The notes beneath the pieces are model-generated. The model did not search any database. It worked only from the letters and a program-made list of their open reading frames with translations, and had not been told where the DNA came from. Both the position numbers and the translations under genes were made by a program. This document shows positions 1 through 64,000 of a stretch of 64,000 bases of DNA, piece after piece (position 1 is the stretch's first letter; the number at the start of each line of letters is the position of its first letter). Source of the DNA: Anaerolineales bacterium (GTDB taxonomy: Bacteria > Chloroflexota > Anaerolineae > Anaerolineales > Villigracilaceae). Location: NCBI GenBank assembly GCA_017985935.1, contig JAGNWT010000013.1, positions 1 through 64,000 of the forward strand, in the 5' to 3' direction.

Positions 1-860
1 GCATAGTTCTGCGATGTTTGGTTTGCAGCGACACTAAAATAGGAACGGCTGACAGGATTAAAAGTGAAACAGGAATGTGAAGGCGTAACCACCCCGCTCC
101 AATAGCCTGAGACTGATAAAGAATAGCTGCCATCCACTGCGGAGGTGACCGTCTTCGCCGTCCCATCCGTGTAGCTCAGGGTTACACCCATCGCGCCAAC
201 ATTTCCTGATATGGTGGGTAAACTACCACCCCTGACATTAAATATGAGATGCCCGCCATCTGTATTTGTAGGAGGCTGATTAAGTACACCTGCAAATGAA
301 GAAACTGCAAAGTAATATGTGTTGCCGGCTGTAAGAGAAACCGTTAATGCCGATTTTTTTTCATGAACACCGATCACATGAGCGCCATCGTCATCACAGG
401 CAATCTGTACCAGCGAACCACCGCCGTACAAATAAACACCGATCATGGTATCAAAGACATTCTGATCGGCCACCAGTTGCGAAGTATCTGGATCCAAAAC
501 ATAGCCGTAACTGCCGATCGTATCCAAATTCAAACTTCCACTTGCAAGAGGAGTATATTTGAACCAAACTGAATGAAAGCCCGTGTTACGATCGATATCC
601 GGGTTTCCACCACAATTAAGAAGCGGGAGGTCAAACCCAGCTTCGCCAGTGGGGTTGGAATTATTGGGATTAGCTTCTTCTGTATTAATATCCGGGCTGG
701 TATAAGGGAGGCTTAGATTTGAGATGGTGATCGCATTGGCAAACAAGTCATTGCCCGGTGCCACAGCCAGAGGACGGAAAGGGCTGGAAGCAGAAAGCAG
801 AATCGCTGTAATCAAGAACCATAACCCCACTTTAATATTGTGGTTATTTTTTTTACTCAT
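1..860 (-). CDS. Secreted surface protein with repeat-type beta domain (C-terminus cut by window edge)
   Basis: The gene begins at the ATG at 860 and has an open frame of 286 codons running off the window, so the C-terminus is missing. A Shine-Dalgarno AAGGAG lies just upstream (about 866-871). The N-terminus has a Lys/Asn-rich start, a hydrophobic segment (about residues 11-32) and an Ala-rich end consistent with a signal peptide. The middle resembles prepeptidase-type surface domains (NDLFANAITI near the start, YYFAVSSFAG later). Near residue 215 begins a unit with ISGNVGAMGVTLSYTDGT and a later FNPVSRSYF, the pattern of carboxypeptidase-regulatory-like beta repeats common in Chloroflexota secreted proteins. 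Function beyond cell-surface location is unknown. Confidence 0.8.
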   Translation of the reverse strand, partial: MSKKNNHNIKVGLWFLITAILLSASSPFRPLAVAPGNDLFANAITISNLSLPYTSPDINTEEANPNNSNPTGEAGFDLPLLNCGGNPDIDRNTGFHSVWFKYTPLASGSLNLDTIGSYGYVLDPDTSQLVADQNVFDTMIGVYLYGGGSLVQIACDDDGAHVIGVHEKKSALTVSLTAGNTYYFAVSSFAGVLNQPPTNTDGGHLIFNVRGGSLPTISGNVGAMGVTLSYTDGTAKTVTSAVDGSYSLSVSGYWSGVVTPSHSCFTFNPVSRSYFSVAANQTSQNY

Positions 861-892
861 GGTGAACTCCTTGAAAATAACATTCAATAAAG

Positions 893-923
893 GCAAGCTA
901 TCAATGAGAATAAACCAGCTTGC
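893..923 (-). other. Stem-loop in the 5' leader of the surface protein
   Basis: Arms GCAAGCT (893-899) and AGCTTGC (917-923) are perfect inverted repeats separated by 17 bases. They fall between the predicted promoter and the Shine-Dalgarno of the surface protein, at the extreme 5' end of the predicted mRNA, where a hairpin could stabilise the transcript. There is no U tract, so it is not a terminator. Confidence 0.4.
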
Positions 924-929
924 ATTAAT

Positions 930-958
930 AAAATACCATAAATGACATCGAAAGTGAA
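930..958 (-). promoter_or_regulatory. Predicted promoter of the surface protein
   Basis: On the minus strand TTCACT (958-953) and TATTTT (935-930) are separated by 17 bases, a reasonable -35/-10 pair. Transcription would start near 923, giving a leader of about 60 bases. Confidence 0.4.
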
Positions 959-1105
959 GTTTTACATCAGGTGAATGTCATTCCAGTTTTGCAAGGAAAC
1001 AAAACGATCACCGGATCGAGGCACGGATCGCTCTTGAACTGAAAACCGGTCTGCTCGCGCCAGCATGGATCGGCACGTCATTCCCCCATTTTTTTCAGGA
1101 GAGCA

Positions 1106-1987
1106 TCAATCTCCCAGCATGGCATGCTCCAACGCGGACTGCCATTCGGGAAGACGCAGCCCAAAGGTGGATTCGAAGTGTGTGCAGTCCAACGCGGAAA
1201 ATAATGGGCGTTCCGCGGGCGCGGGAAACTCAGATGTACGGGCAGGTTGAAGGGATGAGATCAGCCCGGGCTCACGAATGGAAGCCAGCCTGATGATCTC
1301 TTTTGCCATATCGAAGCGCGAAATGTATCCACGACCAGCCAGGTGGTACACGCCGGCATACTTTTCAAAATAATCGAACGGGGAATCATCGGCTTTTTCA
1401 AGCAATTGCCCGATCATCTCGGCAAGCGACCGCGCCCAGGTGGGATTCCCCACTTGATCATCCACCACGCGCAAGTTGGGATTCTTCCGCGCCCACTCAA
1501 GGATCTTGTTCACAAAACTGTTTCCGGTCATGCTATAGACCCAGCTAGTACGAAAGATAAGATACGCACCGCCGATGCTCTGCACAGACTGCTCGCCTGA
1601 AAGCTTGCTCTTTCCATATATATTCAAAGGATTGGGGCGGTCTGTCTCCACATACGGTCTGCCAAGCATGCCATCGAAAACATAATCCGTTGAGACATGA
1701 ATGAAAGCAGCCTTGAGTTCAAGCGCCAAATTCGCCATCAATTCGGGAGCGCGTCCATTGACCTGAAAAGCCAGTTCCTGCTCCTGTTCGGCACGGTCCA
1801 CAGCGGTGTATGCGGATGCGTTCACAATGACACTTGGTGACTGTGAACGAATGAATTCCTCCACAGCAGAATCATTTTGCAGGTCGATCTCCTGATAATC
1901 CACCGCCGCAACATCCCCAAGAGGTGCAAGCACCCGCTGAAGCTCGCTGCCCAGTTGACCGTTCCTGCCAAATAAAATGGTCTTCAT
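1106..1987 (-). CDS. rfbD: dTDP-4-dehydrorhamnose reductase
   Basis: This NADPH-dependent reductase makes the last step of dTDP-L-rhamnose synthesis. The 293-residue protein is full length for the family. It has the Rossmann motif GRNGQLG (residues 7-13), STDYVFDG (99-106) and the catalytic YGKSK (Tyr124, Lys128). The start ATG at 1987 overlaps the stop of rfbA by 4 bases, so translation is probably coupled. It is the last gene of the rhamnose/exporter operon. A 245-base gap follows before the divergent-looking but same-strand surface protein gene. Confidence 0.95.
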
Positions 1988-2853
1988 GACTGATCCAATA
2001 ATCGTTTCAGATAAATCCCATAGCCGTTATCAGCCATGGCATTCGCCAGCGATCGAAGCTGGTCAGCGGTGATAAAGCCCATGTGATATGCGATCTCTTC
2101 CGGGCAGGAGATCATCAATCCCTGACGCTCCTGCACTGCCTGTACAAAGCTTGAAGACTGCAATAGGGATTCGTGGGTGCCGGCATCGAGCCAGGCGACT
2201 CCGCGCCCAAGCGCTTCCACGCGCAATTTGCCGCTTTCAAGATAAAGGCGGTTCAAGTCGGTGATCTCCAATTCACCACGCTTCGAGGGTTGCATCTTTG
2301 CGGCGAGATCCACCACGGTTGGGTCATAAAAATAAATGCCGGGCACGGCAAAATTCGACTTCGGACTGGCGGGCTTTTCTTCAAGACTCAACACCCGGCC
2401 TTCTTCATCGAACTCCACCACCCCGTAACGCTCAGGGTCGCGTACAGGGTAGGCAAAGATACAAGCGCCTTCCGTCAGCGCGGAAGCCCGGCGCAAGGTC
2501 TCTGGCAGTCCGTGACCAAAGAAAATATTATCGCCCAAGATCAAACAGGACGAATCATCTCCAATGAATTTTGCACCCACACGGAACGCATCCGCCAGCC
2601 CCCGGGGTTGATCCTGCTCGACATAGCTGAATTTCAGTCCCCATTGATTCCCGTCTCCCAGCAAACGGCGGAAGGTCGGCAAATCTTCAGGGGTACTGAT
2701 GATCAAGATGTCGCGAATTCCCGCCAGCATCAGCATGGAAAGCGGGTAGTAGATCATTGGCTTATCGTACACAGGCAGGAGCTGCTTGCTTGCAGCAAGG
2801 GTCAATGGATGTAAACGCGTGCCGCGCCCCCCGGCCAGGATCAAACCTTTCAT
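1984..2853 (-). CDS. rfbA: Glucose-1-phosphate thymidylyltransferase
   Basis: This enzyme joins dTTP and glucose-1-phosphate to give dTDP-glucose, the first step of the rhamnose pathway. The 289-residue length is typical. The nucleotidyltransferase signature [11 protein letters not shown] starts at residue 8, [10 protein letters not shown] follows at 23-32, and the metal-binding Asp108 is in GDNIFFG. The start overlaps the rfbB stop by 4 bases and its own stop overlaps the rfbD start by 4 bases, so rfbB-rfbA-rfbD are tightly coupled. Confidence 0.96.
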
Positions 2854-3926
2854 GCTGATTTCTCCCTCGATTCATAATTCTTGGTCATCCAAGTTTGATA
2901 TTCGCGCTGCTTCTGGATCGCATCCACCCATGCAGGGTTGGCGAGGATCCACTGAACAGTGGCGAGCAATCCGTCATTAAGAGAATATCGGGGACGCCAG
3001 CCAAGTTCGCGCTCGATCTTGGAAATATTCATTGCGTAACGGCGGTCGTGACCGGGGCGGTCAGTGACGAAGGTGATCAAGCGGCGGTGCGACTCCGCTG
3101 CCGGCTGGATCTCATCCAGAAGATCGCAAACCGTTTCCACGATGGTCAGATTCGTGGGCTGGTTATTACCGCCAATGTTATAGGTCTCACCGGAGGTCCC
3201 ATGTGTCAGTATCTTGTGGATGGCTTCGCAGTGATCGGTGACATACAACCAATCTCGGATCTGCTGTCCGTCACCGTACACCGGCAGCGATTTGCCCGTC
3301 AATGCGTTCAAAATAATGAGGGGGATCAACTTTTCGGGAAATTGACGTGGTCCATAATTGTTCGAGCAATTTGAGATGGTGACAGGAAGTTGAAACGTAT
3401 GATTATAGGAACGGGCAATGTGATCGCTCGATGCTTTGGAGGCGGCATAGGGCGAATTTGGTGCGTAGGGTGTGGTTTCAGTGAAAGCTGGGTCATCGGG
3501 TTTCAAAGTCCCATACACTTCATCGGTGGAAACATGGTGAAACCGGACCTGATCCATGGGCAGGGATTTTTCCACCTGCCAGAATTGTCTGGCAGCTTCG
3601 AGCAAGGTAAATGTACCGAACACATTGGTCTTGATGAACGGCTCAGGACTCAGGATGGAACGATCAACATGAGATTCGGCGGCGAAATGTACAATGGTAT
3701 CGATCTGATGCTGACGAAGCAGTCCGCTCACCAGGTCAGGATCGCAAATATCACCCTGCACAAAAGTATATTTTCCATCCGGCAGGTCTTTCAGGTTTTC
3801 AGGGCTTCCTGCGTAGGTCAGCGCGTCCAGGTTCACAATGTGAACCGCTGGTTCCGCTTCAAGCAGGTAACGAACAAAATTGGAGCCGATAAAGCCCGCT
3901 CCACCAGTGATCAAAACATTTTTCAT
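2850..3926 (-). CDS. rfbB: dTDP-glucose 4,6-dehydratase
   Basis: This NAD-dependent short-chain dehydrogenase converts dTDP-glucose to the 4-keto-6-deoxy intermediate. I place the start at the ATG at 3926, which has GGGAGAG upstream; a TTG at 3938 in the same frame is less likely. The 358-residue product has the NAD motif GGAGFIG (8-14), the catalytic Thr134-Asp135-Glu136 in STDEVYG, and Tyr160/Lys164 in YAASK. The length is normal and the gene sits between rfbC (19 bases) and rfbA (overlap). Confidence 0.96.
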
Positions 3927-3945
3927 AAGCTCTCCCAAGAGGGGG

Positions 3946-4494
3946 TCAGTTGTAAGTCTCTGCCGCCGCTAACAGCGTGCCTTTTGCATCCTTGGCTGAA
4001 AGGATAGGCGATTCGCCATTCGCAATTGGCCATTCAATACCCAGGGCTGGGTCATTCCACAAAAGCGAACGCTCCCATTCGGGGGCGTAGTAATCAGTGG
4101 CTTTATACAGGATCTCAGCTCTCTCGCTGGTCACAAAAAATCCATGCGCAAATCCGGGAGGGACCCATAACTGATTCTTTTTCTCGGCGGAAAGGGTCAC
4201 ACCGACCCATTTTCCAAAGAAAGGGGAATGACGGCGCAGATCCACGGCAACATCAAAAACCTCGCCGGCAACGACCCGCACAAGTTTCCCCTGCGGCTGA
4301 CGGATCTGATAATGCAGACCACGCAAGACACTTTTCGCAGATGCAGAGTGATTATCCTGAACAAATTCAGCGGAGATCCCGGCAGCATGGAATTTCTCCC
4401 TTTGATAGCTTTCAAGGAAAAAGCCTCGGGCATCTTCAAATACCTTAGGCTGAACCATGATGACCCCGGGCAGATCTGTATTCTGAAATATCAT
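3946..4494 (-). CDS. rfbC: dTDP-4-dehydrorhamnose 3,5-epimerase
   Basis: This cupin-fold epimerase inverts C3 and C5 of dTDP-4-keto-6-deoxyglucose. The ATG at 4494 lies 2 bases after the exporter ATPase stop and has GGGG about 7 bases upstream; a TTG at 4500 is possible. Seen motifs are DARGFF (21-26), RGLHYQ with the catalytic His61, and PPGFAHGF. At 182 residues it is full length. With rfbA, rfbB and rfbD it completes the dTDP-L-rhamnose pathway. Confidence 0.95.
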   Translation of the reverse strand: MIFQNTDLPGVIMVQPKVFEDARGFFLESYQREKFHAAGISAEFVQDNHSASAKSVLRGLHYQIRQPQGKLVRVVAGEVFDVAVDLRRHSPFFGKWVGVTLSAEKKNQLWVPPGFAHGFFVTSERAEILYKATDYYAPEWERSLLWNDPALGIEWPIANGESPILSAKDAKGTLLAAAETYN

Positions 4495-4496
4495 TT

Positions 4497-5249
4497 TCAA
4501 GCCCCTATCTGTGCTTTTCGATATTCCGCAATCACTTCTCCTGCTTTTCCCACAGCTCGTACTTTGCCATGATCAAGCCATGCAGCGCGCTCGCACAAAG
4601 ATAAAACCGTATCCATTGTATGAGACACCAAGATAGATGTGGTATTCCCCTTGCGGAAATTTTGCATACGTACACGGCATTTCTTCTGAAAAGCCTCGTC
4701 GCCTACAGATAAAACCTCATCAAGAAGCAGGATGTCGGGGTCCCAAGTAGTTGCAGTTGCAAAACCAAGGCGCGCGCTCATACCACTTGAATATGTGCGC
4801 AGTGGTGCATCAATGAACTCGCCCAGTTCAGAAAATTCGATGATATCTTCCATATGTTCTTCGATCTCGCGACGCGGATGACCAAGAATGGTTCCATTTA
4901 AAAATACATTCTCACGACCAGAAAGTTCGGGATGAAACCCGGCACCTAATTGCAGCATGGGGGTTACTTTTCCATTTATTTGAACCCGCCCCTGTGTTGG
5001 AATCAATACGCGAGAAATCACCTTGAGCAGGGTACTTTTTCCCGCGCCATTATTTCCAACTATTCCAAATGTCTCGCCTTTATGGATATTCAGATCCACG
5101 CCTGATAATGCATTAAATTCCTTAAATTGGATTTTCCCTTGAATCAGCCTGATGGCATACTCTTTAAACGTGTGAATCTGTTCACCAGGCAGGCGATAAC
5201 GCACAGAAACTCCGCCAAGGCGAATAGCATCAATTTTTTGATTTTCCAT
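4497..5249 (-). CDS. Polysaccharide exporter ABC ATPase (Wzt/TagH type)
   Basis: This ATPase powers export of a lipid-linked polysaccharide. It has Walker A GNNGAGKS (65-72), the signature YSSGMSARLG (153-162), Walker B ILLLDE (173-178) and the H-loop SHTMD. The SxGM form of the signature is characteristic of Wzt/TagH/RfbE exporters. At 250 residues it ends after the ATPase domain and lacks the C-terminal carbohydrate-binding domain of E. coli O9a Wzt. It follows its permease by 12 bases. Confidence 0.93.
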   Translation of the reverse strand: MENQKIDAIRLGGVSVRYRLPGEQIHTFKEYAIRLIQGKIQFKEFNALSGVDLNIHKGETFGIVGNNGAGKSTLLKVISRVLIPTQGRVQINGKVTPMLQLGAGFHPELSGRENVFLNGTILGHPRREIEEHMEDIIEFSELGEFIDAPLRTYSSGMSARLGFATATTWDPDILLLDEVLSVGDEAFQKKCRVRMQNFRKGNTTSILVSHTMDTVLSLCERAAWLDHGKVRAVGKAGEVIAEYRKAQIGA

Positions 5250-5261
5250 ATCAGCCTTTGC

Positions 5262-6083
5262 TCACCAGTAGTACGCAAATTCATCAGCGCGTTTTGAGTA
5301 AAACAGCCAACCAACAATTAAAGGCACCAAAGAAACTACCATCGCTATACTCAAAGTACGCAAGTCCGGAAAAATACCCTCGAATAATGGCATTCGGAAT
5401 ATTTTAACTATATGGTACATGGGGTTTAAATTAAAAAACCAAAAGCGATATGCCTCAGGAATAAGTTTCTCAGGATAAACAATGGGAGTAAGGTACATCC
5501 ATGCGGTTAATATAATTTGATACATTTCAACAACATCAGGAAAACGAATTGCCAGCGTAGAAATGATCAACCCAACGCCTAAAGAGAAAGCAGATAATAG
5601 CACCATTGAAATAGGCAAAAATAATAAACTGCTGTTCATAGGCAGTCCGGATGAAAGCAATATAATGAACAAGGGCACAAAAGATATGGTTAGGTTTACC
5701 AATCCGGTACCAATTGCTGAAATTGCAAATGAAGTGCGAGGCAGGTAAATTTGGCGAAGCAACGCCCCACCCCAAACAATTTGGTGAATGATGGCACCCG
5801 TAGTTTGCGCAAAAAATGTCCATGCCAACAAACCGCTTAAAATGTAGGCAGGGTATCCTTTTACCGAATGAAACAGATTGGCAAAAACCATCGAAAGAAT
5901 AAACATCATCCCCAATGGTTGAAGCAAAGTCCAGACAATCCCCAGTACTGATCTTTTATAACGCGAGACAACATCTCGGCGTACCAGCTGATAGATGAGG
6001 TCGCGATACTGGAAAATACCGCGCAATTCTTCAATCGACACCGGGCCCCGTTTATCGCTATCGTAAACAAATTCTTCTGGCAT
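5262..6083 (-). CDS. Polysaccharide exporter ABC-2 permease (Wzm type)
   Basis: A 273-residue ABC-2 family membrane protein with about six hydrophobic segments. The N-terminus DLIYQLVRRDVVSRYKRSVLG and the stretch IVWTLLQPLGMM are the usual amphipathic entry helix and first membrane segment of Wzm/TagG proteins. LNPMYHIV near the end is also a family hallmark. It pairs with the ATPase encoded next and would carry the rhamnose-containing glycan across the membrane. Confidence 0.93.
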   Translation of the reverse strand: MPEEFVYDSDKRGPVSIEELRGIFQYRDLIYQLVRRDVVSRYKRSVLGIVWTLLQPLGMMFILSMVFANLFHSVKGYPAYILSGLLAWTFFAQTTGAIIHQIVWGGALLRQIYLPRTSFAISAIGTGLVNLTISFVPLFIILLSSGLPMNSSLLFLPISMVLLSAFSLGVGLIISTLAIRFPDVVEMYQIILTAWMYLTPIVYPEKLIPEAYRFWFFNLNPMYHIVKIFRMPLFEGIFPDLRTLSIAMVVSLVPLIVGWLFYSKRADEFAYYW

Positions 6084-6124
6084 TTATACTCACAGACTGG
6101 AAAGGGGAACTAGAATTTTGGAAG

Positions 6125-6172
6125 CGTATGTAGTCTTCATTACAAATATAACAATTAAGATTCTACCATACG
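6125..6172. repeat. Imperfect inverted repeat between the large membrane protein and the exporter permease
   Basis: CGTATG (6125-6130) pairs with CATACG (6167-6172), continued by TAG/CTA after one bulged base, around an A/T-rich centre. It lies in the 98-base gap of the operon. It could be an RNA processing or weak termination element; no U tract follows. Confidence 0.3.
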
Positions 6173-6181
6173 TAAATCATG

Positions 6182-8800
6182 CTATTTACACACGCGATTT
6201 TCATCGCAGACGGGTTGTGGCAGAGGGCATTGAAGTGGAATGGTTGGCTGGCGCGTATAGACCGTTATCTGTTCCCCAGAGACACTGACAGCAAAGGCGT
6301 TGATATCCTTATCTGACCTGCAGCCCAAAACGATCACATCTGCCGAATTCGGAAAATAAGGAATTTCATAAGCAGGCAGGATCACGTAATTTATCCCTTC
6401 AGGTCCGATCAACATAAAAGAGATCCTTGGGAACCCAAGCGTCAGGTACGGGAAAATATTTTTGGGCAAGCCTTTATTTTCAATAAAAAAACGAGGATAC
6501 AAGACGCGTCCATGCACGACACTAAAATCAGGGTTTTGTTGAGCAAACTCTAAAAGAGCAGGTTTATTAATTCCCATTTCTGATAAGGCTCCCTGCCTGT
6601 CCAGTTTCTCAATGAGATCAACTTCAGAAAGAGGCGCATATTTACGAGGATATATTTTCTCAGACAGCGGCAAGGATGTGCCAATGAGAAAAACCGTCAA
6701 TACAATGAGCGGAGCTTTCTTTAACGGAAGCCAACTCCACACGGTCATGCTGAAGGTTTGCGGCGCATCTTCTTCAGACTCCTTTAGCGCCCCAAATAAA
6801 TTCCCGGACCATAGAAACACCTGAAAGAGACCAAGCGCAAAATAAAAAAGAAGAACCCAATCGATCGGCACACCGTAACGACCGCCGGAGGTGCGTCCAA
6901 AGGAATTTGCCAGCGCGTAAAAGATGAATGTCCCCAACGGCACAAGGCTTGATGCTTTGGCATGCCTCCACCCTGCTCCAATTCCAAGTGAGATCAAGAC
7001 CAGATTAATGAACAGGAAGAAGCCGGTGACCGCTGAAATATCCCCGTTCCATTCTGGCTGCCAGAAAGGATAAACCGTTTCGACCGTGTCCCTCAAGCCA
7101 TAAAAGACTGGGGACACAGGCAATGCGAACACAGCCATGGAAATGTTATGGAAGAAATGGGTGGACACAAAATACGGGATCGATGCATCTTCATTCTGCT
7201 TCTGATTCAGATTCGCAGAGAGCCCGATCATTGGGCCAAGGGAGGCAACTTCCTGCTGAGGGGAGATTCGATTCCCTTGAGGCAGGTCAAGCTCCGGCGC
7301 GGGAAGATCCGGATACCTCGCATCGATCACAAGCTGGATCCGGTACAGATAAACATCAAAGACCGATCTATTGTTGGAAGCTCCCCAGGCAAAAGTCCCG
7401 GCAAACATGGAGATCAGCAACAGCAGCCCAAGCAGCACGCCTTGCATCTTCTTCTGCCAGTACACAATAAGAATGAGTATCCCTGCAAAACCCACCAGAA
7501 AAAGGATGTTTGTGCGCAGCATGATCCCCAACCCTGCAAGCCCGCCCATCCATAGCAGGTGGAGATATTTTGCGCCGGGGTCCTTCATCCATGCGACGAG
7601 CAGATACGCGATCAAGGCTACGAAGATCGCCGCAGGGAAGTCGGTTAACAATTGTTTTTGATTGGCAAGATCGATCATGGTGCTTGCCGCAATACTGTTC
7701 ACCCCACGGAGCATGAAAAGAACTGCGAGGGTGATTCCAAAAGGTCGGCCGCGAATCGACTTCCCCAACAGATACATGATGGCTGGCAGCACGGCGTAGA
7801 TCGCAGATTGCAAGGCGACCAGTTGCAGGTAATCCTGCCCTGCAAGCGTGTGCAGGTAAACCAAAAATGCCATGTACAGGGCCCGGTCAAAGAATTCGCC
7901 GTTGTTGATTCCCTGACCGATCAATGCGAATTGACTGCCAAGGTCGAAGGTGGCGGCATCTGAATATGGATGAAACTCAAACGAAGGCGGAAAAGGACCG
8001 GGAACAAAATAGCTGGAAGGCAATGGCTCGCGCGCCCAAAGAAAGGCAGCCACAACCCAGATCAGGATGAATATTAATGAATCAGACCATTTGGAGATGG
8101 ATGACCTCAAGGAGAAGGCGGTCATGCCGATCAGCAGTGAAAGAGTCACCTGCCACGCCAGCGTCGGCACCCCGGCTCCATACCAAAAGCCATCCGCTTC
8201 TGTCACGCCCATGCCTGTGAAAGCCATCATCCCCCAGATCAAGATCGCGGCGACCAATGAAATCAACGAAATCAAAAGCGTCCATTTTTGTGAGCGGAGC
8301 AGGTCCCGAAGGAGCGGAATATGAAGCTCGTAACGCTCAGACCAGGAAAGGATAAAAATAAGGGCACTGGTCAAAAAGAAAAAAGCCAGCAAAGGCAAAA
8401 GACGAATAAAGAATTCTTGAAAATCTCCAAAAACGGAAGACGGCGTTATTAATAGCAAAGAACTTACTGCCAAGCCAATGGATGCCCCAATGAAAATCCT
8501 TTTTGTTGCGGCGGCAGTACCAAACAGTAAATTCCACACTTGACCTGCCCACAATTGACTTCGATATGCTTTCATCGAGACCAAAGCAAAAAAGGCAGCG
8601 ATCATGGACATTGCCGCTACCAACAACCATCGTTGAAGCGAGATGCCGGCAAGTAAATGATTATCAGGATCAGAGGGGATATTAAAAAGAGTCAGGGCAG
8701 CCGCTGCCGCCCCAAGCGATATCAACAGGGCGCAGACTGCGAGAACAAGATGAGTTCTCTTCCACTGGAACTTTTGGTTCGTCTTTGGATCGATCATCAT
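6182..8800 (-). CDS. Large polytopic membrane protein, probable GT-C type glycosyltransferase
   Basis: An 872-residue integral membrane protein with many hydrophobic segments (first at about residues 15-37) and a soluble C-terminal part of roughly 180 residues (after about 690). The first large loop holds acidic/aromatic residues (HPYSDAATFDLG near residue 283), the position where GT-C glycosyltransferases carry catalytic Asp. I do not recognise a specific family. The location, between a WecA-like initiating enzyme and a polysaccharide exporter, suggests glycan assembly using lipid-linked sugars. The ATG at 8800 is one of two adjacent ATGs. Confidence 0.7.
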   Translation of the reverse strand: MMIDPKTNQKFQWKRTHLVLAVCALLISLGAAAAALTLFNIPSDPDNHLLAGISLQRWLLVAAMSMIAAFFALVSMKAYRSQLWAGQVWNLLFGTAAATKRIFIGASIGLAVSSLLLITPSSVFGDFQEFFIRLLPLLAFFFLTSALIFILSWSERYELHIPLLRDLLRSQKWTLLISLISLVAAILIWGMMAFTGMGVTEADGFWYGAGVPTLAWQVTLSLLIGMTAFSLRSSISKWSDSLIFILIWVVAAFLWAREPLPSSYFVPGPFPPSFEFHPYSDAATFDLGSQFALIGQGINNGEFFDRALYMAFLVYLHTLAGQDYLQLVALQSAIYAVLPAIMYLLGKSIRGRPFGITLAVLFMLRGVNSIAASTMIDLANQKQLLTDFPAAIFVALIAYLLVAWMKDPGAKYLHLLWMGGLAGLGIMLRTNILFLVGFAGILILIVYWQKKMQGVLLGLLLLISMFAGTFAWGASNNRSVFDVYLYRIQLVIDARYPDLPAPELDLPQGNRISPQQEVASLGPMIGLSANLNQKQNEDASIPYFVSTHFFHNISMAVFALPVSPVFYGLRDTVETVYPFWQPEWNGDISAVTGFFLFINLVLISLGIGAGWRHAKASSLVPLGTFIFYALANSFGRTSGGRYGVPIDWVLLFYFALGLFQVFLWSGNLFGALKESEEDAPQTFSMTVWSWLPLKKAPLIVLTVFLIGTSLPLSEKIYPRKYAPLSEVDLIEKLDRQGALSEMGINKPALLEFAQQNPDFSVVHGRVLYPRFFIENKGLPKNIFPYLTLGFPRISFMLIGPEGINYVILPAYEIPYFPNSADVIVLGCRSDKDINAFAVSVSGEQITVYTRQPTIPLQCPLPQPVCDENRVCK

Positions 8801-8838
8801 CGGTCAGTATTCACAAATAACTGCAACGTATCAGTATT

Positions 8839-9837
8839 TTACCGTTCTCTGAGGTCAAGCCAGTAATAAGCTACAAACCCTGCTGCAAGAACCAAACCAA
8901 AAACCATGTTAGCCCAGATGGGCTGTAAAAACAAGGCAAGGAAAGCGATCGTCCCAATCAGGAACGAGATCAAGTGCAAAATAAAAACAGAACGTGCAGG
9001 TGAGAGACCCGTCGCCACCAGGCGATGATAGGTGTGATCAAGGTTTGCCGCGTATATTGGCACCCTCCTGCGAATACGAGAGAGTGTTACCAGCGTCGTA
9101 TCAAAGATGGGTACGCAGAACAACAATATCGGCACAAACCACGAAGAAGCCTGTGGAAGCCCGGGCGGATTGTATACGATCGCAAGGGAAGCCAGAAAAA
9201 AACCGAGAAGCTGTGTTCCAGAGTCGCCTAAAAACAGGCGGGATAATGAAAAATTAAAATAAAAGACCCCGATACTACAGCCAAGAAGAATGGCTCCAAA
9301 CAGCGCTAGGTGAAACTGCCCGGCATGGTAAACCCCCATCAACAATAAGATAGATGTGATCCCGCCCAAGCCGGCAGCCAATCCATTCATACTATCTACA
9401 AGGTTATAAGCATTCGCAATGCCGATCAACCAAAACAAGGTAATGAGCGCATCCACTGCAGGGATGAGGGTAATGTGAACCATCACCCCCTGCAAGATCA
9501 GCAACATGGAAGCCAAAAACTGTCCCAACAATTTCCACGGAGCCAGCATGCCGTGAATATCGTCCCAGATGCCAAAAGCCAGAATGATCACTGAAGCTGA
9601 GATCACTGGCGCAATAGGATAGGAAGTCACAATACCGATCAACGCGTTTCCAACAACGACCACAAAAAAGATGATCAAGCCGCCGGCCCTGGGCATGGGC
9701 GTGGCATGGATCTTATGCGCCTCACTCCCCGGTTGATCGATCAACTTAAACCGCCACGCAAGAAAAATTCCCACCGGCGCAAAAACGACCGAAAGAAAAA
9801 TTGATAGTAAAAAAGTAGCAGTTATTTGATAAATCAT
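8839..9837 (-). CDS. Undecaprenyl-phosphate sugar-1-phosphate transferase (WecA/MraY family)
   Basis: This polyprenyl-phosphate glycosyl-1-phosphate transferase would start glycan synthesis on undecaprenyl phosphate. The 332-residue protein has about ten membrane segments. Family motifs are HKIHATPMPRAGG (41-53), the Asp pair in WDDIHG (Asp92, Asp93), NAYNLVDSMNGLAAG (142-156) and FLGDSG; the C-terminal His motif reads HTYHRL. It shares one base with the stop of the upstream PLP enzyme (TAATG), so the two are coupled. WecA-like is preferred over MraY because murein genes are absent nearby. Confidence 0.9.
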   Translation of the reverse strand: MIYQITATFLLSIFLSVVFAPVGIFLAWRFKLIDQPGSEAHKIHATPMPRAGGLIIFFVVVVGNALIGIVTSYPIAPVISASVIILAFGIWDDIHGMLAPWKLLGQFLASMLLILQGVMVHITLIPAVDALITLFWLIGIANAYNLVDSMNGLAAGLGGITSILLLMGVYHAGQFHLALFGAILLGCSIGVFYFNFSLSRLFLGDSGTQLLGFFLASLAIVYNPPGLPQASSWFVPILLFCVPIFDTTLVTLSRIRRRVPIYAANLDHTYHRLVATGLSPARSVFILHLISFLIGTIAFLALFLQPIWANMVFGLVLAAGFVAYYWLDLRER

Positions 9838-11099
9838 TACCCCCCTGCGATCTTTTGCAAAGCCTCTCCAAAACTTTCGATCTCAGCCAGGGTGTTGTAA
9901 TGGGCTGCGCCCACACGGATCATGCCGCCTTTATCGAGCAGCCCCAACCGCTCCACAACAGCCAGCGCGTAATAGTGACCGTCCCAAACATAGAAGCCGG
10001 CATCTCCCAGTTGTTTCGCAACCTCGTTGGGGTGTTTTCCTTCGAGGGTGAAAGAGACCGTGGAGACCCTTTCATCCAGCCGCTTCATATCGGTCAGACC
10101 ATAGATCCGCGTTCCCGGAACAGACTGGATCGTCTCGATCAACTTGCGGGACAATTCGAATTCATACGCCTTCAAAGCAGACATGGCTTGCTTAAGAACC
10201 AGCCTGCGCCCGCTAAACCCCGCATCCTTCCACGCCTGAGCTTGATCCTGCCCAAATTGATTGCCGATCCACTCGAAATATTCCAACGCACCCAACACCC
10301 CGGCGATCCCTTCATGATTCTGGGTGCCTGTTTCAAACTTTCCTGGTAGATCATTTGTCGCCGGGCGGACCTTGTAAGGCTTAAGCTCATTGAGCAGGTC
10401 GTATCTTCCATATAATGCCGCAGCATGCGGACCGAAGAACTTGTAGCTGCTGCATACCAAAAAATCACAACCAAGGTCTTGCACATCGATCGGTCCATGC
10501 GGAGCATACTGCACCGCATCGATATACACCAAAGCCCCCGCCTCCTTCGCCATCTTCGTCAATTGGCGGACGGGGTTGATCGTTCCAAGCGCATTCGATG
10601 CGTACCCAAAAGCAACGATCTTGGGCTTACGCTCCATCGCCCGCGCAAATTCATCCACTTTAAGTGTGCCGTCTTCCACATCAAAATCGATCCAGGTGAT
10701 CTTACATCCTTTATCTTCCGCCACCAACAACCACGGAGAAATATTGGCATCGTGGTCCAGGCGGGTCACCACGATCTCATCCCCTTCCTTCAAATTACGC
10801 GCCAATGTGCGCGAAAAATACAAAGAAAGCGTGGTCATGTTATTGCCAAAGACGATCTCCTCAGGTCGTGAAGCGTTGAGAAAATCCGCCATGGCAGCGT
10901 GAGCTTCATTCAAGGTCTGATCCGACTTGCGGCTCGTCTCGAACATCCCTTCGTGATTGGCATTGTTTTCCAGCAAATATTGGGTGATGCGGTCGAGGCT
11001 CGGTTTGGCAATTTGAGTTCCACCCGGGTTATCGAAGAAGACCGCTGGGCGGTTCAACGAAGGGAATTGCCGGCGGATCAAGTCGAGGTTAAGGGACAT
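9837..11099 (-). CDS. Class V aminotransferase, cysteine desulfurase-like (VC1184-type)
   Basis: A 420-residue PLP-dependent enzyme of the class V aminotransferase fold. The PLP lysine is Lys220 in SSYKFFGPH; His115, Asp194 and His201 occupy the usual cofactor-contact regions. The N-terminus (FFDNPGGTQIAKP) matches the subgroup called cysteine desulfurase-like family, which is distinct from IscS and SufS and has no agreed substrate. SD AAAGGAG precedes the ATG. It is the first gene of the minus-strand polysaccharide operon and is coupled to the transferase, but its link to glycan chemistry is unclear. Confidence 0.88.
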   Translation of the reverse strand: MSLNLDLIRRQFPSLNRPAVFFDNPGGTQIAKPSLDRITQYLLENNANHEGMFETSRKSDQTLNEAHAAMADFLNASRPEEIVFGNNMTTLSLYFSRTLARNLKEGDEIVVTRLDHDANISPWLLVAEDKGCKITWIDFDVEDGTLKVDEFARAMERKPKIVAFGYASNALGTINPVRQLTKMAKEAGALVYIDAVQYAPHGPIDVQDLGCDFLVCSSYKFFGPHAAALYGRYDLLNELKPYKVRPATNDLPGKFETGTQNHEGIAGVLGALEYFEWIGNQFGQDQAQAWKDAGFSGRRLVLKQAMSALKAYEFELSRKLIETIQSVPGTRIYGLTDMKRLDERVSTVSFTLEGKHPNEVAKQLGDAGFYVWDGHYYALAVVERLGLLDKGGMIRVGAAHYNTLAEIESFGEALQKIAGG

Positions 11100-11172
11100 G
11101 CAAGGCTCCTTTAATGAAATTCAGACACTCCGATTGTATACTAGGATTGTACCCCACACAAAAGGAGAACCC

Positions 11173-11595
11173 ATGTTTGAAACTATTCTCTTGGCTGTAG
11201 ATGGTTCGGATCACGCCCTGCACGCTTCCCGCACTGCCGCCGACTTGGCGCGCACCATGAAGGCAAAAGAGATTCGCGTCGTGGTAGCCTATGGCTCCAT
11301 CCCCGCCTACCTCGGTGAGCCAAACATGCAATTTGCCATCGACGCGCGCATGGAAGAGGCACAGACCATTCTGCGCAAAGCGGTTCTGGCTATGGGAGAA
11401 CTTCCCTGCGAAGTCCATACAGAATTGATCGAAGGTCCCGCCGCAGAAGCCATCATTGATGTTGCCACCACCCGCAAAAGCGATGTGATCGTAATGGGCT
11501 CGCGCGGATTGGGCACACTGGCAGGCTTGCTGCTCGGCAGCACCAGCCAGAAGGTGGTAGCACACGCACCCTGCCCGGTGCTCATCATCCGATAA
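11173..11595 (+). CDS. Universal stress protein, UspA family
   Basis: A 140-residue single-domain Usp. The start ATG at 11173 has AAAGGAGA upstream; upstream in-frame codons lack support. The N-terminus ETILLAVDGSDHA and the ATP-binding signature G-2x-G-9x-G-S/T (GSRGLG ... GSTSQK) near the C-terminus indicate the ATP-binding subclass. A TATACT at 11137-11142 could be its -10. It stands alone, divergent from the polysaccharide operon, so its stress signal is unknown. Confidence 0.93.
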   Translation: MFETILLAVDGSDHALHASRTAADLARTMKAKEIRVVVAYGSIPAYLGEPNMQFAIDARMEEAQTILRKAVLAMGELPCEVHTELIEGPAAEAIIDVATTRKSDVIVMGSRGLGTLAGLLLGSTSQKVVAHAPCPVLIIR

Positions 11596-11605
11596 TTTCG
11601 CAGAA

Positions 11606-12208
11606 TCAATAACCGGGTAATTGCGCCCGACTTTCGGCTTCCGAAAATTCTTCGGGCGTATTTAGATTCCAAAAACACAGTCCTGATGGGTCAAAGCCCT
11701 TCATCTCATCAGGCGTTAAAACTCGCACCTTAACCTGGGAAAACCACGAGATGACCTTCCACTGATCGGCAGCGATCGCCGCCTCAATGGCTGGAAGGCA
11801 GGTTTCGCGGCGATACAAGGCATGGAAGGGTTCATAGCCCTCCTCTGTCTTCGCGACGACAACATCCGCTCCTTCCTGAACGATGAGCCTGCGCGCGCCT
11901 TCGAAAAACACGGGACTCGCAAAGGGCATATCGCAAGCCACAACCGCCACGAACGGATCAGCGGCAGAAGCAATTGCAGTGTAGAGTCCGCCCAGGGCGC
12001 CGCGCCCCGGCTTGAGGTCCGCTACGAGACGCAAATTTAGAAAAGCGTAATCAACAGGGCGGTTTGTCGTCACAATGACTTCATCTGCCAGCGGAGACAA
12101 TCGCTCGATCACACGTTGAATGAGCGGGCGTCCGAGGAAAGGCTTCAGGGCTTTATCCTCGCCCATTCGGGAGGAAGCACCTCCCGCTTGAATGACAACA
12201 GTCAGCAT
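11606..12208 (-). CDS. mobA: Molybdenum cofactor guanylyltransferase
   Basis: MobA transfers GMP from GTP to molybdopterin to make the guanine dinucleotide cofactor. The 200-residue protein has the nucleotidyltransferase motif AGGASSRMGEDKAL (8-21), RGALGGLYTAI and ACDMPF with the metal-binding Asp. The related CTP/other-sugar transferases are less likely because of the RMGxDK form. It is convergent with uspA. The ATG is preceded by TATAAT at exactly 6 bases with no SD, predicting a leaderless mRNA. No molybdoenzyme is in the window. Confidence 0.9.
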   Translation of the reverse strand: MLTVVIQAGGASSRMGEDKALKPFLGRPLIQRVIERLSPLADEVIVTTNRPVDYAFLNLRLVADLKPGRGALGGLYTAIASAADPFVAVVACDMPFASPVFFEGARRLIVQEGADVVVAKTEEGYEPFHALYRRETCLPAIEAAIAADQWKVISWFSQVKVRVLTPDEMKGFDPSGLCFWNLNTPEEFSEAESRAQLPGY

Positions 12209-12209
12209 G

Positions 12210-12220
12210 GATATATTATA
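12210..12220. promoter_or_regulatory. Symmetric -10 element shared by mobA and amrS
   Basis: The 13 bases between the divergent starts contain ATATATTATA. Read on the minus strand it gives TATAAT (12220-12215) 6 bases before the mobA ATG. On the plus strand it gives TATATT (12212-12217) 4 bases before the amrS ATG. Both genes therefore seem to be driven from one A/T-rich core with little or no leader; the mobA direction is the better match. Confidence 0.5.
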
Positions 12221-12221
12221 G

Positions 12222-13334
12222 ATGACTTCGCTTGAAAATTTACTGGATGGATTAACCCGTGAAGGAGAACTCTACGAGGCGCAGGCAGACGGAGCGGTGC
12301 GCTGCCTCGCCTGCGGGCATCGCTGCCTGATCCGCGAAGGCAGGCGGGGGATTTGTCAGGTGAGATTCAATCAGGACGGTAAATTGCGCGTGCCGCACGG
12401 ATATGTCGCCGCGCTGCAAAGTGACCCGATCGAGAAGAAACCTTTTTCGCATGTCATGCCCGGCACGAATGCACTGACCTTCGGCATGCTCGGGTGTGAC
12501 TATCACTGCGGGTACTGCCAGAACTGGTTGACATCTCAAGCCTTGCGCGACCCTGCTTCAAACATGGCGGCGCAATTCGTGCGGAATACCACTCCAAAAG
12601 AAATGATCGGTCATGCGCTGAAAACAAAAGCCTCTGTTGTGGTCTCCTCTTACAATGAACCGCTGATCACCAGTGAGTGGGCGGTGGAAGTTTTCAAGGA
12701 AGCGAAGCAGGCGGGACTGATGTGCGCTTACGTCTCGAACGGGAACAACACTCCCGAAGTGATGGAATACCTGAAGCCCTATCTGGACGCATACAAGATC
12801 GACCTGAAATGCATGAGCGAAAAAAGCTATCGCACCCTGGGCGGCACCTTGCAAAACACCCTGGATGGAATTAAACGCGCGCGTGAAGCAGGGCTATGGG
12901 TGGAAGTAGTGACCCTGGTCGTGCCCGGCTTTAACGACTCGAATGAAGAATTGTGGGACGCGGCAAGATTCCTCGCCGGCGTGTCCGTGGATATCCCCTG
13001 GCACGTGACAGCCTTTCATAAAGACTACCGCATGCTCGAGCCCGACAACACAAACGCGAAGACTCTGATTCGCGCGGCAGAGATCGGGCGCGAGGCTGGC
13101 TTGAGATATGTGTACGCCGGGAATATACCGGGGAATGTCGGGGAGTATGAATCTACACATTGCCCGAAATGCAGCTCCCAACTTGTGAAGCGAAGCGGGT
13201 ATGTCATCCAGGAATATAAGATCACCGGCAACGGCAGCTGCCCAAATTGCGGGGAAAAAATAGCAGGCTTGTGGCCAAAAGACCCTTCTACAGTAGGGTT
13301 AAACAGCCCCGGACGACCGCAACTCATCGCCTGA
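12222..13334 (+). CDS. amrS: AmmeMemoRadiSam system radical SAM enzyme
   Basis: A 370-residue radical SAM protein related to pyruvate formate-lyase activating enzymes. The [4Fe-4S] cysteines are Cys92, Cys96 and Cys99 in GCDYHCGYCQNW. The N-terminus has a cysteine cluster (Cys28, Cys31, Cys35, Cys45) and the C-terminus a zinc-ribbon pair (CPKC ... CPNC), as in the AmrS family. The family usually co-occurs with AmrA and AmrB (AMMECR1 and MEMO homologues), which are not in this window. The substrate is not established. It has no clear SD and lies 13 bases from mobA. Confidence 0.9.
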   Translation: MTSLENLLDGLTREGELYEAQADGAVRCLACGHRCLIREGRRGICQVRFNQDGKLRVPHGYVAALQSDPIEKKPFSHVMPGTNALTFGMLGCDYHCGYCQNWLTSQALRDPASNMAAQFVRNTTPKEMIGHALKTKASVVVSSYNEPLITSEWAVEVFKEAKQAGLMCAYVSNGNNTPEVMEYLKPYLDAYKIDLKCMSEKSYRTLGGTLQNTLDGIKRAREAGLWVEVVTLVVPGFNDSNEELWDAARFLAGVSVDIPWHVTAFHKDYRMLEPDNTNAKTLIRAAEIGREAGLRYVYAGNIPGNVGEYESTHCPKCSSQLVKRSGYVIQEYKITGNGSCPNCGEKIAGLWPKDPSTVGLNSPGRPQLIA

Positions 13335-13348
13335 TAATTGTTTTGTTG

Positions 13349-13354
13349 TATAAT
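13349..13354 (+). promoter_or_regulatory. Probable -10 for the peptide ABC operon
   Basis: TATAAT occurs 85 bases before the GTG start of the binding protein, just after the amrS stop. No good -35 is seen at the correct distance. The predicted leader of about 78 bases contains a GGAGAGAG/CTCTTTCC hairpin with a CCCC loop near 13376-13395. Confidence 0.4.
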
Positions 13355-13438
13355 GCGACCTGTCAGGAGGCGCGAGGAGAGAGCCCCCTCTTTCCCCCAA
13401 CCTCCATTTAAACCACCTTTTCTCTAAGGAGGAGAAAC

Positions 13439-15211
13439 GTGAAAAAGAACCTTTCTGTTTTACTTTCGCTCGTAGTGTTGGCAAGCATGCTGCTTGCTGC
13501 CTGCGGCGGCGGTGCAGCTGCCACGGAAGCCCCCGCAGCCACCGAAGCTCCCGCGGCCACCGAGGCTCCTGCAGCCACCGAAGCCCCCGCGGCCACTGAA
13601 GCCCCTGTTGTCGAAGGCCAGTCTGTTATCACAAGTAACAGCTATTCCGCCGCCGACTGCGAATACGGTGGCGAGTTCAAGTCGATCGAAGCGGTCGATC
13701 CTCTGACCGTCAAGATCACGCTCTGCGTGCCCGATCCTGCCTTCCCCTCGAAGATCGCCTTCACCTCCTTCGCGGTTCAGCCTGCTGAATACCTCGAAGC
13801 CACTGGTGCCACCGGTGACATCCTCGAGAAGCCCATCGGCACCGGACCTTACATGGTCTCTGAATGGGTTCGCGGCGATCAGCTCGTCTTCACCGCCTTC
13901 CCCGATTACTGGGGCGATGCGGCTCTCTCCGACACCCTCGTGTTCAAGTGGAGCACCGAGTCTGCCCAGCGCTTGACCGAACTCCAGAGCGGCACCGTAG
14001 ACGGTATCGACAACCCCGGTCCCGATGATTTCGCGACCATCGAAGGCGATGCCGCCTTGCAGCTGGCTCCCCGCCCTGCGCTCAACATCATGTACATCGG
14101 CTTCAACAACAATCCCCAGGTTGAAGGCTTCGATAACGCTGCCAATCCTCTCGCCAATGAGATGGTTCGCCAGGCGATCGCCATGGGCATTGACCGCCAG
14201 CGCATCGTGGACAACTTCTATCCTGCCGGATCTGAAGTTGCCTCTCACTTCACCCCCTGCTCGATCCCGAATGGCTGCGTGGGCGAATCCTGGTATGAGT
14301 TCGATGCCGCCGCCGCCAAGGCCATGCTCGCTGAAGCCGGCTATCCCGATGGCTTCGAAACCGTTCTTAACTACCGCGACGTTGTCCGCGGTTACCTCCC
14401 CGACCCGAACGTTGTGGCTCAGGACATTCAGGCTCAGTTGAAGGAAAACCTCAACATCACCGTGAACATCGAAGTGATGGAATCCGGCGCTTTCCTCGAT
14501 GCGGCTGACTCCGGTCAACTGCAGGGCTTGCACTTGCTGGGCTGGGGCGCGGACTATCCCGATATGACCAACTTCGTTGGTTACCACTTCGGCGCCGGCT
14601 CCTCCAAGCAGTTTGGTGACAAGTATGACGATATTGTCGAAAACCTCGACAAGGGCGCCCAGCTCGCTGCCGATGCCGACCGCGCTCCGTTCTACGAAGC
14701 TGCGAACAACGCCATCCGCACCCACGTCCCGATGATCCCTGTTGCTCACGGCGGTTCCGCTGTGGCTTACAAGGCTGGTCTCGAAGGCAACCCGCACGCC
14801 AGCCCGCTCGGTAACGAGTCCTTCTCTGTGATGGGCAACGGCACCGGCACCTTCGTTTGGATGCAGAACGCCGAACCCATCTCGCTCTTCTGCGCTGATG
14901 AGACCGACGGCGAATCCCTGCGCGCCTGCGAACAGGTCACCCAGTCTCTGCTCGGCTACGAAACCGCCGGCACCGCTGTCGAACCTGTTTTGGCTGAATC
15001 CTACGAAGTGAACGAAACCCTCACCGAGTGGACCTTCAAGCTCCGCCCGGGTGTCAAGTTCCACGACGGATCCGACCTCGACTCGATGGACGTTCTCGTT
15101 TCACTCGCTCTGCAGTGGGACGCCGCTCACCCCCTCCACAAGGGTAACACCGGCGCATTCTCCTACTGGAGCGGTCTCTTCGGTCCGTTCCTCAACGCAC
15201 CGGCTGAGTAA
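13439..15211 (+). CDS. Peptide-type ABC binding lipoprotein, circularly permuted
   Basis: Start is GTG with AAGGAGGAG upstream. The 590-residue product has a lipoprotein signal with lipobox Leu-Leu-Ala-Ala-Cys22, then five TEAPAA-type hexapeptides (about 29-58). Family 5 binding-protein (DppA/OppA) domains are present, but in rotated order. Residues about 75-467 match the part that is normally C-terminal (IEAVDPLTVKITL, PIGTGPYMV, PDYWGDA, then the SPLGNESF end). Residues 468-590 match the normal N-terminal part (GTFVWMQNAEPISLF, VEPVLAESYEV, LRPGVKFHDGSD). Both halves seem intact. It precedes two matching permeases, so it probably delivers oligopeptides or similar solutes to them. Confidence 0.9.
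   Translation: MKKNLSVLLSLVVLASMLLAACGGGAAATEAPAATEAPAATEAPAATEAPAATEAPVVEGQSVITSNSYSAADCEYGGEFKSIEAVDPLTVKITLCVPDPAFPSKIAFTSFAVQPAEYLEATGATGDILEKPIGTGPYMVSEWVRGDQLVFTAFPDYWGDAALSDTLVFKWSTESAQRLTELQSGTVDGIDNPGPDDFATIEGDAALQLAPRPALNIMYIGFNNNPQVEGFDNAANPLANEMVRQAIAMGIDRQRIVDNFYPAGSEVASHFTPCSIPNGCVGESWYEFDAAAAKAMLAEAGYPDGFETVLNYRDVVRGYLPDPNVVAQDIQAQLKENLNITVNIEVMESGAFLDAADSGQLQGLHLLGWGADYPDMTNFVGYHFGAGSSKQFGDKYDDIVENLDKGAQLAADADRAPFYEAANNAIRTHVPMIPVAHGGSAVAYKAGLEGNPHASPLGNESFSVMGNGTGTFVWMQNAEPISLFCADETDGESLRACEQVTQSLLGYETAGTAVEPVLAESYEVNETLTEWTFKLRPGVKFHDGSDLDSMDVLVSLALQWDAAHPLHKGNTGAFSYWSGLFGPFLNAPAE
13523..13612 (+). repeat. Five 18-base repeats encoding TEAPAA in the lipoprotein linker
   Basis: Five consecutive degenerate 18-base units encode Thr-Glu-Ala-Pro-Ala-Ala (last unit ends Val-Val). 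They form an extended linker between the lipid anchor and the binding domain. Copy number could vary by slippage. Confidence 0.8.
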
Positions 15212-15232
15212 TTTCAAACTGTAAACCCTAAT

Positions 15233-15267
15233 AAGCCCCCCGATGAGATCATCTTGTCGGGGGGCTT
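15233..15267 (+). other. Strong stem-loop between binding protein and permease genes
   Basis: AAGCCCCCCGA (15233-15243) is perfectly complementary to TCGGGGGGCTT (15257-15267). It is followed by CCCCCAAAAAAA rather than a T run, so it is not a classic terminator on this strand. A hairpin here, after the binding protein, may protect the upstream mRNA and allow more binding protein than permease. Confidence 0.65.
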
Positions 15268-15282
15268 CCCCCAAAAAAAGAC

Positions 15283-16362
15283 ATGACCTCATACATCCTT
15301 CGGCGAATTGTTCTAAGCATTCCCGTACTCATCGGTATTTTGTTCGCGACCTTTGCCCTGGCGCGCCTGATCCCCGGCGACCCTTGCCGCGCCATGCTCG
15401 GCGAAAAAGCGACAAAAACAGTTTGTGACGAGTTCATCCATCGTCACGGGTTGGACAAACCCATCGTTGTCCAGTTTGGGGTGTATGTCAACGAGATCGT
15501 TCACGGGGATTTCGGACGCTCTTTCCGCTATTCCAAGCCCATCACCGAACTCCTTTCGGAGCGCCTGCCAATCACTTTTGAACTCAGCCTCGCGGCTTTA
15601 TTGGTCAGTGTGTTGGTTGGCATTCCATTGGGGGTGATCGCCGCAGTGCGCCACAACTCGTGGGTGGATGTGTTGACCATGTTGTGGGCCAACATGGGCG
15701 TCTCCATGCCGGTCTTCTGGCTTGGGTTGATGCTCGCTTATATTTTCTCGCTTACCTTGAAAGACACCATCTTTCAACTGCCGCCCTCCGGGCGCCTGAC
15801 CGCGGGACTGGTTCCCGATCCGTTCTTTGAAATTTGGGGGTGGAAGCTCGTCGAAGGCACTTTTTTATTCACGCTCATGGACTTTATCAGCCGCATGAAC
15901 ATCCTGAATGCGGTCCTCTCTTCCGACTGGAAAGTGTTCAAGGATGCAATACAACATATCATTCTTCCAGCCGTTGCGCTCGGCACCATTCCCATGGCGC
16001 TTATTGCACGCATGACACGCTCATCCATGCTTGAAGTGCTTGGGCAGGATTACATTCGTACAGCGCGAGCCAAAGGGCTGGTACGCAGCAAGGTCATCCT
16101 CAAACACGCATTCCGCAACGCCCTGCTTCCCATTGCCACAGTGGTCGGTCTCTCGTTGGGAAGCCTGCTCGGCGGCGCAGTGTTGACCGAAACCGTTTTC
16201 AATCTCTCCGGCGTGGGACGCATCATGTACGATGCGATCACCGCGCGTGACTATGGCATTGTGCAGGGCTTTACCGTTGTTATTGCGATCTTCTTCGTGG
16301 TCCTGAACCTGCTTGTGGATATTTCCTACGCATACCTAGACCCCCGCATTCGCCTGGATTAA
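15283..16362 (+). CDS. Peptide-type ABC transporter permease (DppB/OppB type)
   Basis: A 359-residue permease with the N-terminal signature ILRRIVLSIPVLIGI and six predicted membrane segments. The EAA loop that contacts the ATPase reads QDYIRTARAKGLVRSKVI, followed by HAFRNALLP. An extra segment between the third and fourth membrane helices (about 160-215) is larger than in E. coli DppB. It starts 71 bases after the binding protein and is followed 5 bases later by the second permease. Confidence 0.94.
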   Translation: MTSYILRRIVLSIPVLIGILFATFALARLIPGDPCRAMLGEKATKTVCDEFIHRHGLDKPIVVQFGVYVNEIVHGDFGRSFRYSKPITELLSERLPITFELSLAALLVSVLVGIPLGVIAAVRHNSWVDVLTMLWANMGVSMPVFWLGLMLAYIFSLTLKDTIFQLPPSGRLTAGLVPDPFFEIWGWKLVEGTFLFTLMDFISRMNILNAVLSSDWKVFKDAIQHIILPAVALGTIPMALIARMTRSSMLEVLGQDYIRTARAKGLVRSKVILKHAFRNALLPIATVVGLSLGSLLGGAVLTETVFNLSGVGRIMYDAITARDYGIVQGFTVVIAIFFVVLNLLVDISYAYLDPRIRLD

Positions 16363-16367
16363 CAGAC

Positions 16368-17330
16368 ATGACCACTCAAACCGCTCCCGTTAAAAAACTG
16401 GATTCAGAAGCCCTCACGCTCGATTCTGTCAGCCTCTGGCAGATCACACGCCGCAGGTTGTTCCGCAGGAAATCATCCGTGCTTGGCATGGTAATCCTGG
16501 TCATTCTGGTATTCATTGCCCTCACCGCCCAGTGGATCGCGCCTTTTGACCCGACCGTCTCAATGCTCGACACAGACAATTACCCGCAAGAGTTTGCCAA
16601 GAAACGTCTTGACCCATGCATTCATTTATTGGGCTGCCCGAAAGAACGTCCCCAACACCTGATGGGGCTGGACGGCAACATCCGTGATGAATTCAGCCGC
16701 CTGCTATTTGGCGCACGCCTGAGCCTGATGATCGGTCTTGCAACCGTGTCCTTTGCCATCGTGATCGGCACCGTGCTTGGCGCGCTTGGCGGTTACTTCG
16801 GCGGATGGATCGACAATGTCATCATGCGCACCATGGATGTACTTCTGGCATTCCCATCACTTTTGCTTGCCATTGCCATCGTGACCGTGCTTGGTCCGGG
16901 GTTGATCAACGCTTTGATCGCGATCGGCATTGTATCCATCCCTGCTTATGCCCGCGTGGTGCGCGCCAGTGTGCTCTCGGTACGCGAGATGGATTACGTC
17001 TCTGCCACGCGCGCGCTCGGAGGCAGCACTTACGAGATCCTGTTCAAGCGTATTCTTCCCAACGCGCTCACCCCATTGATCGTGCAAGGCACACTTGGCA
17101 TTGCCACAGCCATTCTCGATGCCGCTGCGCTGTCCTTCCTTGGGCTGGGAGCGCAACCGCCCACACCCGAGTGGGGGTCAATGCTCGGCGCGGAACGCAA
17201 CCAGGTCTTCACAGCCCCGCATCTCGTTTTTTACCCCGGCTTCATGATCATGATCACTGTGCTGGCGTTCAACTTGTTGGGTGACGGTCTGCGTGATGCG
17301 CTTGACCCGAGATTGGCACACGCAAGTTAA
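16368..17330 (+). CDS. Peptide-type ABC transporter permease (DppC/OppC type)
   Basis: A 320-residue permease with an N-terminal cytoplasmic helix (RRRLFRRKSSVLGM), six membrane segments and the EAA loop MDYVSATRALGGSTYEILFKRILPN. The loop after the first helix is long and contains Cys-x6-Cys (DPCIHLLGCP). It is the last gene of the operon and ends in a bidirectional terminator. The operon has no DppD/DppF ATPases, so these must be encoded elsewhere. Confidence 0.94.
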   Translation: MTTQTAPVKKLDSEALTLDSVSLWQITRRRLFRRKSSVLGMVILVILVFIALTAQWIAPFDPTVSMLDTDNYPQEFAKKRLDPCIHLLGCPKERPQHLMGLDGNIRDEFSRLLFGARLSLMIGLATVSFAIVIGTVLGALGGYFGGWIDNVIMRTMDVLLAFPSLLLAIAIVTVLGPGLINALIAIGIVSIPAYARVVRASVLSVREMDYVSATRALGGSTYEILFKRILPNALTPLIVQGTLGIATAILDAAALSFLGLGAQPPTPEWGSMLGAERNQVFTAPHLVFYPGFMIMITVLAFNLLGDGLRDALDPRLAHAS

Positions 17331-17345
17331 TAAGAAAATTGGAAT

Positions 17346-17381
17346 CAAAAAACGCGGACAATTCACTGTCCGCGTTTTTTT
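17346..17381. terminator. Bidirectional intrinsic terminator
   Basis: ACGCGGACA (17352-17360) pairs with TGTCCGCGT (17367-17375). It is flanked by six A on the left and seven T on the right, so it ends both the ABC operon and the convergent rhomboid/gmk transcript. Confidence 0.9.
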
Positions 17382-17385
17382 GTTT

Positions 17386-18189
17386 TTACCGACCCAATAT
17401 TCCCCAGGCCGCCAAAGCGCCAAAGACCAGTATCACCAATAAAGACCCTATGATGATCTCACGCTTCTCGCGCTCATCCTTTAACTTGAACCCAGTCAAT
17501 GGATCGCCAGAGACCGTCCAAAGCGGGCTCGCAAACCACGAGAACATCGCGCCGCCGAACAGACCGCCGACATGCCCCCAGTTATCAATACCGGGTGAAA
17601 GCCCGATGAATAAATTCACGACAATAATGAAAACCGCATTCCCGATCGCCTGCCGCGCCTGAGACCCGAAGATCTTTCGATTCTGATAAAAGAAGATCAC
17701 CTCAGCGGCGATCAACCCGAATACCGCGGTGGACGCTCCCACCGAGAAACCGTCTTCGCCGGTCAGCAAAAAAGAAAAGACATTGCCCGAGAAACCCGCG
17801 AGAAAATATAAAAGCACGAACCTGCCGCGTCCGAATTGCTGCTCTAGAAAAGTGCCAAGGGAATACAGCGCATACATATTAAAAAAGATATGGGTGGGCG
17901 AACCATGCAAAAAGACCGGGGTGATAAATCTCCACAACTCCCCCATGCGAATGGCTTCATTGAATCTCGCACCGTACACTTCAAGCCAATCGATCTCATA
18001 CACGGCATAACCAAACAAGGCTACGCTGAGCTGCTGCAAAAGATAAACCGCCACGGTCACGCCAAGAATGACGTAGGTTACCGTGGGAACCAAAAAGGGT
18101 AAAGCGACCTGAACTGTTTGAGGTTGAGAACCAGTCTCGGGCGGAGTGGGAAGCGGGTCCACATCCTGAGCGGGACGGAAGTCACTCAC
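17386..18189 (-). CDS. Rhomboid family intramembrane serine protease
   Basis: A 267-residue protein with about seven membrane segments. The catalytic dyad is Ser153 in GASTAVFG and His206 in NWGHVGGLFGG; the oxyanion-side residues are His100 and Asn104 in HIFFNMYAL. The N-terminal 30 residues are Pro-rich and hydrophilic. The start overlaps the gmk stop by 4 bases. The substrate is unknown. Confidence 0.93.
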   Translation of the reverse strand: MSDFRPAQDVDPLPTPPETGSQPQTVQVALPFLVPTVTYVILGVTVAVYLLQQLSVALFGYAVYEIDWLEVYGARFNEAIRMGELWRFITPVFLHGSPTHIFFNMYALYSLGTFLEQQFGRGRFVLLYFLAGFSGNVFSFLLTGEDGFSVGASTAVFGLIAAEVIFFYQNRKIFGSQARQAIGNAVFIIVVNLFIGLSPGIDNWGHVGGLFGGAMFSWFASPLWTVSGDPLTGFKLKDEREKREIIIGSLLVILVFGALAAWGILGR

Positions 18190-18803
18190 AAGGTCACCTT
18201 GCGCTGCTTCACACGCAAATGCTCCGAGGTAATGATCGCGCGCACTTTATCCACTGTATCGTCGAGGTGGAAATCCTCATTGACGATCACATAGTCAAAC
18301 GCTTCAATGCGCTGCAACTCTTTACGGGCGGTGGCAATACGCAGCGACAGCGAATCGGCGGTCTCGGTCTTGCGCTCGCGCAGGCGGCGCTCAAGTTCAT
18401 CCTCACCCTCGCAAGTGATGAAGATCAACAAGGCTTCAGGCGCGATCTTGCGGACCGTCTCCGCGCCTTGCACGTCGATGCGCATCACAACATCCTTGCC
18501 GCTCGCAAAAGCATCACGCACCTGCGACTTCGGGATACCCTTGTAATCGTTATAGACGATCGCAAATTCAAGCAGCTCGTTCTCCACGATCATGCGCGCG
18601 AACTCGTCCTTCGAATAAAAGAAATAATCCCTGCCGTGCACCTCGTTCTCGCGTCTTTCACGCGTTGTGGCCGTGACCACAAAGTGGAAGGGCAGTCCGC
18701 GCTCTTTCATGCGCTGAACCACTGAATCTTTTCCAACGCCGGAGGGACCGGAGATCACGATCAAAAGCGGATTGGGGCTGAGGGGGTTGAATGAGTCAGA
18801 CAT
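18186..18803 (-). CDS. gmk: Guanylate kinase
   Basis: It phosphorylates GMP to GDP. The 205-residue protein has P-loop GPSGVGKD (19-26), the GMP-binding TTRERRENEVHGRDYFF and IDVQGAETVRK. The ATG at 18803 has TAAAAT exactly 6 bases upstream and no SD, predicting a leaderless transcript. It is followed by the rhomboid gene with a 4-base overlap. Confidence 0.95.
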   Translation of the reverse strand: MSDSFNPLSPNPLLIVISGPSGVGKDSVVQRMKERGLPFHFVVTATTRERRENEVHGRDYFFYSKDEFARMIVENELLEFAIVYNDYKGIPKSQVRDAFASGKDVVMRIDVQGAETVRKIAPEALLIFITCEGEDELERRLRERKTETADSLSLRIATARKELQRIEAFDYVIVNEDFHLDDTVDKVRAIITSEHLRVKQRKVTL

Positions 18804-18809
18804 GGATTT

Positions 18810-18815
18810 ATTTTA
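18810..18815 (-). promoter_or_regulatory. -10 element giving a leaderless gmk mRNA
   Basis: TAAAAT on the minus strand ends 6 bases before the gmk ATG, so the transcript would begin at or next to the start codon. Confidence 0.55.
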
Positions 18816-18903
18816 CCAAAGAGACGGTCCGCATCTCTCTTAACGCCGGCTGGATATCGGCTTCTGGAAAATCCGCGCCGTTGGTTTTTTCTCCAAGTCG
18901 CAG

Positions 18904-18909
18904 TAAAAT
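18904..18909 (+). promoter_or_regulatory. -10 element giving a leaderless fmdB-like mRNA
   Basis: TAAAAT lies 6 bases before the ATG at 18916 and there is no SD in between. Confidence 0.55.
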
Positions 18910-18915
18910 TAATGC

Positions 18916-19296
18916 ATGCCCACTTATGATTTCATTTGCAACAACTGTCAAAAAAGATTTGAAGTGTTCATGACCTTCAATGAGTACGGAAAGAAAGCCG
19001 TTCACTGCGCCCACTGCCAGAGTGATAATGTCCGCCGCCGCATGACAAAGGTGCGCATCGCCAAATCTGAAGAGACCCGCATGGAATCAATGGCTGACGA
19101 CTTCTCAGGCATGGACGGCATTGAAGATGACCCCAAGGCTCTCGCTAGAATGATGAAGAAAATGGGCAGTGAGATGGGCGAAGAAATGCCGTCTGAGTTC
19201 AACGATGTGGTGGACAGGCTCGAAGCGGGTCAAAGTCCCGAAGAGATCGAATCCGCTTTGCCCGATATGGGTTTGGATGACAGCGGCGGCGAATAA
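18916..19296 (+). CDS. FmdB-type zinc-ribbon protein
   Basis: A 126-residue protein. The N-terminal zinc ribbon (MPTYDFICNNC, then CAHC) is the FmdB/CxxC regulatory family, first noted next to formamidase genes. The rest is acidic and Met-rich (about residues 50-126) and differs from typical FmdB tails. Function is unknown. It is divergent from gmk by 112 bases and predicted leaderless. Confidence 0.88.
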   Translation: MPTYDFICNNCQKRFEVFMTFNEYGKKAVHCAHCQSDNVRRRMTKVRIAKSEETRMESMADDFSGMDGIEDDPKALARMMKKMGSEMGEEMPSEFNDVVDRLEAGQSPEEIESALPDMGLDDSGGE

Positions 19297-19317
19297 ACCT
19301 CAATACACCCGACATAT

Positions 19318-19353
19318 AAAAGGACTCCGGGTTTTCCACTCGGAGTCCTTTTT
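19318..19353. terminator. Bidirectional intrinsic terminator
   Basis: GGACTCCG (19322-19329) pairs with CGGAGTCC (19341-19348), flanked by AAAA and TTTTT. It serves both fmdB and the convergent MFS gene. Confidence 0.9.
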
Positions 19354-19356
19354 CTT

Positions 19357-20598
19357 TTATTCTTTTTCTGCTTCGATCCCAGACTGTCCATTCGCGCGGC
19401 CGATCAATGGAATGGCAGGCAGCAACAACAAGCCCGAAGTGACCAGAGCCGAAGTGACTGACGACACCCCCGCCACGAACGCCACCAGTGGACCACCGCC
19501 CATCTGCCCGATCGCATCCACCTGCCCTGTGATGGAGTGAACCGTGGCGCGGGTCTGCGAATCAAGTTTTTGATTGACCCACGCCGTATAAAGCGGTCCC
19601 ATCACATTGCGCAGCACACTGATGACCAGGTACATGAGCAGGGTCAGTGTGAAGAAGGGCGAGATGGCAAACCCGATCAACCCGGCAGAGATGCCGAAAG
19701 TGATGCCCAGTGTTGCGCGCCCGATCGCAAGCGGGCTTCCCGTATCGATCCGCTTTTCTGCAAAGCGGGTGGCGGCGATCGCCAACAACATGCTCACCAC
19801 ACGCAGCGCCCCAAAGAAAGCCACATCCGTCTGACCGAATAACACAGGCAGTTCGTAATTATCGAGGATGTGCTTCACCCACAAGCGGTCGAATCCCTCG
19901 CTGTATAAACCATAGAACAAACCAACACCAAGGACGGTCATCAACCGCGGACGGGCTCGCACTGCCTTCAGTCCTTCGTTGAAGGTGTGCCACATGTGCT
20001 GCCATGTATTGCGGTCTTCCCTCGAGGTGGGATGAAATCCCGTTTCGGGCATGATGACGATCAAGGTCAGACCGATCAGGATCACGCCCACCGCACCGAT
20101 AATGATCGGCAGCCCCACTTGATTCGCGCCGAAAAATGCCGCGGCCGCCATCCCGATCAACGAGGCAGATAGCCCGACCTGATTGGCCCGCAGCATCAAT
20201 TTGTTGGCCGGGTCTTCGCCGATCTCGTCTGTGATCCACGCCTGGGTCGCTCCACTCGTGAAGGTGTACCCCAGCCCCCACACAATCTGCGCTATAAGGA
20301 TGGGCAGAAAGAAGGGAAACAGCCCTTCGATCAAAAAGCCAAGCCCCATGACAATATAGCCGATGATGATCGACAGACGGCGCGAGTACACGTCTGCCAC
20401 CACGCCCGTCGGCACCTCGAACAAAAATGCCGAGACCTCCAGCGTGGTGCCGACCAGCACCAATTGCAGGGGGGTGAGTCCCGCCACCGTGGCTTCATAC
20501 AAAGACATGGTCACGAACATCATCGAGAAAAAGACCGATGCCGAAAATTCAATGAACAGATAAACCTTCGATGCTTCAAATTTAAGATCTCTGAACAT
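19357..20598 (-). CDS. MFS transporter
   Basis: A 413-residue protein with about 12 membrane segments. The loop between helices 2 and 3 (EVPTGVVADVYSRR) is the family signature. I choose the ATG at 20598 over an in-frame TTG at 20604. The substrate cannot be read from sequence; drug export is plausible because the gene closes an operon of five acetyltransferases. An intrinsic terminator sits just 16 bases before its start, so its expression relative to the upstream genes may be conditional. Confidence 0.88.
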   Translation of the reverse strand: MFRDLKFEASKVYLFIEFSASVFFSMMFVTMSLYEATVAGLTPLQLVLVGTTLEVSAFLFEVPTGVVADVYSRRLSIIIGYIVMGLGFLIEGLFPFFLPILIAQIVWGLGYTFTSGATQAWITDEIGEDPANKLMLRANQVGLSASLIGMAAAAFFGANQVGLPIIIGAVGVILIGLTLIVIMPETGFHPTSREDRNTWQHMWHTFNEGLKAVRARPRLMTVLGVGLFYGLYSEGFDRLWVKHILDNYELPVLFGQTDVAFFGALRVVSMLLAIAATRFAEKRIDTGSPLAIGRATLGITFGISAGLIGFAISPFFTLTLLMYLVISVLRNVMGPLYTAWVNQKLDSQTRATVHSITGQVDAIGQMGGGPLVAFVAGVSSVTSALVTSGLLLLPAIPLIGRANGQSGIEAEKE

Positions 20599-20613
20599 GC
20601 TCAACTCTCATGG

Positions 20614-20649
20614 ATAAAAAATACTGGCAAGCTGTTCAGGCATGCCAGT
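20614..20649 (-). terminator. Intrinsic terminator between HAD gene and MFS gene
   Basis: On the minus strand ACTGGCA (20649-20643) pairs with TGCCAGT (20629-20623) and is followed by ATTTTTTAT. It is only about 16 bases ahead of the MFS ATG, leaving no room for another full promoter. Confidence 0.7.
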
Positions 20650-20664
20650 CTGGTTTCAAAAGTA

Positions 20665-21270
20665 TTAGCGGGTCTTCAACAGGCGTTTCAGCCTGTCCAT
20701 GCTTTCCTGCGGATCTCCGAACAGGATGCCCTTCATTCCGACTTTTTCACAGGCTTCGATATTGACCGGCATATCATCAACAAAGACCGCTTCGGTCGCC
20801 TTGACCTTGGCCTGCTTCAGCGCGATCTCATAGATCCCAGCTGACGGCTTGACAATCCCCACCTCCGCCGAGATGACGACCGTGTCAAACACGCCGATCA
20901 CCTTTTCTTTGGTGATGAACTCACGCAGTCCGCTCCAGGCGTTCGAAATCAGTCCCGTGTGGAACTTTCCGCGCATGGATTGGATATCCGCCACCAATGA
21001 ACGGTCGATCACATCGCCGCCGAAGAACATGTCGCGAAAAGCCTGCATCTGGGATGCAGGCTGCTTAAATCTCTTCGCGATCTCCGCCCAGTGCTTTTCC
21101 TCGGTGATCTCGCCCAACGAAGCGCGCCGCGCCGACTCGCTGCCAAAGACAGCTTTGTCGATCTCGTCGTAGTCCATGTTGAAGCGTTCGGCAAGTTTCT
21201 GGCGCGGCGACTGGTACTCGGTCCGCATGATGACCCCGCCGAAGTCAAAAAAAACTGCGCGGATCGCCAT
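20665..21270 (-). CDS. HAD-superfamily hydrolase (subfamily IA)
   Basis: A 201-residue HAD phosphatase-like protein. Motif I is FFDFGGV with nucleophile Asp9; the usual second Asp is Gly11, as in the YihX/epoxide hydrolase-like branch. Motif II is SNAWSG, motif III the Lys in KPSAGIY, and motif IV VFVDDMPVNI. The helical cap (about 16-80) is the C1 type. The substrate is unknown. It follows the zinc-ribbon gene by 3 bases. Confidence 0.9.
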   Translation of the reverse strand: MAIRAVFFDFGGVIMRTEYQSPRQKLAERFNMDYDEIDKAVFGSESARRASLGEITEEKHWAEIAKRFKQPASQMQAFRDMFFGGDVIDRSLVADIQSMRGKFHTGLISNAWSGLREFITKEKVIGVFDTVVISAEVGIVKPSAGIYEIALKQAKVKATEAVFVDDMPVNIEACEKVGMKGILFGDPQESMDRLKRLLKTR

Positions 21271-21273
21271 TAC

Positions 21274-21705
21274 TTACTTCTTCTTGGGCTTGGCTTCAGG
21301 CTTGGCCGTGGTGGTCTTCTTCGCCTTGTCGGCGGGAGCCTTTGCAGCAGCCGGTTTCTTGGCCGGAGCCTTCGGAGCGGCGGGTTTCTTGGCCGCCTTT
21401 GCGGCAGGCTTCTTCTCAGCCGCCGCCTTGACCGTGGTCTTTGCAATGGGTTCCGTCTTTTGGAAGGCGGAGGCTGGAGCTTCCTCTTGCGCGGCGGGAG
21501 CATTTGCCATTTGCTTGGCGGCCTCCTGCCAGTTCGGGAAGAACAGCTCCATCCGTTGGCGCGAAATGGAGTTTGCACGGCGGCAACGCGGGCAGTGCGC
21601 ATCGTAATGATTTTGATGCTTTTCGTTCATGTGGACGATCGCGCTCAACATTTCCGAGCGCCCCAGGGTGAACGGGGTTTGGCAATAGATGCAACGCAGG
21701 TTCAT
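21274..21705 (-). CDS. Zinc-ribbon protein with Lys/Ala/Pro-rich tail
   Basis: A 143-residue protein. The N-terminal half has two Cys pairs, Cys5-x2-Cys8 and Cys38-x2-Cys41, with His-rich sequence between (HMNEKHQNHYDAH), a likely zinc site. From about residue 89 to the end it is almost only Lys, Ala and Pro (KKPAAKAAKKPAAPKAP), like histone H1 or mycobacterial HU tails, so it probably binds nucleic acid. SD GAAGGAG precedes the ATG. I do not know a named family with this combination. Confidence 0.85.
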   Translation of the reverse strand: MNLRCIYCQTPFTLGRSEMLSAIVHMNEKHQNHYDAHCPRCRRANSISRQRMELFFPNWQEAAKQMANAPAAQEEAPASAFQKTEPIAKTTVKAAAEKKPAAKAAKKPAAPKAPAKKPAAAKAPADKAKKTTTAKPEAKPKKK

Positions 21706-21735
21706 AAATTTCTCCTTCTGACGAAAACCGGTAGA

Positions 21736-22767
21736 TTATGTTAACGATTCTACACTGATTTCACGTCCAGAGCGAATCGTCTTTTCGTACATGTCAGAAG
21801 TCGTCTGCGCGTGCATCCCGGCCTTCTCGTACAGCCTCAGGGCTCCGGTCAGGCTTTGAGCGTCCACATGCAGGCTGACGCTGTGCACGCCGCGTCGGCG
21901 GAACTCGCCAAAGCTGTGATGAAGGAGGGCAAGTCCCAGTCCGCGTTTGCGCCATGCGCGGCGGACGCCAAGGATGTTGATATAACCCGCCTCGGGGTCG
22001 TCGTAGGCTTTGGCGCGGCCCAGGCAGATCCCCGCCACTTCGTCACCGTCCATGGCAAGGAACCACAAGCTGGGGTCAAAATCTTCGCCCATCATAAAAT
22101 GCTTGAAGCGCGCCAGCCCCTCTTCAAAGGGAGCCTGGATGTAGCCAAAGTGATCGCAGAAGGCTTCATCGTCAGCCCGGTAGACCGCCTCAATGCCGAT
22201 CTCGGGAGTGAAGGTCTTGAGGGTGATGCCTTCCGCCCAAAGCGGAGCAGGAGGCGGCGCCTGCATGTCGATCCGCATTTGATAGGTGCTGCGGATGAGT
22301 TTATAGCCGAAATCCTCAAAGAGTTTTCGCGAGCCTTCGGCGGGACGGTAGGTGCCGATGCGAGGAGCAAAGCGCAGGTCTGTGGGCAGGTCAGGCAAAA
22401 CCTGACGAGCGCGTTCCTCTGCCCATTGCAAAAGCCATGAGCCTATGCCCAGATCGCTGAAATCGGGATGCACCCGCCCCCACATCCACGGGTGGACGGG
22501 CGGCTTCTGGGTGGTCCACACTTCGATGTAGCCGACCAGTTTTCCCTCTGGGGAGAAGACCACGCGGATATCGCGCGCGGGGTCAAAGTTGGGCGAGACC
22601 CATTCCCTGCGAATGGCATCCGCATCGTTGATGTCGTTCTTTTGAATGACAGACTGCGACCAGGCTTTGAACAGCTCCAAAGCAGGTTCAACGTCTTTCA
22701 TCTCGGCGCCGCGGGCGGTAAACCCGTGCGGCAGTTCAGTTTTCGTATTTTCAAGGATTGCGTTCAT
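21736..22767 (-). CDS. Tandem GNAT acetyltransferase (fifth GNAT of the operon)
   Basis: The ATG at 22767 has AGAGGAAAA upstream; a TTG at 22800 is not favoured. The 343-residue protein holds two GNAT domains, N-terminal (with HPDFSDLGIGSWLL) and C-terminal (RRAWRKRGLGLALL), the latter with the complete acetyl-CoA loop Arg-x2-Gly-x-Gly. The layout recalls mycothiol synthase-type double GNATs, but the substrate is unknown. It is about half identical by eye to its upstream neighbour in the C-terminal domain, so the pair arose by duplication. Confidence 0.88.
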   Translation of the reverse strand: MNAILENTKTELPHGFTARGAEMKDVEPALELFKAWSQSVIQKNDINDADAIRREWVSPNFDPARDIRVVFSPEGKLVGYIEVWTTQKPPVHPWMWGRVHPDFSDLGIGSWLLQWAEERARQVLPDLPTDLRFAPRIGTYRPAEGSRKLFEDFGYKLIRSTYQMRIDMQAPPPAPLWAEGITLKTFTPEIGIEAVYRADDEAFCDHFGYIQAPFEEGLARFKHFMMGEDFDPSLWFLAMDGDEVAGICLGRAKAYDDPEAGYINILGVRRAWRKRGLGLALLHHSFGEFRRRGVHSVSLHVDAQSLTGALRLYEKAGMHAQTTSDMYEKTIRSGREISVESLT

Positions 22768-22781
22768 TTTTCCTCTTGATC

Positions 22782-22802
22782 GTTTGCCAAACTCTGGCAA
22801 AC
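22782..22802 (-). other. Intercistronic hairpin between the two tandem-GNAT genes
   Basis: GTTTGCCA (22782-22789) and TGGCAAAC (22795-22802) form a perfect 8-base stem in the 41-base gap. No U run follows on the minus strand, so an RNA-stability or processing role is more likely than termination. Confidence 0.5.
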
Positions 22803-22808
22803 CTATTT

Positions 22809-23804
22809 TTATTCATTGTCCAGATCTCTTCCCGGGCGCAGTTCTTTTTCATACGTCAGGAATTCACTGGCGACGTGCATGCCCGCCCGCTGATAGAGCC
22901 GGGTGGCTCCGGTCGGGTTGGAGGCGTCCACGCCGAGACCTATGGTCGGCTTGCCGCGTTTGTAAAACTCACCAAAGGAATGTTGCAGCAAAGCGAGACC
23001 GAGTCCCTTTTTGCGCCACGGGCGGCGGACTCCCAAAGTACGGACCCAGCCAATGCCCATGCGGAAACGGTTGAGGGAGAATCCCGCCACCTCGTTCCCT
23101 TCCCAGGCAATAGCCCAAAGCGACGGGTCAAACTCGGGGTCTTCAAAGCGGCTGTGGGTGAATTCTTCAAAGGTCACATCGCGGCTGCCCCAATGGTCGC
23201 GGAAGGATTCGTTCTGAGCCTGCCACACGGCAACCGCATGATCATCCCTGACGAAGGGACGCAGTTCAACGCCCGCGGGGAAGACAGGCGCGGGCGGCGC
23301 TTCCTGCAGGTTGATCTCCATGCGCCAGTGATAGCGCTTTGGGAAGTAGCCCTCATTCTTGTGAAGGTCGTGGCTCGAAGGGTCTTTCGCATCGATCGTG
23401 CTGCGGATGAACACCCGCAGGTCTGGCTCGGCAAGGAGCATGTCTTCGCGGGCGCGAACTTCAACGCGGCGCAGCAGGCTTGTGCCAATGCCCAGCCCTT
23501 TGAAATTGGGGTGGACGTATCCATCCGCGTGCAATTTGTAGTGGGCATTCTCATTGGCAAATTCTTCAAAGCCAACAATCCGCCCGTCGGAAGTTTCAAC
23601 AACGAAGGCATCAGATTCCAAGTTGAAGTCTTCGCTCTCCCATTCGTGTTTAAGTTCCTCAGGCGTGACCGCCACGGTGGTGTCGCCGTCCGCTTCGCAG
23701 ACATCGTAGATGAGCTGTGCCACAGCGTTGACATCTGCCCATTGAGCAGGACGCAGGCGCAGGCTTGAGTCAAGATTCGTATTGTTGATCACAGGTTGTG
23801 TCAT
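22809..23804 (-). CDS. Tandem GNAT acetyltransferase (fourth GNAT of the operon)
   Basis: The ATG at 23804 overlaps the previous stop by 4 bases (ATGA) and has GGAG upstream. The 331-residue protein has two GNAT domains: the N-terminal one has HPNFKGLGIGTSLL and the C-terminal one RRPWRKKGLGLALLQHSF. It is the paralogue of the following tandem GNAT. Target unknown; candidates include small amines, antibiotics or thiol conjugates. Confidence 0.88.
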   Translation of the reverse strand: MTQPVINNTNLDSSLRLRPAQWADVNAVAQLIYDVCEADGDTTVAVTPEELKHEWESEDFNLESDAFVVETSDGRIVGFEEFANENAHYKLHADGYVHPNFKGLGIGTSLLRRVEVRAREDMLLAEPDLRVFIRSTIDAKDPSSHDLHKNEGYFPKRYHWRMEINLQEAPPAPVFPAGVELRPFVRDDHAVAVWQAQNESFRDHWGSRDVTFEEFTHSRFEDPEFDPSLWAIAWEGNEVAGFSLNRFRMGIGWVRTLGVRRPWRKKGLGLALLQHSFGEFYKRGKPTIGLGVDASNPTGATRLYQRAGMHVASEFLTYEKELRPGRDLDNE

Positions 23805-24358
23805 GGGTTCTTCTCCATCCATTCTTCACGCAGGATGCCCATGTAGAGCATATCCCAGCGTGTTCCATCTTTCAAAAGCGCGCCGCGCATGCGTCCTTCA
23901 AGTTTGAAGCCAGCCTTCTCGTAGGAACGAACGGCGCGCGGGTTATATTCAAAAACGGTCAGTGTCACACGGCGCAGGTTGAGTTCGGTGAACACAAAAC
24001 GCAAACCGATATTCATGGCATCGGTGCCATAGCCCCTGCCCCAATCGGCACGGCTGCCAATGCCGATCCCTACAAAGGCATCACGCGAACCCCAACTGTT
24101 GATGACATCGAAGTTGATGTCTCCCAGCAGACGGTCATCATCCAGCGCGCGGATGCTGAAATAATGACTGGCAGGCGAAGGCTCGAGCGTTTCCTTCTCA
24201 AAAAATTCCTTGATGGCTTTGATGGAATGCAGGCGCGCTCTTGTATCCATCAAGCGGGTCAGTTCCGTATCCTGATTCCATGCCGCATAGGCTTTGGCAA
24301 GTTCTTCATGGTCCACTGCCGCCAGGCGTACCAGGCTGCCTTTCAGAATGTCTTTCAT
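23801..24358 (-). CDS. GNAT acetyltransferase, RimJ/RimL-like (third of the operon)
   Basis: The ATG at 24358 overlaps the upstream stop by 4 bases and has AGGAGGCG just before it. The 185-residue single-domain GNAT has the acetyl-CoA loop in GRGYGTDAMNIGL and the C-terminal FEYNPRAVRSYEKAGF typical of RimJ/RimL-type N-acetyltransferases. It is closely similar to the next upstream gene (shared MKD opening and WNQDTE), a recent tandem duplicate. Confidence 0.88.
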   Translation of the reverse strand: MKDILKGSLVRLAAVDHEELAKAYAAWNQDTELTRLMDTRARLHSIKAIKEFFEKETLEPSPASHYFSIRALDDDRLLGDINFDVINSWGSRDAFVGIGIGSRADWGRGYGTDAMNIGLRFVFTELNLRRVTLTVFEYNPRAVRSYEKAGFKLEGRMRGALLKDGTRWDMLYMGILREEWMEKNP

Positions 24359-24915
24359 TTCGCCTCCTGTTGGGCGAGCCATTCCTCACGCAGCAACCCC
24401 ATATAGATTCCATCGTAACGGACGCCTTCGCGCTGACCATCGCTGCGTTGAACGCCCTCCACCACGAAGCCGACCTTTTGATAGGTCTTCAACGCGCGCG
24501 TGTTATAGGAGTTCAACGCCAATGTGATGCGGCGCAGATTCAATTCCAAAAATCCAAATTGCACGATCAGACGCATGGCATCGGTGCCGTAACCCTTGCT
24601 CCAGTAGTCACGGTCACCGATGAAAATAAACAACCAGCCGTCTCCATGCGCCCATTCAGGGACAAGCCCCACCACACCGATGAACTTCTCCTCTGCCAGT
24701 GTGCAGATCGAGAAACGGTACGCGCGCGGGTCTTTTGAAAACTGCTCGCGCTCGACATTCTCTTTGATCTTTTTTTCAGAGAGCAGCCGCGCGGGGCGGT
24801 CATCTGCGAGGCGGTGGAATTCGGTATCCTGATTCCAGCGGGCAAAGTGTCTGGCAAGTTCCTCAGGCGACGAAGCAGATAAGCGGACGAGGGATCCGCG
24901 ATACAGGTCTTTCAT
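24355..24915 (-). CDS. GNAT acetyltransferase, RimJ/RimL-like (second of the operon)
   Basis: A 186-residue single-domain GNAT with SKGYGTDAMRLIVQF as the acetyl-CoA loop and SYNTRALKTYQKVGF near the C-terminus. It lies 9 bases after the first GNAT and shares its stop with the start of the third. Its opening residues (MKDLYRGSLVRLSA) match the third GNAT, which supports local duplication. Confidence 0.88.
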   Translation of the reverse strand: MKDLYRGSLVRLSASSPEELARHFARWNQDTEFHRLADDRPARLLSEKKIKENVEREQFSKDPRAYRFSICTLAEEKFIGVVGLVPEWAHGDGWLFIFIGDRDYWSKGYGTDAMRLIVQFGFLELNLRRITLALNSYNTRALKTYQKVGFVVEGVQRSDGQREGVRYDGIYMGLLREEWLAQQEAK

Positions 24916-24924
24916 CGCATCTCC

Positions 24925-25503
24925 CTACGCCGCAGCCTGCTCCCGCCATTCGGAATTTAACAAGCCGAAAGAGACGAGGTCCCAAAATTCTCCATCACGA
25001 TTAATCGCTTTGCGCCTGCGGATCTCCTCCACAAAACCAAACTTCTGGAAGAGACGGATCGCGCCATCGTTATAGGCTGGCGTCACCGCAGTCACACGGA
25101 ACAGGTTCAGCTCGCTGAAAGCGTAGCGCAGAAGCATGCTCAGTGCCTGCGAGCCATATCCCTTGCGGCGGTCTTCAGCCGCGCCAATACCCAGGCGGAT
25201 AAAGCCGTTGCCGTTCGCCCAATCGATCCACTCGACCAGCGCCTTGCCGACCAAACGGTCGTCTTCACGGGCGCGGATGGTGAAGTAGAACAGGTTTCTG
25301 TCCTCTTCCATTTCCTTTTCGATGGCTTCGTACTGCTTCTTGACCATGGCAGGCGAAAGCGGGCGGATGGGTTTCAGGTCATACAGGCGCATGAATTCGG
25401 CGTCATGCGTCCATTTGGATTCGACAGCGGGATGCGTTTCGTGGTCAATGGGTCCGAAACGGATATCCTGAGCTTCAAAGAGTTGCGTTTGTATGCCTAA
25501 CAT
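24925..25503 (-). CDS. GNAT acetyltransferase, RimJ/RimL-like (first of the operon)
   Basis: The ATG at 25503 has GGAGGAAG upstream and is only 18 bases after the U run of an intrinsic terminator (25521-25560). The 192-residue single-domain GNAT has DRRKGYGSQALSMLLR and PAYNDGAIRLFQKFGF. Because no promoter fits between the terminator and this start, its transcription must come from the leader upstream by read-through. It leads five GNAT genes, a zinc-ribbon gene, a HAD gene and an MFS gene. Confidence 0.88.
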   Translation of the reverse strand: MLGIQTQLFEAQDIRFGPIDHETHPAVESKWTHDAEFMRLYDLKPIRPLSPAMVKKQYEAIEKEMEEDRNLFYFTIRAREDDRLVGKALVEWIDWANGNGFIRLGIGAAEDRRKGYGSQALSMLLRYAFSELNLFRVTAVTPAYNDGAIRLFQKFGFVEEIRRRKAINRDGEFWDLVSFGLLNSEWREQAAA

Positions 25504-25520
25504 AAATTCTTCCTCCGAGA

Positions 25521-25560
25521 CAAAAAAAACGGTCACAGGTTACTGTTAACCCGTGACCGC
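25521..25560 (-). terminator. Intrinsic terminator T2 directly before the GNAT operon
   Basis: On the minus strand CGGTCACGGGTTA (25559-25547) pairs with TAACCTGTGACCG (25542-25530), 13 pairs with one G-U, loop of 4, followed by eight T. The stem sequence is nearly the same as that of T1, 17 bases upstream. The T run ends 18 bases before the first GNAT ATG. Confidence 0.9.
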
Positions 25561-25576
25561 CAAGAGGGGGATTAAA

Positions 25577-25615
25577 TAAAAAACGGTCACGGGCTTGCAG
25601 CAGCGCCGTGACCGT
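25577..25615 (-). terminator. Intrinsic terminator T1 after the leader ORF
   Basis: On the minus strand ACGGTCACGG (25615-25606) pairs perfectly with CCGTGACCGT (25592-25583), followed by six T. It begins 17 bases after the stop of the 27-codon leader ORF. Its 3' arm is also a perfect 10-base complement to the 5' arm of T2. Confidence 0.9.
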
Positions 25616-25632
25616 AAGACGACAAATAAGGT

Positions 25633-25716
25633 CTAACGATGAGCAGGCGCACTGCGAGAATCAAAATCGACATTGCCGATGGGAGATTGAGCGATGTAAA
25701 ACTTGTTCATGATCAT
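25633..25716 (-). CDS. 27-codon leader ORF upstream of the GNAT operon
   Basis: The ORF starts ATG-ATC-ATG at 25716 and has a strong SD (AAAGGAGG, about 9 bases away; the second ATG at 25710 is also possible). It encodes MIMNKFYIAQSPIGN followed by VDFDSRSAPAHR and ends in TAG. It is followed by T1, T2 and then the GNAT genes, and is preceded by a promoter. The arrangement is that of a regulatory leader peptide rather than an ordinary small protein. I do not recognise the peptide. Confidence 0.7.
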   Translation of the reverse strand: MIMNKFYIAQSPIGNVDFDSRSAPAHR

Positions 25717-25728
25717 TGGCGTGCGCCT
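25645..25728 (-). promoter_or_regulatory. Possible SD-sequestering pairing within the leader
   Basis: AGGCGCAC (25728-25721), which overlaps the end of the leader SD, is the exact complement of GTGCGCCT (25652-25645) near the end of the leader ORF. The pairing would close off initiation unless a ribosome is moving through the ORF. Confidence 0.45.
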
Positions 25729-25762
25729 CCTTTCTTTAGATTTGCTTTTTTCAAGCACGGCG

Positions 25763-25792
25763 AGTTTATCACGCAAGTGAAATCTTCGTCAA
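25763..25792 (-). promoter_or_regulatory. Promoter of the GNAT operon leader
   Basis: On the minus strand TTGACG (25792-25787) and TAAACT (25768-25763) are 18 bases apart. Transcription should start near 25756, about 40 bases before the leader ORF. The -35 matches consensus in five of six positions. Confidence 0.65.
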
Positions 25793-25877
25793 GGAGTTAA
25801 TAAAAATTTCAGGTTGAAATGTCAGACCAATTTAAAAAATTGTAAACAACTGCGCGGCACGCGGTTCTATTTGAAAT

Positions 25878-25912
25878 AAAAAGATCGGCGGTCCTGGACC
25901 GCCGATCTTTTT
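25878..25912 (-). terminator. Intrinsic terminator of the BMP-like lipoprotein gene
   Basis: GATCGGCGGTC (25883-25893) pairs with GACCGCCGATC (25897-25907), flanked by A5 and T5, so it can work in both directions. It lies 1 base after the stop of the lipoprotein gene. Confidence 0.9.
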
Positions 25913-25913
25913 A

Positions 25914-26939
25914 TTATGGAGTAGTCGGTAAAATTCGACCTGCCAGCAGATTATCCAGAGTTTCCTGCGCTAGACGAAGCCGCCCGGGGGTGAGCAGGCT
26001 TGGGTCCACATCTGCAAGCCCGAGCGGAGATTGAACGTTGATTCCACCCTGCCCGGCGATCAAGTTGGGCCAGGCGGTCTGGATCGCCTTGACCGTATCC
26101 GGGCGAATGGTCGCCACCCAACCGCCAGGGCGCGGTTCGGGCATCGAAGTCCCCATTAACAGCACACCCTGTGTGCCCACATAGGTCAGGAAGTCGGCAT
26201 CTGCCACAGACGGGTAGATGTAAAGTGCATCCACATCACGGTCGTTGATCAGCACATTGGCGTACCCGCCGTAGTTGCCGACCTTTTCATCGGCTGGGAT
26301 CTCGATGAATTGAGGGTAGCCATAAGTGGTTAAATAAAATGTGCGGCACGCTCCGCAGTAATACGTGCGCCCGTTAACGAAGGCGTTGTAGGCGCGTTGG
26401 GCTTCGCCGTTTCCCTGCGGGATGACCATGCCCGTGTGGTATTCCTCCACCAGCATCGCCAGGATGTAGCCTGCGAGGAAGGCAGGCAGTTCCACCTGCG
26501 AGTCGCCTGCCAGCACGCTCACGTTCGCGCCTGCGGTCAGCCCGGAGATGTTAACCGCAAGGAACTGCACACCCGGCGCGGCAGGTGCGAAAGAAGCAAT
26601 GCCGGGGTCGGGCGGCAAAACAATGACCACTTTCAAGGTCGGGTCTGCAACATCGGCGGCGGTCAGCGTGTTGCGCACTTGAAAACGAAAACCAGATTGC
26701 TGGGTAAGGTCGTAAACAGTTTTTTGATAAAGGTCTGAGGTCGCCTTGTCCATATCGACAGGCAGCACCAGGATCGCCAGCGGCGTGGAAGGGGTGGGGA
26801 TCAAAGTGGGCGGAGGGAGCGGTGTATGAGACGGCACCGCTGTGGGTCCGGGGATCTCGGTCGGCTCGCTGCCGCCACAGGCGGTCAAAATAACGACGAC
26901 CAACATGGCAAGGAGAAATTTTTTTACGCGCAAGTTCAT
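25914..26939 (-). CDS. BMP/periplasmic-binding-like lipoprotein
   Basis: A 341-residue lipoprotein: signal with lipobox ending Leu-Thr-Ala-Cys20, then a Pro/Thr-rich linker to about residue 52. The mature domain has features of the basic membrane protein (BMP) branch of type 1 binding proteins (QTLTAADV-like strand starts, VQFLAVNISG, FLAGYILAML, QRAYNAFVNG). It carries three or more Tyr/Cys-rich loops (RTYYCGACRTFYL). The ligand is unknown; BMP relatives bind nucleosides. TATAAT at 26963-26968 (minus) precedes the gene, which has SD GGAG. Confidence 0.75.
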   Translation of the reverse strand: MNLRVKKFLLAMLVVVILTACGGSEPTEIPGPTAVPSHTPLPPPTLIPTPSTPLAILVLPVDMDKATSDLYQKTVYDLTQQSGFRFQVRNTLTAADVADPTLKVVIVLPPDPGIASFAPAAPGVQFLAVNISGLTAGANVSVLAGDSQVELPAFLAGYILAMLVEEYHTGMVIPQGNGEAQRAYNAFVNGRTYYCGACRTFYLTTYGYPQFIEIPADEKVGNYGGYANVLINDRDVDALYIYPSVADADFLTYVGTQGVLLMGTSMPEPRPGGWVATIRPDTVKAIQTAWPNLIAGQGGINVQSPLGLADVDPSLLTPGRLRLAQETLDNLLAGRILPTTP

Positions 26940-26962
26940 GCTCCAGAAATAAGAATGGACGA

Positions 26963-26968
26963 ATTATA
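26963..26968 (-). promoter_or_regulatory. Probable -10 of the BMP-like lipoprotein gene
   Basis: TATAAT on the minus strand is 23 bases before the ATG at 26939. No convincing -35 is seen. Confidence 0.4.
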
Positions 26969-27001
26969 CTGCCTGATTTGGCCGGAAAATTTTGGGACAA
27001 C

Positions 27002-27037
27002 AAAAAACAGACGCACTGAAATGTGCGTCTGTTTTTT
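27002..27037. terminator. Intrinsic terminator downstream of hsp20
   Basis: CAGACGCAC (27008-27016) pairs with GTGCGTCTG (27023-27031), flanked by A6 and T6. It ends the minus-strand hsp20 transcript. Confidence 0.9.
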
Positions 27038-27048
27038 GTATGCGGTCT

Positions 27049-27432
27049 TTAATTAACCAAAACGTTGATGCGCTTCGGGCGGGCAGATTCAGCCTTTGGC
27101 AGATTCAGCGTCAGCACGCCGTCGGCGATCTTCGCCTCCACCTTGTCTGCCTGGATCTCGGTCGGCAGGCGCAGTGCGCGGCGGAAGGATCCGCTGGGAA
27201 GTTCGTTCAACAGGTAATCATTCTCCGCAGCCTGATATTCACCTTCAATGCTGACCACGTTCTCCAGCACCTGAATGTTCAGATCATCGGCTTTCAAGCC
27301 GGGCACAAGCGCCGAAAGCACATAGGAGTCATCCTGCTCGCTCACGCTCACACCCAGTGTGCGCTGCTGAGACTGTTCAAGCTGACGGCGGACCATACGA
27401 CGATACGGATAAGATTGGATATAGAGTGTCAT
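27049..27432 (-). CDS. Small heat shock protein, Hsp20/alpha-crystallin family
   Basis: An ATP-independent holdase of 127 residues. The alpha-crystallin domain runs from about residue 28 to 122, with SALVPGLKADDLNIQV, the conserved FRRALRLP and the GVLTLNLPKA motif. The C-terminal Ile-x-Val (INVLV) is the anchor that helps oligomers form. SD AAAGGAG precedes the ATG. I looked for a CIRCE element in its upstream region and saw none. Confidence 0.94.
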   Translation of the reverse strand: MTLYIQSYPYRRMVRRQLEQSQQRTLGVSVSEQDDSYVLSALVPGLKADDLNIQVLENVVSIEGEYQAAENDYLLNELPSGSFRRALRLPTEIQADKVEAKIADGVLTLNLPKAESARPKRINVLVN

Positions 27433-27601
27433 TTTCTTAATCTCCTTTTGTTTGTGTCAATGACGCAATATTAAGTCCGGAATATAAGAAAATGAATAAC
27501 AATTGATAAAATCCTTGTAAGAGATCACGGAACATTTCAGTCCGCGCGAGCGTCAGTGGTAGTATGAAACCGAATCCCTGCCATCAAAAGGAGATATAAA
27601 C

Positions 27602-28114
27602 ATGAGGCTTCATTGGTATCTGCTCGTAATTTTCGTTTTAATGACCGGCTGCGCCCCCGCCCCGGCACAATCATCCACCGAGGGTCTCCCCCCGCCGGCG
27701 GAAACTCAATCCGCGCCGACCGAAGCGGCGTCTGGCTCAGACCCAATCATTACTGGTGTTCCAATATTCGTGCCAACCCAAGGAGATAAACCGCAAATGG
27801 ATCCGATCGTCACCCTTCCCCCCGCGTCTGGCATTGATGCCATGATCGAATCGGCAACAAAGGACCTTGCCCAACGTTTGTCTGTGCAAGCCAGTGAGAT
27901 CGTAGTGGTGGATGCCAGAGACGTGGTTTGGGGTGATGGAAGTTTGGGCTGTCCCCAACCAGATATGATGTATGCTCAGGTGCTGACAGCCGGATATCTG
28001 GTCAAACTGAACCATGGCGGCCGCGACTTTGAATATCACTCCGGCATGGACGGGTCTTTGTTCTTCTGCAAAAACCCACAGCCGCCCGTGGAAGGCGCAC
28101 CAAGCAACACCTAG
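27602..28114 (+). CDS. Lipoprotein with a DGSLGCPQP-type C-terminal domain
   Basis: A 170-residue lipoprotein: signal with lipobox Met-Thr-Gly-Cys17, Pro/Thr-rich linker to about 80, then a conserved-looking domain (ATKDLAQRLSV, VVDARDVVWGDGSLGCPQP, YLVKLNHGGRDFEYHSG, FFCKN). The WGDGSLGCP block with Cys117 and the closing Cys resemble small extracytoplasmic domains that I have seen in Chloroflexota and Actinomycetota; no function is known to me. SD AAAAGGAGA precedes the ATG. Confidence 0.8.
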   Translation: MRLHWYLLVIFVLMTGCAPAPAQSSTEGLPPPAETQSAPTEAASGSDPIITGVPIFVPTQGDKPQMDPIVTLPPASGIDAMIESATKDLAQRLSVQASEIVVVDARDVVWGDGSLGCPQPDMMYAQVLTAGYLVKLNHGGRDFEYHSGMDGSLFFCKNPQPPVEGAPSNT

Positions 28115-28136
28115 GCAGTTTTAGTTTATAAAAATG

Positions 28137-28175
28137 AAACAGGCTGGCGGAAAATTCCGCCAGCCTGTTTTTTTT
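28137..28175. terminator. Bidirectional intrinsic terminator
   Basis: AAACAGGCTGGCGGAA (28137-28152) pairs with TTCCGCCAGCCTGTTT (28155-28170), followed by T. It separates the lipoprotein gene from the convergent subtilase gene. Confidence 0.92.
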
Positions 28176-28212
28176 ACCGGTAAATCGAACTACTTATAAA
28201 ACGAGCTACTTA

Positions 28213-31182
28213 TTAAGGATTGACAGAGATGATGGTGCGAGCCGGGAGACCGGGGAAGCCGCTGTAGTCGACAGACCCGAGGTACTTGGTACCAGCGGTC
28301 AAACCACTAAAGGTGAGTCCGATCGTGCCGGTTGTTCCAACTGTCGCGGAGGCGGGAGCGGAAACCGTCATATTGCCAGACGATGTACCGGTCAGCACCC
28401 AGGCGTACGCGGTGAAGGTGGAGGGATTCGAGGTTCCGAAGCCGTCAATTCCGATGGTGTAATCGCCCGGAGTCGGGTTTACCAAATTGACAATTTCGTC
28501 AGAGGTTCCACCTGCGCTCGAACCCACCAAAGATCCATTACCGTCAAAGACGTAGAGGTCAAGGTCACTGCCGGCAGTGGTCTCAGAGTCAAAGATTCTG
28601 AAACGGGCATAGGTAGAGCCAGCGGGGACGTTGACCGAGTAGGTCAGGAATTCGCCGGTGTTGATGCTGTCGCTGAAGGTGGACGGGGCAACCAGGCCGT
28701 TGGCAGAGGCTGTGAACGGACCAGTGTAGCCGAAGGACACGGTATAGGAGCCGGAAGCATCAGCAGGGGCAGACATTGCCACAGGGCGGATGACGACAGG
28801 GATGCGCACAACATGACCCTTGTTACCCTTCCAAGTGATGTAACCACCGGTGTAGGTACCGAGAGGAGCGCCGTTGGTTGTGAAGGTAACGGTGTAGGTC
28901 TTGGAAGCGTTCTTGTTGATGGTGAAGGAGCTCACGCTGGGGGTGACAGTAAAGCCAGCCAAGCCGGTGTAGGAGAAGGTGTACTTCTCTTTTTCACCAA
29001 CGTTCTTCACAGTGCGGGTAACGGTCTGCGTGCCAGCCATCTGACCGATCGAGATGGAAGGAACGTTCAGGTCGCTCGGGTCGAGGGAGTAACCAGCGCC
29101 GGCAAGAGCACTGCAGTAAGACGGGTTTACGCCATTTGTAGCACCGCACAGGAAAGCGAGCCAGTCATTGAAGTTTGAGTCATAGACCAAACCGGGGTTG
29201 GCAGCGCTGTTGGGGCGGACATGTCCGGCGCCCTGGCTGAAGATCACAGAAGGATCGGTGGCCGGGCCGTCAAGAACATCGTAGCCGGTGGTCATCAAAG
29301 CGGACTTGATCATCATCGGCGACCAGTTGGGGTGCAGGTCCTTCAAGAGAGCAGCGAGACCGGCAACATGCGGCGAAGACATGGAAGTACCGCTCATCAT
29401 GTTGAAGCTGTAACCACCAACGGAGGGTGAAACAGAAGCCAGAATGTCCTGTCCGGGGGCGATCAAGTCAGGCTTGAGCAGGTCGCCGCCGCCGGCAATG
29501 ATCGGACCGCGGGATGAGAAGGAAGCGGTGAACGGAGCGGGGGTGTTGTAATCAACAACAGCCGCATTGATCGTGGCCGTGGCGCCGGGGGTGGCGGCAT
29601 AGGCTTTGATCGCAGCGCGGTCGGTGTTCTGCAGGTGAACGGTCGGCACGTAGTGGAGGTCGGTGTTCAAAGAGTTGGGGCTGGTATTGACAAGGATCAT
29701 ACCGAGACCGCCAGCTTCCTGAACAGCGAGACTCTTATCCACACGGGCATTGGTGCCGCGATCGCAAAGAACGATCTTGCCGGCAACCAAGGCAGGGTCA
29801 AGGGCGGGAACGCCGCCATTGGTCGCGGTGGAGAAGCACAGGCGAACCGCAGTGGCGCTTGCGCCAACGGCGCCAGCAGCCTGAGCGTCAATGAACGGAG
29901 CGGTGATCGCAGTCTGCGCGAGGGAGGCGCCGAAATAGGTGACGGCGTTAATGGTCGCGGAACCGGAGGTGCTGCGGTTGTGTGTGCCAGCCGCAACGGT
30001 GGTGATCCACGGGCTGGGGTGAGCAACGGTGCTCGCGGTGGGACCACTGTTACCAGCAGAAGCCGCAACGAACACGCCGGCATCAGCCGCGTTCAAGAAT
30101 GCAATTTCGGCCGGGTCGAGGAAATTGGAAGTCGAACCGCTGATGGAGTAGTTGATCACGTCCACGCCATCCGCAACAGCCTGATCGATGGCGGCTACGA
30201 GGTCAGCGGTAAAGCCGCTGGCGGTGGAGGCATCCTGGGTTGACCACAGAGCCTTGTAAACTGAAATATAAGCGCGGGGAGCAACGCCGCTGATATCGCC
30301 AAACGCGGCGGCAGGTCCGGTGGTCTGAACACCATGGTTACCACCAGCGGTGGAAGCGGTGTGGGTACCATGAGCGTTGTAGTCACGAGCGGAGAGATAT
30401 TCCCACGGGCGTGTGGCAGCAATACCAGCATCGCCACCGAAGGAGGAATTGAAGTATTGAGCGCTGATCAACTTGTTGTTACAACCAACGCCATCGAGCG
30501 AGCAGGAAACAACCCAACCACGGGGCAGTTTGTATTCGCGTTCGATGTCTTCGCCGGTTTCATGAGTCCACTCGTTGGTGTCTTCATTGTACTTATCGGC
30601 AAAGCTCAAGCTTTCCGGCCAAACGCCGGAGTCAATGATACCGATCACGACGCCCTGACCAGCCTCATCAGAACCGCCAAGTTGGCTCCAGATGCCTTTC
30701 TTGGCATCGAGTCCCAGGAAGTTGGGGGTGGAGGATGTATCAATGCTGTACATGGTGTCGGGGGTGACTTGCATAACGCCGTCAACCTTGAGCAGTTTGT
30801 TCGCCTGCTGAACGGTCAACTCGGCGGCAAAGCCGTTGAAGGTGTAGCCGTAGTCATACAGCTTCTCACCACCGGCTTGCTGCAAAGCTTCATCATGTTC
30901 GCCTTCGAGGTGTTCAACATATTCCTGAACATCGGGGTTGTTGCTATCAAGCTTCTCGCCATCATTCGGCTTTGTCTTTGCCAAACCCTGAATATCGCCT
31001 TCATAAGCGACGGCGGGAGCGTGAATCATTTGAACGATATAGACGCCATTGGCGCTTTCTTGCACTTCCTGCTGATCATCGTCCTGGTCAAAGTTGGGTT
31101 GAGCAGCGACGGGGCCCACAGACGAAAACGCCACAGCAAGCACGAGCATCAGCGAAAGCAGGCTAAAAAATTTTCGATACAT
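28213..31182 (-). CDS. Secreted subtilisin-like serine protease (S8)
   Basis: The ATG at 31182 has GAGGAGAG upstream. The 989-residue protein has a signal peptide (to about residue 27), an I9-type propeptide (about 45-148), and the S8 domain with Asp184 (IIDSGVW), His271 (NAHGTHTAST) and Ser600 (SGTSMSSPHVAG). A protease-associated domain is inserted before the Ser part. A fibronectin-like domain (TVTRTVKNVGE) and a prepeptidase C-terminal-like domain (DLDLYVFDGNG) follow. It resembles large plant/actinobacterial subtilases and would digest extracellular protein. Confidence 0.95.
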   Translation of the reverse strand: MYRKFFSLLSLMLVLAVAFSSVGPVAAQPNFDQDDDQQEVQESANGVYIVQMIHAPAVAYEGDIQGLAKTKPNDGEKLDSNNPDVQEYVEHLEGEHDEALQQAGGEKLYDYGYTFNGFAAELTVQQANKLLKVDGVMQVTPDTMYSIDTSSTPNFLGLDAKKGIWSQLGGSDEAGQGVVIGIIDSGVWPESLSFADKYNEDTNEWTHETGEDIEREYKLPRGWVVSCSLDGVGCNNKLISAQYFNSSFGGDAGIAATRPWEYLSARDYNAHGTHTASTAGGNHGVQTTGPAAAFGDISGVAPRAYISVYKALWSTQDASTASGFTADLVAAIDQAVADGVDVINYSISGSTSNFLDPAEIAFLNAADAGVFVAASAGNSGPTASTVAHPSPWITTVAAGTHNRSTSGSATINAVTYFGASLAQTAITAPFIDAQAAGAVGASATAVRLCFSTATNGGVPALDPALVAGKIVLCDRGTNARVDKSLAVQEAGGLGMILVNTSPNSLNTDLHYVPTVHLQNTDRAAIKAYAATPGATATINAAVVDYNTPAPFTASFSSRGPIIAGGGDLLKPDLIAPGQDILASVSPSVGGYSFNMMSGTSMSSPHVAGLAALLKDLHPNWSPMMIKSALMTTGYDVLDGPATDPSVIFSQGAGHVRPNSAANPGLVYDSNFNDWLAFLCGATNGVNPSYCSALAGAGYSLDPSDLNVPSISIGQMAGTQTVTRTVKNVGEKEKYTFSYTGLAGFTVTPSVSSFTINKNASKTYTVTFTTNGAPLGTYTGGYITWKGNKGHVVRIPVVIRPVAMSAPADASGSYTVSFGYTGPFTASANGLVAPSTFSDSINTGEFLTYSVNVPAGSTYARFRIFDSETTAGSDLDLYVFDGNGSLVGSSAGGTSDEIVNLVNPTPGDYTIGIDGFGTSNPSTFTAYAWVLTGTSSGNMTVSAPASATVGTTGTIGLTFSGLTAGTKYLGSVDYSGFPGLPARTIISVNP

Positions 31183-31430
31183 TGGTTCTCTCCTCATGAG
31201 TTTTGTATGTACGAACAGGCAATTCAAAAAGCAAGTACTGTATTCGAGAAATCTGCCTCCTGTATGTTTGATTTAGCTGCTAAGTATTTGATTTACGTAC
31301 CAATAATTTTCCCTTACAAAAATGAAAGCCGCGTTATTATCCTTCAAGACTCGAGGAATCACAAGTAATTTCGTCAATCTTGTCCGATTATTCACAATAT
31401 AAAAGCACAGGAGTCCCAAATCAACCTGTG

Positions 31431-31436
31431 TATAAT
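31431..31436 (+). promoter_or_regulatory. -10 element giving a leaderless M23 mRNA
   Basis: TATAAT is 7 bases before the ATG at 31444. There is no SD. Confidence 0.55.
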
Positions 31437-31443
31437 CCACCAA

Positions 31444-32136
31444 ATGTTCAAAAAAATAGTTCTATTTTCGCTGGCGGCCATGGTAGCTGCCGCAGCCTTC
31501 TACTACTTAGCGTATATGCGCGGGTCTGCCCGAAGCATGCAAACTTTCGCTTTTCTACGGGATCCTTCTTCACGACCTGATCTCATGATGAAATCCGGGA
31601 CGCGCTGCGGCGATGCCCCATTCATCTTCCCAACTGACGGAGTGATCGGATTTATTTGGGACGATTCGTTCCGCCCCGGTCACCGCCACTCCGGACTGGA
31701 TATTTTCTCAGGGACGGAAGCAGGCGTCACACCGATCGTCGCTGCGTACCCGGGCTATCTCACCCGCAAAGCAGATTGGATCTCCACGGTCATCATCCGC
31801 GTGCCCGATGACCCGCAAAAACCCGGCCGGCAGATCTGGGTCTATTACACCCACATGGCAGACCCTAACGGCAACTCCTTTGTTTCAGATCAATTTCCGG
31901 CGGGCACAAATGAAGTTTATGTGGAAGCGGGAACACTCCTTGGCTATCAGGGAAATTATTCCGGCAACCCGGCAAACCCGGTCGGCGTACACCTGCATAT
32001 TTCGATCGTCGAGGATGATGGGTTTGGCAACTTCAAGAACGAGCTTGAGATCAACAACACTTACGATCCATCACCCTACTTTGGACTGCCATTGAACGCC
32101 AACGAAAATTCTGATACGATACCCGTCTGTCAGTAG
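31444..32136 (+). CDS. Membrane-anchored M23 (LytM-type) metallopeptidase
   Basis: A 230-residue protein with one N-terminal membrane segment (about 5-24). The M23 zinc site is seen as His82-x3-Asp86 (HSGLDIF) and His183-Leu-His185 (HLHISIV). The domain lacks a long coiled coil. It probably cuts peptidoglycan peptide bridges or acts as a cell-wall regulator. It is monocistronic by appearance and predicted leaderless. Confidence 0.88.
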   Translation: MFKKIVLFSLAAMVAAAAFYYLAYMRGSARSMQTFAFLRDPSSRPDLMMKSGTRCGDAPFIFPTDGVIGFIWDDSFRPGHRHSGLDIFSGTEAGVTPIVAAYPGYLTRKADWISTVIIRVPDDPQKPGRQIWVYYTHMADPNGNSFVSDQFPAGTNEVYVEAGTLLGYQGNYSGNPANPVGVHLHISIVEDDGFGNFKNELEINNTYDPSPYFGLPLNANENSDTIPVCQ

Positions 32137-32166
32137 CATTGTTTTATTGATACGCCGGAGGCGACC

Positions 32167-32634
32167 ATGAAAGAACTGCTTGAATATCGAGAGAAGCTGA
32201 TCAAGAGACTGAGAGAAGCGGCGCAGGAGTTCCGTCAGGCTTGCGAATCAGCTGACAGGTTGAAAAGACCCGCGGGTGAATGGACAGCGCACCAGCTCGC
32301 TTCGCACACACGCGATGTTGAAAAACTCGTCTATGGCGAGCGCATCCGCCGCACCATCCAGGAAGAGAATCCCGAGTTCAAGAACTTCGATGCAGATAGC
32401 TGGATGGCCGAGCATTACTCTTCGCAAGAACCGCTCGAGGCGATCTTGACCGATTTCACTTCCAACGTGGGGACATTGTGCGACATGCTGGAGAAGCTGC
32501 CGCGTGAAGCGTGGTCGCGCGTTGGCAGGCATGAGATCATGGGCGGCGGTCTCACCATGCAGATCTGGGTGGAACGCAGCCTGGCGCACATCGAAGAACA
32601 TTTACGAACCGTGAAAACGGTTGAAAACCAGTGA
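32167..32634 (+). CDS. DinB-superfamily four-helix protein
   Basis: A 155-residue all-helical protein. The DinB/YfiT-type metal-ligand pattern is seen as WTAHQLASHTRD (about 41-52) and AHIEEHL near the C-terminus. Members include thiol-dependent transferases and proteins of unknown role, so the exact job is not known. SD GGAGG precedes the ATG, 30 bases after the M23 gene, suggesting shared transcription. Confidence 0.82.
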   Translation: MKELLEYREKLIKRLREAAQEFRQACESADRLKRPAGEWTAHQLASHTRDVEKLVYGERIRRTIQEENPEFKNFDADSWMAEHYSSQEPLEAILTDFTSNVGTLCDMLEKLPREAWSRVGRHEIMGGGLTMQIWVERSLAHIEEHLRTVKTVENQ

Positions 32635-32663
32635 AATACGCTCTTTATTTGTATATTTCGAGG

Positions 32664-32669
32664 TAAAAT
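32664..32669 (+). promoter_or_regulatory. -10 element giving a leaderless regulator mRNA
   Basis: TAAAAT is 7 bases before the ATG at 32677. No SD is present. Confidence 0.55.
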
Positions 32670-32676
32670 ATCTATT

Positions 32677-33336
32677 ATGAAAAAGCAAAGAATTATCCTT
32701 GTTGACGATCACGAAGTGGTGCGCCTCGGTTTGAAATCCCTGTTGGAACGTCATCCACAGTTTGAGGTGGCCGGTGAAGCGGCTTCGGCGCGTGAAGCGC
32801 TTGACCAGGTGGCTTCCCTGAAACCTGATGTTGTCGTAATGGATATTCGCCTGCCGGGCACATCGGGCATCGAAGCCTGCGAGCAGATCGTAACCCAATA
32901 CCCGAACACAAAAGTCATCATGCTCACCTCCTACGCCGAAGATGAAATGCTGTTCTCAGCTATTCGCGCGGGAGCTTCGGGTTACATCCTCAAGCAGATC
33001 GGGAGCGATGACCTGGTGAAAGCCATTGAATCTGTGGGACGCGGAGAGGCCCTGCTTGACCCCGCTGTGACCCAGCGTGTTTTCCAGGAAGTACGGCGCG
33101 CGGTCAAAGAGGAAGAGGCTTCTGCCTTTGCCCACCTCAGCCAACAGGAAAAGCATGTGTTGTTGCTGGTCTCAGAAGGCAAGACCAACCGCGAGATCGC
33201 CAAGAATTTATTCCTCGGCGAAGGCACGGTCCGCAATTATGTTTCGAGCATTCTCTCGAAACTGAGCGTCAACAACCGCGCGGAAGCCGCCGCCTATGCT
33301 GTTGAACACAGCCTGAGAGAATATATTTCACTCTAA
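32677..33336 (+). CDS. NarL/FixJ-type response regulator (DevR-like)
   Basis: A 219-residue two-domain regulator. The receiver domain has the acidic pair Asp10/Asp11, phosphoacceptor Asp56 (VVMDIRLPG), switch Thr84 and Lys106. The LuxR-type helix-turn-helix is at about 155-210 ([29 protein letters not shown]). The overall layout recalls DevR/DosR. No histidine kinase is next to it, so its partner is unknown. It ends in a strong terminator. Confidence 0.93.
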
Positions 33337-33353
33337 TTTTTTCAGCCCCTACT

Positions 33354-33395
33354 CGGAGACACAGTAACCGTAAAACGTGTCTCCGATTTTTATTT
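33354..33395 (+). terminator. Intrinsic terminator of the response regulator gene
   Basis: CGGAGACAC (33354-33362) pairs with GTGTCTCCG (33377-33385), followed by ATTTTTATTT. Confidence 0.9.
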
Positions 33396-33406
33396 AACGA
33401 GAGCCC

Positions 33407-33973
33407 ATGTTCCCATTCATATCGCTGACCGATGGTGTTATCACCCTGCGCGCGTTCCACTTTGGTGAAGAGAAAGCCCTGCATCAGGCAGTGCGCGAAT
33501 CCCTGCCTGAGCTTGAACCGTGGATGTCGTGGGCGAACGATCAGTACACCGTTGAAACCGCGCTCAACTTCATCGCCCTCACCCGCAACTACTGGTCGAA
33601 TGGGTCCATGTACGCCTTCGCGGTCGTAGATGCGCAGACAGATGAGTTCGTGGGCGGATGCAGTTTGAGTCACATTCACCCCGTGTATCACTTTTGCAAT
33701 CTCGGTTACTGGATTCGCACTTCACAACGCGGGCGTGGATTGGCCGTCCGTGCCGCGAGGTTATCGGCCCGCTTCGCTTTTGAAAAGGTCAGCTTGATCC
33801 GCGCCGAGATCGTGGTCTCGGTCGGGAATGAAGCCAGCCGGCGGGTGGCCGAAAAAGCCGGAGCGCATTACGAAGGGATCCTGCTCAACAGAATGGTGAT
33901 CGGCAAGGACATTCATGATGCGCACATGTATTCGCTTCTTCCCTCTGACTTTGAACTGACAGCGCGACTATAA
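33407..33973 (+). CDS. GNAT acetyltransferase, RimJ/RimL-like
   Basis: A 188-residue GNAT. The acetyl-CoA loop is TSQRGRGLAVRAARL and the C-terminal part has VSVGNEASRRVAEKAGA. It is not part of the five-gene GNAT operon and is more like ribosomal-protein N-acetyltransferases than those are. It starts 12 bases after a terminator, so its promoter must overlap the terminator U run, or it depends on read-through. Target unknown. Confidence 0.88.
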   Translation: MFPFISLTDGVITLRAFHFGEEKALHQAVRESLPELEPWMSWANDQYTVETALNFIALTRNYWSNGSMYAFAVVDAQTDEFVGGCSLSHIHPVYHFCNLGYWIRTSQRGRGLAVRAARLSARFAFEKVSLIRAEIVVSVGNEASRRVAEKAGAHYEGILLNRMVIGKDIHDAHMYSLLPSDFELTARL

Positions 33974-33974
33974 T
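33969..33974 (+). promoter_or_regulatory. Probable -10 of the lipoprotein gene
   Basis: TATAAT overlaps the stop of the GNAT gene and is 48 bases before the ATG at 34023. Confidence 0.4.
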
Positions 33975-34022
33975 TACTCCACGCTCGAACTTTTTGCACA
34001 CACCTTCCATGCAGGAGACCTC

Positions 34023-34742
34023 ATGAAAAAAATATTCCTACTCGCGCTTACTTTGATCCTCACCGCCTGCGCCGCCACATCGCCCGGCACATCCTCCTCC
34101 GCTGCGGTCGTGGAATATCCCATCTGCGAACACGCGGATTTCAAAAAATGCGAGATCCCTCCAGAGGACCTTTTCAACGGGAATTATTTCCGCTGGTTCC
34201 AAACTCAGGCACAGCCTTTCGCTGAAAGTGAATTGGATGAGCGTCCCTGGGTGATCTCCATCCTTGGAGAGTTAATGCCCGACCCGGCTGTCCCGCGTGT
34301 GAAGGGAACGGTCACCGCCCACCGCGATATCACAGCCGGCTTCACCGAGCATGAAGGGCTGACATACAAGGTCATCCCTTTTGAATTTCCAGACCCAAGC
34401 GACCCCACCAACCCTGAGAAAAACGTGCAAGTCATCGGCTTGAATCTTTTGCACGAGATCAAAAAGAACGGCGAGATCGGCGATATGCTTTCAGACCGGC
34501 TCATCCTGAAAGAGAACGATCAATGGCTCAACGTGATGAGCATTGCCCCGATCATCACCGGCTACTACTTCCCGACCACCCAAACTTCCATTCCCCTGGT
34601 GGAGCGGACATGGAAGGAACTCGGCGAGGAAAAACTGGCGGATATTTTTGAACGGGTGAAAAATGGCGACATCACCGCGCTCAGAGAATTGAATGGATTA
34701 CCTGTTCAGATCAATGTCAACGACAGCAGGTTTTACAGATAA
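34023..34742 (+). CDS. Lipoprotein of unknown function
   Basis: A 239-residue lipoprotein with lipobox Leu-Thr-Ala-Cys16 and a short Ser/Thr linker. Two Cys close to the start of the mature domain (ICEHADFKKCEI) may form a disulphide. The rest is hydrophilic with no repeats or recognised motifs. SD AGGAG precedes the ATG. I cannot assign a function. Confidence 0.75.
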   Translation: MKKIFLLALTLILTACAATSPGTSSSAAVVEYPICEHADFKKCEIPPEDLFNGNYFRWFQTQAQPFAESELDERPWVISILGELMPDPAVPRVKGTVTAHRDITAGFTEHEGLTYKVIPFEFPDPSDPTNPEKNVQVIGLNLLHEIKKNGEIGDMLSDRLILKENDQWLNVMSIAPIITGYYFPTTQTSIPLVERTWKELGEEKLADIFERVKNGDITALRELNGLPVQINVNDSRFYR

Positions 34743-34760
34743 TCAGTCTCCAAGTGAATC

Positions 34761-34798
34761 AAAAACGGCGCGGACAAAAGTCCGCGCCGTTCTATTTT
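34761..34798. terminator. Bidirectional intrinsic terminator
   Basis: AACGGCGCGGAC (34764-34775) pairs with GTCCGCGCCGTT (34780-34791) around AAAA. A5 on the left is the U run for the minus strand; TATTTT is on the right. Confidence 0.88.
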
Positions 34799-34807
34799 GG
34801 GGCAACT

Positions 34808-35665
34808 CTATTTCGTCTTTTCTCCGCTCGCCTTCATCCACGCCTTTTTCATATTCAAGGCATCCTCTTCCATAATCGGGCTTTCGCACAAGATCCTTCC
34901 GCCGCACCCAAATTTATTCAACGCCTTGAATAGCGCCTTCAGATCCAGATCGGCATCGGCCAGTTTCAAGTGGTTCTTTTCGCCCTTGGGTCCATACTCA
35001 ATGCCCGAAAGGTGGATATGCAAATTGCGCAGAGACTTATCACCCAACGCCTTGCCGTATTGTTCCAGCAGGCGTGACCATTCTTCATAGGTGTTCATCG
35101 TGCCGTCCCCGGGGCGGGCGTGCAGGTGAGCAAAGTCCAGACAGGGCAGCACCATTTCCATGGCGGCGCTCATGGCAAGGGTATCTTCAAACGAGCCGAG
35201 CATCGCAGACTTGCCCATTGTCTCGGGGCGAAGGTTCACTTTCACATTCTTCTTTTTCAATTCATCCACACAGCCTTGCAAACGTGGTACGGCAACCTTC
35301 AACACCTCAAGCGGATCGGCAGCAAAATACGAACCTGGGTGGAAGATAATATCCGTAGCCCCTGCCAGATAACCATAATGCGCCGCATCCATCAGGCGCT
35401 TGCGCGACTTGGGCCACTCTTCATCGTTCGCATTCAGATTAATGAAATACGGAGCATGGATACTGAGTGCAACGCCGTGCTCTTCGCTGGCAGCTTTGAT
35501 CGCCGCACAAGTCGCCTCGGTCACTCTCACCGACTGCACCCAGCCAAGCTCCATCGTATCCAACCCGACGGAATTGCTAAATTCGATCGCTCCCACAGAA
35601 CCGCCCGGCTTCTTGGGCGTCCCCATCGGAGAGCCGACAGTTCCAAATTTAAACGATAAGGTCAT
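34808..35665 (-). CDS. Endonuclease IV-like TIM-barrel protein
   Basis: The ATG at 35665 has GGAG upstream; longer in-frame versions run through the dgkA gene and are rejected. The 285-residue barrel has the endonuclease IV metal-ligand blocks: HAPYFINL, FHPGSYF, RPETMGK, CLDFAHLHAR, HIHLSG and CESPIMEEDA. It is closest in pattern to the archaeal/deep-branching Nfo group, so AP-site repair is likely; a sugar isomerase role cannot be excluded. It ends the yqeY-pgpH-ybeY-dgkA operon. Confidence 0.82.
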   Translation of the reverse strand: MTLSFKFGTVGSPMGTPKKPGGSVGAIEFSNSVGLDTMELGWVQSVRVTEATCAAIKAASEEHGVALSIHAPYFINLNANDEEWPKSRKRLMDAAHYGYLAGATDIIFHPGSYFAADPLEVLKVAVPRLQGCVDELKKKNVKVNLRPETMGKSAMLGSFEDTLAMSAAMEMVLPCLDFAHLHARPGDGTMNTYEEWSRLLEQYGKALGDKSLRNLHIHLSGIEYGPKGEKNHLKLADADLDLKALFKALNKFGCGGRILCESPIMEEDALNMKKAWMKASGEKTK

Positions 35666-35679
35666 GATGATCTCCAGAG

Positions 35680-36069
35680 TTAAGGTCTGATGAAAAGGGA
35701 AACGAGCCGGGCATACAATGGCGGACCAAGGATCAACAACCCAACCAGAATGGCCGCCAGCGCGGCAACCAGCACCGCGGCAGCGCCCACATCCTTGGCG
35801 ATCTTTGCGAGCGGATGATGGTCCGGGCTGACCAAGTCCACCACGGCTTCGATGGCGGTGTTCATGAACTCGCCCGCGAACACCACCGCCGAAGTCAGGA
35901 TGATCACTGCCCAATCACGAGCGGGCAAACGCAGCCAGACCCCCAAAACAAAAACGACCGTCGCGATCAGGCTGTGGATCCAGGCGTTCTTTTGAGTCCG
36001 CAAGACATAATGCCAGCCGCGGAACGCATGCCCAAACGACGCGATCCGCGAAGCGAAAAACGCTCTCAC
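35680..36069 (-). CDS. dgkA: Diacylglycerol/undecaprenol kinase
   Basis: A 129-residue membrane kinase of the DgkA family. I place the start at GTG 36069, 4 bases after the ybeY stop, because longer frames overlap all of ybeY. It has three membrane segments and the catalytic block GEFMNTAIEAVVDL, preceded by RTQKNAWIH. In Gram-positive-type bacteria this family phosphorylates undecaprenol. Neighbouring ybeY and pgpH form the same cluster in many Firmicutes. Confidence 0.87.
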   Translation of the reverse strand: MRAFFASRIASFGHAFRGWHYVLRTQKNAWIHSLIATVVFVLGVWLRLPARDWAVIILTSAVVFAGEFMNTAIEAVVDLVSPDHHPLAKIAKDVGAAAVLVAALAAILVGLLILGPPLYARLVSLFIRP

Positions 36070-36073
36070 TCTG

Positions 36074-36523
36074 CTACGAGTCCTGGATCTTGATAAAGGG
36101 CAGTCCGAGTCGAGAAAGTACCTCGGCCTGCGCCTGCCACATTGCGGCTTTTTCTTCCGCCTCGGCGTGGTCGTGACCCAGCAAATGCAAAGTGCCATGC
36201 ACTACAAGCAGCTGCACTTCCGCTTCCAACGGATGCCCGGCCGCCTGCGCCTGTAAAGTGGCACGCGGGATCGATACGAGGATATCTCCCAGGTATGGGA
36301 CGCCGGTTTCGGGGTCGGTCTCAGAAGATGGGAAGGACAACACATCGGTCGGCGCGTCCACACCCAGAAACTCGCGGTTTAGTTCGTGCAGCTGCGCGTC
36401 ATCTGTCAGAACAATGGTCATGTCCACATCTGACAGGGACGATTCGACTTCAAGCGTGAAGCGGGCGGCGCGTTCAAGCAGATAGGTATCTGAAAATTCC
36501 ATTTGAGATTCGATGAAGATCAT
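36074..36523 (-). CDS. ybeY: Endoribonuclease YbeY (rRNA maturation)
   Basis: A 149-residue zinc endoribonuclease needed for 16S rRNA 3' end processing. The zinc motif HGTLHLLGHDH has His109, His113 and His119, and it is preceded by the conserved TDVLSFP. The start overlaps the pgpH stop by 4 bases and has AGGAAGG upstream. The gene order pgpH-ybeY-dgkA is a conserved bacterial cluster. Confidence 0.94.
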   Translation of the reverse strand: MIFIESQMEFSDTYLLERAARFTLEVESSLSDVDMTIVLTDDAQLHELNREFLGVDAPTDVLSFPSSETDPETGVPYLGDILVSIPRATLQAQAAGHPLEAEVQLLVVHGTLHLLGHDHAEAEEKAAMWQAQAEVLSRLGLPFIKIQDS

Positions 36524-38631
36524 TTTTCCTTCCTCTGAATAAAGAGGGTTGCTTCCTGGTCGGGAGGCTTGGGGTTGGGATAGGGAATCCGCGGATGGTA
36601 TGTGCCGCGTAAAGTGGAGACAAAAGACTCCGTGATGAGATTCAAGTCGCGCAGGGTAAGCAGGGTGTCATCCAATTGACCGTATTTCTGCACGGTATCG
36701 ATCACATTGCGTACAAGTTTTCGCAGGTCGTCATCAGTAGCGGGTCGCTCTGCGCGGGCACGCGCTTCACTGGCATCCGCCAGCATCAACAAGGCGGTTT
36801 CACGCGACGTGGGGCGCGGACCGGGGTAACGGAACTGCTCAATATCCACCTTGGTCACATCCCCGTTCGCCGCCTCCATCGCCTGATTATATTGATAGCG
36901 TGTGATGAGCGTGCCGTGATGTTCAAGGATGAAATCCTGCAGGCGGCGAGGCAGTCTGTATTTCTTGGCGAGTTGAATACCATCGGTAATGTGGCGGATG
37001 ATGGTGGCGGCGGATTCCTCCGGCGGCATATCGTTATGGGTGTTCACATTTTCGGGGATTTGATTCTCAATAAAGAACGTTGGATTCATGGCTTTGCCAA
37101 TGTCGTGGAATTGCGCGCCAACCCTTGTGAGCAGGGGGTCTGCGCCGATCTTTTCCGCGGCTTGTTCCGCCAGGTTGGCAACCTGCAAACTATGTTGATA
37201 GGTGCCGGGAGCATTCCTCAACATGAACTGAAGCACAGGCGAGTCGGGACGGGCAATATCCAACAGTTGAAAGACCGTTGTCAGCCCAAGCGTTTGCGCG
37301 AACACATATTGCAGCAAAAGCGTCACGCTCGAGGCGGCGAATCCAGCAAAAGAGACCGCACCGATCAGCTGAACAATGCCGAGCCAATCAGGCGTGAAGA
37401 AAGGCAGACGATACGCCATGAGCACAACGAATCCCGAAGCAGAGATCGCCGCCGCAGCGCGGATGAATCCCCAAAAACGACGCACAGGTCCCAGCACAAG
37501 CAGACCGATCAATGAGGAGAGCAGGTAATAGGGTCCAAGGTCGAGCGTGTTCGAAAGTCCATAAGAAGCGATCAGGCACAAGGGAATGGTAATGACCACT
37601 CCCGCCTCCAGCCCGAACAAAGTTGTGATCAGCAGACCTGCAGCCTGCAAGGGATAGGCATACGGCGCGAGTGTGCGGTTCGCGAACAACCGCGCCCCGA
37701 GCAGGAACATCACGAACACGATCGCCATCACCAAAAGGTTGCGCGGCTCATTAACGATGACCGAACGTTTACGGCGGAAGAAATACAGCGGGACCAGAAA
37801 CGCAGAAAGCAGGATCACAGCGGCCGCGCCAACCATATCCTCCCAGCGCTGACCCGGGCGGATCATATCCAGTTTTTGGAAGGCTTCCATATCCGCCGGG
37901 GTGATGATCTCACCCGCAGGAACGATGGTTTCACCCGCTTTGTAAGTCCGCACGATCGGGGCAACGGCATCTCGCGCCGCCTGCCGGGCAGCGGTGGTCA
38001 ACTCTTCACTAAAGAAACTATTGGGAACAACAAAGGCGGTCACCAATTCCGTAACAAGGACCGATTGTTGTTCGTTCAGGGTCAGGCTCACAAAAGTGGA
38101 AACGCCCGCCTGGGCCGCCTCCACTTTATCTTCATGGATCGCGCGGCGCATGACCTGCTCGAGCACTCGCAGCGACTCAGCCTGCGCCGCATCCCAACGG
38201 GCATCAGAGGCCCCTACCAGATAATCGATAGTCTCAAGTTTGAAACGCACATCACTGAGCGCAACCAGATTCGACTTTTTCTCTTCGATCGAAAGCTCGG
38301 CGTTGGTCCGAACCGAGGTGATGTACTGCATGGTGGTTCGCAGACGTTCGATCTGCCCGCGGGCAATGCCAGAATCTGGCGAACTATAAACCGGCTCCAC
38401 CGCGCTCTCCGCCGCCTGACGCGCTTCCTCCGTTCGGATATCGCTCACGTACTCGATGTCGCGCGGTGATTGCTGAGTGGTCTGCGAAACAACACCGACC
38501 ACCAGGGCTTGCGCTGTGGGGCGCAAGGCAATGGGGGTCGTGAGTGCCACAAAAGCGATCAAACTGACAGCGGCGATCAGGCTGAATTGCAAAACTCGAA
38601 TACGGGTTGTGATGGGGGTTCTTGCGTGCAT
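36520..38631 (-). CDS. 7TM-HD phosphodiesterase (PgpH-like)
   Basis: A 703-residue membrane protein: N-terminal membrane helix (12-34), extracytoplasmic 7TMR-HDED domain (about 40-260, RTEEARQAAESAVEPVYS), seven membrane segments (about 270-470) and a cytoplasmic HD domain (about 485-650). The HD motif reads HDIGKAMNP, with a downstream DFILEHHGT. Characterised PgpH proteins hydrolyse cyclic di-AMP; that role here is inferred. It sits 56 bases after yqeY. Confidence 0.92.
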   Translation of the reverse strand: MHARTPITTRIRVLQFSLIAAVSLIAFVALTTPIALRPTAQALVVGVVSQTTQQSPRDIEYVSDIRTEEARQAAESAVEPVYSSPDSGIARGQIERLRTTMQYITSVRTNAELSIEEKKSNLVALSDVRFKLETIDYLVGASDARWDAAQAESLRVLEQVMRRAIHEDKVEAAQAGVSTFVSLTLNEQQSVLVTELVTAFVVPNSFFSEELTTAARQAARDAVAPIVRTYKAGETIVPAGEIITPADMEAFQKLDMIRPGQRWEDMVGAAAVILLSAFLVPLYFFRRKRSVIVNEPRNLLVMAIVFVMFLLGARLFANRTLAPYAYPLQAAGLLITTLFGLEAGVVITIPLCLIASYGLSNTLDLGPYYLLSSLIGLLVLGPVRRFWGFIRAAAAISASGFVVLMAYRLPFFTPDWLGIVQLIGAVSFAGFAASSVTLLLQYVFAQTLGLTTVFQLLDIARPDSPVLQFMLRNAPGTYQHSLQVANLAEQAAEKIGADPLLTRVGAQFHDIGKAMNPTFFIENQIPENVNTHNDMPPEESAATIIRHITDGIQLAKKYRLPRRLQDFILEHHGTLITRYQYNQAMEAANGDVTKVDIEQFRYPGPRPTSRETALLMLADASEARARAERPATDDDLRKLVRNVIDTVQKYGQLDDTLLTLRDLNLITESFVSTLRGTYHPRIPYPNPKPPDQEATLFIQRKEK

Positions 38632-38687
38632 ATTTCTTCAACCGCGAAGGACAGGCATGAAACAGCCGGCCCTTCGCAGCGAGGGGG

Positions 38688-39134
38688 TTACTTGTTAAGC
38701 AGTTCTTTCACGGCGGCGCTGATCATATCGTTCGGTGCGCGCCCCGCAACCTTGGGCATCACAATCTTCATGACCTTGCCCATGTCGCTCGGAGCGGAAG
38801 CCCCCGTCTCGGCAATGGCTGCCTCAACCAGCGCGCGCAGTTCCTCGGCCGGCATGGCTTTCGGCAGATACACTTCGAGGATCTTTATTTCGGTCTCATT
38901 GGCTTCAGCCAGGTCGGCGCGATCGGCCTTCTTCGCCTCTTCCAATGCTTCACGGCGATTCTTGATCTCCTTTTGGATCAAGGTCGTCACCGCCGGATCA
39001 TCCAGCACAACGCGCTTGTCCACTTCCACCTGCTTGATCGCAGCCAGCACCATGCGCAGCGTGCGCTTGCGGACTTCATCGCCGCTCTTCATTGCATCTT
39101 TGACTGATTCATTAAGTTGAGTTTTTATATCCAT
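38688..39134 (-). CDS. yqeY: GatB/YqeY domain protein
   Basis: A 148-residue protein of the YqeY family, which shares the C-terminal tRNA-binding domain of amidotransferase GatB. It has the family start MDIKTQLNESVKDAMK, KRTLRMVLAAIKQ, and DMGKVMKIVMPKVAGRAPND. Its exact role is unknown; it may bind aminoacyl-tRNA. The gene has TATAAT 6 bases before the ATG and no SD, and heads the pgpH-ybeY-dgkA operon. Confidence 0.92.
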   Translation of the reverse strand: MDIKTQLNESVKDAMKSGDEVRKRTLRMVLAAIKQVEVDKRVVLDDPAVTTLIQKEIKNRREALEEAKKADRADLAEANETEIKILEVYLPKAMPAEELRALVEAAIAETGASAPSDMGKVMKIVMPKVAGRAPNDMISAAVKELLNK

Positions 39135-39140
39135 GATTTG

Positions 39141-39146
39141 ATTATA
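39141..39146 (-). promoter_or_regulatory. -10 element giving a leaderless yqeY mRNA
   Basis: TATAAT on the minus strand is exactly 6 bases before the ATG at 39134. Confidence 0.6.
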
Positions 39147-39237
39147 CCCTTTCGTTCAAGGATGAAGAACGCGCTCATTCCCCGCCGGCGCCTGCTTCCA
39201 CATCCCAAATATTTTTTTCGTTCGGCATTTTCCCGGC

Positions 39238-39861
39238 TTACAGGTCCGTGAATTTCGCAAACATCTCAGGCGTGAGTATCTTTTCCAAGGTATCGAACTC
39301 ATGCCGTGTGCGCTTGACAGCCGCCGCCCGCGCGTACGCAAAACGCTCTCCCTGCTTCGGAGAATCCAAATTCATTTTGCCGTGCGAATCCTCGGGCAGG
39401 AATTTCAACGCGAAATCACGCATGAAAGGGACAAAGTACAAGGCGTCCATCGGCAGGTAGACCTTTCCGGAGTGCAGCCTTGGGCTTTCGATCAGGTCTT
39501 TTTGGACGGGATCCACTTCCAGCGGAGTCGGGACCGCGCCTTTGAACTGATCCAGCCACAGAGTGATGTAATTGGTATGGGAGTAGAAATCCTGCGCGGT
39601 GTGGGTTAATCGCCCAAAGGCGATCCACGCCGAGAGCACGCCGGGTGAAAGCAGGGACGCGAGTAAGTATCCACGCTGCTCAATGATGTATCGAAAACCG
39701 CCTTCAATGGCATTGTTGTCAAAATGGACTTCGTCGTGCCCGATCTGCTGACGGAGCGCATCCTGCTTGCGGTTGGCGGCAATGATCACCTCCAAGGCGC
39801 GCGGGCTGACAAGCCCATTGAGGGCTTCACGGGTCATTTCTTCATGAATGGGAACAAGCAT
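39238..39861 (-). CDS. Zinc-dependent phospholipase C/Het-C-like protein
   Basis: A 207-residue mostly helical protein. His and Asp residues occur in the order of zinc-dependent PLC and Het-C N-terminal domains: HEEMTREAL at the start, GHDEVHFDN (about 41-49), FGRLTHTAQDFYSHTNYI (about 82-99) and DSHGKMNLDSP. No signal peptide is visible, so it is probably cytoplasmic. The assignment rests on motif spacing only. TATAAT is 6 bases before the ATG, with no SD. Confidence 0.65.
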   Translation of the reverse strand: MLVPIHEEMTREALNGLVSPRALEVIIAANRKQDALRQQIGHDEVHFDNNAIEGGFRYIIEQRGYLLASLLSPGVLSAWIAFGRLTHTAQDFYSHTNYITLWLDQFKGAVPTPLEVDPVQKDLIESPRLHSGKVYLPMDALYFVPFMRDFALKFLPEDSHGKMNLDSPKQGERFAYARAAAVKRTRHEFDTLEKILTPEMFAKFTDL

Positions 39862-39867
39862 GCCTGA

Positions 39868-39873
39868 ATTATA
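39868..39873 (-). promoter_or_regulatory. -10 element giving a leaderless Het-C-like mRNA
   Basis: TATAAT on the minus strand is 6 bases before the ATG at 39861. It faces away from the pduO -10 only 22 bases off. Confidence 0.6.
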
Positions 39874-39895
39874 AGCGCGGCATGGATTAAGTGGT

Positions 39896-39901
39896 TATAA
39901 T
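39896..39901 (+). promoter_or_regulatory. -10 element giving a leaderless pduO mRNA
   Basis: TATAAT is 6 bases before the ATG at 39908. Confidence 0.6.
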
Positions 39902-39907
39902 GCGCCC

Positions 39908-40450
39908 ATGACTTTTTACACCGCAAGAGGCGATGACGGCACCACAGGATTGCTCGGCGACGGGCGCGTCCCCAAATATCATGAACGCATGGAAGCGATC
40001 GGCGCGCTGGATGAAGCCTCCGCCGCGCTTGGGCTGGCGCGCGCGCAATGCACCGCCCCGCAAACCCCTTCCATTTTGCTGGAGGCGCAGCGCGATCTCT
40101 ATAAATTGATGGCTGAAGTTGCAGCCACCCCCGAGAACGCCCAGCGGTTTCATTTCATCGACGAGGGGCGGGTAAAGTGGCTCGAAAAAGAGACCGATGA
40201 GTTAAGCGTTGTGGTGGAGATGCCCAGGGAATTCATCCTGCCGGGGGATACACTTGGCGGAGCGGCGCTCTCGATGGCGCGCGCCATCATCCGCAGGGCA
40301 GAGCGGCGCGTGGTCAGTCTTTTCGATGACGAGGTGGTGATCAACCCCGACCTGCAGCGTTACCTGAACAGGCTTTCGTCCTTATGCTTCGTACTTGAGC
40401 TTCTTGAGAATCAGTTCGCGGGGAAGAAGACCTCACTTGCAAAACCATAA
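39908..40450 (+). CDS. pduO: Cob(I)alamin adenosyltransferase, PduO type
   Basis: It transfers the adenosyl group of ATP to cob(I)alamin, making coenzyme B12. The 180-residue protein has the ATP-binding N-terminus YTARGDDGTTGLL and the C-terminal helix motifs FILPGDTLGGAALSMARAIIRRAERR and YLNRLSSLCFVL. No B12 enzyme or riboswitch is adjacent. It has no SD and is predicted leaderless. Confidence 0.93.
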   Translation: MTFYTARGDDGTTGLLGDGRVPKYHERMEAIGALDEASAALGLARAQCTAPQTPSILLEAQRDLYKLMAEVAATPENAQRFHFIDEGRVKWLEKETDELSVVVEMPREFILPGDTLGGAALSMARAIIRRAERRVVSLFDDEVVINPDLQRYLNRLSSLCFVLELLENQFAGKKTSLAKP

Positions 40451-40518
40451 ATAAGCAGGAGACCGACGCACCCATCATACGTCGTCTCTGTCTGAAAAAC
40501 ACACACAAAGGTTTCCAC

Positions 40519-41220
40519 ATGACAGGCACTATCATCAATATCGCCGCCATTCTGATCGGCGGAACAGTTGGTTTAATCTTCGGGTCGCGCATTCCTGAAA
40601 AATTCAAAGGCACCGTTATCGCGGGCATGGGTCTTTTCACCGCAGCAATGGGTTTGCAGATGTTCTTTGAAAGCAACAATCAGTTGATCGTACTCGGTGC
40701 GCTCATCATCGGCGCTTTGATCGGCGAATGGGTTGGCATTGAAGACGGGCTGCAGTCTCTGGGGCAGTCTCTTGAAAAACGCTTTTCACGGGATTCAGAA
40801 ACCGGCAGCGGCTCACGTTTCGTGCGCGGGTTCATGGTCTCCTCCCTGCTTTTTTGCATTGGTCCAATGGCGATCCTCGGCTCTATCCAGGATGGATTGA
40901 CCGGTGACTATAATCTTCTGGCTGTAAAATCCACACTGGACGGTTTTGCCGCCATCGCTTTCGCCTCCACCCTCGGCGTGGGAGTGATGTTCTCTTCACT
41001 CATCATCCTCATCTATCAGGGAGGCATCAGCCTGTTGGCGGGTTTGCTCAACTCCATTGTGACCGACCCAATGATGGCAGAGATGACCGCAACCGGTGGT
41101 GTGATCCTGATGGGGGTCGCCCTCAATAATCTGCTGGAAATAAAACAGATCCGCGTGGGAAATTTTTTACCGGCGCTGGCGGTCGCTCCGCTGATCGTTT
41201 GGGCCCTGAGCCTGTTCTGA
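40519..41220 (+). CDS. DUF554 family membrane protein
   Basis: A 233-residue protein with about six to seven membrane segments. It has the family features GTIINIAAILIGGTVGLIFG at the start, ALIIGALIGEWVGIEDGLQ and FCIGPMAILGSIQDGL. Members (for example YdfK/YqgA) have no proven function; transport is often suggested. It follows pduO by 68 bases and ends in a terminator shared with tRNA-Lys. Confidence 0.88.
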   Translation: MTGTIINIAAILIGGTVGLIFGSRIPEKFKGTVIAGMGLFTAAMGLQMFFESNNQLIVLGALIIGALIGEWVGIEDGLQSLGQSLEKRFSRDSETGSGSRFVRGFMVSSLLFCIGPMAILGSIQDGLTGDYNLLAVKSTLDGFAAIAFASTLGVGVMFSSLIILIYQGGISLLAGLLNSIVTDPMMAEMTATGGVILMGVALNNLLEIKQIRVGNFLPALAVAPLIVWALSLF

Positions 41221-41233
41221 AATTAATTGCCAA

Positions 41234-41269
41234 CAAAAAAAACACCCGACGATCGTCGGGTGTTTTTTT
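41234..41269. terminator. Bidirectional intrinsic terminator
   Basis: AACACCCGAC (41241-41250) pairs with GTCGGGTGTT (41255-41264) around GATC, flanked by A and T runs. It ends the DUF554 gene and the convergent tRNA-Lys. Confidence 0.92.
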
Positions 41270-41270
41270 G

Positions 41271-41342
41271 TGACTCCGGGGGGATTTGAACCCTCAACCA
41301 ATTGATTAAGAGTCAACTGCTCTGCCATTGAGCTACGGAGCC
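41271..41342 (-). tRNA. tRNA-Lys (anticodon CUU)
   Basis: A 72-base cloverleaf on the minus strand. Acceptor GGCTCCG pairs with CGGAGTC (one G-U), the D arm is GCTC/GAGC, the anticodon stem GTTGA/TCAAT carries loop CTCTTAA (anticodon CTT), and the T loop is TTCAAAT. The T stem GAGGG/CCCCC has one A-C mismatch. The discriminator is A and CCA is not encoded. A near-perfect promoter precedes it. Confidence 0.95.
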
Positions 41343-41364
41343 ATTTTTGCTGTTCGCGGACGGT

Positions 41365-41392
41365 ATTATACCCCAAAGAAATTTGGTGTCAA
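41365..41392 (-). promoter_or_regulatory. Consensus promoter of tRNA-Lys
   Basis: On the minus strand TTGACA (41392-41387) and TATAAT (41370-41365) are 16 bases apart, both perfect matches to the sigma-70 consensus. The mature tRNA begins 22 bases after the -10. Confidence 0.88.
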
Positions 41393-41454
41393 TAATTCAA
41401 TGTCAGCCAAACAGTTTAAGGGAAGGCTTTTTTTCTGCTGTTGATCCCATCAAA

Positions 41455-41488
41455 AGAAAAACCCCGGAAACATATTCCGGGGTTTTAT
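41455..41488 (-). terminator. Intrinsic terminator of the nuo operon
   Basis: AAAACCCCGGAA (41458-41469) pairs with TTCCGGGGTTTT (41475-41486). On the minus strand it is followed by TTTTTCTTTT. It is 22 bases after the nuoN stop. Confidence 0.88.
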
Positions 41489-41509
41489 CATCAGGTTGGA
41501 AAGGTTTCT

Positions 41510-42952
41510 TTAAAACAAGCGCAGCACTGCAGCGCCAGCCATCACAAACAACCACTGCGGGATAAAGCTCAACACAACAGCCGCGACCGCAGTGACGGAC
41601 ACTGTAAAAACAAGCCAGGGATCGCGATCAACGACCGGGTCACCTTCACGCATATACATGTTGACGACCACTCTCAAATAATAATAGGCTGAGACCAGGG
41701 AGGTTACCACACCAATGATGGCAAGCCCGGTAAATCCGCCCGCAACCACAGCGCGGAAAAGATAGAACTTACCGACCAGCCCAAGAGTGGGGGGGAAACC
41801 GATGAAGGAGAGCATGAAAACTGTCATGCCGACTGCGAGAGCAGGATATTTTTTTGCAAGGCCAGCGAAGTCACCGATCTCAAGTCCCTTGCCTTCGGCC
41901 TTTTCAAGTGAGATCACGACCGCCCATGCGCCGAAGTTCGTCACAGCGTAGGAAACGAGATAGAACAGTGCAGCCGCAACAGAGACCGGCATGACTTCCT
42001 TATTTCCGTAGGGAACAAAAGCCATCAGAATATAACCGGCGTGGGCGATGCTGGAATACGCCAGCATGCGCTTGATGTTGGTCTGTGAAATGGCGGTAAG
42101 GTTCCCAACGATCATGGTCAATGCGGCCAGCACCCAAATCACATCCGTGATATCTACCGAGAGGGATGGGAAAGCCGTGGCAAAAACTCGAAGCAGAGCG
42201 GCAAAGCCGGCGATCTTCGCGCCAGAGGACATGAAGGCGGTGACAGCAGTCGGCGAGCCCTGATACACGTCCGGGGTCCACATGTGGAAGGGAACCGCTG
42301 CGACCTTGAAGCCAAACCCCACAAGAAGCAGGGCGGCACCAATGGTGAGCAGCAGGCTGGGAGCCCCGTTTGCCGCGGCGTAAAAGATTCCACCGAGCGA
42401 TGTGGTGGCGGTCGCACCATAGATCAACGCAGTTCCGTACACAACAAATCCGGTCGAGAACGCGCCGAGCAGGAAGTATTTGACCCCAGCTTCTTCAGAT
42501 TGCAAATTCGGGCGCGCAAAGGCAGCCAACACATACAGGGGGATGGAGAGCCATTCCAACGCAAGGAAGATGATGATTAGGTCGGCAGCTTGTGCCATCA
42601 ACATCATGCCCGAAACGCTGAAAAGCATCAGGGTGTAGTATTCACCGCGCTCAAGCCCCATACGTTTGAGATACCCGTAGGCAAGGGCAATGCCCAGCAA
42701 CCCACTGGCAAGAAGAATGATATTTACAAAGACCGAGAACCCGTCCACCACCACCATGTTGTTGAAACCGACGTTCTCGCTGCCAGACTGGGTGACCGTC
42801 AACCCGAGTGTGACTGCCAGCCCCAACGCGGACAGGAATGCCGTGAAACCTTTGCTGTTCTTTGGAATGAAGAGGTCAGCCAGCAAAAGCAAACAGGACC
42901 AAACGGTAAGGAAGGTCAGCGGGAGAATGGTATAAAAATCAGTTTGCGTCAT
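41510..42952 (-). CDS. nuoN: NADH-quinone oxidoreductase subunit N
   Basis: One of the three antiporter-like proton-pumping subunits of complex I. The 480-residue protein has about 14 membrane segments, with the conserved Glu in LALEWLSIPLYVLAAF and Lys in the FGFKVAAVPFHMWTPDVYQGSPT block. It is the last gene of the nuo operon; a 90-base spacer rich in short degenerate repeats separates it from nuoM. Confidence 0.95.
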   Translation of the reverse strand: MTQTDFYTILPLTFLTVWSCLLLLADLFIPKNSKGFTAFLSALGLAVTLGLTVTQSGSENVGFNNMVVVDGFSVFVNIILLASGLLGIALAYGYLKRMGLERGEYYTLMLFSVSGMMLMAQAADLIIIFLALEWLSIPLYVLAAFARPNLQSEEAGVKYFLLGAFSTGFVVYGTALIYGATATTSLGGIFYAAANGAPSLLLTIGAALLLVGFGFKVAAVPFHMWTPDVYQGSPTAVTAFMSSGAKIAGFAALLRVFATAFPSLSVDITDVIWVLAALTMIVGNLTAISQTNIKRMLAYSSIAHAGYILMAFVPYGNKEVMPVSVAAALFYLVSYAVTNFGAWAVVISLEKAEGKGLEIGDFAGLAKKYPALAVGMTVFMLSFIGFPPTLGLVGKFYLFRAVVAGGFTGLAIIGVVTSLVSAYYYLRVVVNMYMREGDPVVDRDPWLVFTVSVTAVAAVVLSFIPQWLFVMAGAAVLRLF

Positions 42953-43042
42953 GAACGCTCCAAGTGCCAGTTACCAGTTATGAGTTACCAGTTACCCGTT
43001 TTCAGTAAACGGTAATCAGTCATGGTAATTGGGGAATATTTA
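42953..43042 (-). repeat. Degenerate short-repeat spacer between nuoM and nuoN
   Basis: The spacer contains several near copies of a 7-base unit, on the minus strand GGTAACT/GGTAACTC/ATAACTG, and a related run near GATTACCGTTTACTG. Similar units recur in the nuoI-nuoJ spacer. Confidence 0.6.
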
Positions 43043-44575
43043 TTAAGGCAAAGCGGCAATAATTTTTGCGATGGGTTCAAGCAACTGATTCACCGCAGGC
43101 GCCATCAAATTAAAGAACGGCGCGGGGTAAAGACCGATCCAGAACATGAAGATCAGCAGCGGAGCGACGGTGAGGATCTCGCGCCAGTTAAGGTCTTTCA
43201 GTTCATGATGATGGGTAACCTCGCCCGCAGGTCCGAGGAACATCTTTTGGAACATGTAAAGGATATACACCGCAGCCATGATGACACCGGCAGCGGAGAC
43301 ACCCGCATACCACGGGCTGCCAATAGCCTTCGAGCCAAACGCGCCCAGTAGGATGGTGAACTCGCCGACAAAGCCATTGAGACCGGGCAGACCCATTGAG
43401 GAGAGCGCGGAGATCAGCATCACCGTTCCATAGACCGGCATGATCTTCCACAAGCCGCCATAGACCTTGATCTCACGGGTGTGAGTCTGCTCATAGACCA
43501 TGCCAATGAGGAGGAACAACGCACCGGTGCTGAGACCGTGATTGATCATCTGCAAAATTGCGCCGGACACGCCCTGCGCATTAAGTGCGAACATGCCGAG
43601 CATGACAAAGCCAAGGTGGCTGACGGAGGAATACGCGACCAGTTTCTTGACATCTGCCTGCGCGTACGAGACCGCAGCGCCATAGATGATGCCGATGGTC
43701 GCGAGGAGCGCGATCCACGGGGCGGCTTCAACGGTGGCGTTCGGGAAGAGTTGAATGTTGAAGCGCAGGAAGCCATAAGTACCCATCTTCAACAGCACGC
43801 CCGCAAGGATGACTGAACCGGCAGTGGGCGCTTCCACATGGGCATCGGGCAACCACGAGTGCAGGGGCCACATGGGTACCTTGATGGCGAATGCGGCAGC
43901 AAAGGCGATGAAGAGCAGCATCTGCATCTTCGGGTCGATGGTGCCAGATGCATACAGATCAGGCAGACGCGCGAGCATGGTCGGCACATTGAAGGTATCG
44001 GTCTTGATGCCGAGGAAGAGGATCGCGATCAACATCAGGATGGAGCCAGCCATCGTGTAGAGGAAGAACTTGACAGCGGCATACACACGGCGCGGTCCGC
44101 CCCACAGACCGATGAGGAAATACATCGGGACGAGGGTGAATTCCCAGAAGATGTAGAACATGAACAGGTCTTGCGCGAGGAAAACGCCCATCATGCCGAC
44201 TTCCAACATGAGGAAGAAGACCATGAAGTCCTTGACCCGGTCTTCCACAGCCTTCCAAGTGGAGAGGATAGAGATCGGTGTGAGGAAGGCGGTGAGCAAA
44301 ACCAAAAGGATGCTCAGACCATCCACGGCAAGGTAGTAGTAGATGTTCCAGCCAGCGACCTGGATCCACGGGTATTTGGCTTCCAACTGCAGGTTGGGGT
44401 TGGATGCGTCGAACTGCCCAAGCACCCAAAGCGACACAGCAAAGGTCAGCAGGGAGGTAGCCATCGCCACCCAGCGGATCGCGTTCTTCGCTTCGGAATT
44501 CATGAAGAGAATCACGAGCACGCCCAGAAGCGGAAGGAAGGTCAGAAGAGTAAGAGGTTGCAAAAGAAATTCCAT
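43043..44575 (-). CDS. nuoM: NADH-quinone oxidoreductase subunit M
   Basis: Antiporter-like membrane subunit of complex I, 510 residues, about 14 membrane segments. It has the quinone-oxidoreductase block FAAAFAIKVPMWPLHSWLPDAHVEAPTAGS with the key Lys, and YWEFTLVPMYFLIG-type sequence with the proton-channel Glu (FWEFTLVPMYFL). Start at 44575 follows nuoL by 24 bases. Confidence 0.96.
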   Translation of the reverse strand: MEFLLQPLTLLTFLPLLGVLVILFMNSEAKNAIRWVAMATSLLTFAVSLWVLGQFDASNPNLQLEAKYPWIQVAGWNIYYYLAVDGLSILLVLLTAFLTPISILSTWKAVEDRVKDFMVFFLMLEVGMMGVFLAQDLFMFYIFWEFTLVPMYFLIGLWGGPRRVYAAVKFFLYTMAGSILMLIAILFLGIKTDTFNVPTMLARLPDLYASGTIDPKMQMLLFIAFAAAFAIKVPMWPLHSWLPDAHVEAPTAGSVILAGVLLKMGTYGFLRFNIQLFPNATVEAAPWIALLATIGIIYGAAVSYAQADVKKLVAYSSVSHLGFVMLGMFALNAQGVSGAILQMINHGLSTGALFLLIGMVYEQTHTREIKVYGGLWKIMPVYGTVMLISALSSMGLPGLNGFVGEFTILLGAFGSKAIGSPWYAGVSAAGVIMAAVYILYMFQKMFLGPAGEVTHHHELKDLNWREILTVAPLLIFMFWIGLYPAPFFNLMAPAVNQLLEPIAKIIAALP

Positions 44576-44599
44576 GTTCTATCCTCGGTTTCTACGAGT

Positions 44600-46762
44600 T
44601 TATTTGAAAATCAGGTATCCCAAAATAAGAACAACGCCCAGCATGACAGAGAGCGCGTACGAACGAACAAATCCGTTCTGGACCTTGCGCAAAGCTGCCG
44701 ATATGGATTGGGTTGCCGTACCCAGCCAGTTCGCGAAGGCGTCAATGCCTTTTTGATCGGCGTAGGTATTGAGCGCAGTATCGCTGAGCCAGTTGTAGGT
44801 CCCTGCAATGACCGTGTCGTGCACAAAGTCGTGCCAGAAGCGCCAGTCCACCACATCCGCAAGGAATTGCGACAGCTTCTTGAATGGATTGATAATGACG
44901 GCGAAGTAGCCTTCATCCACAAACCATTTGTTTTCCATGCCTGTGAAGATAAATCCAAGCGGTTTCTTGAGCGGGTCGACCTGCCCAGCCTTGAGCGGGT
45001 TGCGGCCGTAGAGCAGCCACGAAGTGAAGATGGCAGCCAACGCCAACGCGGTGGAAATGCCCGCAACCTTCAGATCCAGCGGCAAGCCGTGAACTTCGCC
45101 GATGGTGTATCCCAGCCAGTGACCGAGATTGTGGAAACCTTCGAACGGCAGATTCAACGCGCCGCCAGCCAGGCTCAAGACAGCCAGCACCATTAACGGC
45201 ACGGTCATCACTTTGGGGCTTTCCTCGGCATGCGCGGCAGCATCGTGACGCGGTGAGCCAAAGAAGACCATCCAAACCTGACGCCCCATGTAAAAGGCAG
45301 TCATGAACGCAGCAAGGGTCAACTGCCCGTAAACACTTGGGAAGTGCAGGCTGGCATCCAGCAGAATTTCATCCTTCGACCAGAAGCCTGCGAAGGGGAA
45401 GATGCCCGCGAGAGCAAGCGTGCCGATCATGTACAGCCAGAAGGTGACCGGCATGGTCTTGCGAAGTCCGCCCATGTTGCGCATGTCGCCCGGGTCGAAG
45501 ACTTCGCCGTGGTCATCGTGACTGCCATGTCCGTGGTCTTCTTCCTTCTTGGATTTCTTTCCCTTCGGCTTTTCGTCGTGATGGGCGTGCGCATGGGCAA
45601 GATGATGATGTCCACGCTCCATGCCTAGGATGACAGAACCCGCGGAAAGGAAGAGCAAAGCCTTGAAGAAAGCGTGCGTGATGAGGTGGAACATCCCTGC
45701 CACGTACGCGCCCATGCCCACCGCCGCAACCATGAAGCCAAGCTGCGAGATGGTGGAGTAGGCAAGCACTTTCTTGATGTCGTATTGACCGACCGCGATC
45801 GTTGCGGCAAAGAGGGCGGTCCCTGCGCCGACCATTGCCACGATGTACTGCGCTTCAGGAACGAGTGAATACAACGGAGCGGAACGGGTCACAAGATACA
45901 CGCCGGCGGTCACCATGGTCGCGGCATGGATGAGGGCAGAAACTGGGGTGGGACCTGCCATCGCATCGGGCAGCCAGATGTAGAGCGGGATCTGCGCAGA
46001 TTTACCAGCAACGCCGACAAGCATGAAGATCGTGATTGCCACGATCACCCACGGCATCGAGTGCGCGATCTCCGGCGCAGCCTTGAAGACTTCGTCGAAT
46101 TGGAAGGAGCCGAGATACCAGAACATCAGGAAGCCCGCGAGCAGGAAACCGAAGTCGCCAACGCGGTTGGTGATGAAGGCTTTCTTCGCGGCGTTCGAGT
46201 TCGCCCATGAAGGTCGCGCGAGGGTGTCCATTTCGTACCAGAAGCCGATCAGCAGGAAGGAGCAAAGCCCCACACCTTCCCAGCCGACAAAGAGCATCAT
46301 GTACGAGTCGCCCGAGACGAGGATCATCATCGCCGCGATGAACAGGTTGAGGTAGAGGAAGAAGCGGTTGAAGCGTCCCTCTTCATGCTTGAAGCGCACA
46401 TCCTCGTGCATGTAACCAATGGCGTAGATGTGGATCAAGGTGCCGACGCCGGAAACGACCAGCATCATGGTGGTCGAGAGCGAGTCCACGCGGAAGGTCC
46501 AATCGAGTTGGAGCGTGCCGATGTGGATCCACTCTGCGAGCTTGACGCTGTGCGCTTCGCCGTGCGCGGCAGAGACGGAATAAGCCAGCAGCACCGAGAC
46601 GACAAACGCCGCCCCAGAAGCCAGGCTTGCCACAGTGCCGGTCATCTTTTCGCTGAACTGCCTGCCAAAGACCAGATTGATCAGCAGGCCCGTCAGCGGC
46701 GCAAAGACCAGCCACGGGGCGAGAAAGAAAAATCCTGTACTAACTGATTCGCTTAAGTGCAT
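44600..46762 (-). CDS. nuoL: NADH-quinone oxidoreductase subunit L
   Basis: The largest antiporter-like subunit, 720 residues, with 16 or so membrane segments and the long lateral helix at the C-terminus. GWEGVGLCSFLLIGFW and AGKSAQIPLYIWLPDAMAGPTPVSALIHAATMV are family hallmarks. A His- and Lys-rich insertion (about residues 380-420, HHHLAHAHAHHDEKPKG then DHGHGSHDDHGE) is not usual in NuoL. SD GGAGAC precedes the ATG. Confidence 0.95.
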   Translation of the reverse strand: MHLSESVSTGFFFLAPWLVFAPLTGLLINLVFGRQFSEKMTGTVASLASGAAFVVSVLLAYSVSAAHGEAHSVKLAEWIHIGTLQLDWTFRVDSLSTTMMLVVSGVGTLIHIYAIGYMHEDVRFKHEEGRFNRFFLYLNLFIAAMMILVSGDSYMMLFVGWEGVGLCSFLLIGFWYEMDTLARPSWANSNAAKKAFITNRVGDFGFLLAGFLMFWYLGSFQFDEVFKAAPEIAHSMPWVIVAITIFMLVGVAGKSAQIPLYIWLPDAMAGPTPVSALIHAATMVTAGVYLVTRSAPLYSLVPEAQYIVAMVGAGTALFAATIAVGQYDIKKVLAYSTISQLGFMVAAVGMGAYVAGMFHLITHAFFKALLFLSAGSVILGMERGHHHLAHAHAHHDEKPKGKKSKKEEDHGHGSHDDHGEVFDPGDMRNMGGLRKTMPVTFWLYMIGTLALAGIFPFAGFWSKDEILLDASLHFPSVYGQLTLAAFMTAFYMGRQVWMVFFGSPRHDAAAHAEESPKVMTVPLMVLAVLSLAGGALNLPFEGFHNLGHWLGYTIGEVHGLPLDLKVAGISTALALAAIFTSWLLYGRNPLKAGQVDPLKKPLGFIFTGMENKWFVDEGYFAVIINPFKKLSQFLADVVDWRFWHDFVHDTVIAGTYNWLSDTALNTYADQKGIDAFANWLGTATQSISAALRKVQNGFVRSYALSVMLGVVLILGYLIFK

Positions 46763-46833
46763 AAAAGTCTCCAGAGAGTAGAGAGCAGAGAATAGTATTC
46801 CTACTATTTATCTAGTCTCTAGTCGTCTAATCT
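46763..46833 (-). repeat. Low-complexity spacer between nuoK and nuoL
   Basis: On the minus strand the spacer reads as degenerate copies of AGAGACTAG/TAGACGACT on one side and TCTCTGCTCTCTACTCTC on the other, partly complementary to each other. It holds no gene. Confidence 0.5.
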
Positions 46834-47136
46834 CTATCCTTTCAGAGAATTCATCTCATCGATATTGATGTTCTTCTTGGTCTTGAATATCTCAACGATC
46901 AAGGCAAGACCAACCGCCACTTCGGCGGCGGCAACAGCGATGACGAAGAACACAAAGATCTGACCGCTGAAACTGTTGTACATTCTGGAAAAAGCCACGA
47001 AGGCCAGGTTGCCCGCGTTGAGCATCAACTCAATGGACATGAAAATGATCAACGGGTTGCGGCGGACAAGCACGCCCAACGCGCCGATCGTAAAAAGGAT
47101 TGCCGAAAGGATGATGTAATAATCGACTGGAACCAT
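46834..47136 (-). CDS. nuoK: NADH-quinone oxidoreductase subunit K
   Basis: A 100-residue subunit with three membrane segments. The two conserved membrane glutamates are seen in [15 protein letters not shown] and [13 protein letters not shown]. It lies 5 bases after nuoJ and is typical in length. Confidence 0.95.
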
Positions 47137-47141
47137 GTTCT

Positions 47142-47660
47142 CTACCCTGCCTTTTCCCGTTTGGTGAGGACGATCGCGCCCACCATGGCGATCAACAGCA
47201 AAATGGATGTGACTTCAAATGGCAGCAGGAATTGATTGAAAAGCGTCATGGCCATTTCACGCAGACTTTCCATGGAGTTCAAAGCGGCATCTGGAGCAGT
47301 GATCACCGCATCAGACCGGGCTCGCGAAACCACGAGGTAGATCGATTCGACGAAGAGGACTGCAGAGAGCACATAAGCCAGCGGTTTCTGCCACGGCAAT
47401 GCCTGCGCCGGAGCAAGGCTTTCGGCTCCGAGCAGCATGATCACGAACAGGAACAAAACCATGATCGCTCCGGCGTACACGGTGATCTGCGACATGGCAA
47501 TGAATGGTGCGCCAAGCAACAGGTAGAAGATCGCCACTGTTACAAAATTCAGCACAAGAAAAAGCGCCGAATAGACCGCATTGCGGCTGAACACCATACC
47601 AAGCGCCGCAGCAACGGCAACCAGGGAAAGAACAAGGAAGACGATTAGTTCAGAAGTCAT
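47142..47660 (-). CDS. nuoJ: NADH-quinone oxidoreductase subunit J
   Basis: A 172-residue membrane subunit with five segments. I place the start at the ATG at 47660 (AAGGTG upstream); a longer frame to 47705 runs through a repeat-rich spacer. It has the Tyr/Gly helix [22 protein letters not shown] with the pi-bulge region typical of NuoJ. Confidence 0.93.
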
Positions 47661-47708
47661 AAGCACCTTATTGGTAATTAGTAACTGGTAATTACCTTTT
47701 ACCAATTC
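47661..47708 (-). repeat. Degenerate short-repeat spacer between nuoI and nuoJ
   Basis: The minus strand reads GGTAATTACCAGTTAC then TAATTACC, units of the same kind as in the nuoM-nuoN spacer. Confidence 0.5.
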
Positions 47709-48230
47709 CTAATCCGTGGGATCCTTCATCTCAGGGACGGATCGAGTGAACACACCAGCATCCACTTTGCGGGGCGTGAGCATTTCCGACGCCGGGACAG
47801 GTTCCAGCAGGGAGTCTTTCGTGTAAATGGCCTGCCTGCGGTCTGTAAATGAAAGTTCATAGTTATCGCCCAGGACGATCGCTTCGGTCGGGCAGGCATC
47901 TTCGCAAAAGCCGCAGTAGATACAGCGCAGCATGTTGATCTCGTACGTGGATGCATAACGCTCGCCGGGAGAGAAACGCTTCTCATCGGTGTTCTCAGAT
48001 GCTTCCACAAAGATCGCATCTGCCGGACAGGCCGCCGCGCACAACGAACATCCGATGCACTTTTCGAGCCCGTTCTCATAACGCTTCAAAACGTGACGAC
48101 CGCGGAAGCGCGGACGAACTTCTCGCTTCACTTCGGGATACTGATAGGTTACGGTCCGCTCAAAGAGGAAGGAGCGGAGCGTCTCCCCCAGTCCCCTGGT
48201 AAGTTCAATGACAGGATCAAATACGCCCAT
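47709..48230 (-). CDS. nuoI: NADH-quinone oxidoreductase subunit I
   Basis: A 173-residue peripheral-arm ferredoxin-like subunit carrying two [4Fe-4S] clusters (N6a, N6b). Ligands are Cys58, 61, 64, 68 (CIGCSLCAAACP) and Cys103, 106, 109, 113 (CIYCGFCEDACP). It overlaps nuoH by 14 bases. Confidence 0.96.
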   Translation of the reverse strand: MGVFDPVIELTRGLGETLRSFLFERTVTYQYPEVKREVRPRFRGRHVLKRYENGLEKCIGCSLCAAACPADAIFVEASENTDEKRFSPGERYASTYEINMLRCIYCGFCEDACPTEAIVLGDNYELSFTDRRQAIYTKDSLLEPVPASEMLTPRKVDAGVFTRSVPEMKDPTD

Positions 48231-49356
48231 TGGATTTTCTCCTCAAGTCACGATAAATAAATGCCACCGCCACGATCGCGCTGATAATTGAAAGGACGGG
48301 GATGCTGTAGTAATAAAGTTGGTTATTAAGTTCCTGCGCCAGCAGAATGCCAGTGGCGGTGATGAAGACCAAAACCAGCGAAAGCGGAAGAAGGATCTTC
48401 CAGCCGAACGCCATCAAACGGTCATAGCGGATGCGCGGCCAGGTGGCGCGGATCCAGATCATGAAGAACAAAAGCACGATCACTTTCAACAACAAGTAGA
48501 TCGGTCCAAGGAACCAGTTTTGGTCCACGCTCAGGAAGGTGTCCTTCAGGAACCAGAACTCGCGGTAGCCGCCGAAAAACAGGGTTGCAGCGATCATGCA
48601 GATCACGATCATCTTCTGGTATTCAGCCATGAAGAACAGCGCGAACTTCATACCTGAATATTCGGCGTGATAACCCGCGGTCAATTCCTGTTCCGCTTCC
48701 GGCATATCAAATGGAGCGCGGTTCACTTCCGCGAGGGTAACGATCATGAACACCAGCGCGCCCACAGGCTGCATCACGGCAAACCACATATCACGCTGGG
48801 CAAAGACGATCTCGTTCAAGTTCATGGAATTGCTCATAATGATCGCGATCGCAAAGCACAAGCCAAGCGATAATTCATAAGAAATCATTTGCGCCGAAGA
48901 ACGGATACCGCCAAGCATGGCGTACTTGTTATTGCTCGACCAACCCGCCAGCACAATGCCGTACACAGCAATGGATGCGATGGAAGCAATATACAAAATA
49001 CCAACATTTAAATTTGCAACATACAATGTGATCTCGCGGTCGCCAAGCATAAAGGACGTACCAAGCGGGATCACAGCGGCCAGGATCAACGAAGGGACCA
49101 CCGTCAACACAGGAGCAAGGATAAACACCACCTTATACACTCTCGCTGGTGTCAGTTCTTCCTTGAAGATCAACTTGACCGCGTCCGCGATCGGCTGCAA
49201 CAAACCCTGATATCCAGCGCGGTTCGGACCAACACGCACCTGCATGCGGGCCAGCGCGCGGCGTTCATACAATGTCAGGTAGGCAAAGCCAGTCAGGAGG
49301 ACAAAGCAAAGCACAAACCCTTTAATTACCCATTCAAGCCACATGGTTCCGTCCAT
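48217..49356 (-). CDS. nuoH: NADH-quinone oxidoreductase subunit H
   Basis: A 379-residue membrane subunit that shapes the quinone chamber. It has VGPNRAGYQGLLQPIADAVKL and NRAPFDMPEAEQELTAGYHAEYSG, both family signatures. The start could be the ATG at 49356 (1 base after nuoG) or the ATG at 49344, which would have GGACGG upstream. Confidence 0.95.
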   Translation of the reverse strand: MDGTMWLEWVIKGFVLCFVLLTGFAYLTLYERRALARMQVRVGPNRAGYQGLLQPIADAVKLIFKEELTPARVYKVVFILAPVLTVVPSLILAAVIPLGTSFMLGDREITLYVANLNVGILYIASIASIAVYGIVLAGWSSNNKYAMLGGIRSSAQMISYELSLGLCFAIAIIMSNSMNLNEIVFAQRDMWFAVMQPVGALVFMIVTLAEVNRAPFDMPEAEQELTAGYHAEYSGMKFALFFMAEYQKMIVICMIAATLFFGGYREFWFLKDTFLSVDQNWFLGPIYLLLKVIVLLFFMIWIRATWPRIRYDRLMAFGWKILLPLSLVLVFITATGILLAQELNNQLYYYSIPVLSIISAIVAVAFIYRDLRRKSNGRI

Positions 49357-49357
49357 A

Positions 49358-51805
49358 TCACTTCACCTTTGCCACAACAGGTTCGTGGATCGCAACGCCC
49401 ATACTGCGCGGCACCAACGCCACACCCGCCGAGATCGTATCATCCAGCTTGACCACCAAATCCGCGTTCACGCCTTCAAAGGACAACTTGACCGTTGCGC
49501 CCGCTTCCACACCAAGGTTCTTGGCAGCCGTGGGATGCAGGGTTATCGTCGCTTCACCAACACGCAGATCAAGCAACTGCGCAGGATTGACCGTTCCGCC
49601 GCGATCATATAATTTACTGACCGGGACCGCCAGCAACTCTTTTTCCTTCGGACGAAGAGCCGCTTCTTTCCTGACCTTTGGGATGGAAACCGATTTTCCA
49701 GACTGGGACACCGGCGCAAGCTGCACGCCCAAACCGCGTGTGTTCTCGTAGGTCGTGCCGCCATAATACAGGTCGCCACGCCCAACGATCGGCCATTGCC
49801 CGTGGACTTCAGCCAGCGAAACATAATTCATGTCAGTGAACGCATCGAGCGAGCTGGCAAGAATATCGAATACGACCGAAGCAGATGATCCTTCCAGGAT
49901 CACGCCCATTTGTTTGGCGATCATCGAGGTGATCGCGAAATCGGGTTTCGCATCGCCCTTGACCGGCACAGCTGCGTAGAAGCGCTGCACACGGCGTTCG
50001 CCTGAGGTGAACGTTCCTTCCCGTTCAGAGAAAGCTTGCGCGGGCAATACCACATCCGCGATCTCGGTCGTTGCGGTTTCAAGAATATCCTGCACCGCCA
50101 CGAACTTCGCGCCTTTGAGAGCCTTGGCCAAAGCGGGGTCATCGCCCACCGGATCAGCGCCAACGATATATACAGCCTTGCCCTTGAGAGCCTTATCCAA
50201 CTCAACCTCGGGGCGCAGGCCAACTTCCCATGCGCCCTGATCGTTGGCTCTTTGCCAGACACCAACCAAACCGTTGTTCGGCTTGCCGATGTGCTCGGTC
50301 TCTTTCAAAAGTGAGGCGCATGCCGAAGCAAGCCCGGATGTGCCATTTAATCCAAGTCCCTCGCTGCCAAAGAACACAACCGCGTTCTTCGCCTTCGCGA
50401 ATTCATCAGCGATCTTGCCTTTTGCATTCAGGTCGTTGATTGCTTTTACTTCATCGCCATACGCATAACGGATGACGTACTTGGCAAAGCGGTCCAGTTT
50501 CGTCTCGCGCGGATTCGCAACAATAAGCGTTGCGCCGCGGTCAGCCGCCTGCTTGACCCTCAGCCACCAAATGGGAGCTTCTTCATATAGATCAGATGCA
50601 ACTACCAGAATGGCGTCACCTTTGCCCATCTTGCCGATGTTCGTGCCCTGACCAACACCCACAAGCTGGGTGATGTCGCCGCCGCCCATATCGGAGTACA
50701 AGATCGCCGTTCCGCCCGCATGATCTGCCAGCGACTTCAGATTGAAAAGGTCTTCATTCGCCAGACGTCCGGAAGCCAGAATGACGAAATCTTTTTTGTA
50801 TTTCAAGAAATTCTCAGCCGCAAGTTTTGTAGCGGAGTCCCATGAAGCGCGTGCAAGCTTCTCATCCTTGCGGACCATCGGTTTGGCAAGGCGCTTCTTG
50901 CTTTCGGCGTAGTGATACGCGAAGCGTCCTTTGTCACACAACCAGATCTCGTTCACTTCTTCGTTCTGACGCGGCATGACACGCTTGACCACGACCTCAC
51001 CGCCCGCTTTTGCTTCGCGGCGTGTGTTGAGCGTGGTATTGCAACCAACAGGGCACTGTGTGCAGATGGATGCTTCGGCTTTCAATTCCCACGGGCGCGC
51101 GCCAAAGCGGAAGTCTGCTGTGGTGAGTGCGCCAACCGGGCAGATATCGGTGGTGTTGCCCGAGAAAACAGAATCAAATCCCGGGTCCGATAAAGACACG
51201 ATCTGGGTGTTGCGTCCGCGTTCATCAAAACCGAGGACAGCCTCTCCCGCCACTTCGCTCTGGAAGCGGATGCAGCGCGCGCACTGAATGCAGCGCTCAC
51301 GATCGAGCCAGATCAATTCGCCAAGAGGGACCTGCTTCTCGAGGTGCAATTTTTCATCGTAGTTGAAGCGGCTTCGTCCGGGACCGAACTGCATGGTCAG
51401 GTTTTGAAGCGGGCATTCACCGCCCTTGTCGCAGACCGGGCAGTCAAGCGGATGAGAAGTGAGCAGGAATTCCACCGTGCCCTTCTGCCCATCCAACGCC
51501 TTGTCTGTGGTGGTCATGACAACCATGCCCTCTGAAACGCGGTTGGTGCATGCAGTTTCAAGCTTGGGCATAAATTGGATCTTGGGCTGTCCGTTTTCCA
51601 TCACAGGCTGACCGGTTGCGCGGTCGATCATGGGGCGTCCCACTTCCACCAGGCACATGCGGCACATACCGACCGGTTCAAGTTTCGGGTGGTGACAGAA
51701 GACGGGGATGTCGATGCCGATCATCTTGGCCGCATCCGCGATCAGCGTTCCATCCGGAACGGTTACACTTTTTCCATTAATTGTTAGCGTGACTTGTTTC
51801 GTCAT
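49358..51805 (-). CDS. nuoG: NADH-quinone oxidoreductase subunit G
   Basis: An 815-residue iron-sulphur subunit. The start ATG at 51805 has GGAGC upstream. The N-terminal [2Fe-2S] ligands are in FCHHPKLEPVGMCRMC, the His-Cys cluster in HPLDCPVCDKGGEC, [4Fe-4S] ligands in RCIQCARC and a further cluster in CTQCPVGC. The rest is a molybdopterin-oxidoreductase-like domain without cofactor function and a C-terminal barrel. Ten bases separate it from nuoF. Confidence 0.96.
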   Translation of the reverse strand: MTKQVTLTINGKSVTVPDGTLIADAAKMIGIDIPVFCHHPKLEPVGMCRMCLVEVGRPMIDRATGQPVMENGQPKIQFMPKLETACTNRVSEGMVVMTTTDKALDGQKGTVEFLLTSHPLDCPVCDKGGECPLQNLTMQFGPGRSRFNYDEKLHLEKQVPLGELIWLDRERCIQCARCIRFQSEVAGEAVLGFDERGRNTQIVSLSDPGFDSVFSGNTTDICPVGALTTADFRFGARPWELKAEASICTQCPVGCNTTLNTRREAKAGGEVVVKRVMPRQNEEVNEIWLCDKGRFAYHYAESKKRLAKPMVRKDEKLARASWDSATKLAAENFLKYKKDFVILASGRLANEDLFNLKSLADHAGGTAILYSDMGGGDITQLVGVGQGTNIGKMGKGDAILVVASDLYEEAPIWWLRVKQAADRGATLIVANPRETKLDRFAKYVIRYAYGDEVKAINDLNAKGKIADEFAKAKNAVVFFGSEGLGLNGTSGLASACASLLKETEHIGKPNNGLVGVWQRANDQGAWEVGLRPEVELDKALKGKAVYIVGADPVGDDPALAKALKGAKFVAVQDILETATTEIADVVLPAQAFSEREGTFTSGERRVQRFYAAVPVKGDAKPDFAITSMIAKQMGVILEGSSASVVFDILASSLDAFTDMNYVSLAEVHGQWPIVGRGDLYYGGTTYENTRGLGVQLAPVSQSGKSVSIPKVRKEAALRPKEKELLAVPVSKLYDRGGTVNPAQLLDLRVGEATITLHPTAAKNLGVEAGATVKLSFEGVNADLVVKLDDTISAGVALVPRSMGVAIHEPVVAKVK

Positions 51806-51815
51806 GCGTGCTCCG

Positions 51816-53063
51816 TTAAGCCTTTGCTGCTTTTTTGAAATCTTGCGGGAATCTTTCGATACCGGTAACCACAGCCATCGTGGCGAACTCACCCAGCGCG
51901 CACAAGCATTTGCCCTGCATCTGCTTGGCGACATTTAGGAGCAGGTCCACGTCAGATTGCGAACCATGACCAGAATGGATGCGATGCGTGATGTTCTGCA
52001 TCCAGTAATTACCTTCACGGCAGGGTGTGCACTTGCCGCAGGATTCATGCTTGAAGAAGTGAATGGTCTTGTTGATGATCCAGTCCACGCTGACGGTGTC
52101 ATCGATCACGATGACCGAGGCAGAGCCAAGGTCGCCGCCCAGCGTGCGGACGGAAGCGTAATCCATGGGCGTGTCGAGGACTTTGTCGTCAACCGGGATC
52201 AATGAGGAGGATGCGCCAGCCGGCATGATCGCCTTGACCGGACGTCCTTCCTGGATGCCGCCGCCGTATTCATAGATCAACTCACGGAAGGTCTTGCCAA
52301 AAGGCAGTTCATAGTTGCCGGGCTTGCGCACACGTCCGGAGAGCGAGAACAACTTCACGCCTGCGCTGTCGGCTGTGCCCATGGACTTGTACCATTCCGC
52401 GCCGTTGGAGATAATGGCGGGGACATTGGTGAACGTTTCGACGTTGTTGATGATGGTGGGCTTGCCGTACAAACCATACGAAGGCGGGAAAGGCGGGCGC
52501 ACACGCGGCTGTCCGCGCTTGCCTTCAATGGATTCCAGAAGCGCCGTCTCTTCGCCGCAGATGTATGCGCCTGCGCCGAGATGGGTAAAGATCTTCAGGG
52601 AGTAATCGGTACCGAACAATTTATCGCCCAGATACCCGGCTTTTTCCATATCCGCGATCTTTTCATCGAGGATGGCAGCTACCTGCCAGAATTCTCCGCG
52701 CAGATAAATATACGCCGCAGTAGCACCGACCGCATAGGAGGCAATTGCCAGCCCTTCAAGGAATTGAAAAGGATTGGATTCCATGATCTCGCGATCTTTG
52801 AAGGTGCCGGGCTCGGACTCATCGGCATTGGCAACCACATAATGCGGCCAATTTTTGTTATCAATGAAGGACCACTTCATACCGGTCGGGAACCCCGCGC
52901 CGCCGCGTCCGCGCAGACCAGAGTTCTTAACCACATCGATCACATCGGTAGGCTTCATCTTTGTGACGGCTTTCTTGAACGCGTCGATGCCGCCGTTCTT
53001 CTTGTAAACATCCAGCTTGTTGATATCGGGAACATCCCGATGGCGTAACAGGACGTGAGCCAT
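51816..53063 (-). CDS. nuoF: NADH-quinone oxidoreductase subunit F
   Basis: The NADH- and FMN-binding subunit, 415 residues. It has GLRGRGGAGFPTGMKWSF (NADH site), GAGAYICGEETALLESIEG (FMN site) and the [4Fe-4S] ligand motif ESCGKCTPCREG. Its presence shows the complex oxidises NADH, not ferredoxin only. It overlaps the nuoE stop by one base. Confidence 0.97.
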   Translation of the reverse strand: MAHVLLRHRDVPDINKLDVYKKNGGIDAFKKAVTKMKPTDVIDVVKNSGLRGRGGAGFPTGMKWSFIDNKNWPHYVVANADESEPGTFKDREIMESNPFQFLEGLAIASYAVGATAAYIYLRGEFWQVAAILDEKIADMEKAGYLGDKLFGTDYSLKIFTHLGAGAYICGEETALLESIEGKRGQPRVRPPFPPSYGLYGKPTIINNVETFTNVPAIISNGAEWYKSMGTADSAGVKLFSLSGRVRKPGNYELPFGKTFRELIYEYGGGIQEGRPVKAIMPAGASSSLIPVDDKVLDTPMDYASVRTLGGDLGSASVIVIDDTVSVDWIINKTIHFFKHESCGKCTPCREGNYWMQNITHRIHSGHGSQSDVDLLLNVAKQMQGKCLCALGEFATMAVVTGIERFPQDFKKAAKA

Positions 53064-53569
53064 TACTTCACCTCCTTGCCAGATTGCTTGAGGGCTTCGA
53101 TCAATTCCAGTGTGCGATCCACGGTCATGTTCTCGTGGTACTTGATCCCATCGGGACCCTGGGTCTGGAACATCGGCGCTTTATCGCAGGCGGCAAGACA
53201 CATCACCGCTTCAAGAGTGACCAATCCATCGGCGGTCGTTTCACCGACCTTGATGCCAAGGTTGCCGCACAGGTTGTTCAGGAATTCATCCGCACCACGC
53301 AAGGCGCAGGGCAGATCCGTGCATACCTGCATGCGGTACTTGCCCGCCTTCTCATCGTGATAGAGCGAATAGAAACCGACAATGGAAGCCACTTCGGTCT
53401 CGGTGATGTCCAACAACTGGGCGATATCCTGCATCGCCGCCTTGTTAACGTACCCTTCCTCACGCTGGGCAAGGTAGAGAAGCGGCATCACCGCCGAGCG
53501 TTTCTGCTCAGGCGGATATTTGGCCAAAATTTGTTTTACTTCCTTCGGATAGGTTTTCTCGAGGCTCAT
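53063..53569 (-). CDS. nuoE: NADH-quinone oxidoreductase subunit E
   Basis: A 168-residue thioredoxin-fold subunit with the [2Fe-2S] cluster N1a. Cys ligands are in QVCTDLPC and MCLAACDKAP. The start overlaps the nuoD stop by 4 bases. Confidence 0.95.
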   Translation of the reverse strand: MSLEKTYPKEVKQILAKYPPEQKRSAVMPLLYLAQREEGYVNKAAMQDIAQLLDITETEVASIVGFYSLYHDEKAGKYRMQVCTDLPCALRGADEFLNNLCGNLGIKVGETTADGLVTLEAVMCLAACDKAPMFQTQGPDGIKYHENMTVDRTLELIEALKQSGKEVK

Positions 53570-54795
53570 CTGTCAATATCTCCGAGGACAATGTCAATGG
53601 AAGAGAGGATGGCGACCAGATCAGCCACCAGAGACCCCTTCACGATCTGAGAAAGCACGCCCAGGTTGTCGAAAGAAGGCGTACGCATATGAACACGCAT
53701 GGGTTTCGGTCCACCATCGCCCTCGAGGAGCACACCCAGCTCACCACGCGGAGATTCAACCGCGCTGTAAATGGAAGCCTGCGGCGCGGAGAAACCTTCG
53801 GTCCACAACTTGAAGTGATGGATGAGGGATTCCATGCTCACACCGATCTCTGAGCGCGGCGGCGGGACGAACTTTCGGTTCTCAGAACGTACAGGACCAA
53901 GCGGCAGTTTATTCAACGCCTGTTCCACGATCTTCAAGGACTCGCGTAATTCCTGAATACGGACCAAATAGCGGGCATACACATCGCCGTCATTCAGAAC
54001 AGGGACAGTGAAATCGTACTGCTCATATCCCATGTATGGGCGGGATTTGCGCAGATCCCAGTTCACGCCGGATGCGCGGAGGGGGGGACCGGTCACGCCA
54101 AAGGACAGGGCGACAGACGGTTCCAATTTACCGAGTCCCACTGTGCGGTCAATAAAGAGCGGGTTCTTCGTCAAAAGGGTTTCATATTCATCGATGCGCT
54201 TCGGGAAGACCTTGATGAAATCACGCACAGCCTTCTCGAACTCCACGGGCACATCACGCCACACACCGCCGGGGCGGAAGTAGGTGGTCATCATGCGCTG
54301 TCCCGAGACCATCTCAAAAATATCGAGGATCTGTTCGCGTTCACGGAAACAATAAAGGAACATCGACATCGCAGCCAGGTCGAGACCGGAGGTTCCCAGC
54401 CATACGAGGTGAGATGCAATGCGCTGAAGTTCTACAAGGATCACCCGCAAAGCCTGACCACGGGCAGGCACATCGAGGTCAACAAGCTTTTCCACTGCCA
54501 TGCAGTAGGCAAGGTTATTGCCGATCGTGTTCATGTAATCCAGACGGTCGGTCATCACTTCGGCCTTTTGGTAGGTCTTGGCTTCCATGTTCTTTTCGAT
54601 CCCCGTATGCAGGTAACCGACATCGGGAATACAGTTGACCACGATCTCGCCGTCCAACTCAAGCAGCAAGCGCAGCACGCCGTGCGTGGACGGATGCTGC
54701 GGACCCATGTTCAGAAGCATCGTTTCGCCGGTCAGCGCACGCTCTGAAACCAGGTGTTTGAACTTTTCCAAACTGACTTCTTCAATCTGACTCAT
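53566..54795 (-). CDS. nuoD: NADH-quinone oxidoreductase subunit D
   Basis: A 409-residue subunit of the quinone-binding site, related to hydrogenase large subunits. GPQHPSTHGVLRLLLELDGE and DVGYLHTGIEKNMEAKTY are the key blocks, and the C-terminus DPxLAxIDR-like end reads SSIDIVLGDIDR. It follows nuoC by 2 bases and is a separate gene, not a NuoCD fusion. Confidence 0.96.
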   Translation of the reverse strand: MSQIEEVSLEKFKHLVSERALTGETMLLNMGPQHPSTHGVLRLLLELDGEIVVNCIPDVGYLHTGIEKNMEAKTYQKAEVMTDRLDYMNTIGNNLAYCMAVEKLVDLDVPARGQALRVILVELQRIASHLVWLGTSGLDLAAMSMFLYCFREREQILDIFEMVSGQRMMTTYFRPGGVWRDVPVEFEKAVRDFIKVFPKRIDEYETLLTKNPLFIDRTVGLGKLEPSVALSFGVTGPPLRASGVNWDLRKSRPYMGYEQYDFTVPVLNDGDVYARYLVRIQELRESLKIVEQALNKLPLGPVRSENRKFVPPPRSEIGVSMESLIHHFKLWTEGFSAPQASIYSAVESPRGELGVLLEGDGGPKPMRVHMRTPSFDNLGVLSQIVKGSLVADLVAILSSIDIVLGDIDR

Positions 54796-54797
54796 AA

Positions 54798-55310
54798 CTA
54801 TTCCTTTGCGTACGGCTTGCGCAGATCGATCTCATCGAAGTTGAAGGTGAACTGCGGCTCTTCATAACCGAGCGGGAAATCCTTGCGGAGCGGGTGTCCT
54901 TCCATATCCTCGGGGGTGAGGATGCGGCGCGGGTCAGGGTGACCATCGAACTCGATGCCGAACATATCGAGCAGTTCACGCTCGCGCCAGTTCGCCATAT
55001 CGAACACTCCGGTCACAGTCGGGACCTTTGGGCTGCTTCCGCTCACAGGGACACGGAGCTGCACCGACAGGTTTTTGGCGATGGAAGTTAACTGATAGAT
55101 CACATGAAAACGCGGCGCTTCCTGCGGGTAGTAATCCACCGCGGTCAATGCCGAGAGCAATTCAAAATTCTGTTCATCACGCAGCAGGGTCAGCGCATCC
55201 ACGATCTGCTCGGGCTTCACGAAAAGATGCACTTCATTGCGAAACTCTTCGAAGGTCGCGCCAAACTTATCCTGGATCGCTTTGACGATAGGTTCTAGTT
55301 TTTTATCCAT
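54798..55310 (-). CDS. nuoC: NADH-quinone oxidoreductase subunit C
   Basis: A 170-residue subunit of the peripheral arm. The signature ERELLDMFGIEFDGHPDPRRIL is intact, followed by GHPLRKDFPLGYEEP. It is unfused to NuoD, as in most non-enterobacterial complexes. Confidence 0.95.
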   Translation of the reverse strand: MDKKLEPIVKAIQDKFGATFEEFRNEVHLFVKPEQIVDALTLLRDEQNFELLSALTAVDYYPQEAPRFHVIYQLTSIAKNLSVQLRVPVSGSSPKVPTVTGVFDMANWRERELLDMFGIEFDGHPDPRRILTPEDMEGHPLRKDFPLGYEEPQFTFNFDEIDLRKPYAKE

Positions 55311-55332
55311 GAATCAATGACTCCAGCCGGCC

Positions 55333-55836
55333 CTACTTGGCGGCGTATTTTTCGGTGTAATACTGTTTGAACGTTTCGCCTTTGACCTTCTCATGGATGG
55401 TCATCACCCCGTGGATCAATGCCTCGGGGCGCGGCGGGCAGCCTGCCACGAACACATCCACCGGCACCACCTCATCCACACCCTGATAGATGGCGTAGTT
55501 GTTGAAGACACCGCCGCAAGACGCACAGTCACCCATGGCGATCACCCACTTGGGCTCGGGCATTTGATCATACAAACGGCGAAGGACGGGTCCCATTTTC
55601 TTCGAGACACGTCCTGCAACGATCATCAAGTCAGACTGGCGGGGGCTGGCGCGCATGAGTTCCATACCAAAGCGGCTCATATCGTAATCTGAAGCCTGCG
55701 CAGCCATCATCTCAATGGCGCAACAAGCCAGACCGAACAACATCGGCCACATGGCATTGGTGCGTCCCCAATTCACGACGCTTTCAAGCGTGGTAGTGAC
55801 CACGCCCATATTACCGAGTTTTTGCTCTACTCCCAT
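55333..55836 (-). CDS. nuoB: NADH-quinone oxidoreductase subunit B
   Basis: A 167-residue subunit that carries the terminal [4Fe-4S] cluster N2 next to quinone. Ligands are the tandem Cys38-Cys39 ([11 protein letters not shown]), Cys104 (GDCASCGG) and Cys133 (AGCPPRPE). It overlaps nuoA by 10 bases. Confidence 0.96.
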
Positions 55837-56189
55837 TCCAAAGCTCCTTTCTTCCAGGCATATACATAGCCTATCAATAAGATAACAATAAAGACGATCA
55901 TCTCCAATAAGCCGAAAATACCCAGCTTACGGAAGGCGATCGCCCAGGGTAGAAAAAATACAACTTCAATGTCGAAGAGGATGAATAACACAGCGATCAA
56001 ATAGAAACGGACCGGCATGCGCCGCGTTCCTTCGCCATATGGGTTCATACCTGATTCATAGGGCATGGACTTTGCATCTGTGTTCTTACGTGGACCAAAT
56101 AATTCCCCCAAACCAATCGCGGCAAACGCAATAAACGTGGCTACCGCGATCATCACTGCAATGGCTATGTATTCCAATAACATAAACAC
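55827..56189 (-). CDS. nuoA: NADH-quinone oxidoreductase subunit A
   Basis: A 120-residue membrane subunit with three segments. The conserved loop reads [12 protein letters not shown] and the later membrane segment contains [15 protein letters not shown] with the functional Asp/Glu. It is the first gene of the operon, with SD AGAGGTG and a promoter about 50 bases upstream. Confidence 0.95.
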
Positions 56190-56240
56190 CTCTTGGTGTG
56201 TGAGATCAGTGCGTGAAATCTGGCACGTTCGGCGAAGTAT

Positions 56241-56269
56241 ATCATAAGAGACTTTTGACGAATAGTTAA
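56241..56269 (-). promoter_or_regulatory. Predicted nuo operon promoter
   Basis: On the minus strand TTAACT (56269-56264) and TATGAT (56246-56241) are 17 bases apart. Transcription would start near 56235, giving a leader of about 45 bases. Confidence 0.5.
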
Positions 56270-56280
56270 AGTGTCACTTT
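56268..56280. promoter_or_regulatory. Palindrome at the nuo promoter, candidate operator
   Basis: AAAGTGTCACTTT is a perfect 6-1-6 inverted repeat that abuts the predicted -35. A repressor or activator site is plausible; it does not match the Rex consensus I know. Confidence 0.4.
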
Positions 56281-56373
56281 TCACAAAAATGATGATATTA
56301 GTCATATTGAGAAAAAAGATGAGAAAATCACGCCGAACCTCATATACAAACAAAACTGCGGACGCCTTCAGAA

Positions 56374-56422
56374 TAAAAAAAACGCCAACTTTGGCATGTT
56401 TCTGCCTAAATCAGCGTTTTGT
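56374..56422 (-). terminator. Imperfect intrinsic terminator after rpoD
   Basis: On the minus strand AACGC pairs with GCGTT, with an inner GGCA/TGCC stem, followed by eight T. It is 20 or so bases after the rpoD stop. Confidence 0.6.
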
Positions 56423-56442
56423 CTTTTGTTATGTATTACTGC

Positions 56443-58116
56443 TCAATCCCCCAGGTAATCTCGCAATTCACGGCTGCGTGTGGGGTGACGCAACTTGCGC
56501 AGAGCCTTGGCCTCGATCTGACGGATGCGCTCGCGGGTCACATCAAAATAACGACTGACCTCCTCAAGGGTATGCTCCCGCCCATCGCGCAGCCCGAAGC
56601 GCAGTTCCAGCACTTCACGCTCACGGTCTGACAACGAGGCGAGCGCATGCTGCATCTGTTCGCGCAGCATTTCGCGCGCCGCAGAATCGATCGGCGAAGG
56701 AGCCTCTTCATCTTCAATGAAGTCGCCAAGGGTGCTCGAGTCTTCATCCCCCACCGGACCTTCAAGCGAGACAGGCTCTTCGGCAGAGCGCAGCACACGA
56801 TTCACCTTTTGCGTGGCAGTCTCCAGTTTTTGCTGCAATTCGGCGCTGAGTTCCTTGTTCTCAGATTGAGCGCGCAAAATGGTTTGCACATCTGAAGCGG
56901 AAAGGTACCCCACCTCCACGGCCAGTTCTCCGTTATTTGGATCCCTGCCCAAGACCTGGGTCAGGTGTCTTTGCGCCCGGAGGATACGTGAAATGGATTC
57001 GAATAAATGCACCGGAATGCGGATCGTCCGCGCTTGCTCGGCGATGGATCGATTAATGGATTGACGGATCCACCATGTGGCATAGGTGCTGAACTTGAAT
57101 CCGCGGCGCGGGTCAAATTTATGCACCGCCCGCAAAAGTCCCATGTTGCCTTCCTGGATCAGGTCGAGCAGAGACATGCCGCGCCCAAGGTAACGCTTGG
57201 CCACACTGACCACCAACCGTAAATTGGCATTGATCAAAGCCTGGTTGCCTTCCACTGCGCGGGCATGGATCAGGTCCATTTCGCTGAGCAGTTCCTGATC
57301 TGGGGGAAGGTTGCGGTAAAGAGTGCGCTGAGCGGGGAAGGCATGCTGGTCTCGGACATGCATCAGCAGCCACTCAGCATATTTGAACGGGAGCAGGTAC
57401 AGGCTGAGAAAGACCGAGTAGGCGTGCCGCACAAGGTTATCCCAAAGGTGATCCACTCCCCAGTGACCGTTATCCAGATATGCGCGGAAGTAAGAGGGGG
57501 AATCAAACTGCCAGCCTGCGTGCAGTGACTGCGCTTCCGCGATCATCAACGCCAGGTTGGGAAGTTCATATTTGAGGCGATCGGTATCTTCGACCAATCG
57601 ATCCCACGAGGTGAGCATTTCAGAAAGCAGGGAGTGGTAAATGGAAGCCGAAAGCGAGACTCCTTTGCGCATGTTCATGGTTCGCAAAGACTTGATGAAA
57701 CGGTCTGCCTCGCTCAGTGTGGCAAGGCGGAACTCGCTGTCTGAGTCGAGCAATTTCACCAGCCCGATCTCACGCAAGTACAGCCGCACCGGGTCTTCAG
57801 AAAGTTCGTGCACCAACTCCTGCTTCGGCAGCGGCAGGATGTCGTCTATGTCATATTCCTGTTGGGCAAGCAAAGCCTCATCCGGCTCGAGCACATCTTC
57901 GGATGCGGGATCGAGCGAAAACCCCACCTCTTCAATTTCCAGGCTGGCCATGTTCGGCAGGGAAATACGCGGAACGGATAAAGACTCCGGCTGCGCCATC
58001 TTTGGAGCCTTCTCCACGACCCGCTTTTTCTTTTCTGTTTTTTTCTCTATTTTTTTCGCCGGTCGTTTCGCAGCCCTGACAGCGGGTTTTTCCTTGGTTT
58101 TCGATTTAGCAGACAT
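56443..58116 (-). CDS. rpoD: RNA polymerase sigma factor, RpoD/SigA type
   Basis: A 557-residue group 1 sigma factor. A Lys/Ala-rich N-terminus (1-40) is followed by region 1.2 (about 106-135, [11 protein letters not shown]), a non-conserved insertion of nearly 150 residues (136-283), region 2 (284-360, [14 protein letters not shown]), region 3 (365-445) and region 4 (490-550, helix-turn-helix with [18 protein letters not shown]). It lacks a full acidic region 1.1. It follows dnaG by 82 bases, as in the classic macromolecular synthesis operon. Confidence 0.94.
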
Positions 58117-58198
58117 TGGTCTCCCATTTTATGAAGGCTATTAATAAAAAGCTTTTCGATCACCTAGAATTTTTATGATCCAAGACTTGCGATCACGC

Positions 58199-60097
58199 CT
58201 ATCTTTTTAATGCCAGCCTTCGCTTTGCCTGATCAAGTCCGTGGATCAGTTTCACTAGCTGCGAAGCCTGCTCTTCATATACTTTGCGGTTCGTGCCGCC
58301 TTGCTGCTGCTCTTCTTCCAACAGGAAGCGCAGTTGATTCATGTTCGTCATCGCGTTCATACGGCGCAGGTCCATCAAACGCGAAAGCAATTCTTCAAGC
58401 ACTTTGTCTTCCACGGGGTCAAGTTTTTCAGACTGCACGAGAAGATTTTTCGACACATCGCTCACGGTCTCAGGCAGGTGACTGACCACATAATGATGGT
58501 GATCCCTTTCATCCTGTTCCACCGCCGAGCGCAAAACTCCGAACAAGAGCTGATGGTCAGTATACTCGAAGTCATTCGCGGCAAGCGCGCTCAAGCCGAA
58601 CTCTTGAAGTTTTCGGTCGAGGCTGTATAAAAATTCAGGTCTGCGAAGCAAGACGCTCAAACAATAGGATTCGATCATCAAGGTGGGATTAAGCGCCACC
58701 ACCGACGACTCGGTCTTTTTCGCGGGGGCGGTCGCGCGGGGTTTGCGCTTCAACGCCGGACCCTGAACCTGCGCAACGGTCAACGCGCTTTCATCCACCC
58801 GCAGCATGCGCGCCAGCGCCTGGCGGTAGGTATCGCGCTCGATCGGCGTCGGCAGATCTTCAATTAAAGGAAGCACCTGCGCCGCGATCTGATTCTTCAC
58901 CCGGGCATCGTTGAGGTTCTGCCCCACGGACAGAGAATCCATGACGTGGGTCACGATCGGCTTGGCGTTCTCGATCAGCCGCTTCCATTCCTCCCGGTCG
59001 CGAGCCACGATCTCATCGGGGTCAAGGTCATCGGGCATGGTGGCGACCCGCAGGTCGGCCTGCAGCCGCGCCTCATTGCGGAGCAGTCCGCGCGCGTCAA
59101 AGCCAAGCTCGCCTTCACGATCCATCGCGGAGCGCGCCGCGTCGAGTCCGCGCAAGACCGCTTTTTGTCCCGCGGCGTCCGGATCGAGAGCAAGGACAAT
59201 GCGCCGGGTGGATTTCTTGATCAGCCGCAATTGATCTTCGGTCAGCGCCGTGCCCATCGGCGAGACAACATTCTCATACCCCGCCTGATGCAGGGCGATC
59301 ACATCGAGGTAGCCTTCCACGATCACAGCCTGGTCGGCCGCGCGGATCGGCTTGCGAGCCCGGTCCAGGCCGTAGAGCAGGCGTCCCTTTGAAAAGATCG
59401 CGGTCTCGGGTGAATTTAAGAATTTGGGGATGTCGTTCGGGTCGACGATGCGCGCGCCAAAGCCGGCCATTTTTCCGTTCTCGTCACGGATGGGGATCAT
59501 GATGCGGTGGCGGAAACGATCAAACGTACGCCCGTCCGAGTCGCGCACTGAGAGCATGCCCGAATCGATCAAATCCCTTTCGCTAAAACCTTTGGATGTG
59601 AACTGCTTCAGCAGGTTATCGTACCCTTGCGGAGCATAGCCAAGGCCAAAGGTCTCAATGGTGGCATCGGTCAACTTGCGCTTTTCGCGCAGGTAGGTCA
59701 GGATCTCTTTGTTATTAAAAAGGTGGGTTCGGTAAAAAATGATCGCGTCTTCGAGCAGGGTGCGCAAATGTTCATGCGCTTCCTTCACCTCGGGCTTCTC
59801 TGCCACAAAAGATTCGATCTTCACACCTGCCCGATCGGCAAGCTTCTGCAGGGCTTCCTTGAAATCCACCCCTTCGCGTTTCATCACGAACTTAAAGATA
59901 TCGCCGCCCTCGTTGCATTGCCCAAAGCAGCGCCACGTCCCAGACTCCGGCCACACCACAAAGGCCGGCGTATGCTTGTTATCATGGAAGGGACAGAAAC
60001 CGGTATAGTTCTTCCCCGCGTGGCGCAGTTTTACACCCGCCTCGGAAACGAGGTCAACAATATCGATCCTGGATTTAACTTCATCAATGGTGGACAT
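58199..60097 (-). CDS. dnaG: DNA primase
   Basis: DnaG makes RNA primers for replication. I place the start at the ATG at 60097 (MSTIDEVKSRIDIVDL). The 632-residue protein has the CHC2 zinc site (Cys35, His38, Cys57, Cys61), the RNA polymerase core (FGLGYAP, MIPIRDENG), the Toprim site VEGYLDVIAL and ALDPDAAGQKA, and a helicase-binding C-terminal domain. There is no clear SD; TAGATT lies 8 bases upstream of the ATG. Confidence 0.95.
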   Translation of the reverse strand: MSTIDEVKSRIDIVDLVSEAGVKLRHAGKNYTGFCPFHDNKHTPAFVVWPESGTWRCFGQCNEGGDIFKFVMKREGVDFKEALQKLADRAGVKIESFVAEKPEVKEAHEHLRTLLEDAIIFYRTHLFNNKEILTYLREKRKLTDATIETFGLGYAPQGYDNLLKQFTSKGFSERDLIDSGMLSVRDSDGRTFDRFRHRIMIPIRDENGKMAGFGARIVDPNDIPKFLNSPETAIFSKGRLLYGLDRARKPIRAADQAVIVEGYLDVIALHQAGYENVVSPMGTALTEDQLRLIKKSTRRIVLALDPDAAGQKAVLRGLDAARSAMDREGELGFDARGLLRNEARLQADLRVATMPDDLDPDEIVARDREEWKRLIENAKPIVTHVMDSLSVGQNLNDARVKNQIAAQVLPLIEDLPTPIERDTYRQALARMLRVDESALTVAQVQGPALKRKPRATAPAKKTESSVVALNPTLMIESYCLSVLLRRPEFLYSLDRKLQEFGLSALAANDFEYTDHQLLFGVLRSAVEQDERDHHHYVVSHLPETVSDVSKNLLVQSEKLDPVEDKVLEELLSRLMDLRRMNAMTNMNQLRFLLEEEQQQGGTNRKVYEEQASQLVKLIHGLDQAKRRLALKR

Positions 60098-60154
60098 GAA
60101 TTGGGAATCTATGATTTCTTGTGATAAGCAGATCGCTCTGTGTGTCACTTGAAT

Positions 60155-60160
60155 TATACT
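60155..60160 (+). promoter_or_regulatory. -10 element giving a leaderless GT-C mRNA
   Basis: TATACT is 8 bases before the ATG at 60169, with no SD. A TTGAAT just upstream is too close to be a -35. Confidence 0.45.
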
Positions 60161-60168
60161 TGCACCCT

Positions 60169-61770
60169 ATGAATTCATGGCTTATCAAACATCGGGCAAT
60201 CATCATCCCATTTCTGGGGCTTTATGCGTGGCTGGTCATTTCCACTTCATGGGTCAGCGACGACGCGATCATCACCTTCCGCTCGCTTGAGAATTTTCTG
60301 CACGGTCATGGAGCGGTATTCAACATCGGCGAACGCGTGCAGACCTTCACCCACCCTTTATGGTTCCTGATCCAGGCGGCGGCAAACTACATTCTAAGAT
60401 TGTGGGAAGACAACCCGCTCGGGCAGGGGCAAATGTATTTCCTCAACATCTTCATCTCCATTGGCATCTCCCTGCTGACAGCGGTGATCTTTGCCTATAA
60501 AGCGGCATCGTCAACCAGGGGAGCGGTGCTGGGGATCTTGATCTTCTCACTGTCAAAATCCTTTATTGATTACTCCACCTCCGGGCTGGAAAATCCGCTC
60601 ACACATTTCATCCTGCTGCTTTTCATTGTGGTCTATCTGGCACGGAAGGAAGACTCGGCTCAAAGCGTGTTTTATCTTTCCCTGCTGGCCGCTCTCGGCG
60701 GTCTCGACCGGTTGGACACGCTTTTGTTCTACTTCCCGGCTTTTCTTTCCATTCTTTGGCAGTCGCGCAGCAAAGGCAGAGACATCCTCCTCATTGCGGC
60801 TGGATTTCTCCCTCTCGTCATCTGGGAATTGTTCTCACTTTTTTATTACGGATTCCCCTTCCCCAACACCGCCTACGCCAAGATCAACACCGGCATCCCC
60901 GAATCAAAACTCATCACTCAGGGCCTGTATTACTATCTAAATTCCCTGCGGCTGGACCCGCTGACCCTGCTCACCATTTTCACGACCATGGCAGCAGTGG
61001 CGGTCAGCAAGAACGGACGGAAACAGGTCATCGCCGCGGGGATCGCGCTGTACATGCTTTACACGGTATACATCGGCGGCGATTTCATGAGCGGAAGATA
61101 TTTCTCCACGCCCCTGCTGGCTTGCGTCACCCTGCTTTCCGGCATGGAGATCAAGCCTGCAAAATTTTATGGGCTCGCGGCCGGGTTGGTCCTGCTGATC
61201 GGCATCGCGCCGCTCTTCGTGGTCGCCGAACGCAACCCTTCCTTTGGCGTTGAAAGTGAAGACCGGCATCGAGTCTTCATCGACGTCCACGAAATTTCAG
61301 ATGAACGACTCGTGTATTCGGGGCTTGGTTTCTTTGAAGTGCTGCGCAAGAACGAGACGCCGTCATCAGATCATTCCGGAAAAAATTGGGTATACCTGCC
61401 CGGAGAACCCGTGCGGGTCAAGGTGGTCGGTCCGCTCGGATCTGGCGCCATGACCTGGGGACCGAACTTCCACGTGATCGATGTCAACTCACTGGCAGAC
61501 CCGCTCATGGTCCGCATGCCGCTTTACGATGTCAACAAATGGCGCATCGGGCATTTCCGACACATGATCCCCAAGGGATACATCGACACCCTGACCTCCG
61601 GCGAGAACGTGATCGTGGATAAGAATATCGCTCTGTATTACGACAAGCTTTCCTTTGTCATCAAAGGAGACCTGTGGGATCAGCAAAGACTGCTGGAGAT
61701 CTGGAAGTTGAACACCGGTCAATACGACCATCTGCTGGAAAATATCACTCTCGCATCGGCAGAAGAGTAA
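60169..61770 (+). CDS. GT-C type membrane glycosyltransferase, AftB/ZomB-like
   Basis: A 533-residue membrane protein with about ten segments and a soluble C-terminal part (from about 395). The first outer loop has Asp31-Asp32 (WVSDDAIITFRSLENFLHG) followed by FNIGERVQTFTHPLW, the pattern of mycobacterial AftB and the related ZomB family of lipid-linked sugar transferases. The sugar and acceptor are unknown. The start at 60169 is chosen over 60121. The gene is divergent from dnaG and ends in a terminator. Confidence 0.8.
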   Translation: MNSWLIKHRAIIIPFLGLYAWLVISTSWVSDDAIITFRSLENFLHGHGAVFNIGERVQTFTHPLWFLIQAAANYILRLWEDNPLGQGQMYFLNIFISIGISLLTAVIFAYKAASSTRGAVLGILIFSLSKSFIDYSTSGLENPLTHFILLLFIVVYLARKEDSAQSVFYLSLLAALGGLDRLDTLLFYFPAFLSILWQSRSKGRDILLIAAGFLPLVIWELFSLFYYGFPFPNTAYAKINTGIPESKLITQGLYYYLNSLRLDPLTLLTIFTTMAAVAVSKNGRKQVIAAGIALYMLYTVYIGGDFMSGRYFSTPLLACVTLLSGMEIKPAKFYGLAAGLVLLIGIAPLFVVAERNPSFGVESEDRHRVFIDVHEISDERLVYSGLGFFEVLRKNETPSSDHSGKNWVYLPGEPVRVKVVGPLGSGAMTWGPNFHVIDVNSLADPLMVRMPLYDVNKWRIGHFRHMIPKGYIDTLTSGENVIVDKNIALYYDKLSFVIKGDLWDQQRLLEIWKLNTGQYDHLLENITLASAEE

Positions 61771-61776
61771 GGATAA

Positions 61777-61808
61777 CAAAACGGCAACTCACATGAGTTG
61801 CCGTTTTT
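61777..61808. terminator. Bidirectional intrinsic terminator
   Basis: ACGGCAACTCA (61781-61791) pairs with TGAGTTGCCGT (61794-61804), flanked by A and T runs. Confidence 0.92.
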
Positions 61809-61836
61809 CGTTCAGGATCTGGGTTGGGTGACCGGG

Positions 61837-62103
61837 TTAGTCATCCAACGGGTTGTAGGCTTCCGAGTCACAGTCGTGACCGGGTCCACCGCGCATATCG
61901 CCGGGCTGCAAACCAAAACTCTCCACATTGCTCGAAGAGGAGGAAGAACTCTGGATGGGATGCAAGCTCAAATTGACATGAGCCTGACCGCCCTTAACTC
62001 CCGAACTTAACCTCGCGCCCTGCACGCTGGTAAAGATTCCGGCAACAAGCACGATCGCGATCAAAACAGAAAAGACGATACGGGTAATCACTGACCTGGA
62101 CAT
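61837..62103 (-). CDS. Small secreted or membrane-anchored protein
   Basis: An 88-residue protein with SD AAGGAG before the ATG. A hydrophobic N-terminal segment (about 7-27) is followed by a short Ala/Arg region and a Ser run (about 52-59). The C-terminus is acidic (HDCDSEAYNPLDD). Predicted to be exported or anchored. No family is recognised. It has its own promoter and a leader of about 120 bases that can fold. Confidence 0.7.
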   Translation of the reverse strand: MSRSVITRIVFSVLIAIVLVAGIFTSVQGARLSSGVKGGQAHVNLSLHPIQSSSSSSSNVESFGLQPGDMRGGPGHDCDSEAYNPLDD

Positions 62104-62222
62104 ATTTTTTCTCCTTGCTAATCGGCTTCAACAATAAAACAGGCTTTCTGCTTCGCAAGACCCGAAAGCACTGTGACAACACAAGACGAGAAAGAGCCAA
62201 GACCGAATCCCCGCTAACCTTT
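62104..62222 (-). other. Long structured 5' leader of the small secreted protein
   Basis: The predicted leader contains a hairpin TGCTTTCG/CGAAGCA and an outer pairing of GGC-TTTC with GAAAGCC. I see no match to a known riboswitch. Confidence 0.35.
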
Positions 62223-62228
62223 CCTAAA

Positions 62229-62257
62229 TATTACCAAATCAGTCCTAATTTATCAAT
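62229..62257 (-). promoter_or_regulatory. Predicted promoter of the small secreted protein
   Basis: On the minus strand TTGATA (62257-62252) and TAATAT (62234-62229) are 17 bases apart. Confidence 0.55.
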
Positions 62258-62289
62258 AATTATATGAGAACACACTCATCCTTAATAAT

Positions 62290-62338
62290 GAAAAGACCGC
62301 CGATTCCTGCCTGAAAACGGCAAAAATCAGCGGTCTTT
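62290..62338 (-). terminator. Intrinsic terminator of glyS
   Basis: AAAGACCGC (62292-62300) pairs with GCGGTCTTT (62330-62338), with inner GATT/AATC pairing after one bulge on each side. On the minus strand it ends in TCTTTTCATT. Confidence 0.75.
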
Positions 62339-62358
62339 GGAACTGCAACAGATGAAGT

Positions 62359-64000
62359 TTAGAACCCTTCGAGCTTGCTCAGGTCGGCAATTCCTTTTGT
62401 CAACCCGGCGACCTGCCCCACCAACGCAAGGCGATTTTGCTTCACCTTTTCGTCCTCGACCATGACCATGACCTTATCAAAGAAGGCGGTGATGGCGGGG
62501 ATGAGATTCGCGACAGTGGTAAGGAGGTCGTTTACGTTGTTGAAGGTCGAAGGTTGAAGTTTCAAAGCTTTATAAAGATTCTTCTCCTCTTCGGCTTCAA
62601 ACAACTTTTCACTAATCTCCAGTCTCTGCTCACTTGCGCCAGCCGAGCGGATAATTCTCACGCAGCGGGCAAAGCCGTCCAAAGTGGATGCCCAATCTTC
62701 ACGGTCAACCCACGCCGATAACTGCTTCACCGCACGGACAGTTCCCGCCGGGTTATTGGATTGCGCCGCAAGTACCGCCTCGATGACGCCATGTTTGAAT
62801 CCCATATCGCCCAACACCACTTTCAAACGCCCGGCGATGAATTCAAGGATCTGCTTTTGCGCCTCTTCACTGACCGGAATGGGCTGGGTCTTTGCAGAGC
62901 GTTTCACTGCTTCAGCAAGATCGAAGTTCATATCATGCTCGATCAACGGCTGGACAACGCCAATGGCGGCGCGGCGCAGACCGAACGGATCTTTCGCACC
63001 GGTGGGAGCCAGCCCCGCGGCGAAGAGACCCACCAATGAGTCGATGCGGTCGGTCAACGCGACAGCCACACCCACCTTGCTTTGCGGCACGGTCTGATAT
63101 TGCTCTGAGATGGCTTTTGCAACTTCAGCATCTTCGCCGCTGCGGAGTGCGTATTCGCCGCCGATGATGCCTTGCAACGAGGTCATTTCGGTGACCATCT
63201 GAGTCGCGAGGTCTGCCTTGGCGAGATACACCGCGCGTCCGAGCGGCTTGATCATGTCCACGCCTTTGAAGCCGAGCAAAGCGCCGATCTCCGCGCCGAG
63301 TTTCAACATGCGGTCAGATTTGTCGAGCATGGAGCCGAGCTTGGTGTGGAAGGTCAGCGATGAAAGTTTGGGACGATACTCTTCGAGCTTGAGTTTGACA
63401 TCTTCACGCACGAAGAAGTTGGCATCGGCAAAGCGCGCGCCGAGGACGTGTTCATTTCCCTGACGAACAGTGTCGACGTGGATGTCGTCGCCATTGCGGA
63501 TGGCGATGAAATGCGCCAGCAACTTTCCATCTTTCTGGACGGGAAAATAGCGTTGATGTTTCTTCATGACCGAGATCAAAACATCTCTCGGCAAAGCGAG
63601 GAACTCTTCATTGAATCCACCCATGACTGCGGTGGGCATTTCAATGAGGTTGACCACTTCGTTGAGCAGACCTTCTTCGATGATGGCTTCGCCGCCCATC
63701 ACGTCAGCGGCCTGCTTGACCTGCTCCACGATGGAAGCTTTGCGTTCTTCTTTATCAAGCAGGATGCCTGCTTCACGGATCACATCAAAATATTTATCTG
63801 CCGAAGGGATGGTAATGTCGGGCGAACCGTAGGGACGTAAGCCGCGAGTCACGTTGCCGCTCGTTACGCCAGCATACTCAAACGGGATGACCATGTCACC
63901 GAGCAACGCCACATACCAGCGGATGGGACGAGAGAAGGCAATGCCCGAGTCGTTCCAGCGCATGGACTTTTCGAACTTGATGCTCTCAACGAGTTTGGGC
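62359..64000 (-). CDS. glyS: Glycyl-tRNA synthetase beta subunit (N-terminus cut by window edge)
   Basis: The frame is open to base 64000, so the 547 or so visible codons lack the N-terminal part. The sequence has the GlyS block PKLVESIKFEKSMRW at the window edge, then FSRPIRWYVALLGD, LPRDVLISVMKKHQRYFPV, RFADANFFVREDVK and FHTKLGSMLDKSDRM. The C-terminal anticodon-binding domain (about the last 100 residues) is present. It shows that the cell has the bacterial alpha2-beta2 enzyme (or an alpha-beta fusion); glyQ is not visible. Confidence 0.95.
   Translation of the reverse strand, partial: PKLVESIKFEKSMRWNDSGIAFSRPIRWYVALLGDMVIPFEYAGVTSGNVTRGLRPYGSPDITIPSADKYFDVIREAGILLDKEERKASIVEQVKQAADVMGGEAIIEEGLLNEVVNLIEMPTAVMGGFNEEFLALPRDVLISVMKKHQRYFPVQKDGKLLAHFIAIRNGDDIHVDTVRQGNEHVLGARFADANFFVREDVKLKLEEYRPKLSSLTFHTKLGSMLDKSDRMLKLGAEIGALLGFKGVDMIKPLGRAVYLAKADLATQMVTEMTSLQGIIGGEYALRSGEDAEVAKAISEQYQTVPQSKVGVAVALTDRIDSLVGLFAAGLAPTGAKDPFGLRRAAIGVVQPLIEHDMNFDLAEAVKRSAKTQPIPVSEEAQKQILEFIAGRLKVVLGDMGFKHGVIEAVLAAQSNNPAGTVRAVKQLSAWVDREDWASTLDGFARCVRIIRSAGASEQRLEISEKLFEAEEEKNLYKALKLQPSTFNNVNDLLTTVANLIPAITAFFDKVMVMVEDEKVKQNRLALVGQVAGLTKGIADLSKLEGF

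Follow-up and report, generated by a model that had tools for sequence, protein, structure and literature searches.

Natural circular permutation of a DppA-type binding lipoprotein in Chloroflexota

The 590-residue lipoprotein encoded at 13439–15211 of the window (the whole stretch of DNA that was analysed, 64,000 nucleotides from an Anaerolineales bacterium) is a natural circular permutant of the DppA-type binding proteins (SBP_bac_5, cluster C). Its swapped order of parts is far beyond chance, and three methods, i.e., phmmer search, profile match and Pfam positions, concur on it. Such a permutation had been claimed in a first-pass annotation of the window, which anticipated neither its frequency nor the fusions and the second permutation that are described below. 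Natural circular permutation of whole transporter-binding proteins is rarely documented, and an old example that extends through the phylum and concerns a very large family of transporters, together with a second, differently cut one in the same genome, allows asking whether the membrane tethering of binding proteins selects for permutation. It also has practical sides, since domain annotation that is blind to order silently misreads permuted genes, and natural permutants with tolerated ends would be useful biosensor scaffolds.

Gene and order of the chain

The open reading frame begins with GTG and is free of internal stops. The elements of the gene, all on the forward strand, are listed below with the evidence for each.

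13426–13432, forward: ribosome-binding site AAGGAGG (sequence)
13439–15211, forward: permuted SBP_bac_5 lipoprotein gene, 590 aa (ORF, Pfam and phmmer)
13439–13504, forward: signal peptide with lipobox LAAC and lipidated Cys22 (translation)
13520–13607, forward: ATEAPA repeat linker, predicted disordered (AlphaFold2 and sequence)
13658–13660, forward: Cys74 next to the new N-terminus, found in every aligned permuted protein (alignment)
13661–14833, forward: residues 75–465, equivalent to DppA mature 126–501, the usual C-terminal three quarters (phmmer, structure alignment and alignment)
13724–13726, forward: Cys96, likely partner of Cys74, missing in 28 of 28 normal-order relatives (alignment)
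14387–14389, forward: Arg317, equivalent to DppA R383, which in DppA holds the peptide carboxylate (alignment)
14552–14554, forward: Asp372, equivalent to DppA D436, which in DppA holds the peptide amino group (alignment)
14834–14848, forward: linker GNGTG, from the old C-terminus to the old N-terminus (alignment)
14849–15208, forward: residues 471–590, equivalent to DppA mature 2–118, the usual N-terminal quarter (phmmer, profile match and alignment)

SBP_bac_5 (PF00496) is the only family above the Pfam cut-off in the 590-residue protein, and its match falls in two stretches (264.5 bits, cut-off 32.4). When PDB sequences were searched with phmmer, residues 79–438 were placed on 125–479 of 3m8u (139 bits) and residues 472–580 on 5–120 of the same entry (37 bits); on mature E. 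coli DppA (1dpp) residues 82–462 were placed on 126–501, and residues 472–581 correspond to 2–118. The profile of residues 465–590, built from 55 relatives, matches DppA mature 2–118 as well (E 6e-22), and a scan of the organism's own genome located Pfam positions 62–365 at 13667–14602 and positions 2–52 downstream of them, at 14978–15130. The canonical SBP_bac_5 order, with the N-terminal quarter first, is absent, and DppA 126–501 precedes 2–118.

Combined, the two parts cover DppA 2–501 nearly fully and with zero overlap, which agrees with the first-pass claim of two complete halves in one continuous frame. The boundaries proposed there (residues 75–467 and 468–590) and the proposed cut, after the YWSG helix and before the VDPLTV strand, were right to within a few residues. 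The alignment puts the cut between DppA mature 118 and 126, within a loop whose length varies among normal-order relatives; in the OppA/DppA naming we take this loop to belong to domain II, the additional subdomain that packs against the N-lobe, and not to the opposite lobe. The gap that separates the two domain matches is short, 5–13 residues and mostly 6 in 172 homologues.

The score of the protein against the NCBIfam DppA equivalog NF043070 is 171 bits, where the cut-off is 1005, so that it is not DppA itself. As the protein departs from the canonical chain order and falls short of this cut-off, it is best placed in a new, permuted subclass within cluster C and not among its canonical members.

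Operon, ligand residues and likely function

The first-pass annotation noted matching permeases directly downstream, and they were found in the following arrangement.

15233–15267, forward: strong intercistronic hairpin before dppB (−28.7 kcal/mol, z −6.3)
15283–16362, forward: DppB-type permease, with GEK at the position of the E. coli DppB scoop-loop GER (domain matches and sequence)
16368–17330, forward: DppC-type permease (domain matches)
17347–17380, forward: intrinsic terminator-like site at the operon end (sequence)

DppB followed by DppC is also the commonest gene order downstream in homologous loci, most of which encode these permeases and several of which have dppD and dppF in addition. 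No dppD or dppF ATPase genes stand beside the gene in the window; candidate ATPase genes are present on other contigs of the same genome. Stable hairpins between binding-protein and permease genes are devices that keep the binding protein in excess, and the hairpin at 15233–15267, which resembles them, may by analogy give an excess of the lipoprotein over the permease. Elsewhere in the window, an 872-residue ORF on the reverse strand (6182–8800) has zero Pfam matches at E 1e-5.

The carboxyl and amino groups of the dipeptide are held in E. coli DppA by R383 and D436, which in the assembled transporter also contact E41 and R42 of the DppB scoop loop (PMC12136057). Their equivalents are conserved in nearly all distinct permuted proteins, R317 in 136 and D372 in 138 of 140, and only a few very diverged ones are without them (e.g., the protein of locus L080, in which both are lost). 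Because these residues are conserved at the DppA sites and the DppB of the window has GEK at the scoop loop, the most likely ligand would be a small peptide with free ends. By all indirect evidence, the 590-residue protein probably works like DppA.

It is conceivable that the protein is permuted and folded yet serves something else than dipeptide import, i.e., uptake of another small peptide, of an opine-like compound or amino-acid derivative, or sensing. Many ligands are bound by cluster C proteins, the DppA equivalog cut-off is missed widely, and amino-acid-binding domains are joined to some of the homologues; against this stand the conserved R317 and D372, the DppB and DppC neighbours and the GEK of the scoop loop, so that such a role, which keeps some weight, is considered unlikely.

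Proposed mechanism and origin

Very probably, the permuted lipoprotein is the substrate-binding component of a DppABC-type peptide importer; it would be folded, would take its ligand via R317 and D372, and would have originated from a tandem duplication. In binding proteins the lipid anchor usually sits ahead of the N-lobe's first strand. Here a flexible linker would join it to the cut loop of domain II, and a C74–C96 disulfide there would staple the new N-terminus. Closure on the peptide would proceed via R317 for the carboxylate and D372 for the amino group, after which the peptide would be handed to DppB and DppC as it is by E. coli DppA, with the ATPases presumably being those encoded elsewhere in the genome.

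The standard route to circular permutation runs through tandem duplication and fusion, after which the outer parts are lost, and tandem duplication with partial loss fits this gene, in which the fusion would have been in frame. Among the ORFs scanned, no fused-tandem intermediate was found, and a two-gene chimera is conceivable, where the last quarter came from a different binding-protein gene and the permutation is not a strict one. An origin of this kind was suggested for the permuted lipoprotein TpMglB-2 by its authors (PMC4990184). For the protein studied here it is improbable, as both parts have their best matches among DppA/HbpA-type proteins and neither GC nor GC3 shows a step between them; on the latter ground a recent chimera was rejected. 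The final topology is identical under chimera or permutation, and tandem duplication remains the preferred origin.

Predicted fold and the cysteine pair

The AlphaFold2 model, made with 52 relatives, reaches a pLDDT of 91.2 and a pTM of 0.85; 515 of its residues score above 90, and poor order is confined to the first 60 residues. Structures of cluster C top the lists of structure matches. An order-bound aligner placed residues 62–468 of the model on 99–507 of DppA (1dpp), with 386 residues aligned at Z 30.6 and an rmsd of 2.2; aligners of this kind match DppA only over residues 62–469, and for the last quarter they give no counterpart, as is expected of a permutation. The structure prediction that the first-pass annotation had proposed as a check thus returned one confident fold. 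Judged by prediction only, the permuted chain would still make one compact fold.

When residues 465–590 were folded alone, pLDDT was 79 and the first strand was not formed, whereas strand 471–476 is formed in the prediction of the whole protein, which fits a segment that would complete the rest of the fold. The structural matches of the isolated last quarter are weak (Z about 4), but the best of them are DppA-type proteins in the expected N-terminal range.

C74 lies immediately ahead of the strand that opens the fold, and C96 closes the hairpin after it. Both cysteines are present in every permuted protein that has an aligned residue there (136 and 138 proteins, respectively), and none of the 28 normal-order relatives checked has C96. 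A disulfide between C74 and C96 that staples the new N-terminus is likely from this pattern.

A domain-swapped dimer, in which each chain would be completed by the last quarter of its partner, has a parallel in the related pneumococcal binding protein AliC, for which it is named in the title of entry 8qlh. It is nevertheless very improbable here, given the confidence with which a single chain is predicted and the short conserved junction, which fits a direct joining of adjacent termini.

Distribution and phylogeny

Within the same family, 86 of 150 genomes encode full-length colinear homologues, and in the phylum 56 of 400 do; single-contig genomes are among them. The search for other proteins with the same order, which the first-pass annotation had proposed, was thereby answered, and its view that the gene is neither broken nor a product of assembly error was upheld by the same order in many independent genomes. 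The source genome is a draft of 144 contigs, but two normal genes in tandem joined by misassembly, or a transient pseudogene, can be set aside as practically impossible, being ruled out by the recurrence of this order in independent genomes that number from dozens to hundreds (31–84% identity, several of them single-contig) and by the conservation of the 5–13-residue junction, the operon and the ligand residues.

In a test of order with two HMMs, 172 ORFs were scored as permuted and 36 as normal, and the E. coli DppA control was scored as normal. In the tree of the shared part a single branch (SH-aLRT 100) divides 60 permuted from 28 normal-order sequences; since one branch splits them, one origin in Chloroflexota suffices for the permuted proteins of the window type. 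The nearest normal-order relatives found are DppA-like Chloroflexota proteins of 35–36% identity, and one of these, that of locus L201, carries the C485/C497 pair of the permuted clade. Apart from the pair described in the next section, the other SBP_bac_5 genes of the organism's own genome give either a single match or profile hits in the normal order.

The best 80 loci from a scan of about 85,000 species all have titles that point to Chloroflexota, and the cultured Bellilinea caldifistulae GOMI-1 is among them with a full-length colinear homologue. Plasmid records matched in 95 cases, nearly all of the matches ending near the close of the first part; none covered more than 80% of the query, and the one longer match that was opened, from Caballeronia, has the normal order. 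Outside Chloroflexota the scope is given by these best 80 loci and the plasmid records, from which absence elsewhere does not follow. At two loci (L079 and L080) diverged permuted proteins lie near a normal-order relative on the opposite strand, and two sets of permeases and ATPases are present.

A second, differently cut permutation

The organism's own genome encodes two more permuted SBP_bac_5 proteins, on contigs C57 (L227:4302–6848, forward strand, 848 residues) and C55 (L226:10099–12735, reverse strand, 878 residues), which are 49% identical. Both have Pfam positions 147–354 first, and in the L226 protein positions 26–153 are found later. The nearest solved structure is 7fi3, and query residues 98–288 were aligned to 359–568 of its chain, while query residues 474–728 were aligned to 62–306.

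Colinear homologues of this second family were found in 25 of 301 genomes of the phylum, including the single-contig genomes G008 and G063, and all clear members found share the swapped order. Like the window protein, they are Chloroflexota lipoproteins with swapped order and adjacent permeases, with peptide-type ATPases nearby; they differ in the cut, which is near Pfam positions 147–153 and not 52–62, in the extra C-terminal domain of most members, and in forming a separate clade. Both permuted groups are clades with SH-aLRT 100 each, and normal-order proteins stand between them. Two independent permutation events are the simplest reading, which the tree alone does not force.

Comparison with known binding proteins

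The window protein shares with E. coli DppA and with HbpA/GbpA of Haemophilus the fold, as predicted, both sequence parts, the ligand Arg and Asp, and the DppB/DppC partners, while the order of the parts, the place of the anchor and the invariant cysteine pair set it apart, at an identity of about 25–30%. No earlier report of circular permutation in cluster C binding proteins was found in the open-access literature searched. The one precedent found, from another SBP class, is TpMglB-2 (Tp0684) of Treponema pallidum, a permuted type I glucose-binding lipoprotein. Its authors termed it type Ic, or cluster Bc, and suggested that tethering may lie behind the permutation (PMC4990184). Both cases represent a natural, clade-wide permutation of a tethered binding lipoprotein with one bilobed fold, which for the window protein is a predicted one; the likeness is solely one of kind. 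TpMglB-2 differs in belonging to the type I sugar SBP class and in its cut point, and it alone has a poorly conserved permuted part and a fourth hinge crossing (PMC4990184). The window protein does not have the type I (cluster B) sugar-binding fold, as SBP_bac_5 is its sole Pfam family and cluster C structures lead its matches.

Fusions to other binding domains

In 17 ORFs, confirmed with Pfam, an unrelated binding-protein domain lies in frame ahead of the permuted domain. The partner is SBP_bac_3 at loci L090, L148, L151, L157, L160, L163, L166, L167, L169 and L172; Peripla_BP_6 occurs once in L145, L150, L177 and L184 and twice in L177 and L185; and Bmp is found within a 3847-residue ORF of L101. 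The state of the partner changes at least five times on the tree. Other long ORFs, at L112, L035, L036, L039, L044 and L084, were left out of this count; they resemble read-through from upstream. One fusion locus (L148:1333–16939) holds, around the SBP_bac_3-permuted fusion, a branched-chain amino-acid transporter operon, DppB-DppC-DppD-DppF, and a GlnP-type permease with a GlnQ-type ATPase after it. The fusions behind amino-acid-binding domains suggest that the fused forms are receptors which may serve several permeases.

A wider view of these proteins may be offered tentatively, as possible rather than probable. Chloroflexota peptide-binding lipoproteins would have undergone at least two independent permutations, at two loops, and these would have been kept because ends placed away from the first strand of the N-lobe allow tethering, or mounting behind other binding domains, with no strain on the ligand site; the fused forms would then act as multi-ligand receptors, supplying several permeases nearby with amino acids and peptides.

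Some unusual domain combinations were met at the fusion loci. The L101 ORF (4445–15988) contains, besides Bmp and the permuted SBP_bac_5, an extra partial SBP_bac_5 and a Flg_new_2 (InlB B-type) repeat. At L160:6771–9536 a match to the haem-binding domain of quinohemoprotein amine dehydrogenase lies ahead of SBP_bac_3 in the fusion. At L148:13921–16182, N-terminal WD40 repeats are joined to an amino-acid (GlnP-type) ABC permease in an odd 753-residue protein.

Follow-up and report, generated by a model that had tools for sequence, protein, structure and literature searches.

Organization of the GNAT operon and its leader

The operon studied here lies on the minus strand of a 64,000-nucleotide stretch of DNA (the window, whose positions are used throughout). 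It encodes five GNAT proteins, of which three are single and two double, followed by a small protein with CxxC pairs, a HAD-family hydrolase and an MFS transporter:

24925–25503 (−): GNAT 1, of the Acetyltransf_3 type (Pfam), with its ATG at 25503
24355–24915 (−): GNAT 2
23801–24382 (−): GNAT 3
22809–23822 (−): GNAT 4, with two GNAT stretches
21736–22800 (−): GNAT 5, with two GNAT stretches
21274–21705 (−): small protein with CxxC pairs
20665–21270 (−): HAD-family hydrolase
19357–20604 (−): MFS transporter resembling TetA(P)/Tet(40)

The small protein has no match in Pfam, and from reading its sequence we take it to be zinc-ribbon-like. Among nine related stretches the hydrolase was matched in nine, the small protein in four and the transporter in two, counts that are affected by the differing and limited lengths of these stretches. 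Judging from spacing and strand, the MFS gene probably belongs to the operon; its resemblance to TetA(P) and Tet(40) lies below the curated NCBIfam cut-offs (303.2 vs. 750 bits and 290.3 vs. 800 bits, respectively).

Upstream of the first GNAT gene we identified a leader with the following elements, numbered as six segments in the direction of transcription:

25763–25792 (−): promoter by sequence inspection, −35 TTGACG and −10 TAAACT
25721–25728 (−): segment 1, the SD-adjacent arm AGGCGCAC, which pairs with segment 2 (1:2)
25633–25716 (−): leader ORF of 27 codons, MIMNKFYIAQSPIGNVDFDSRSAPAHR, with ATG at 25716, TAG at 25633 and the SD AAAGGAGG
25645–25655 (−): segment 2, the 3′ end of the ORF (GCAGTGCGCCT), partner of segment 1 or segment 3
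25599–25615 (−): segment 3, the T1 5′ arm with the portion of the T1 loop that can pair with segment 2
25577–25615 (−): terminator T1 (3:4) with its T-run, stem 25615–25583, T-run to 25577
25584–25593 (−): segment 4, the T1 3′ arm CCCGTGACCG, complementary to segment 5
25550–25559 (−): segment 5, the T2 5′ arm CGGTCACGGG
25521–25561 (−): terminator T2 (5:6) with its T-run, stem 25561–25528, segment 6 being the 3′ arm

A preliminary description of this DNA had located the promoter, the 27-codon ORF with a strong SD, both terminators and a 10-base complement between them, and each of these was recovered at the same positions. The pairing of segment 2 with the SD-adjacent arm (1:2) and its alternative pairing with segment 3 (2:3) were absent from that description.

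The promoter-like site taken alone is not above chance, as 5 such sites occur in 10 kb where 4.5 are expected. The promoter pattern recurs in all parsed leaders: a permissive TTGA-N-TGNTA lies no farther than 75 nt from the SD on its upstream side, a count of 56 of 56 taken without a shuffled control. Within the window sequence, no further minus-strand promoter-like site is present between 25792–25763 and the GNAT start. The gene upstream of the leader has a terminator-like hairpin of its own, a 20-bp inverted repeat at 25875–25915, which makes it unlikely that T1 and T2 represent the 3′ end of that gene. The 254-nt leader has a predicted folding energy of −86.4 kcal/mol; 200 shuffled sequences average −62.9 (sd 3.9; z −6.0), and none of them was equally stable.

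Conservation and distribution of the leader

When 120 genomes from the same family were searched at the DNA level, the 25 best other genomes showed 69–78% identity to the leader (E-values 4.5e-53 to 2.4e-10). Most of the named relatives are metagenome-assembled genomes assigned to Anaerolineales or Chloroflexi. As proposed in the preliminary description, the leader was sought in front of GNAT genes elsewhere. Of 61 upstream regions from relatives, 58 hold it by one or both of two parses (51 in the first, 56 in the second). These regions comprise 59 located through GNAT1 orthologues and two located through GNAT5-type genes (G054, G114); the 59 are the best protein matches plus G065 and G047, with several weaker matches such as G086, G055, G057 and G036 omitted. 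The three regions without a leader in either parse were G010, G013 and G026. For G010 and G013 a covariance model spanning the SD to T1 gave a match approximately 1 kb upstream of the GNAT gene, and for G026 on another contig. Of a further set of 45 loci, which overlaps with the set from the genome searches, 42 were tried, with five lacking a parsed leader.

The covariance model matched 141 of 152 family genomes, including 85 of the 88 with at least 90% completeness and at most 5% contamination. Among 350 genomes sampled over the phylum 35 were matched, 20 of which are in the same family, eight elsewhere in the order, three in the class and four beyond; a weak match close to the threshold, such as G259, may be spurious. 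At the gathering threshold, Rfam release 15 identified only a tRNA in the window and no leader family, and matches at the leader itself were weak (≤18.8 bits, far below the family cut-offs).

The leader ORF is coding, with constraint mainly at the C-terminus

A GCGYC core lies in the same reading frame in all 56 parsed family leaders, whose ORFs range from 23 to 33 codons. In 34 leaders of equal length, codons 20–27 have a pN/pS of 0.42, whereas the two other frames give 3.71 and 0.97; for codons 4–19 the values are 0.88 in frame and 1.02 and 1.05 out of frame. From this sequence comparison we conclude that the leader ORF is coding and that constraint acts mainly on its C-terminus. The shared frame and the constraint in frame 0 are what is expected, at the level of sequence, of the translated ORF of a ribosome-mediated attenuator. 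The strongest constraint lies C-terminally and not at the start, where a stall model would want stalling to occur.

The conserved C-terminus of the peptide reads [D/P]-[S/C]-R-S-A-P-x-x-R-stop. Arg, encoded by five different codons, is the final residue of 64 of the 76 distinct ORFs, and the Ser at position −8 is encoded by both TCN and AGC, such that synonymous switches occur at both Arg and Ser. The Ala codon is GCG in 72 of 72 cases, and conservation of the peptide end is therefore partly RNA-driven. The R-S-A-P motif recurs in the leaders of ABC, GNAT and ABC-F genes, and ABC-type leaders often have PSRSAPVDR or PSRSAPIDR near the end. Exceptions in the wider leader set are G452:C27 and G246:C23, whose leaders lack the motif or have it in another frame.

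Alternative pairings in the leader

Segment 2 (the GTGCGCC region) is complementary to segment 1 (GGCGCAC by the SD) as well as to the loop and 5′ arm of T1, and positions 25593–25584 (CCCGTGACCG) form an exact 10-base complement of 25559–25550 (CGGTCACGGG). T1, a hairpin with T-run that provides an intrinsic terminator between the ORF and the first gene, is present in 55 of the 56 parsed leaders, and T2 in 47. In genus g17, no T2 was found past T1 in leaders L057, L059, L062, L064 and L055; several of these have another inverted repeat, rich in CCCTCTCCC, in the space before the GNAT gene.

We scored the pairings in 64 aligned leaders (2 of 66, longer than 240 nt, were excluded) by counting canonical cells, and in a swap test by the fraction of swapped partners that pair better than a leader's own (55 leaders, 47 with T2):

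1:2: 479/507 canonical cells, swap fraction 0.115
3:4 (T1): 505/512 canonical cells, swap fraction 0.084
5:6 (T2): 611/638 canonical cells, swap fraction 0.101
4:5: 594/640 canonical cells, swap fraction 0.323
3:6: 514/574 canonical cells, swap fraction 0.377
2:3: 389/435 canonical cells, swap fraction 0.366

For 2:3, swapped partners are as good in 35–37% of swaps over the whole sets because the core of segment 2 is nearly invariant. Over 56 leaders from other loci (60 loci, with G268, G276, G166 and G259 omitted) the fraction was 0.346, and in the 17 leaders whose segment 2 core differs from GTGCGCC it was 0.110. In 12 of the 16 correctly parsed rows of this divergent set (G018 was mis-parsed), only 0–5 of 55 swaps matched the leader's own 2:3 pairing; the less specific rows were G175 (32/55), G031:C14 (24/55), G445 (11/55) and G452:C27 (9/55). 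Shuffled T1 loops equalled the own pairing in fewer than 5% of trials for 43 of 56 leaders, and 1.7% of other ORF windows paired with the T1 loop as well as segment 2 does. By these comparisons, 2:3 tracks sequence change in divergent relatives.

The canonical fraction of 4:5 (0.928) exceeds a tree-based null (0.859, sd 0.038), with 0.4% of null values as high, and the aligned sequences thus indicate that T1 and T2 co-evolve. As 3:6 also exceeds its null (0.896 vs. 0.817, sd 0.048; 1.0% as high), 4:5 cannot be separated from it. When 41 leaders were scanned for covariation column by column, only two pairs reached E < 0.5, one in T2 (0.008) and one in T1 (0.025). The expectation of the preliminary description that the ORF and the paired arms are conserved in relatives is upheld by the occurrence of the leader, the co-evolving arms and the low C-terminal pN/pS. 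Together, the complementarity and co-variation of 2:3 and 4:5 predict an antiterminator that is mutually exclusive with the terminators.

No common helix was found just after the stop codon of GNAT-type leaders, where a fixed-column hairpin test gave 99/283 canonical cells. A stem spanning the stop codon is found in 39 of 39 ABC-type leaders, with shuffled sequences equal or better in 277 of 780 cases and some rows mis-parsed. In ABC-type leaders such as L145, L147 and L151 the stop codon sits inside a small hairpin, often GACC..GGTC, with AACCGT/ACGGTT as variants.

Folding states and a model for the proposed switch

In the predicted minimum free energy structure, the window leader adopts a fused hairpin, with 3:6 enclosing 4:5, that still ends at the U-run of T2. 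Past the stop codon, this fused hairpin is the predicted structure in 15 of 66 leaders, and separate T1 and T2 hairpins in 51. Pairing of 4:5 had been put forward as the antiterminator; we rejected it as the sole antiterminator, since 3:6 closes a fused terminator around it. With the T2 U-run kept in this hairpin, 4:5 alone would not let polymerase pass, and read-through should therefore need segment 2 to hold segment 3.

When the first codons were blocked and the leader was folded up to segment 3, 2:3 formed in 62 of 66 leaders; because 2:3 still formed in 177 of 330 foldings with shuffled segment 2 letters, this result is suggestive only. A block corresponding to a ribosome at the stop codon gave T1 in 65 of 66. 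With segment 1 free, 2:3 outcompeted 1:2 in 34 of 66 leaders and 1:2 formed in 28, and the untranslated state is thus not clearly OFF. The ON state has a predicted energy of −31.0 kcal/mol, compared to −23.2 for T1 plus −22.6 for T2 (OFF is given hairpin by hairpin). As ON is far weaker than the two terminators together, kinetic trapping or timing must decide between the states.

Our preferred interpretation, to which we assign a probability of roughly 0.7, is that the leader is a ribosome-mediated transcription attenuator with two coupled terminators. Sequence comparison supports its parts, the coding constraint, the alternative pairings and the co-evolution of T1 and T2; the order of events and the position of the ribosome given here follow a model. 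The six segments would form two mutually exclusive sets of hairpins, 1:2, 3:4 and 5:6 for OFF, and 2:3 and 4:5 for ON. Normally, a ribosome entering at the strong SD would reach the stop codon and cover segment 2, which would block 2:3 and allow T1 to form, with T2 or the fused 3:6 hairpin acting as a second lock. A ribosome held on the first codons would cover segment 1 and leave segment 2 free to capture segment 3, such that T1 fails. The released segment 4 would then capture segment 5, leaving segment 6 without a partner, and polymerase would enter the GNAT operon. The preliminary idea of a leader-ORF attenuator with two coupled terminators in front of the GNAT operon is supported, with 4:5 losing its role as antiterminator on its own. 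The trigger is most likely exposure to translation-inhibiting compounds, as related leaders precede genes for ABC exporters, ABC-F proteins, GNATs and MFS transporters.

The confinement of the constraint to codons 20–27, compared to 4–19, also fits a ligand-sensing nascent-chain arrest or slow termination at SRSAPxxR-stop, with the arrested ribosome setting the fate of the terminators. The terminal Arg, kept through five codons, and the recurrence of the motif before ABC, GNAT and ABC-F genes point the same way. Given the size of the ribosome footprint, however, a ribosome held at the C-terminus of the leader covers segment 2, and blocking that stretch in the folding favoured T1, i.e., the OFF state. 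Moreover, R-S-A-P differs from the RAPP/RAGP motif of known arrest peptides, and the invariant GCG assigns part of the conservation to the RNA. We consider such an arrest unlikely; a weaker form, in which a programmed pause at the stop codon covers segment 2 until T1 has formed, is compatible with the attenuator interpretation. The strong, conserved RNA structure and the invariable Ala codon would equally suit a riboswitch-like RNA that binds a ligand or protein, with the ORF being incidental. This is very improbable, as it is at odds with the strong SD, the single reading frame in all 56 leaders, constraint in frame 0 only, the synonymous switches at Arg and Ser and the lack of an Rfam match.

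An attenuator of the trp type, responding to amino acid starvation, would share the general layout of leader ORF, terminator and alternative hairpins. We found no run of one regulatory codon in the leader peptides inspected, though, and codons 4–19 are nearly neutral. The C-terminal Arg codons overlie segment 2, so that a stall there would favour T1, and the downstream genes are exporters and acetyltransferases rather than biosynthetic genes. Starvation control was accordingly rejected as having hardly any likelihood, on the grounds of the missing codon run, the near-neutral codons and the non-biosynthetic genes. Least probable of all is a pair of unregulated tandem terminators. Because T1 nearly repeats T2, their cross-pairing may have arisen by duplication alone, and the ON state is energetically weak; against this, the upstream gene has its own hairpin (25875–25915), T1 and T2 co-evolve beyond the tree-based null, segment 2 varies in concert with the T1 loop, and the conserved promoter, SD and ORF would be left unexplained. 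The co-evolution, the joint change and the conserved elements led us to reject this explanation as well.

Leader copies upstream of other genes

The window genome has two further copies of the leader, at C37:3864-4020 (L145, G000:C37:1-4600) and C45:28649-28799 (L146, G000:C45:23500-29300), each of which precedes a pair of ABC exporter genes. Both have a single terminator before the gene; the ABC-type leader of G370 has a second one. Solved relatives of the C37 pair include P-glycoprotein, TM288 and BmrCD chains. In relatives, leader copies precede genes for ABC exporters, GNAT/MFS proteins, ABC-F proteins, RsgA and RIO kinases. For 56 matches in the phylum, the first gene is an ABC exporter in 25, a GNAT operon in 21 (13 inside the family and eight outside), RsgA in three, a RIO kinase in three (that of G166 assigned by reading its frame) and ABC-F in one, with three lacking an assigned first gene (G082:C66 runs off the contig, G259 shows nothing and in G268 the only ABC-exporter match is to the third called ORF). 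The GNAT loci outside the family are G246:C5, G355, G339, G475, G445, G425, G418 and G452:C27, of which G246:C5 has an unassigned ORF ahead of the GNATs and G452:C27 an ABC ATPase first. Two ABC-F proteins, encoded by the first gene in L220 and by the second gene, behind a GNAT gene, in L219, score 434.8 and 415.3 bits, respectively, above the cut-off of 380 for the ribosomal-protection-like family NF000355.

This gene content suggests that the related leaders form a regulon of putative resistance genes, and the leader control of resistance genes envisaged in the preliminary description fits the company of ABC exporter, ABC-F and MFS genes. We give even odds to a broader interpretation, in which one leader RNA/peptide module serves as a regulon-wide ‘ribosome-stress box’ that would couple slow early translation to exporters, acetyltransferases, ABC-F, RsgA and RIO kinase. 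Whether such a box, present throughout one Chloroflexota family (probably Anaerolineales) and sparse beyond, serves many operons in the manner of a T-box or riboswitch is a toss-up. The chances are similarly balanced that the GNAT operon has a two-stage domino version of it, with the fused 3:6 hairpin as a fallback that would give tighter silence.

Outside the family, leader-like matches were observed before RsgA GTPase or RIO-kinase genes in L159, L163, L217, L211, L212 and L214; these genes have ribosome-associated functions rather than functions in resistance. A small protein (L156:2146-2538, minus strand, and seven similar proteins) is encoded between the two ABC genes; the copy in L156 corresponds to Pfam 23S_rRNA_IVP (65.8 bits).

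Comparison with known leader-based systems

To our knowledge, leader-peptide attenuators of resistance genes are single elements, mostly from Firmicutes. The ermK leader, which attenuates macrolide/lincosamide resistance, has several mutually exclusive terminators and in this respect resembles the leader described here. Leader-based transcription attenuation of macrolide/lincosamide resistance genes has also been reported for mef/mel (PMC4335068), msrD (PMC10314930) and vmlR (PMC9226507). As far as they are portrayed in the sources consulted, these leaders, like that of ermK, are apparently individual elements, whereas here one module precedes many operons.

The class of mechanism is known, and by analogy the leader would work like bmrB/bmrCD of Bacillus subtilis, in which a translated leader ORF is combined with an intrinsic terminator and a predicted antiterminator and anti-antiterminator (PMC4191407). 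Lincomycin, erythromycin and chloramphenicol induce bmrCD, whose products form a heterodimeric ABC multidrug exporter, and the bmrB antiterminator is less favourable than its terminator (PMC4191407). The systems appear to share the short leader ORF, the attenuation layout and an ON state weaker than the terminators, and the ABC pairs found here have BmrCD among their relatives. As bmrB is described there, a single terminator lies inside its 53-residue ORF, whereas the terminators here follow an ORF of 23–33 codons. Also unlike bmrB, so far as that account goes, the GNAT form has two coupled terminators, and the module stands before several gene classes.

A literature search yielded no such leader in Chloroflexota among the top-ranked matches, and ‘Chloroflex’ does not occur in the main text of PMC2965389. 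Going by Rfam and these top-ranked matches, the leader family, the regulon built on a shared module and the coupled double lock appear undescribed. What had been called a new attenuator is, accordingly, new as a family and of a known kind as a mechanism. As the module occurs in 141 of 152 family genomes and before several gene classes, it acts like a searchable tag; the tagged genes, GNATs and exporters among them, are probably deployed against translation inhibitors by mostly uncultured bacteria. If the ‘ribosome-stress box’ interpretation is true, the leader would flag a hidden resistome in a phylum with few cultured members.

Two further systems bear a partial likeness. RAPP/RAGP arrest peptides precede protein-localisation genes (PMC10951233, PMC10987492) and, as presented in these reports, are short regulatory peptides whose ends carry a conserved Arg..Ala-Pro, like the leader peptide here; the window motif, R-S-A-P-x-x-R-stop, falls outside RAPP/RAGP in a comparison made by motif alone. 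The shared R-S-A-P-x-x-R end raises the question of what a terminating ribosome does there. In E. coli, the short topAI-yjhQ uORF senses ribosome stalling by several antibiotic classes (PMC12121999). It is reported to control a toxin-antitoxin transcript, unlike the window leader, and the likeness lies in the use of a short ORF as a sensor.
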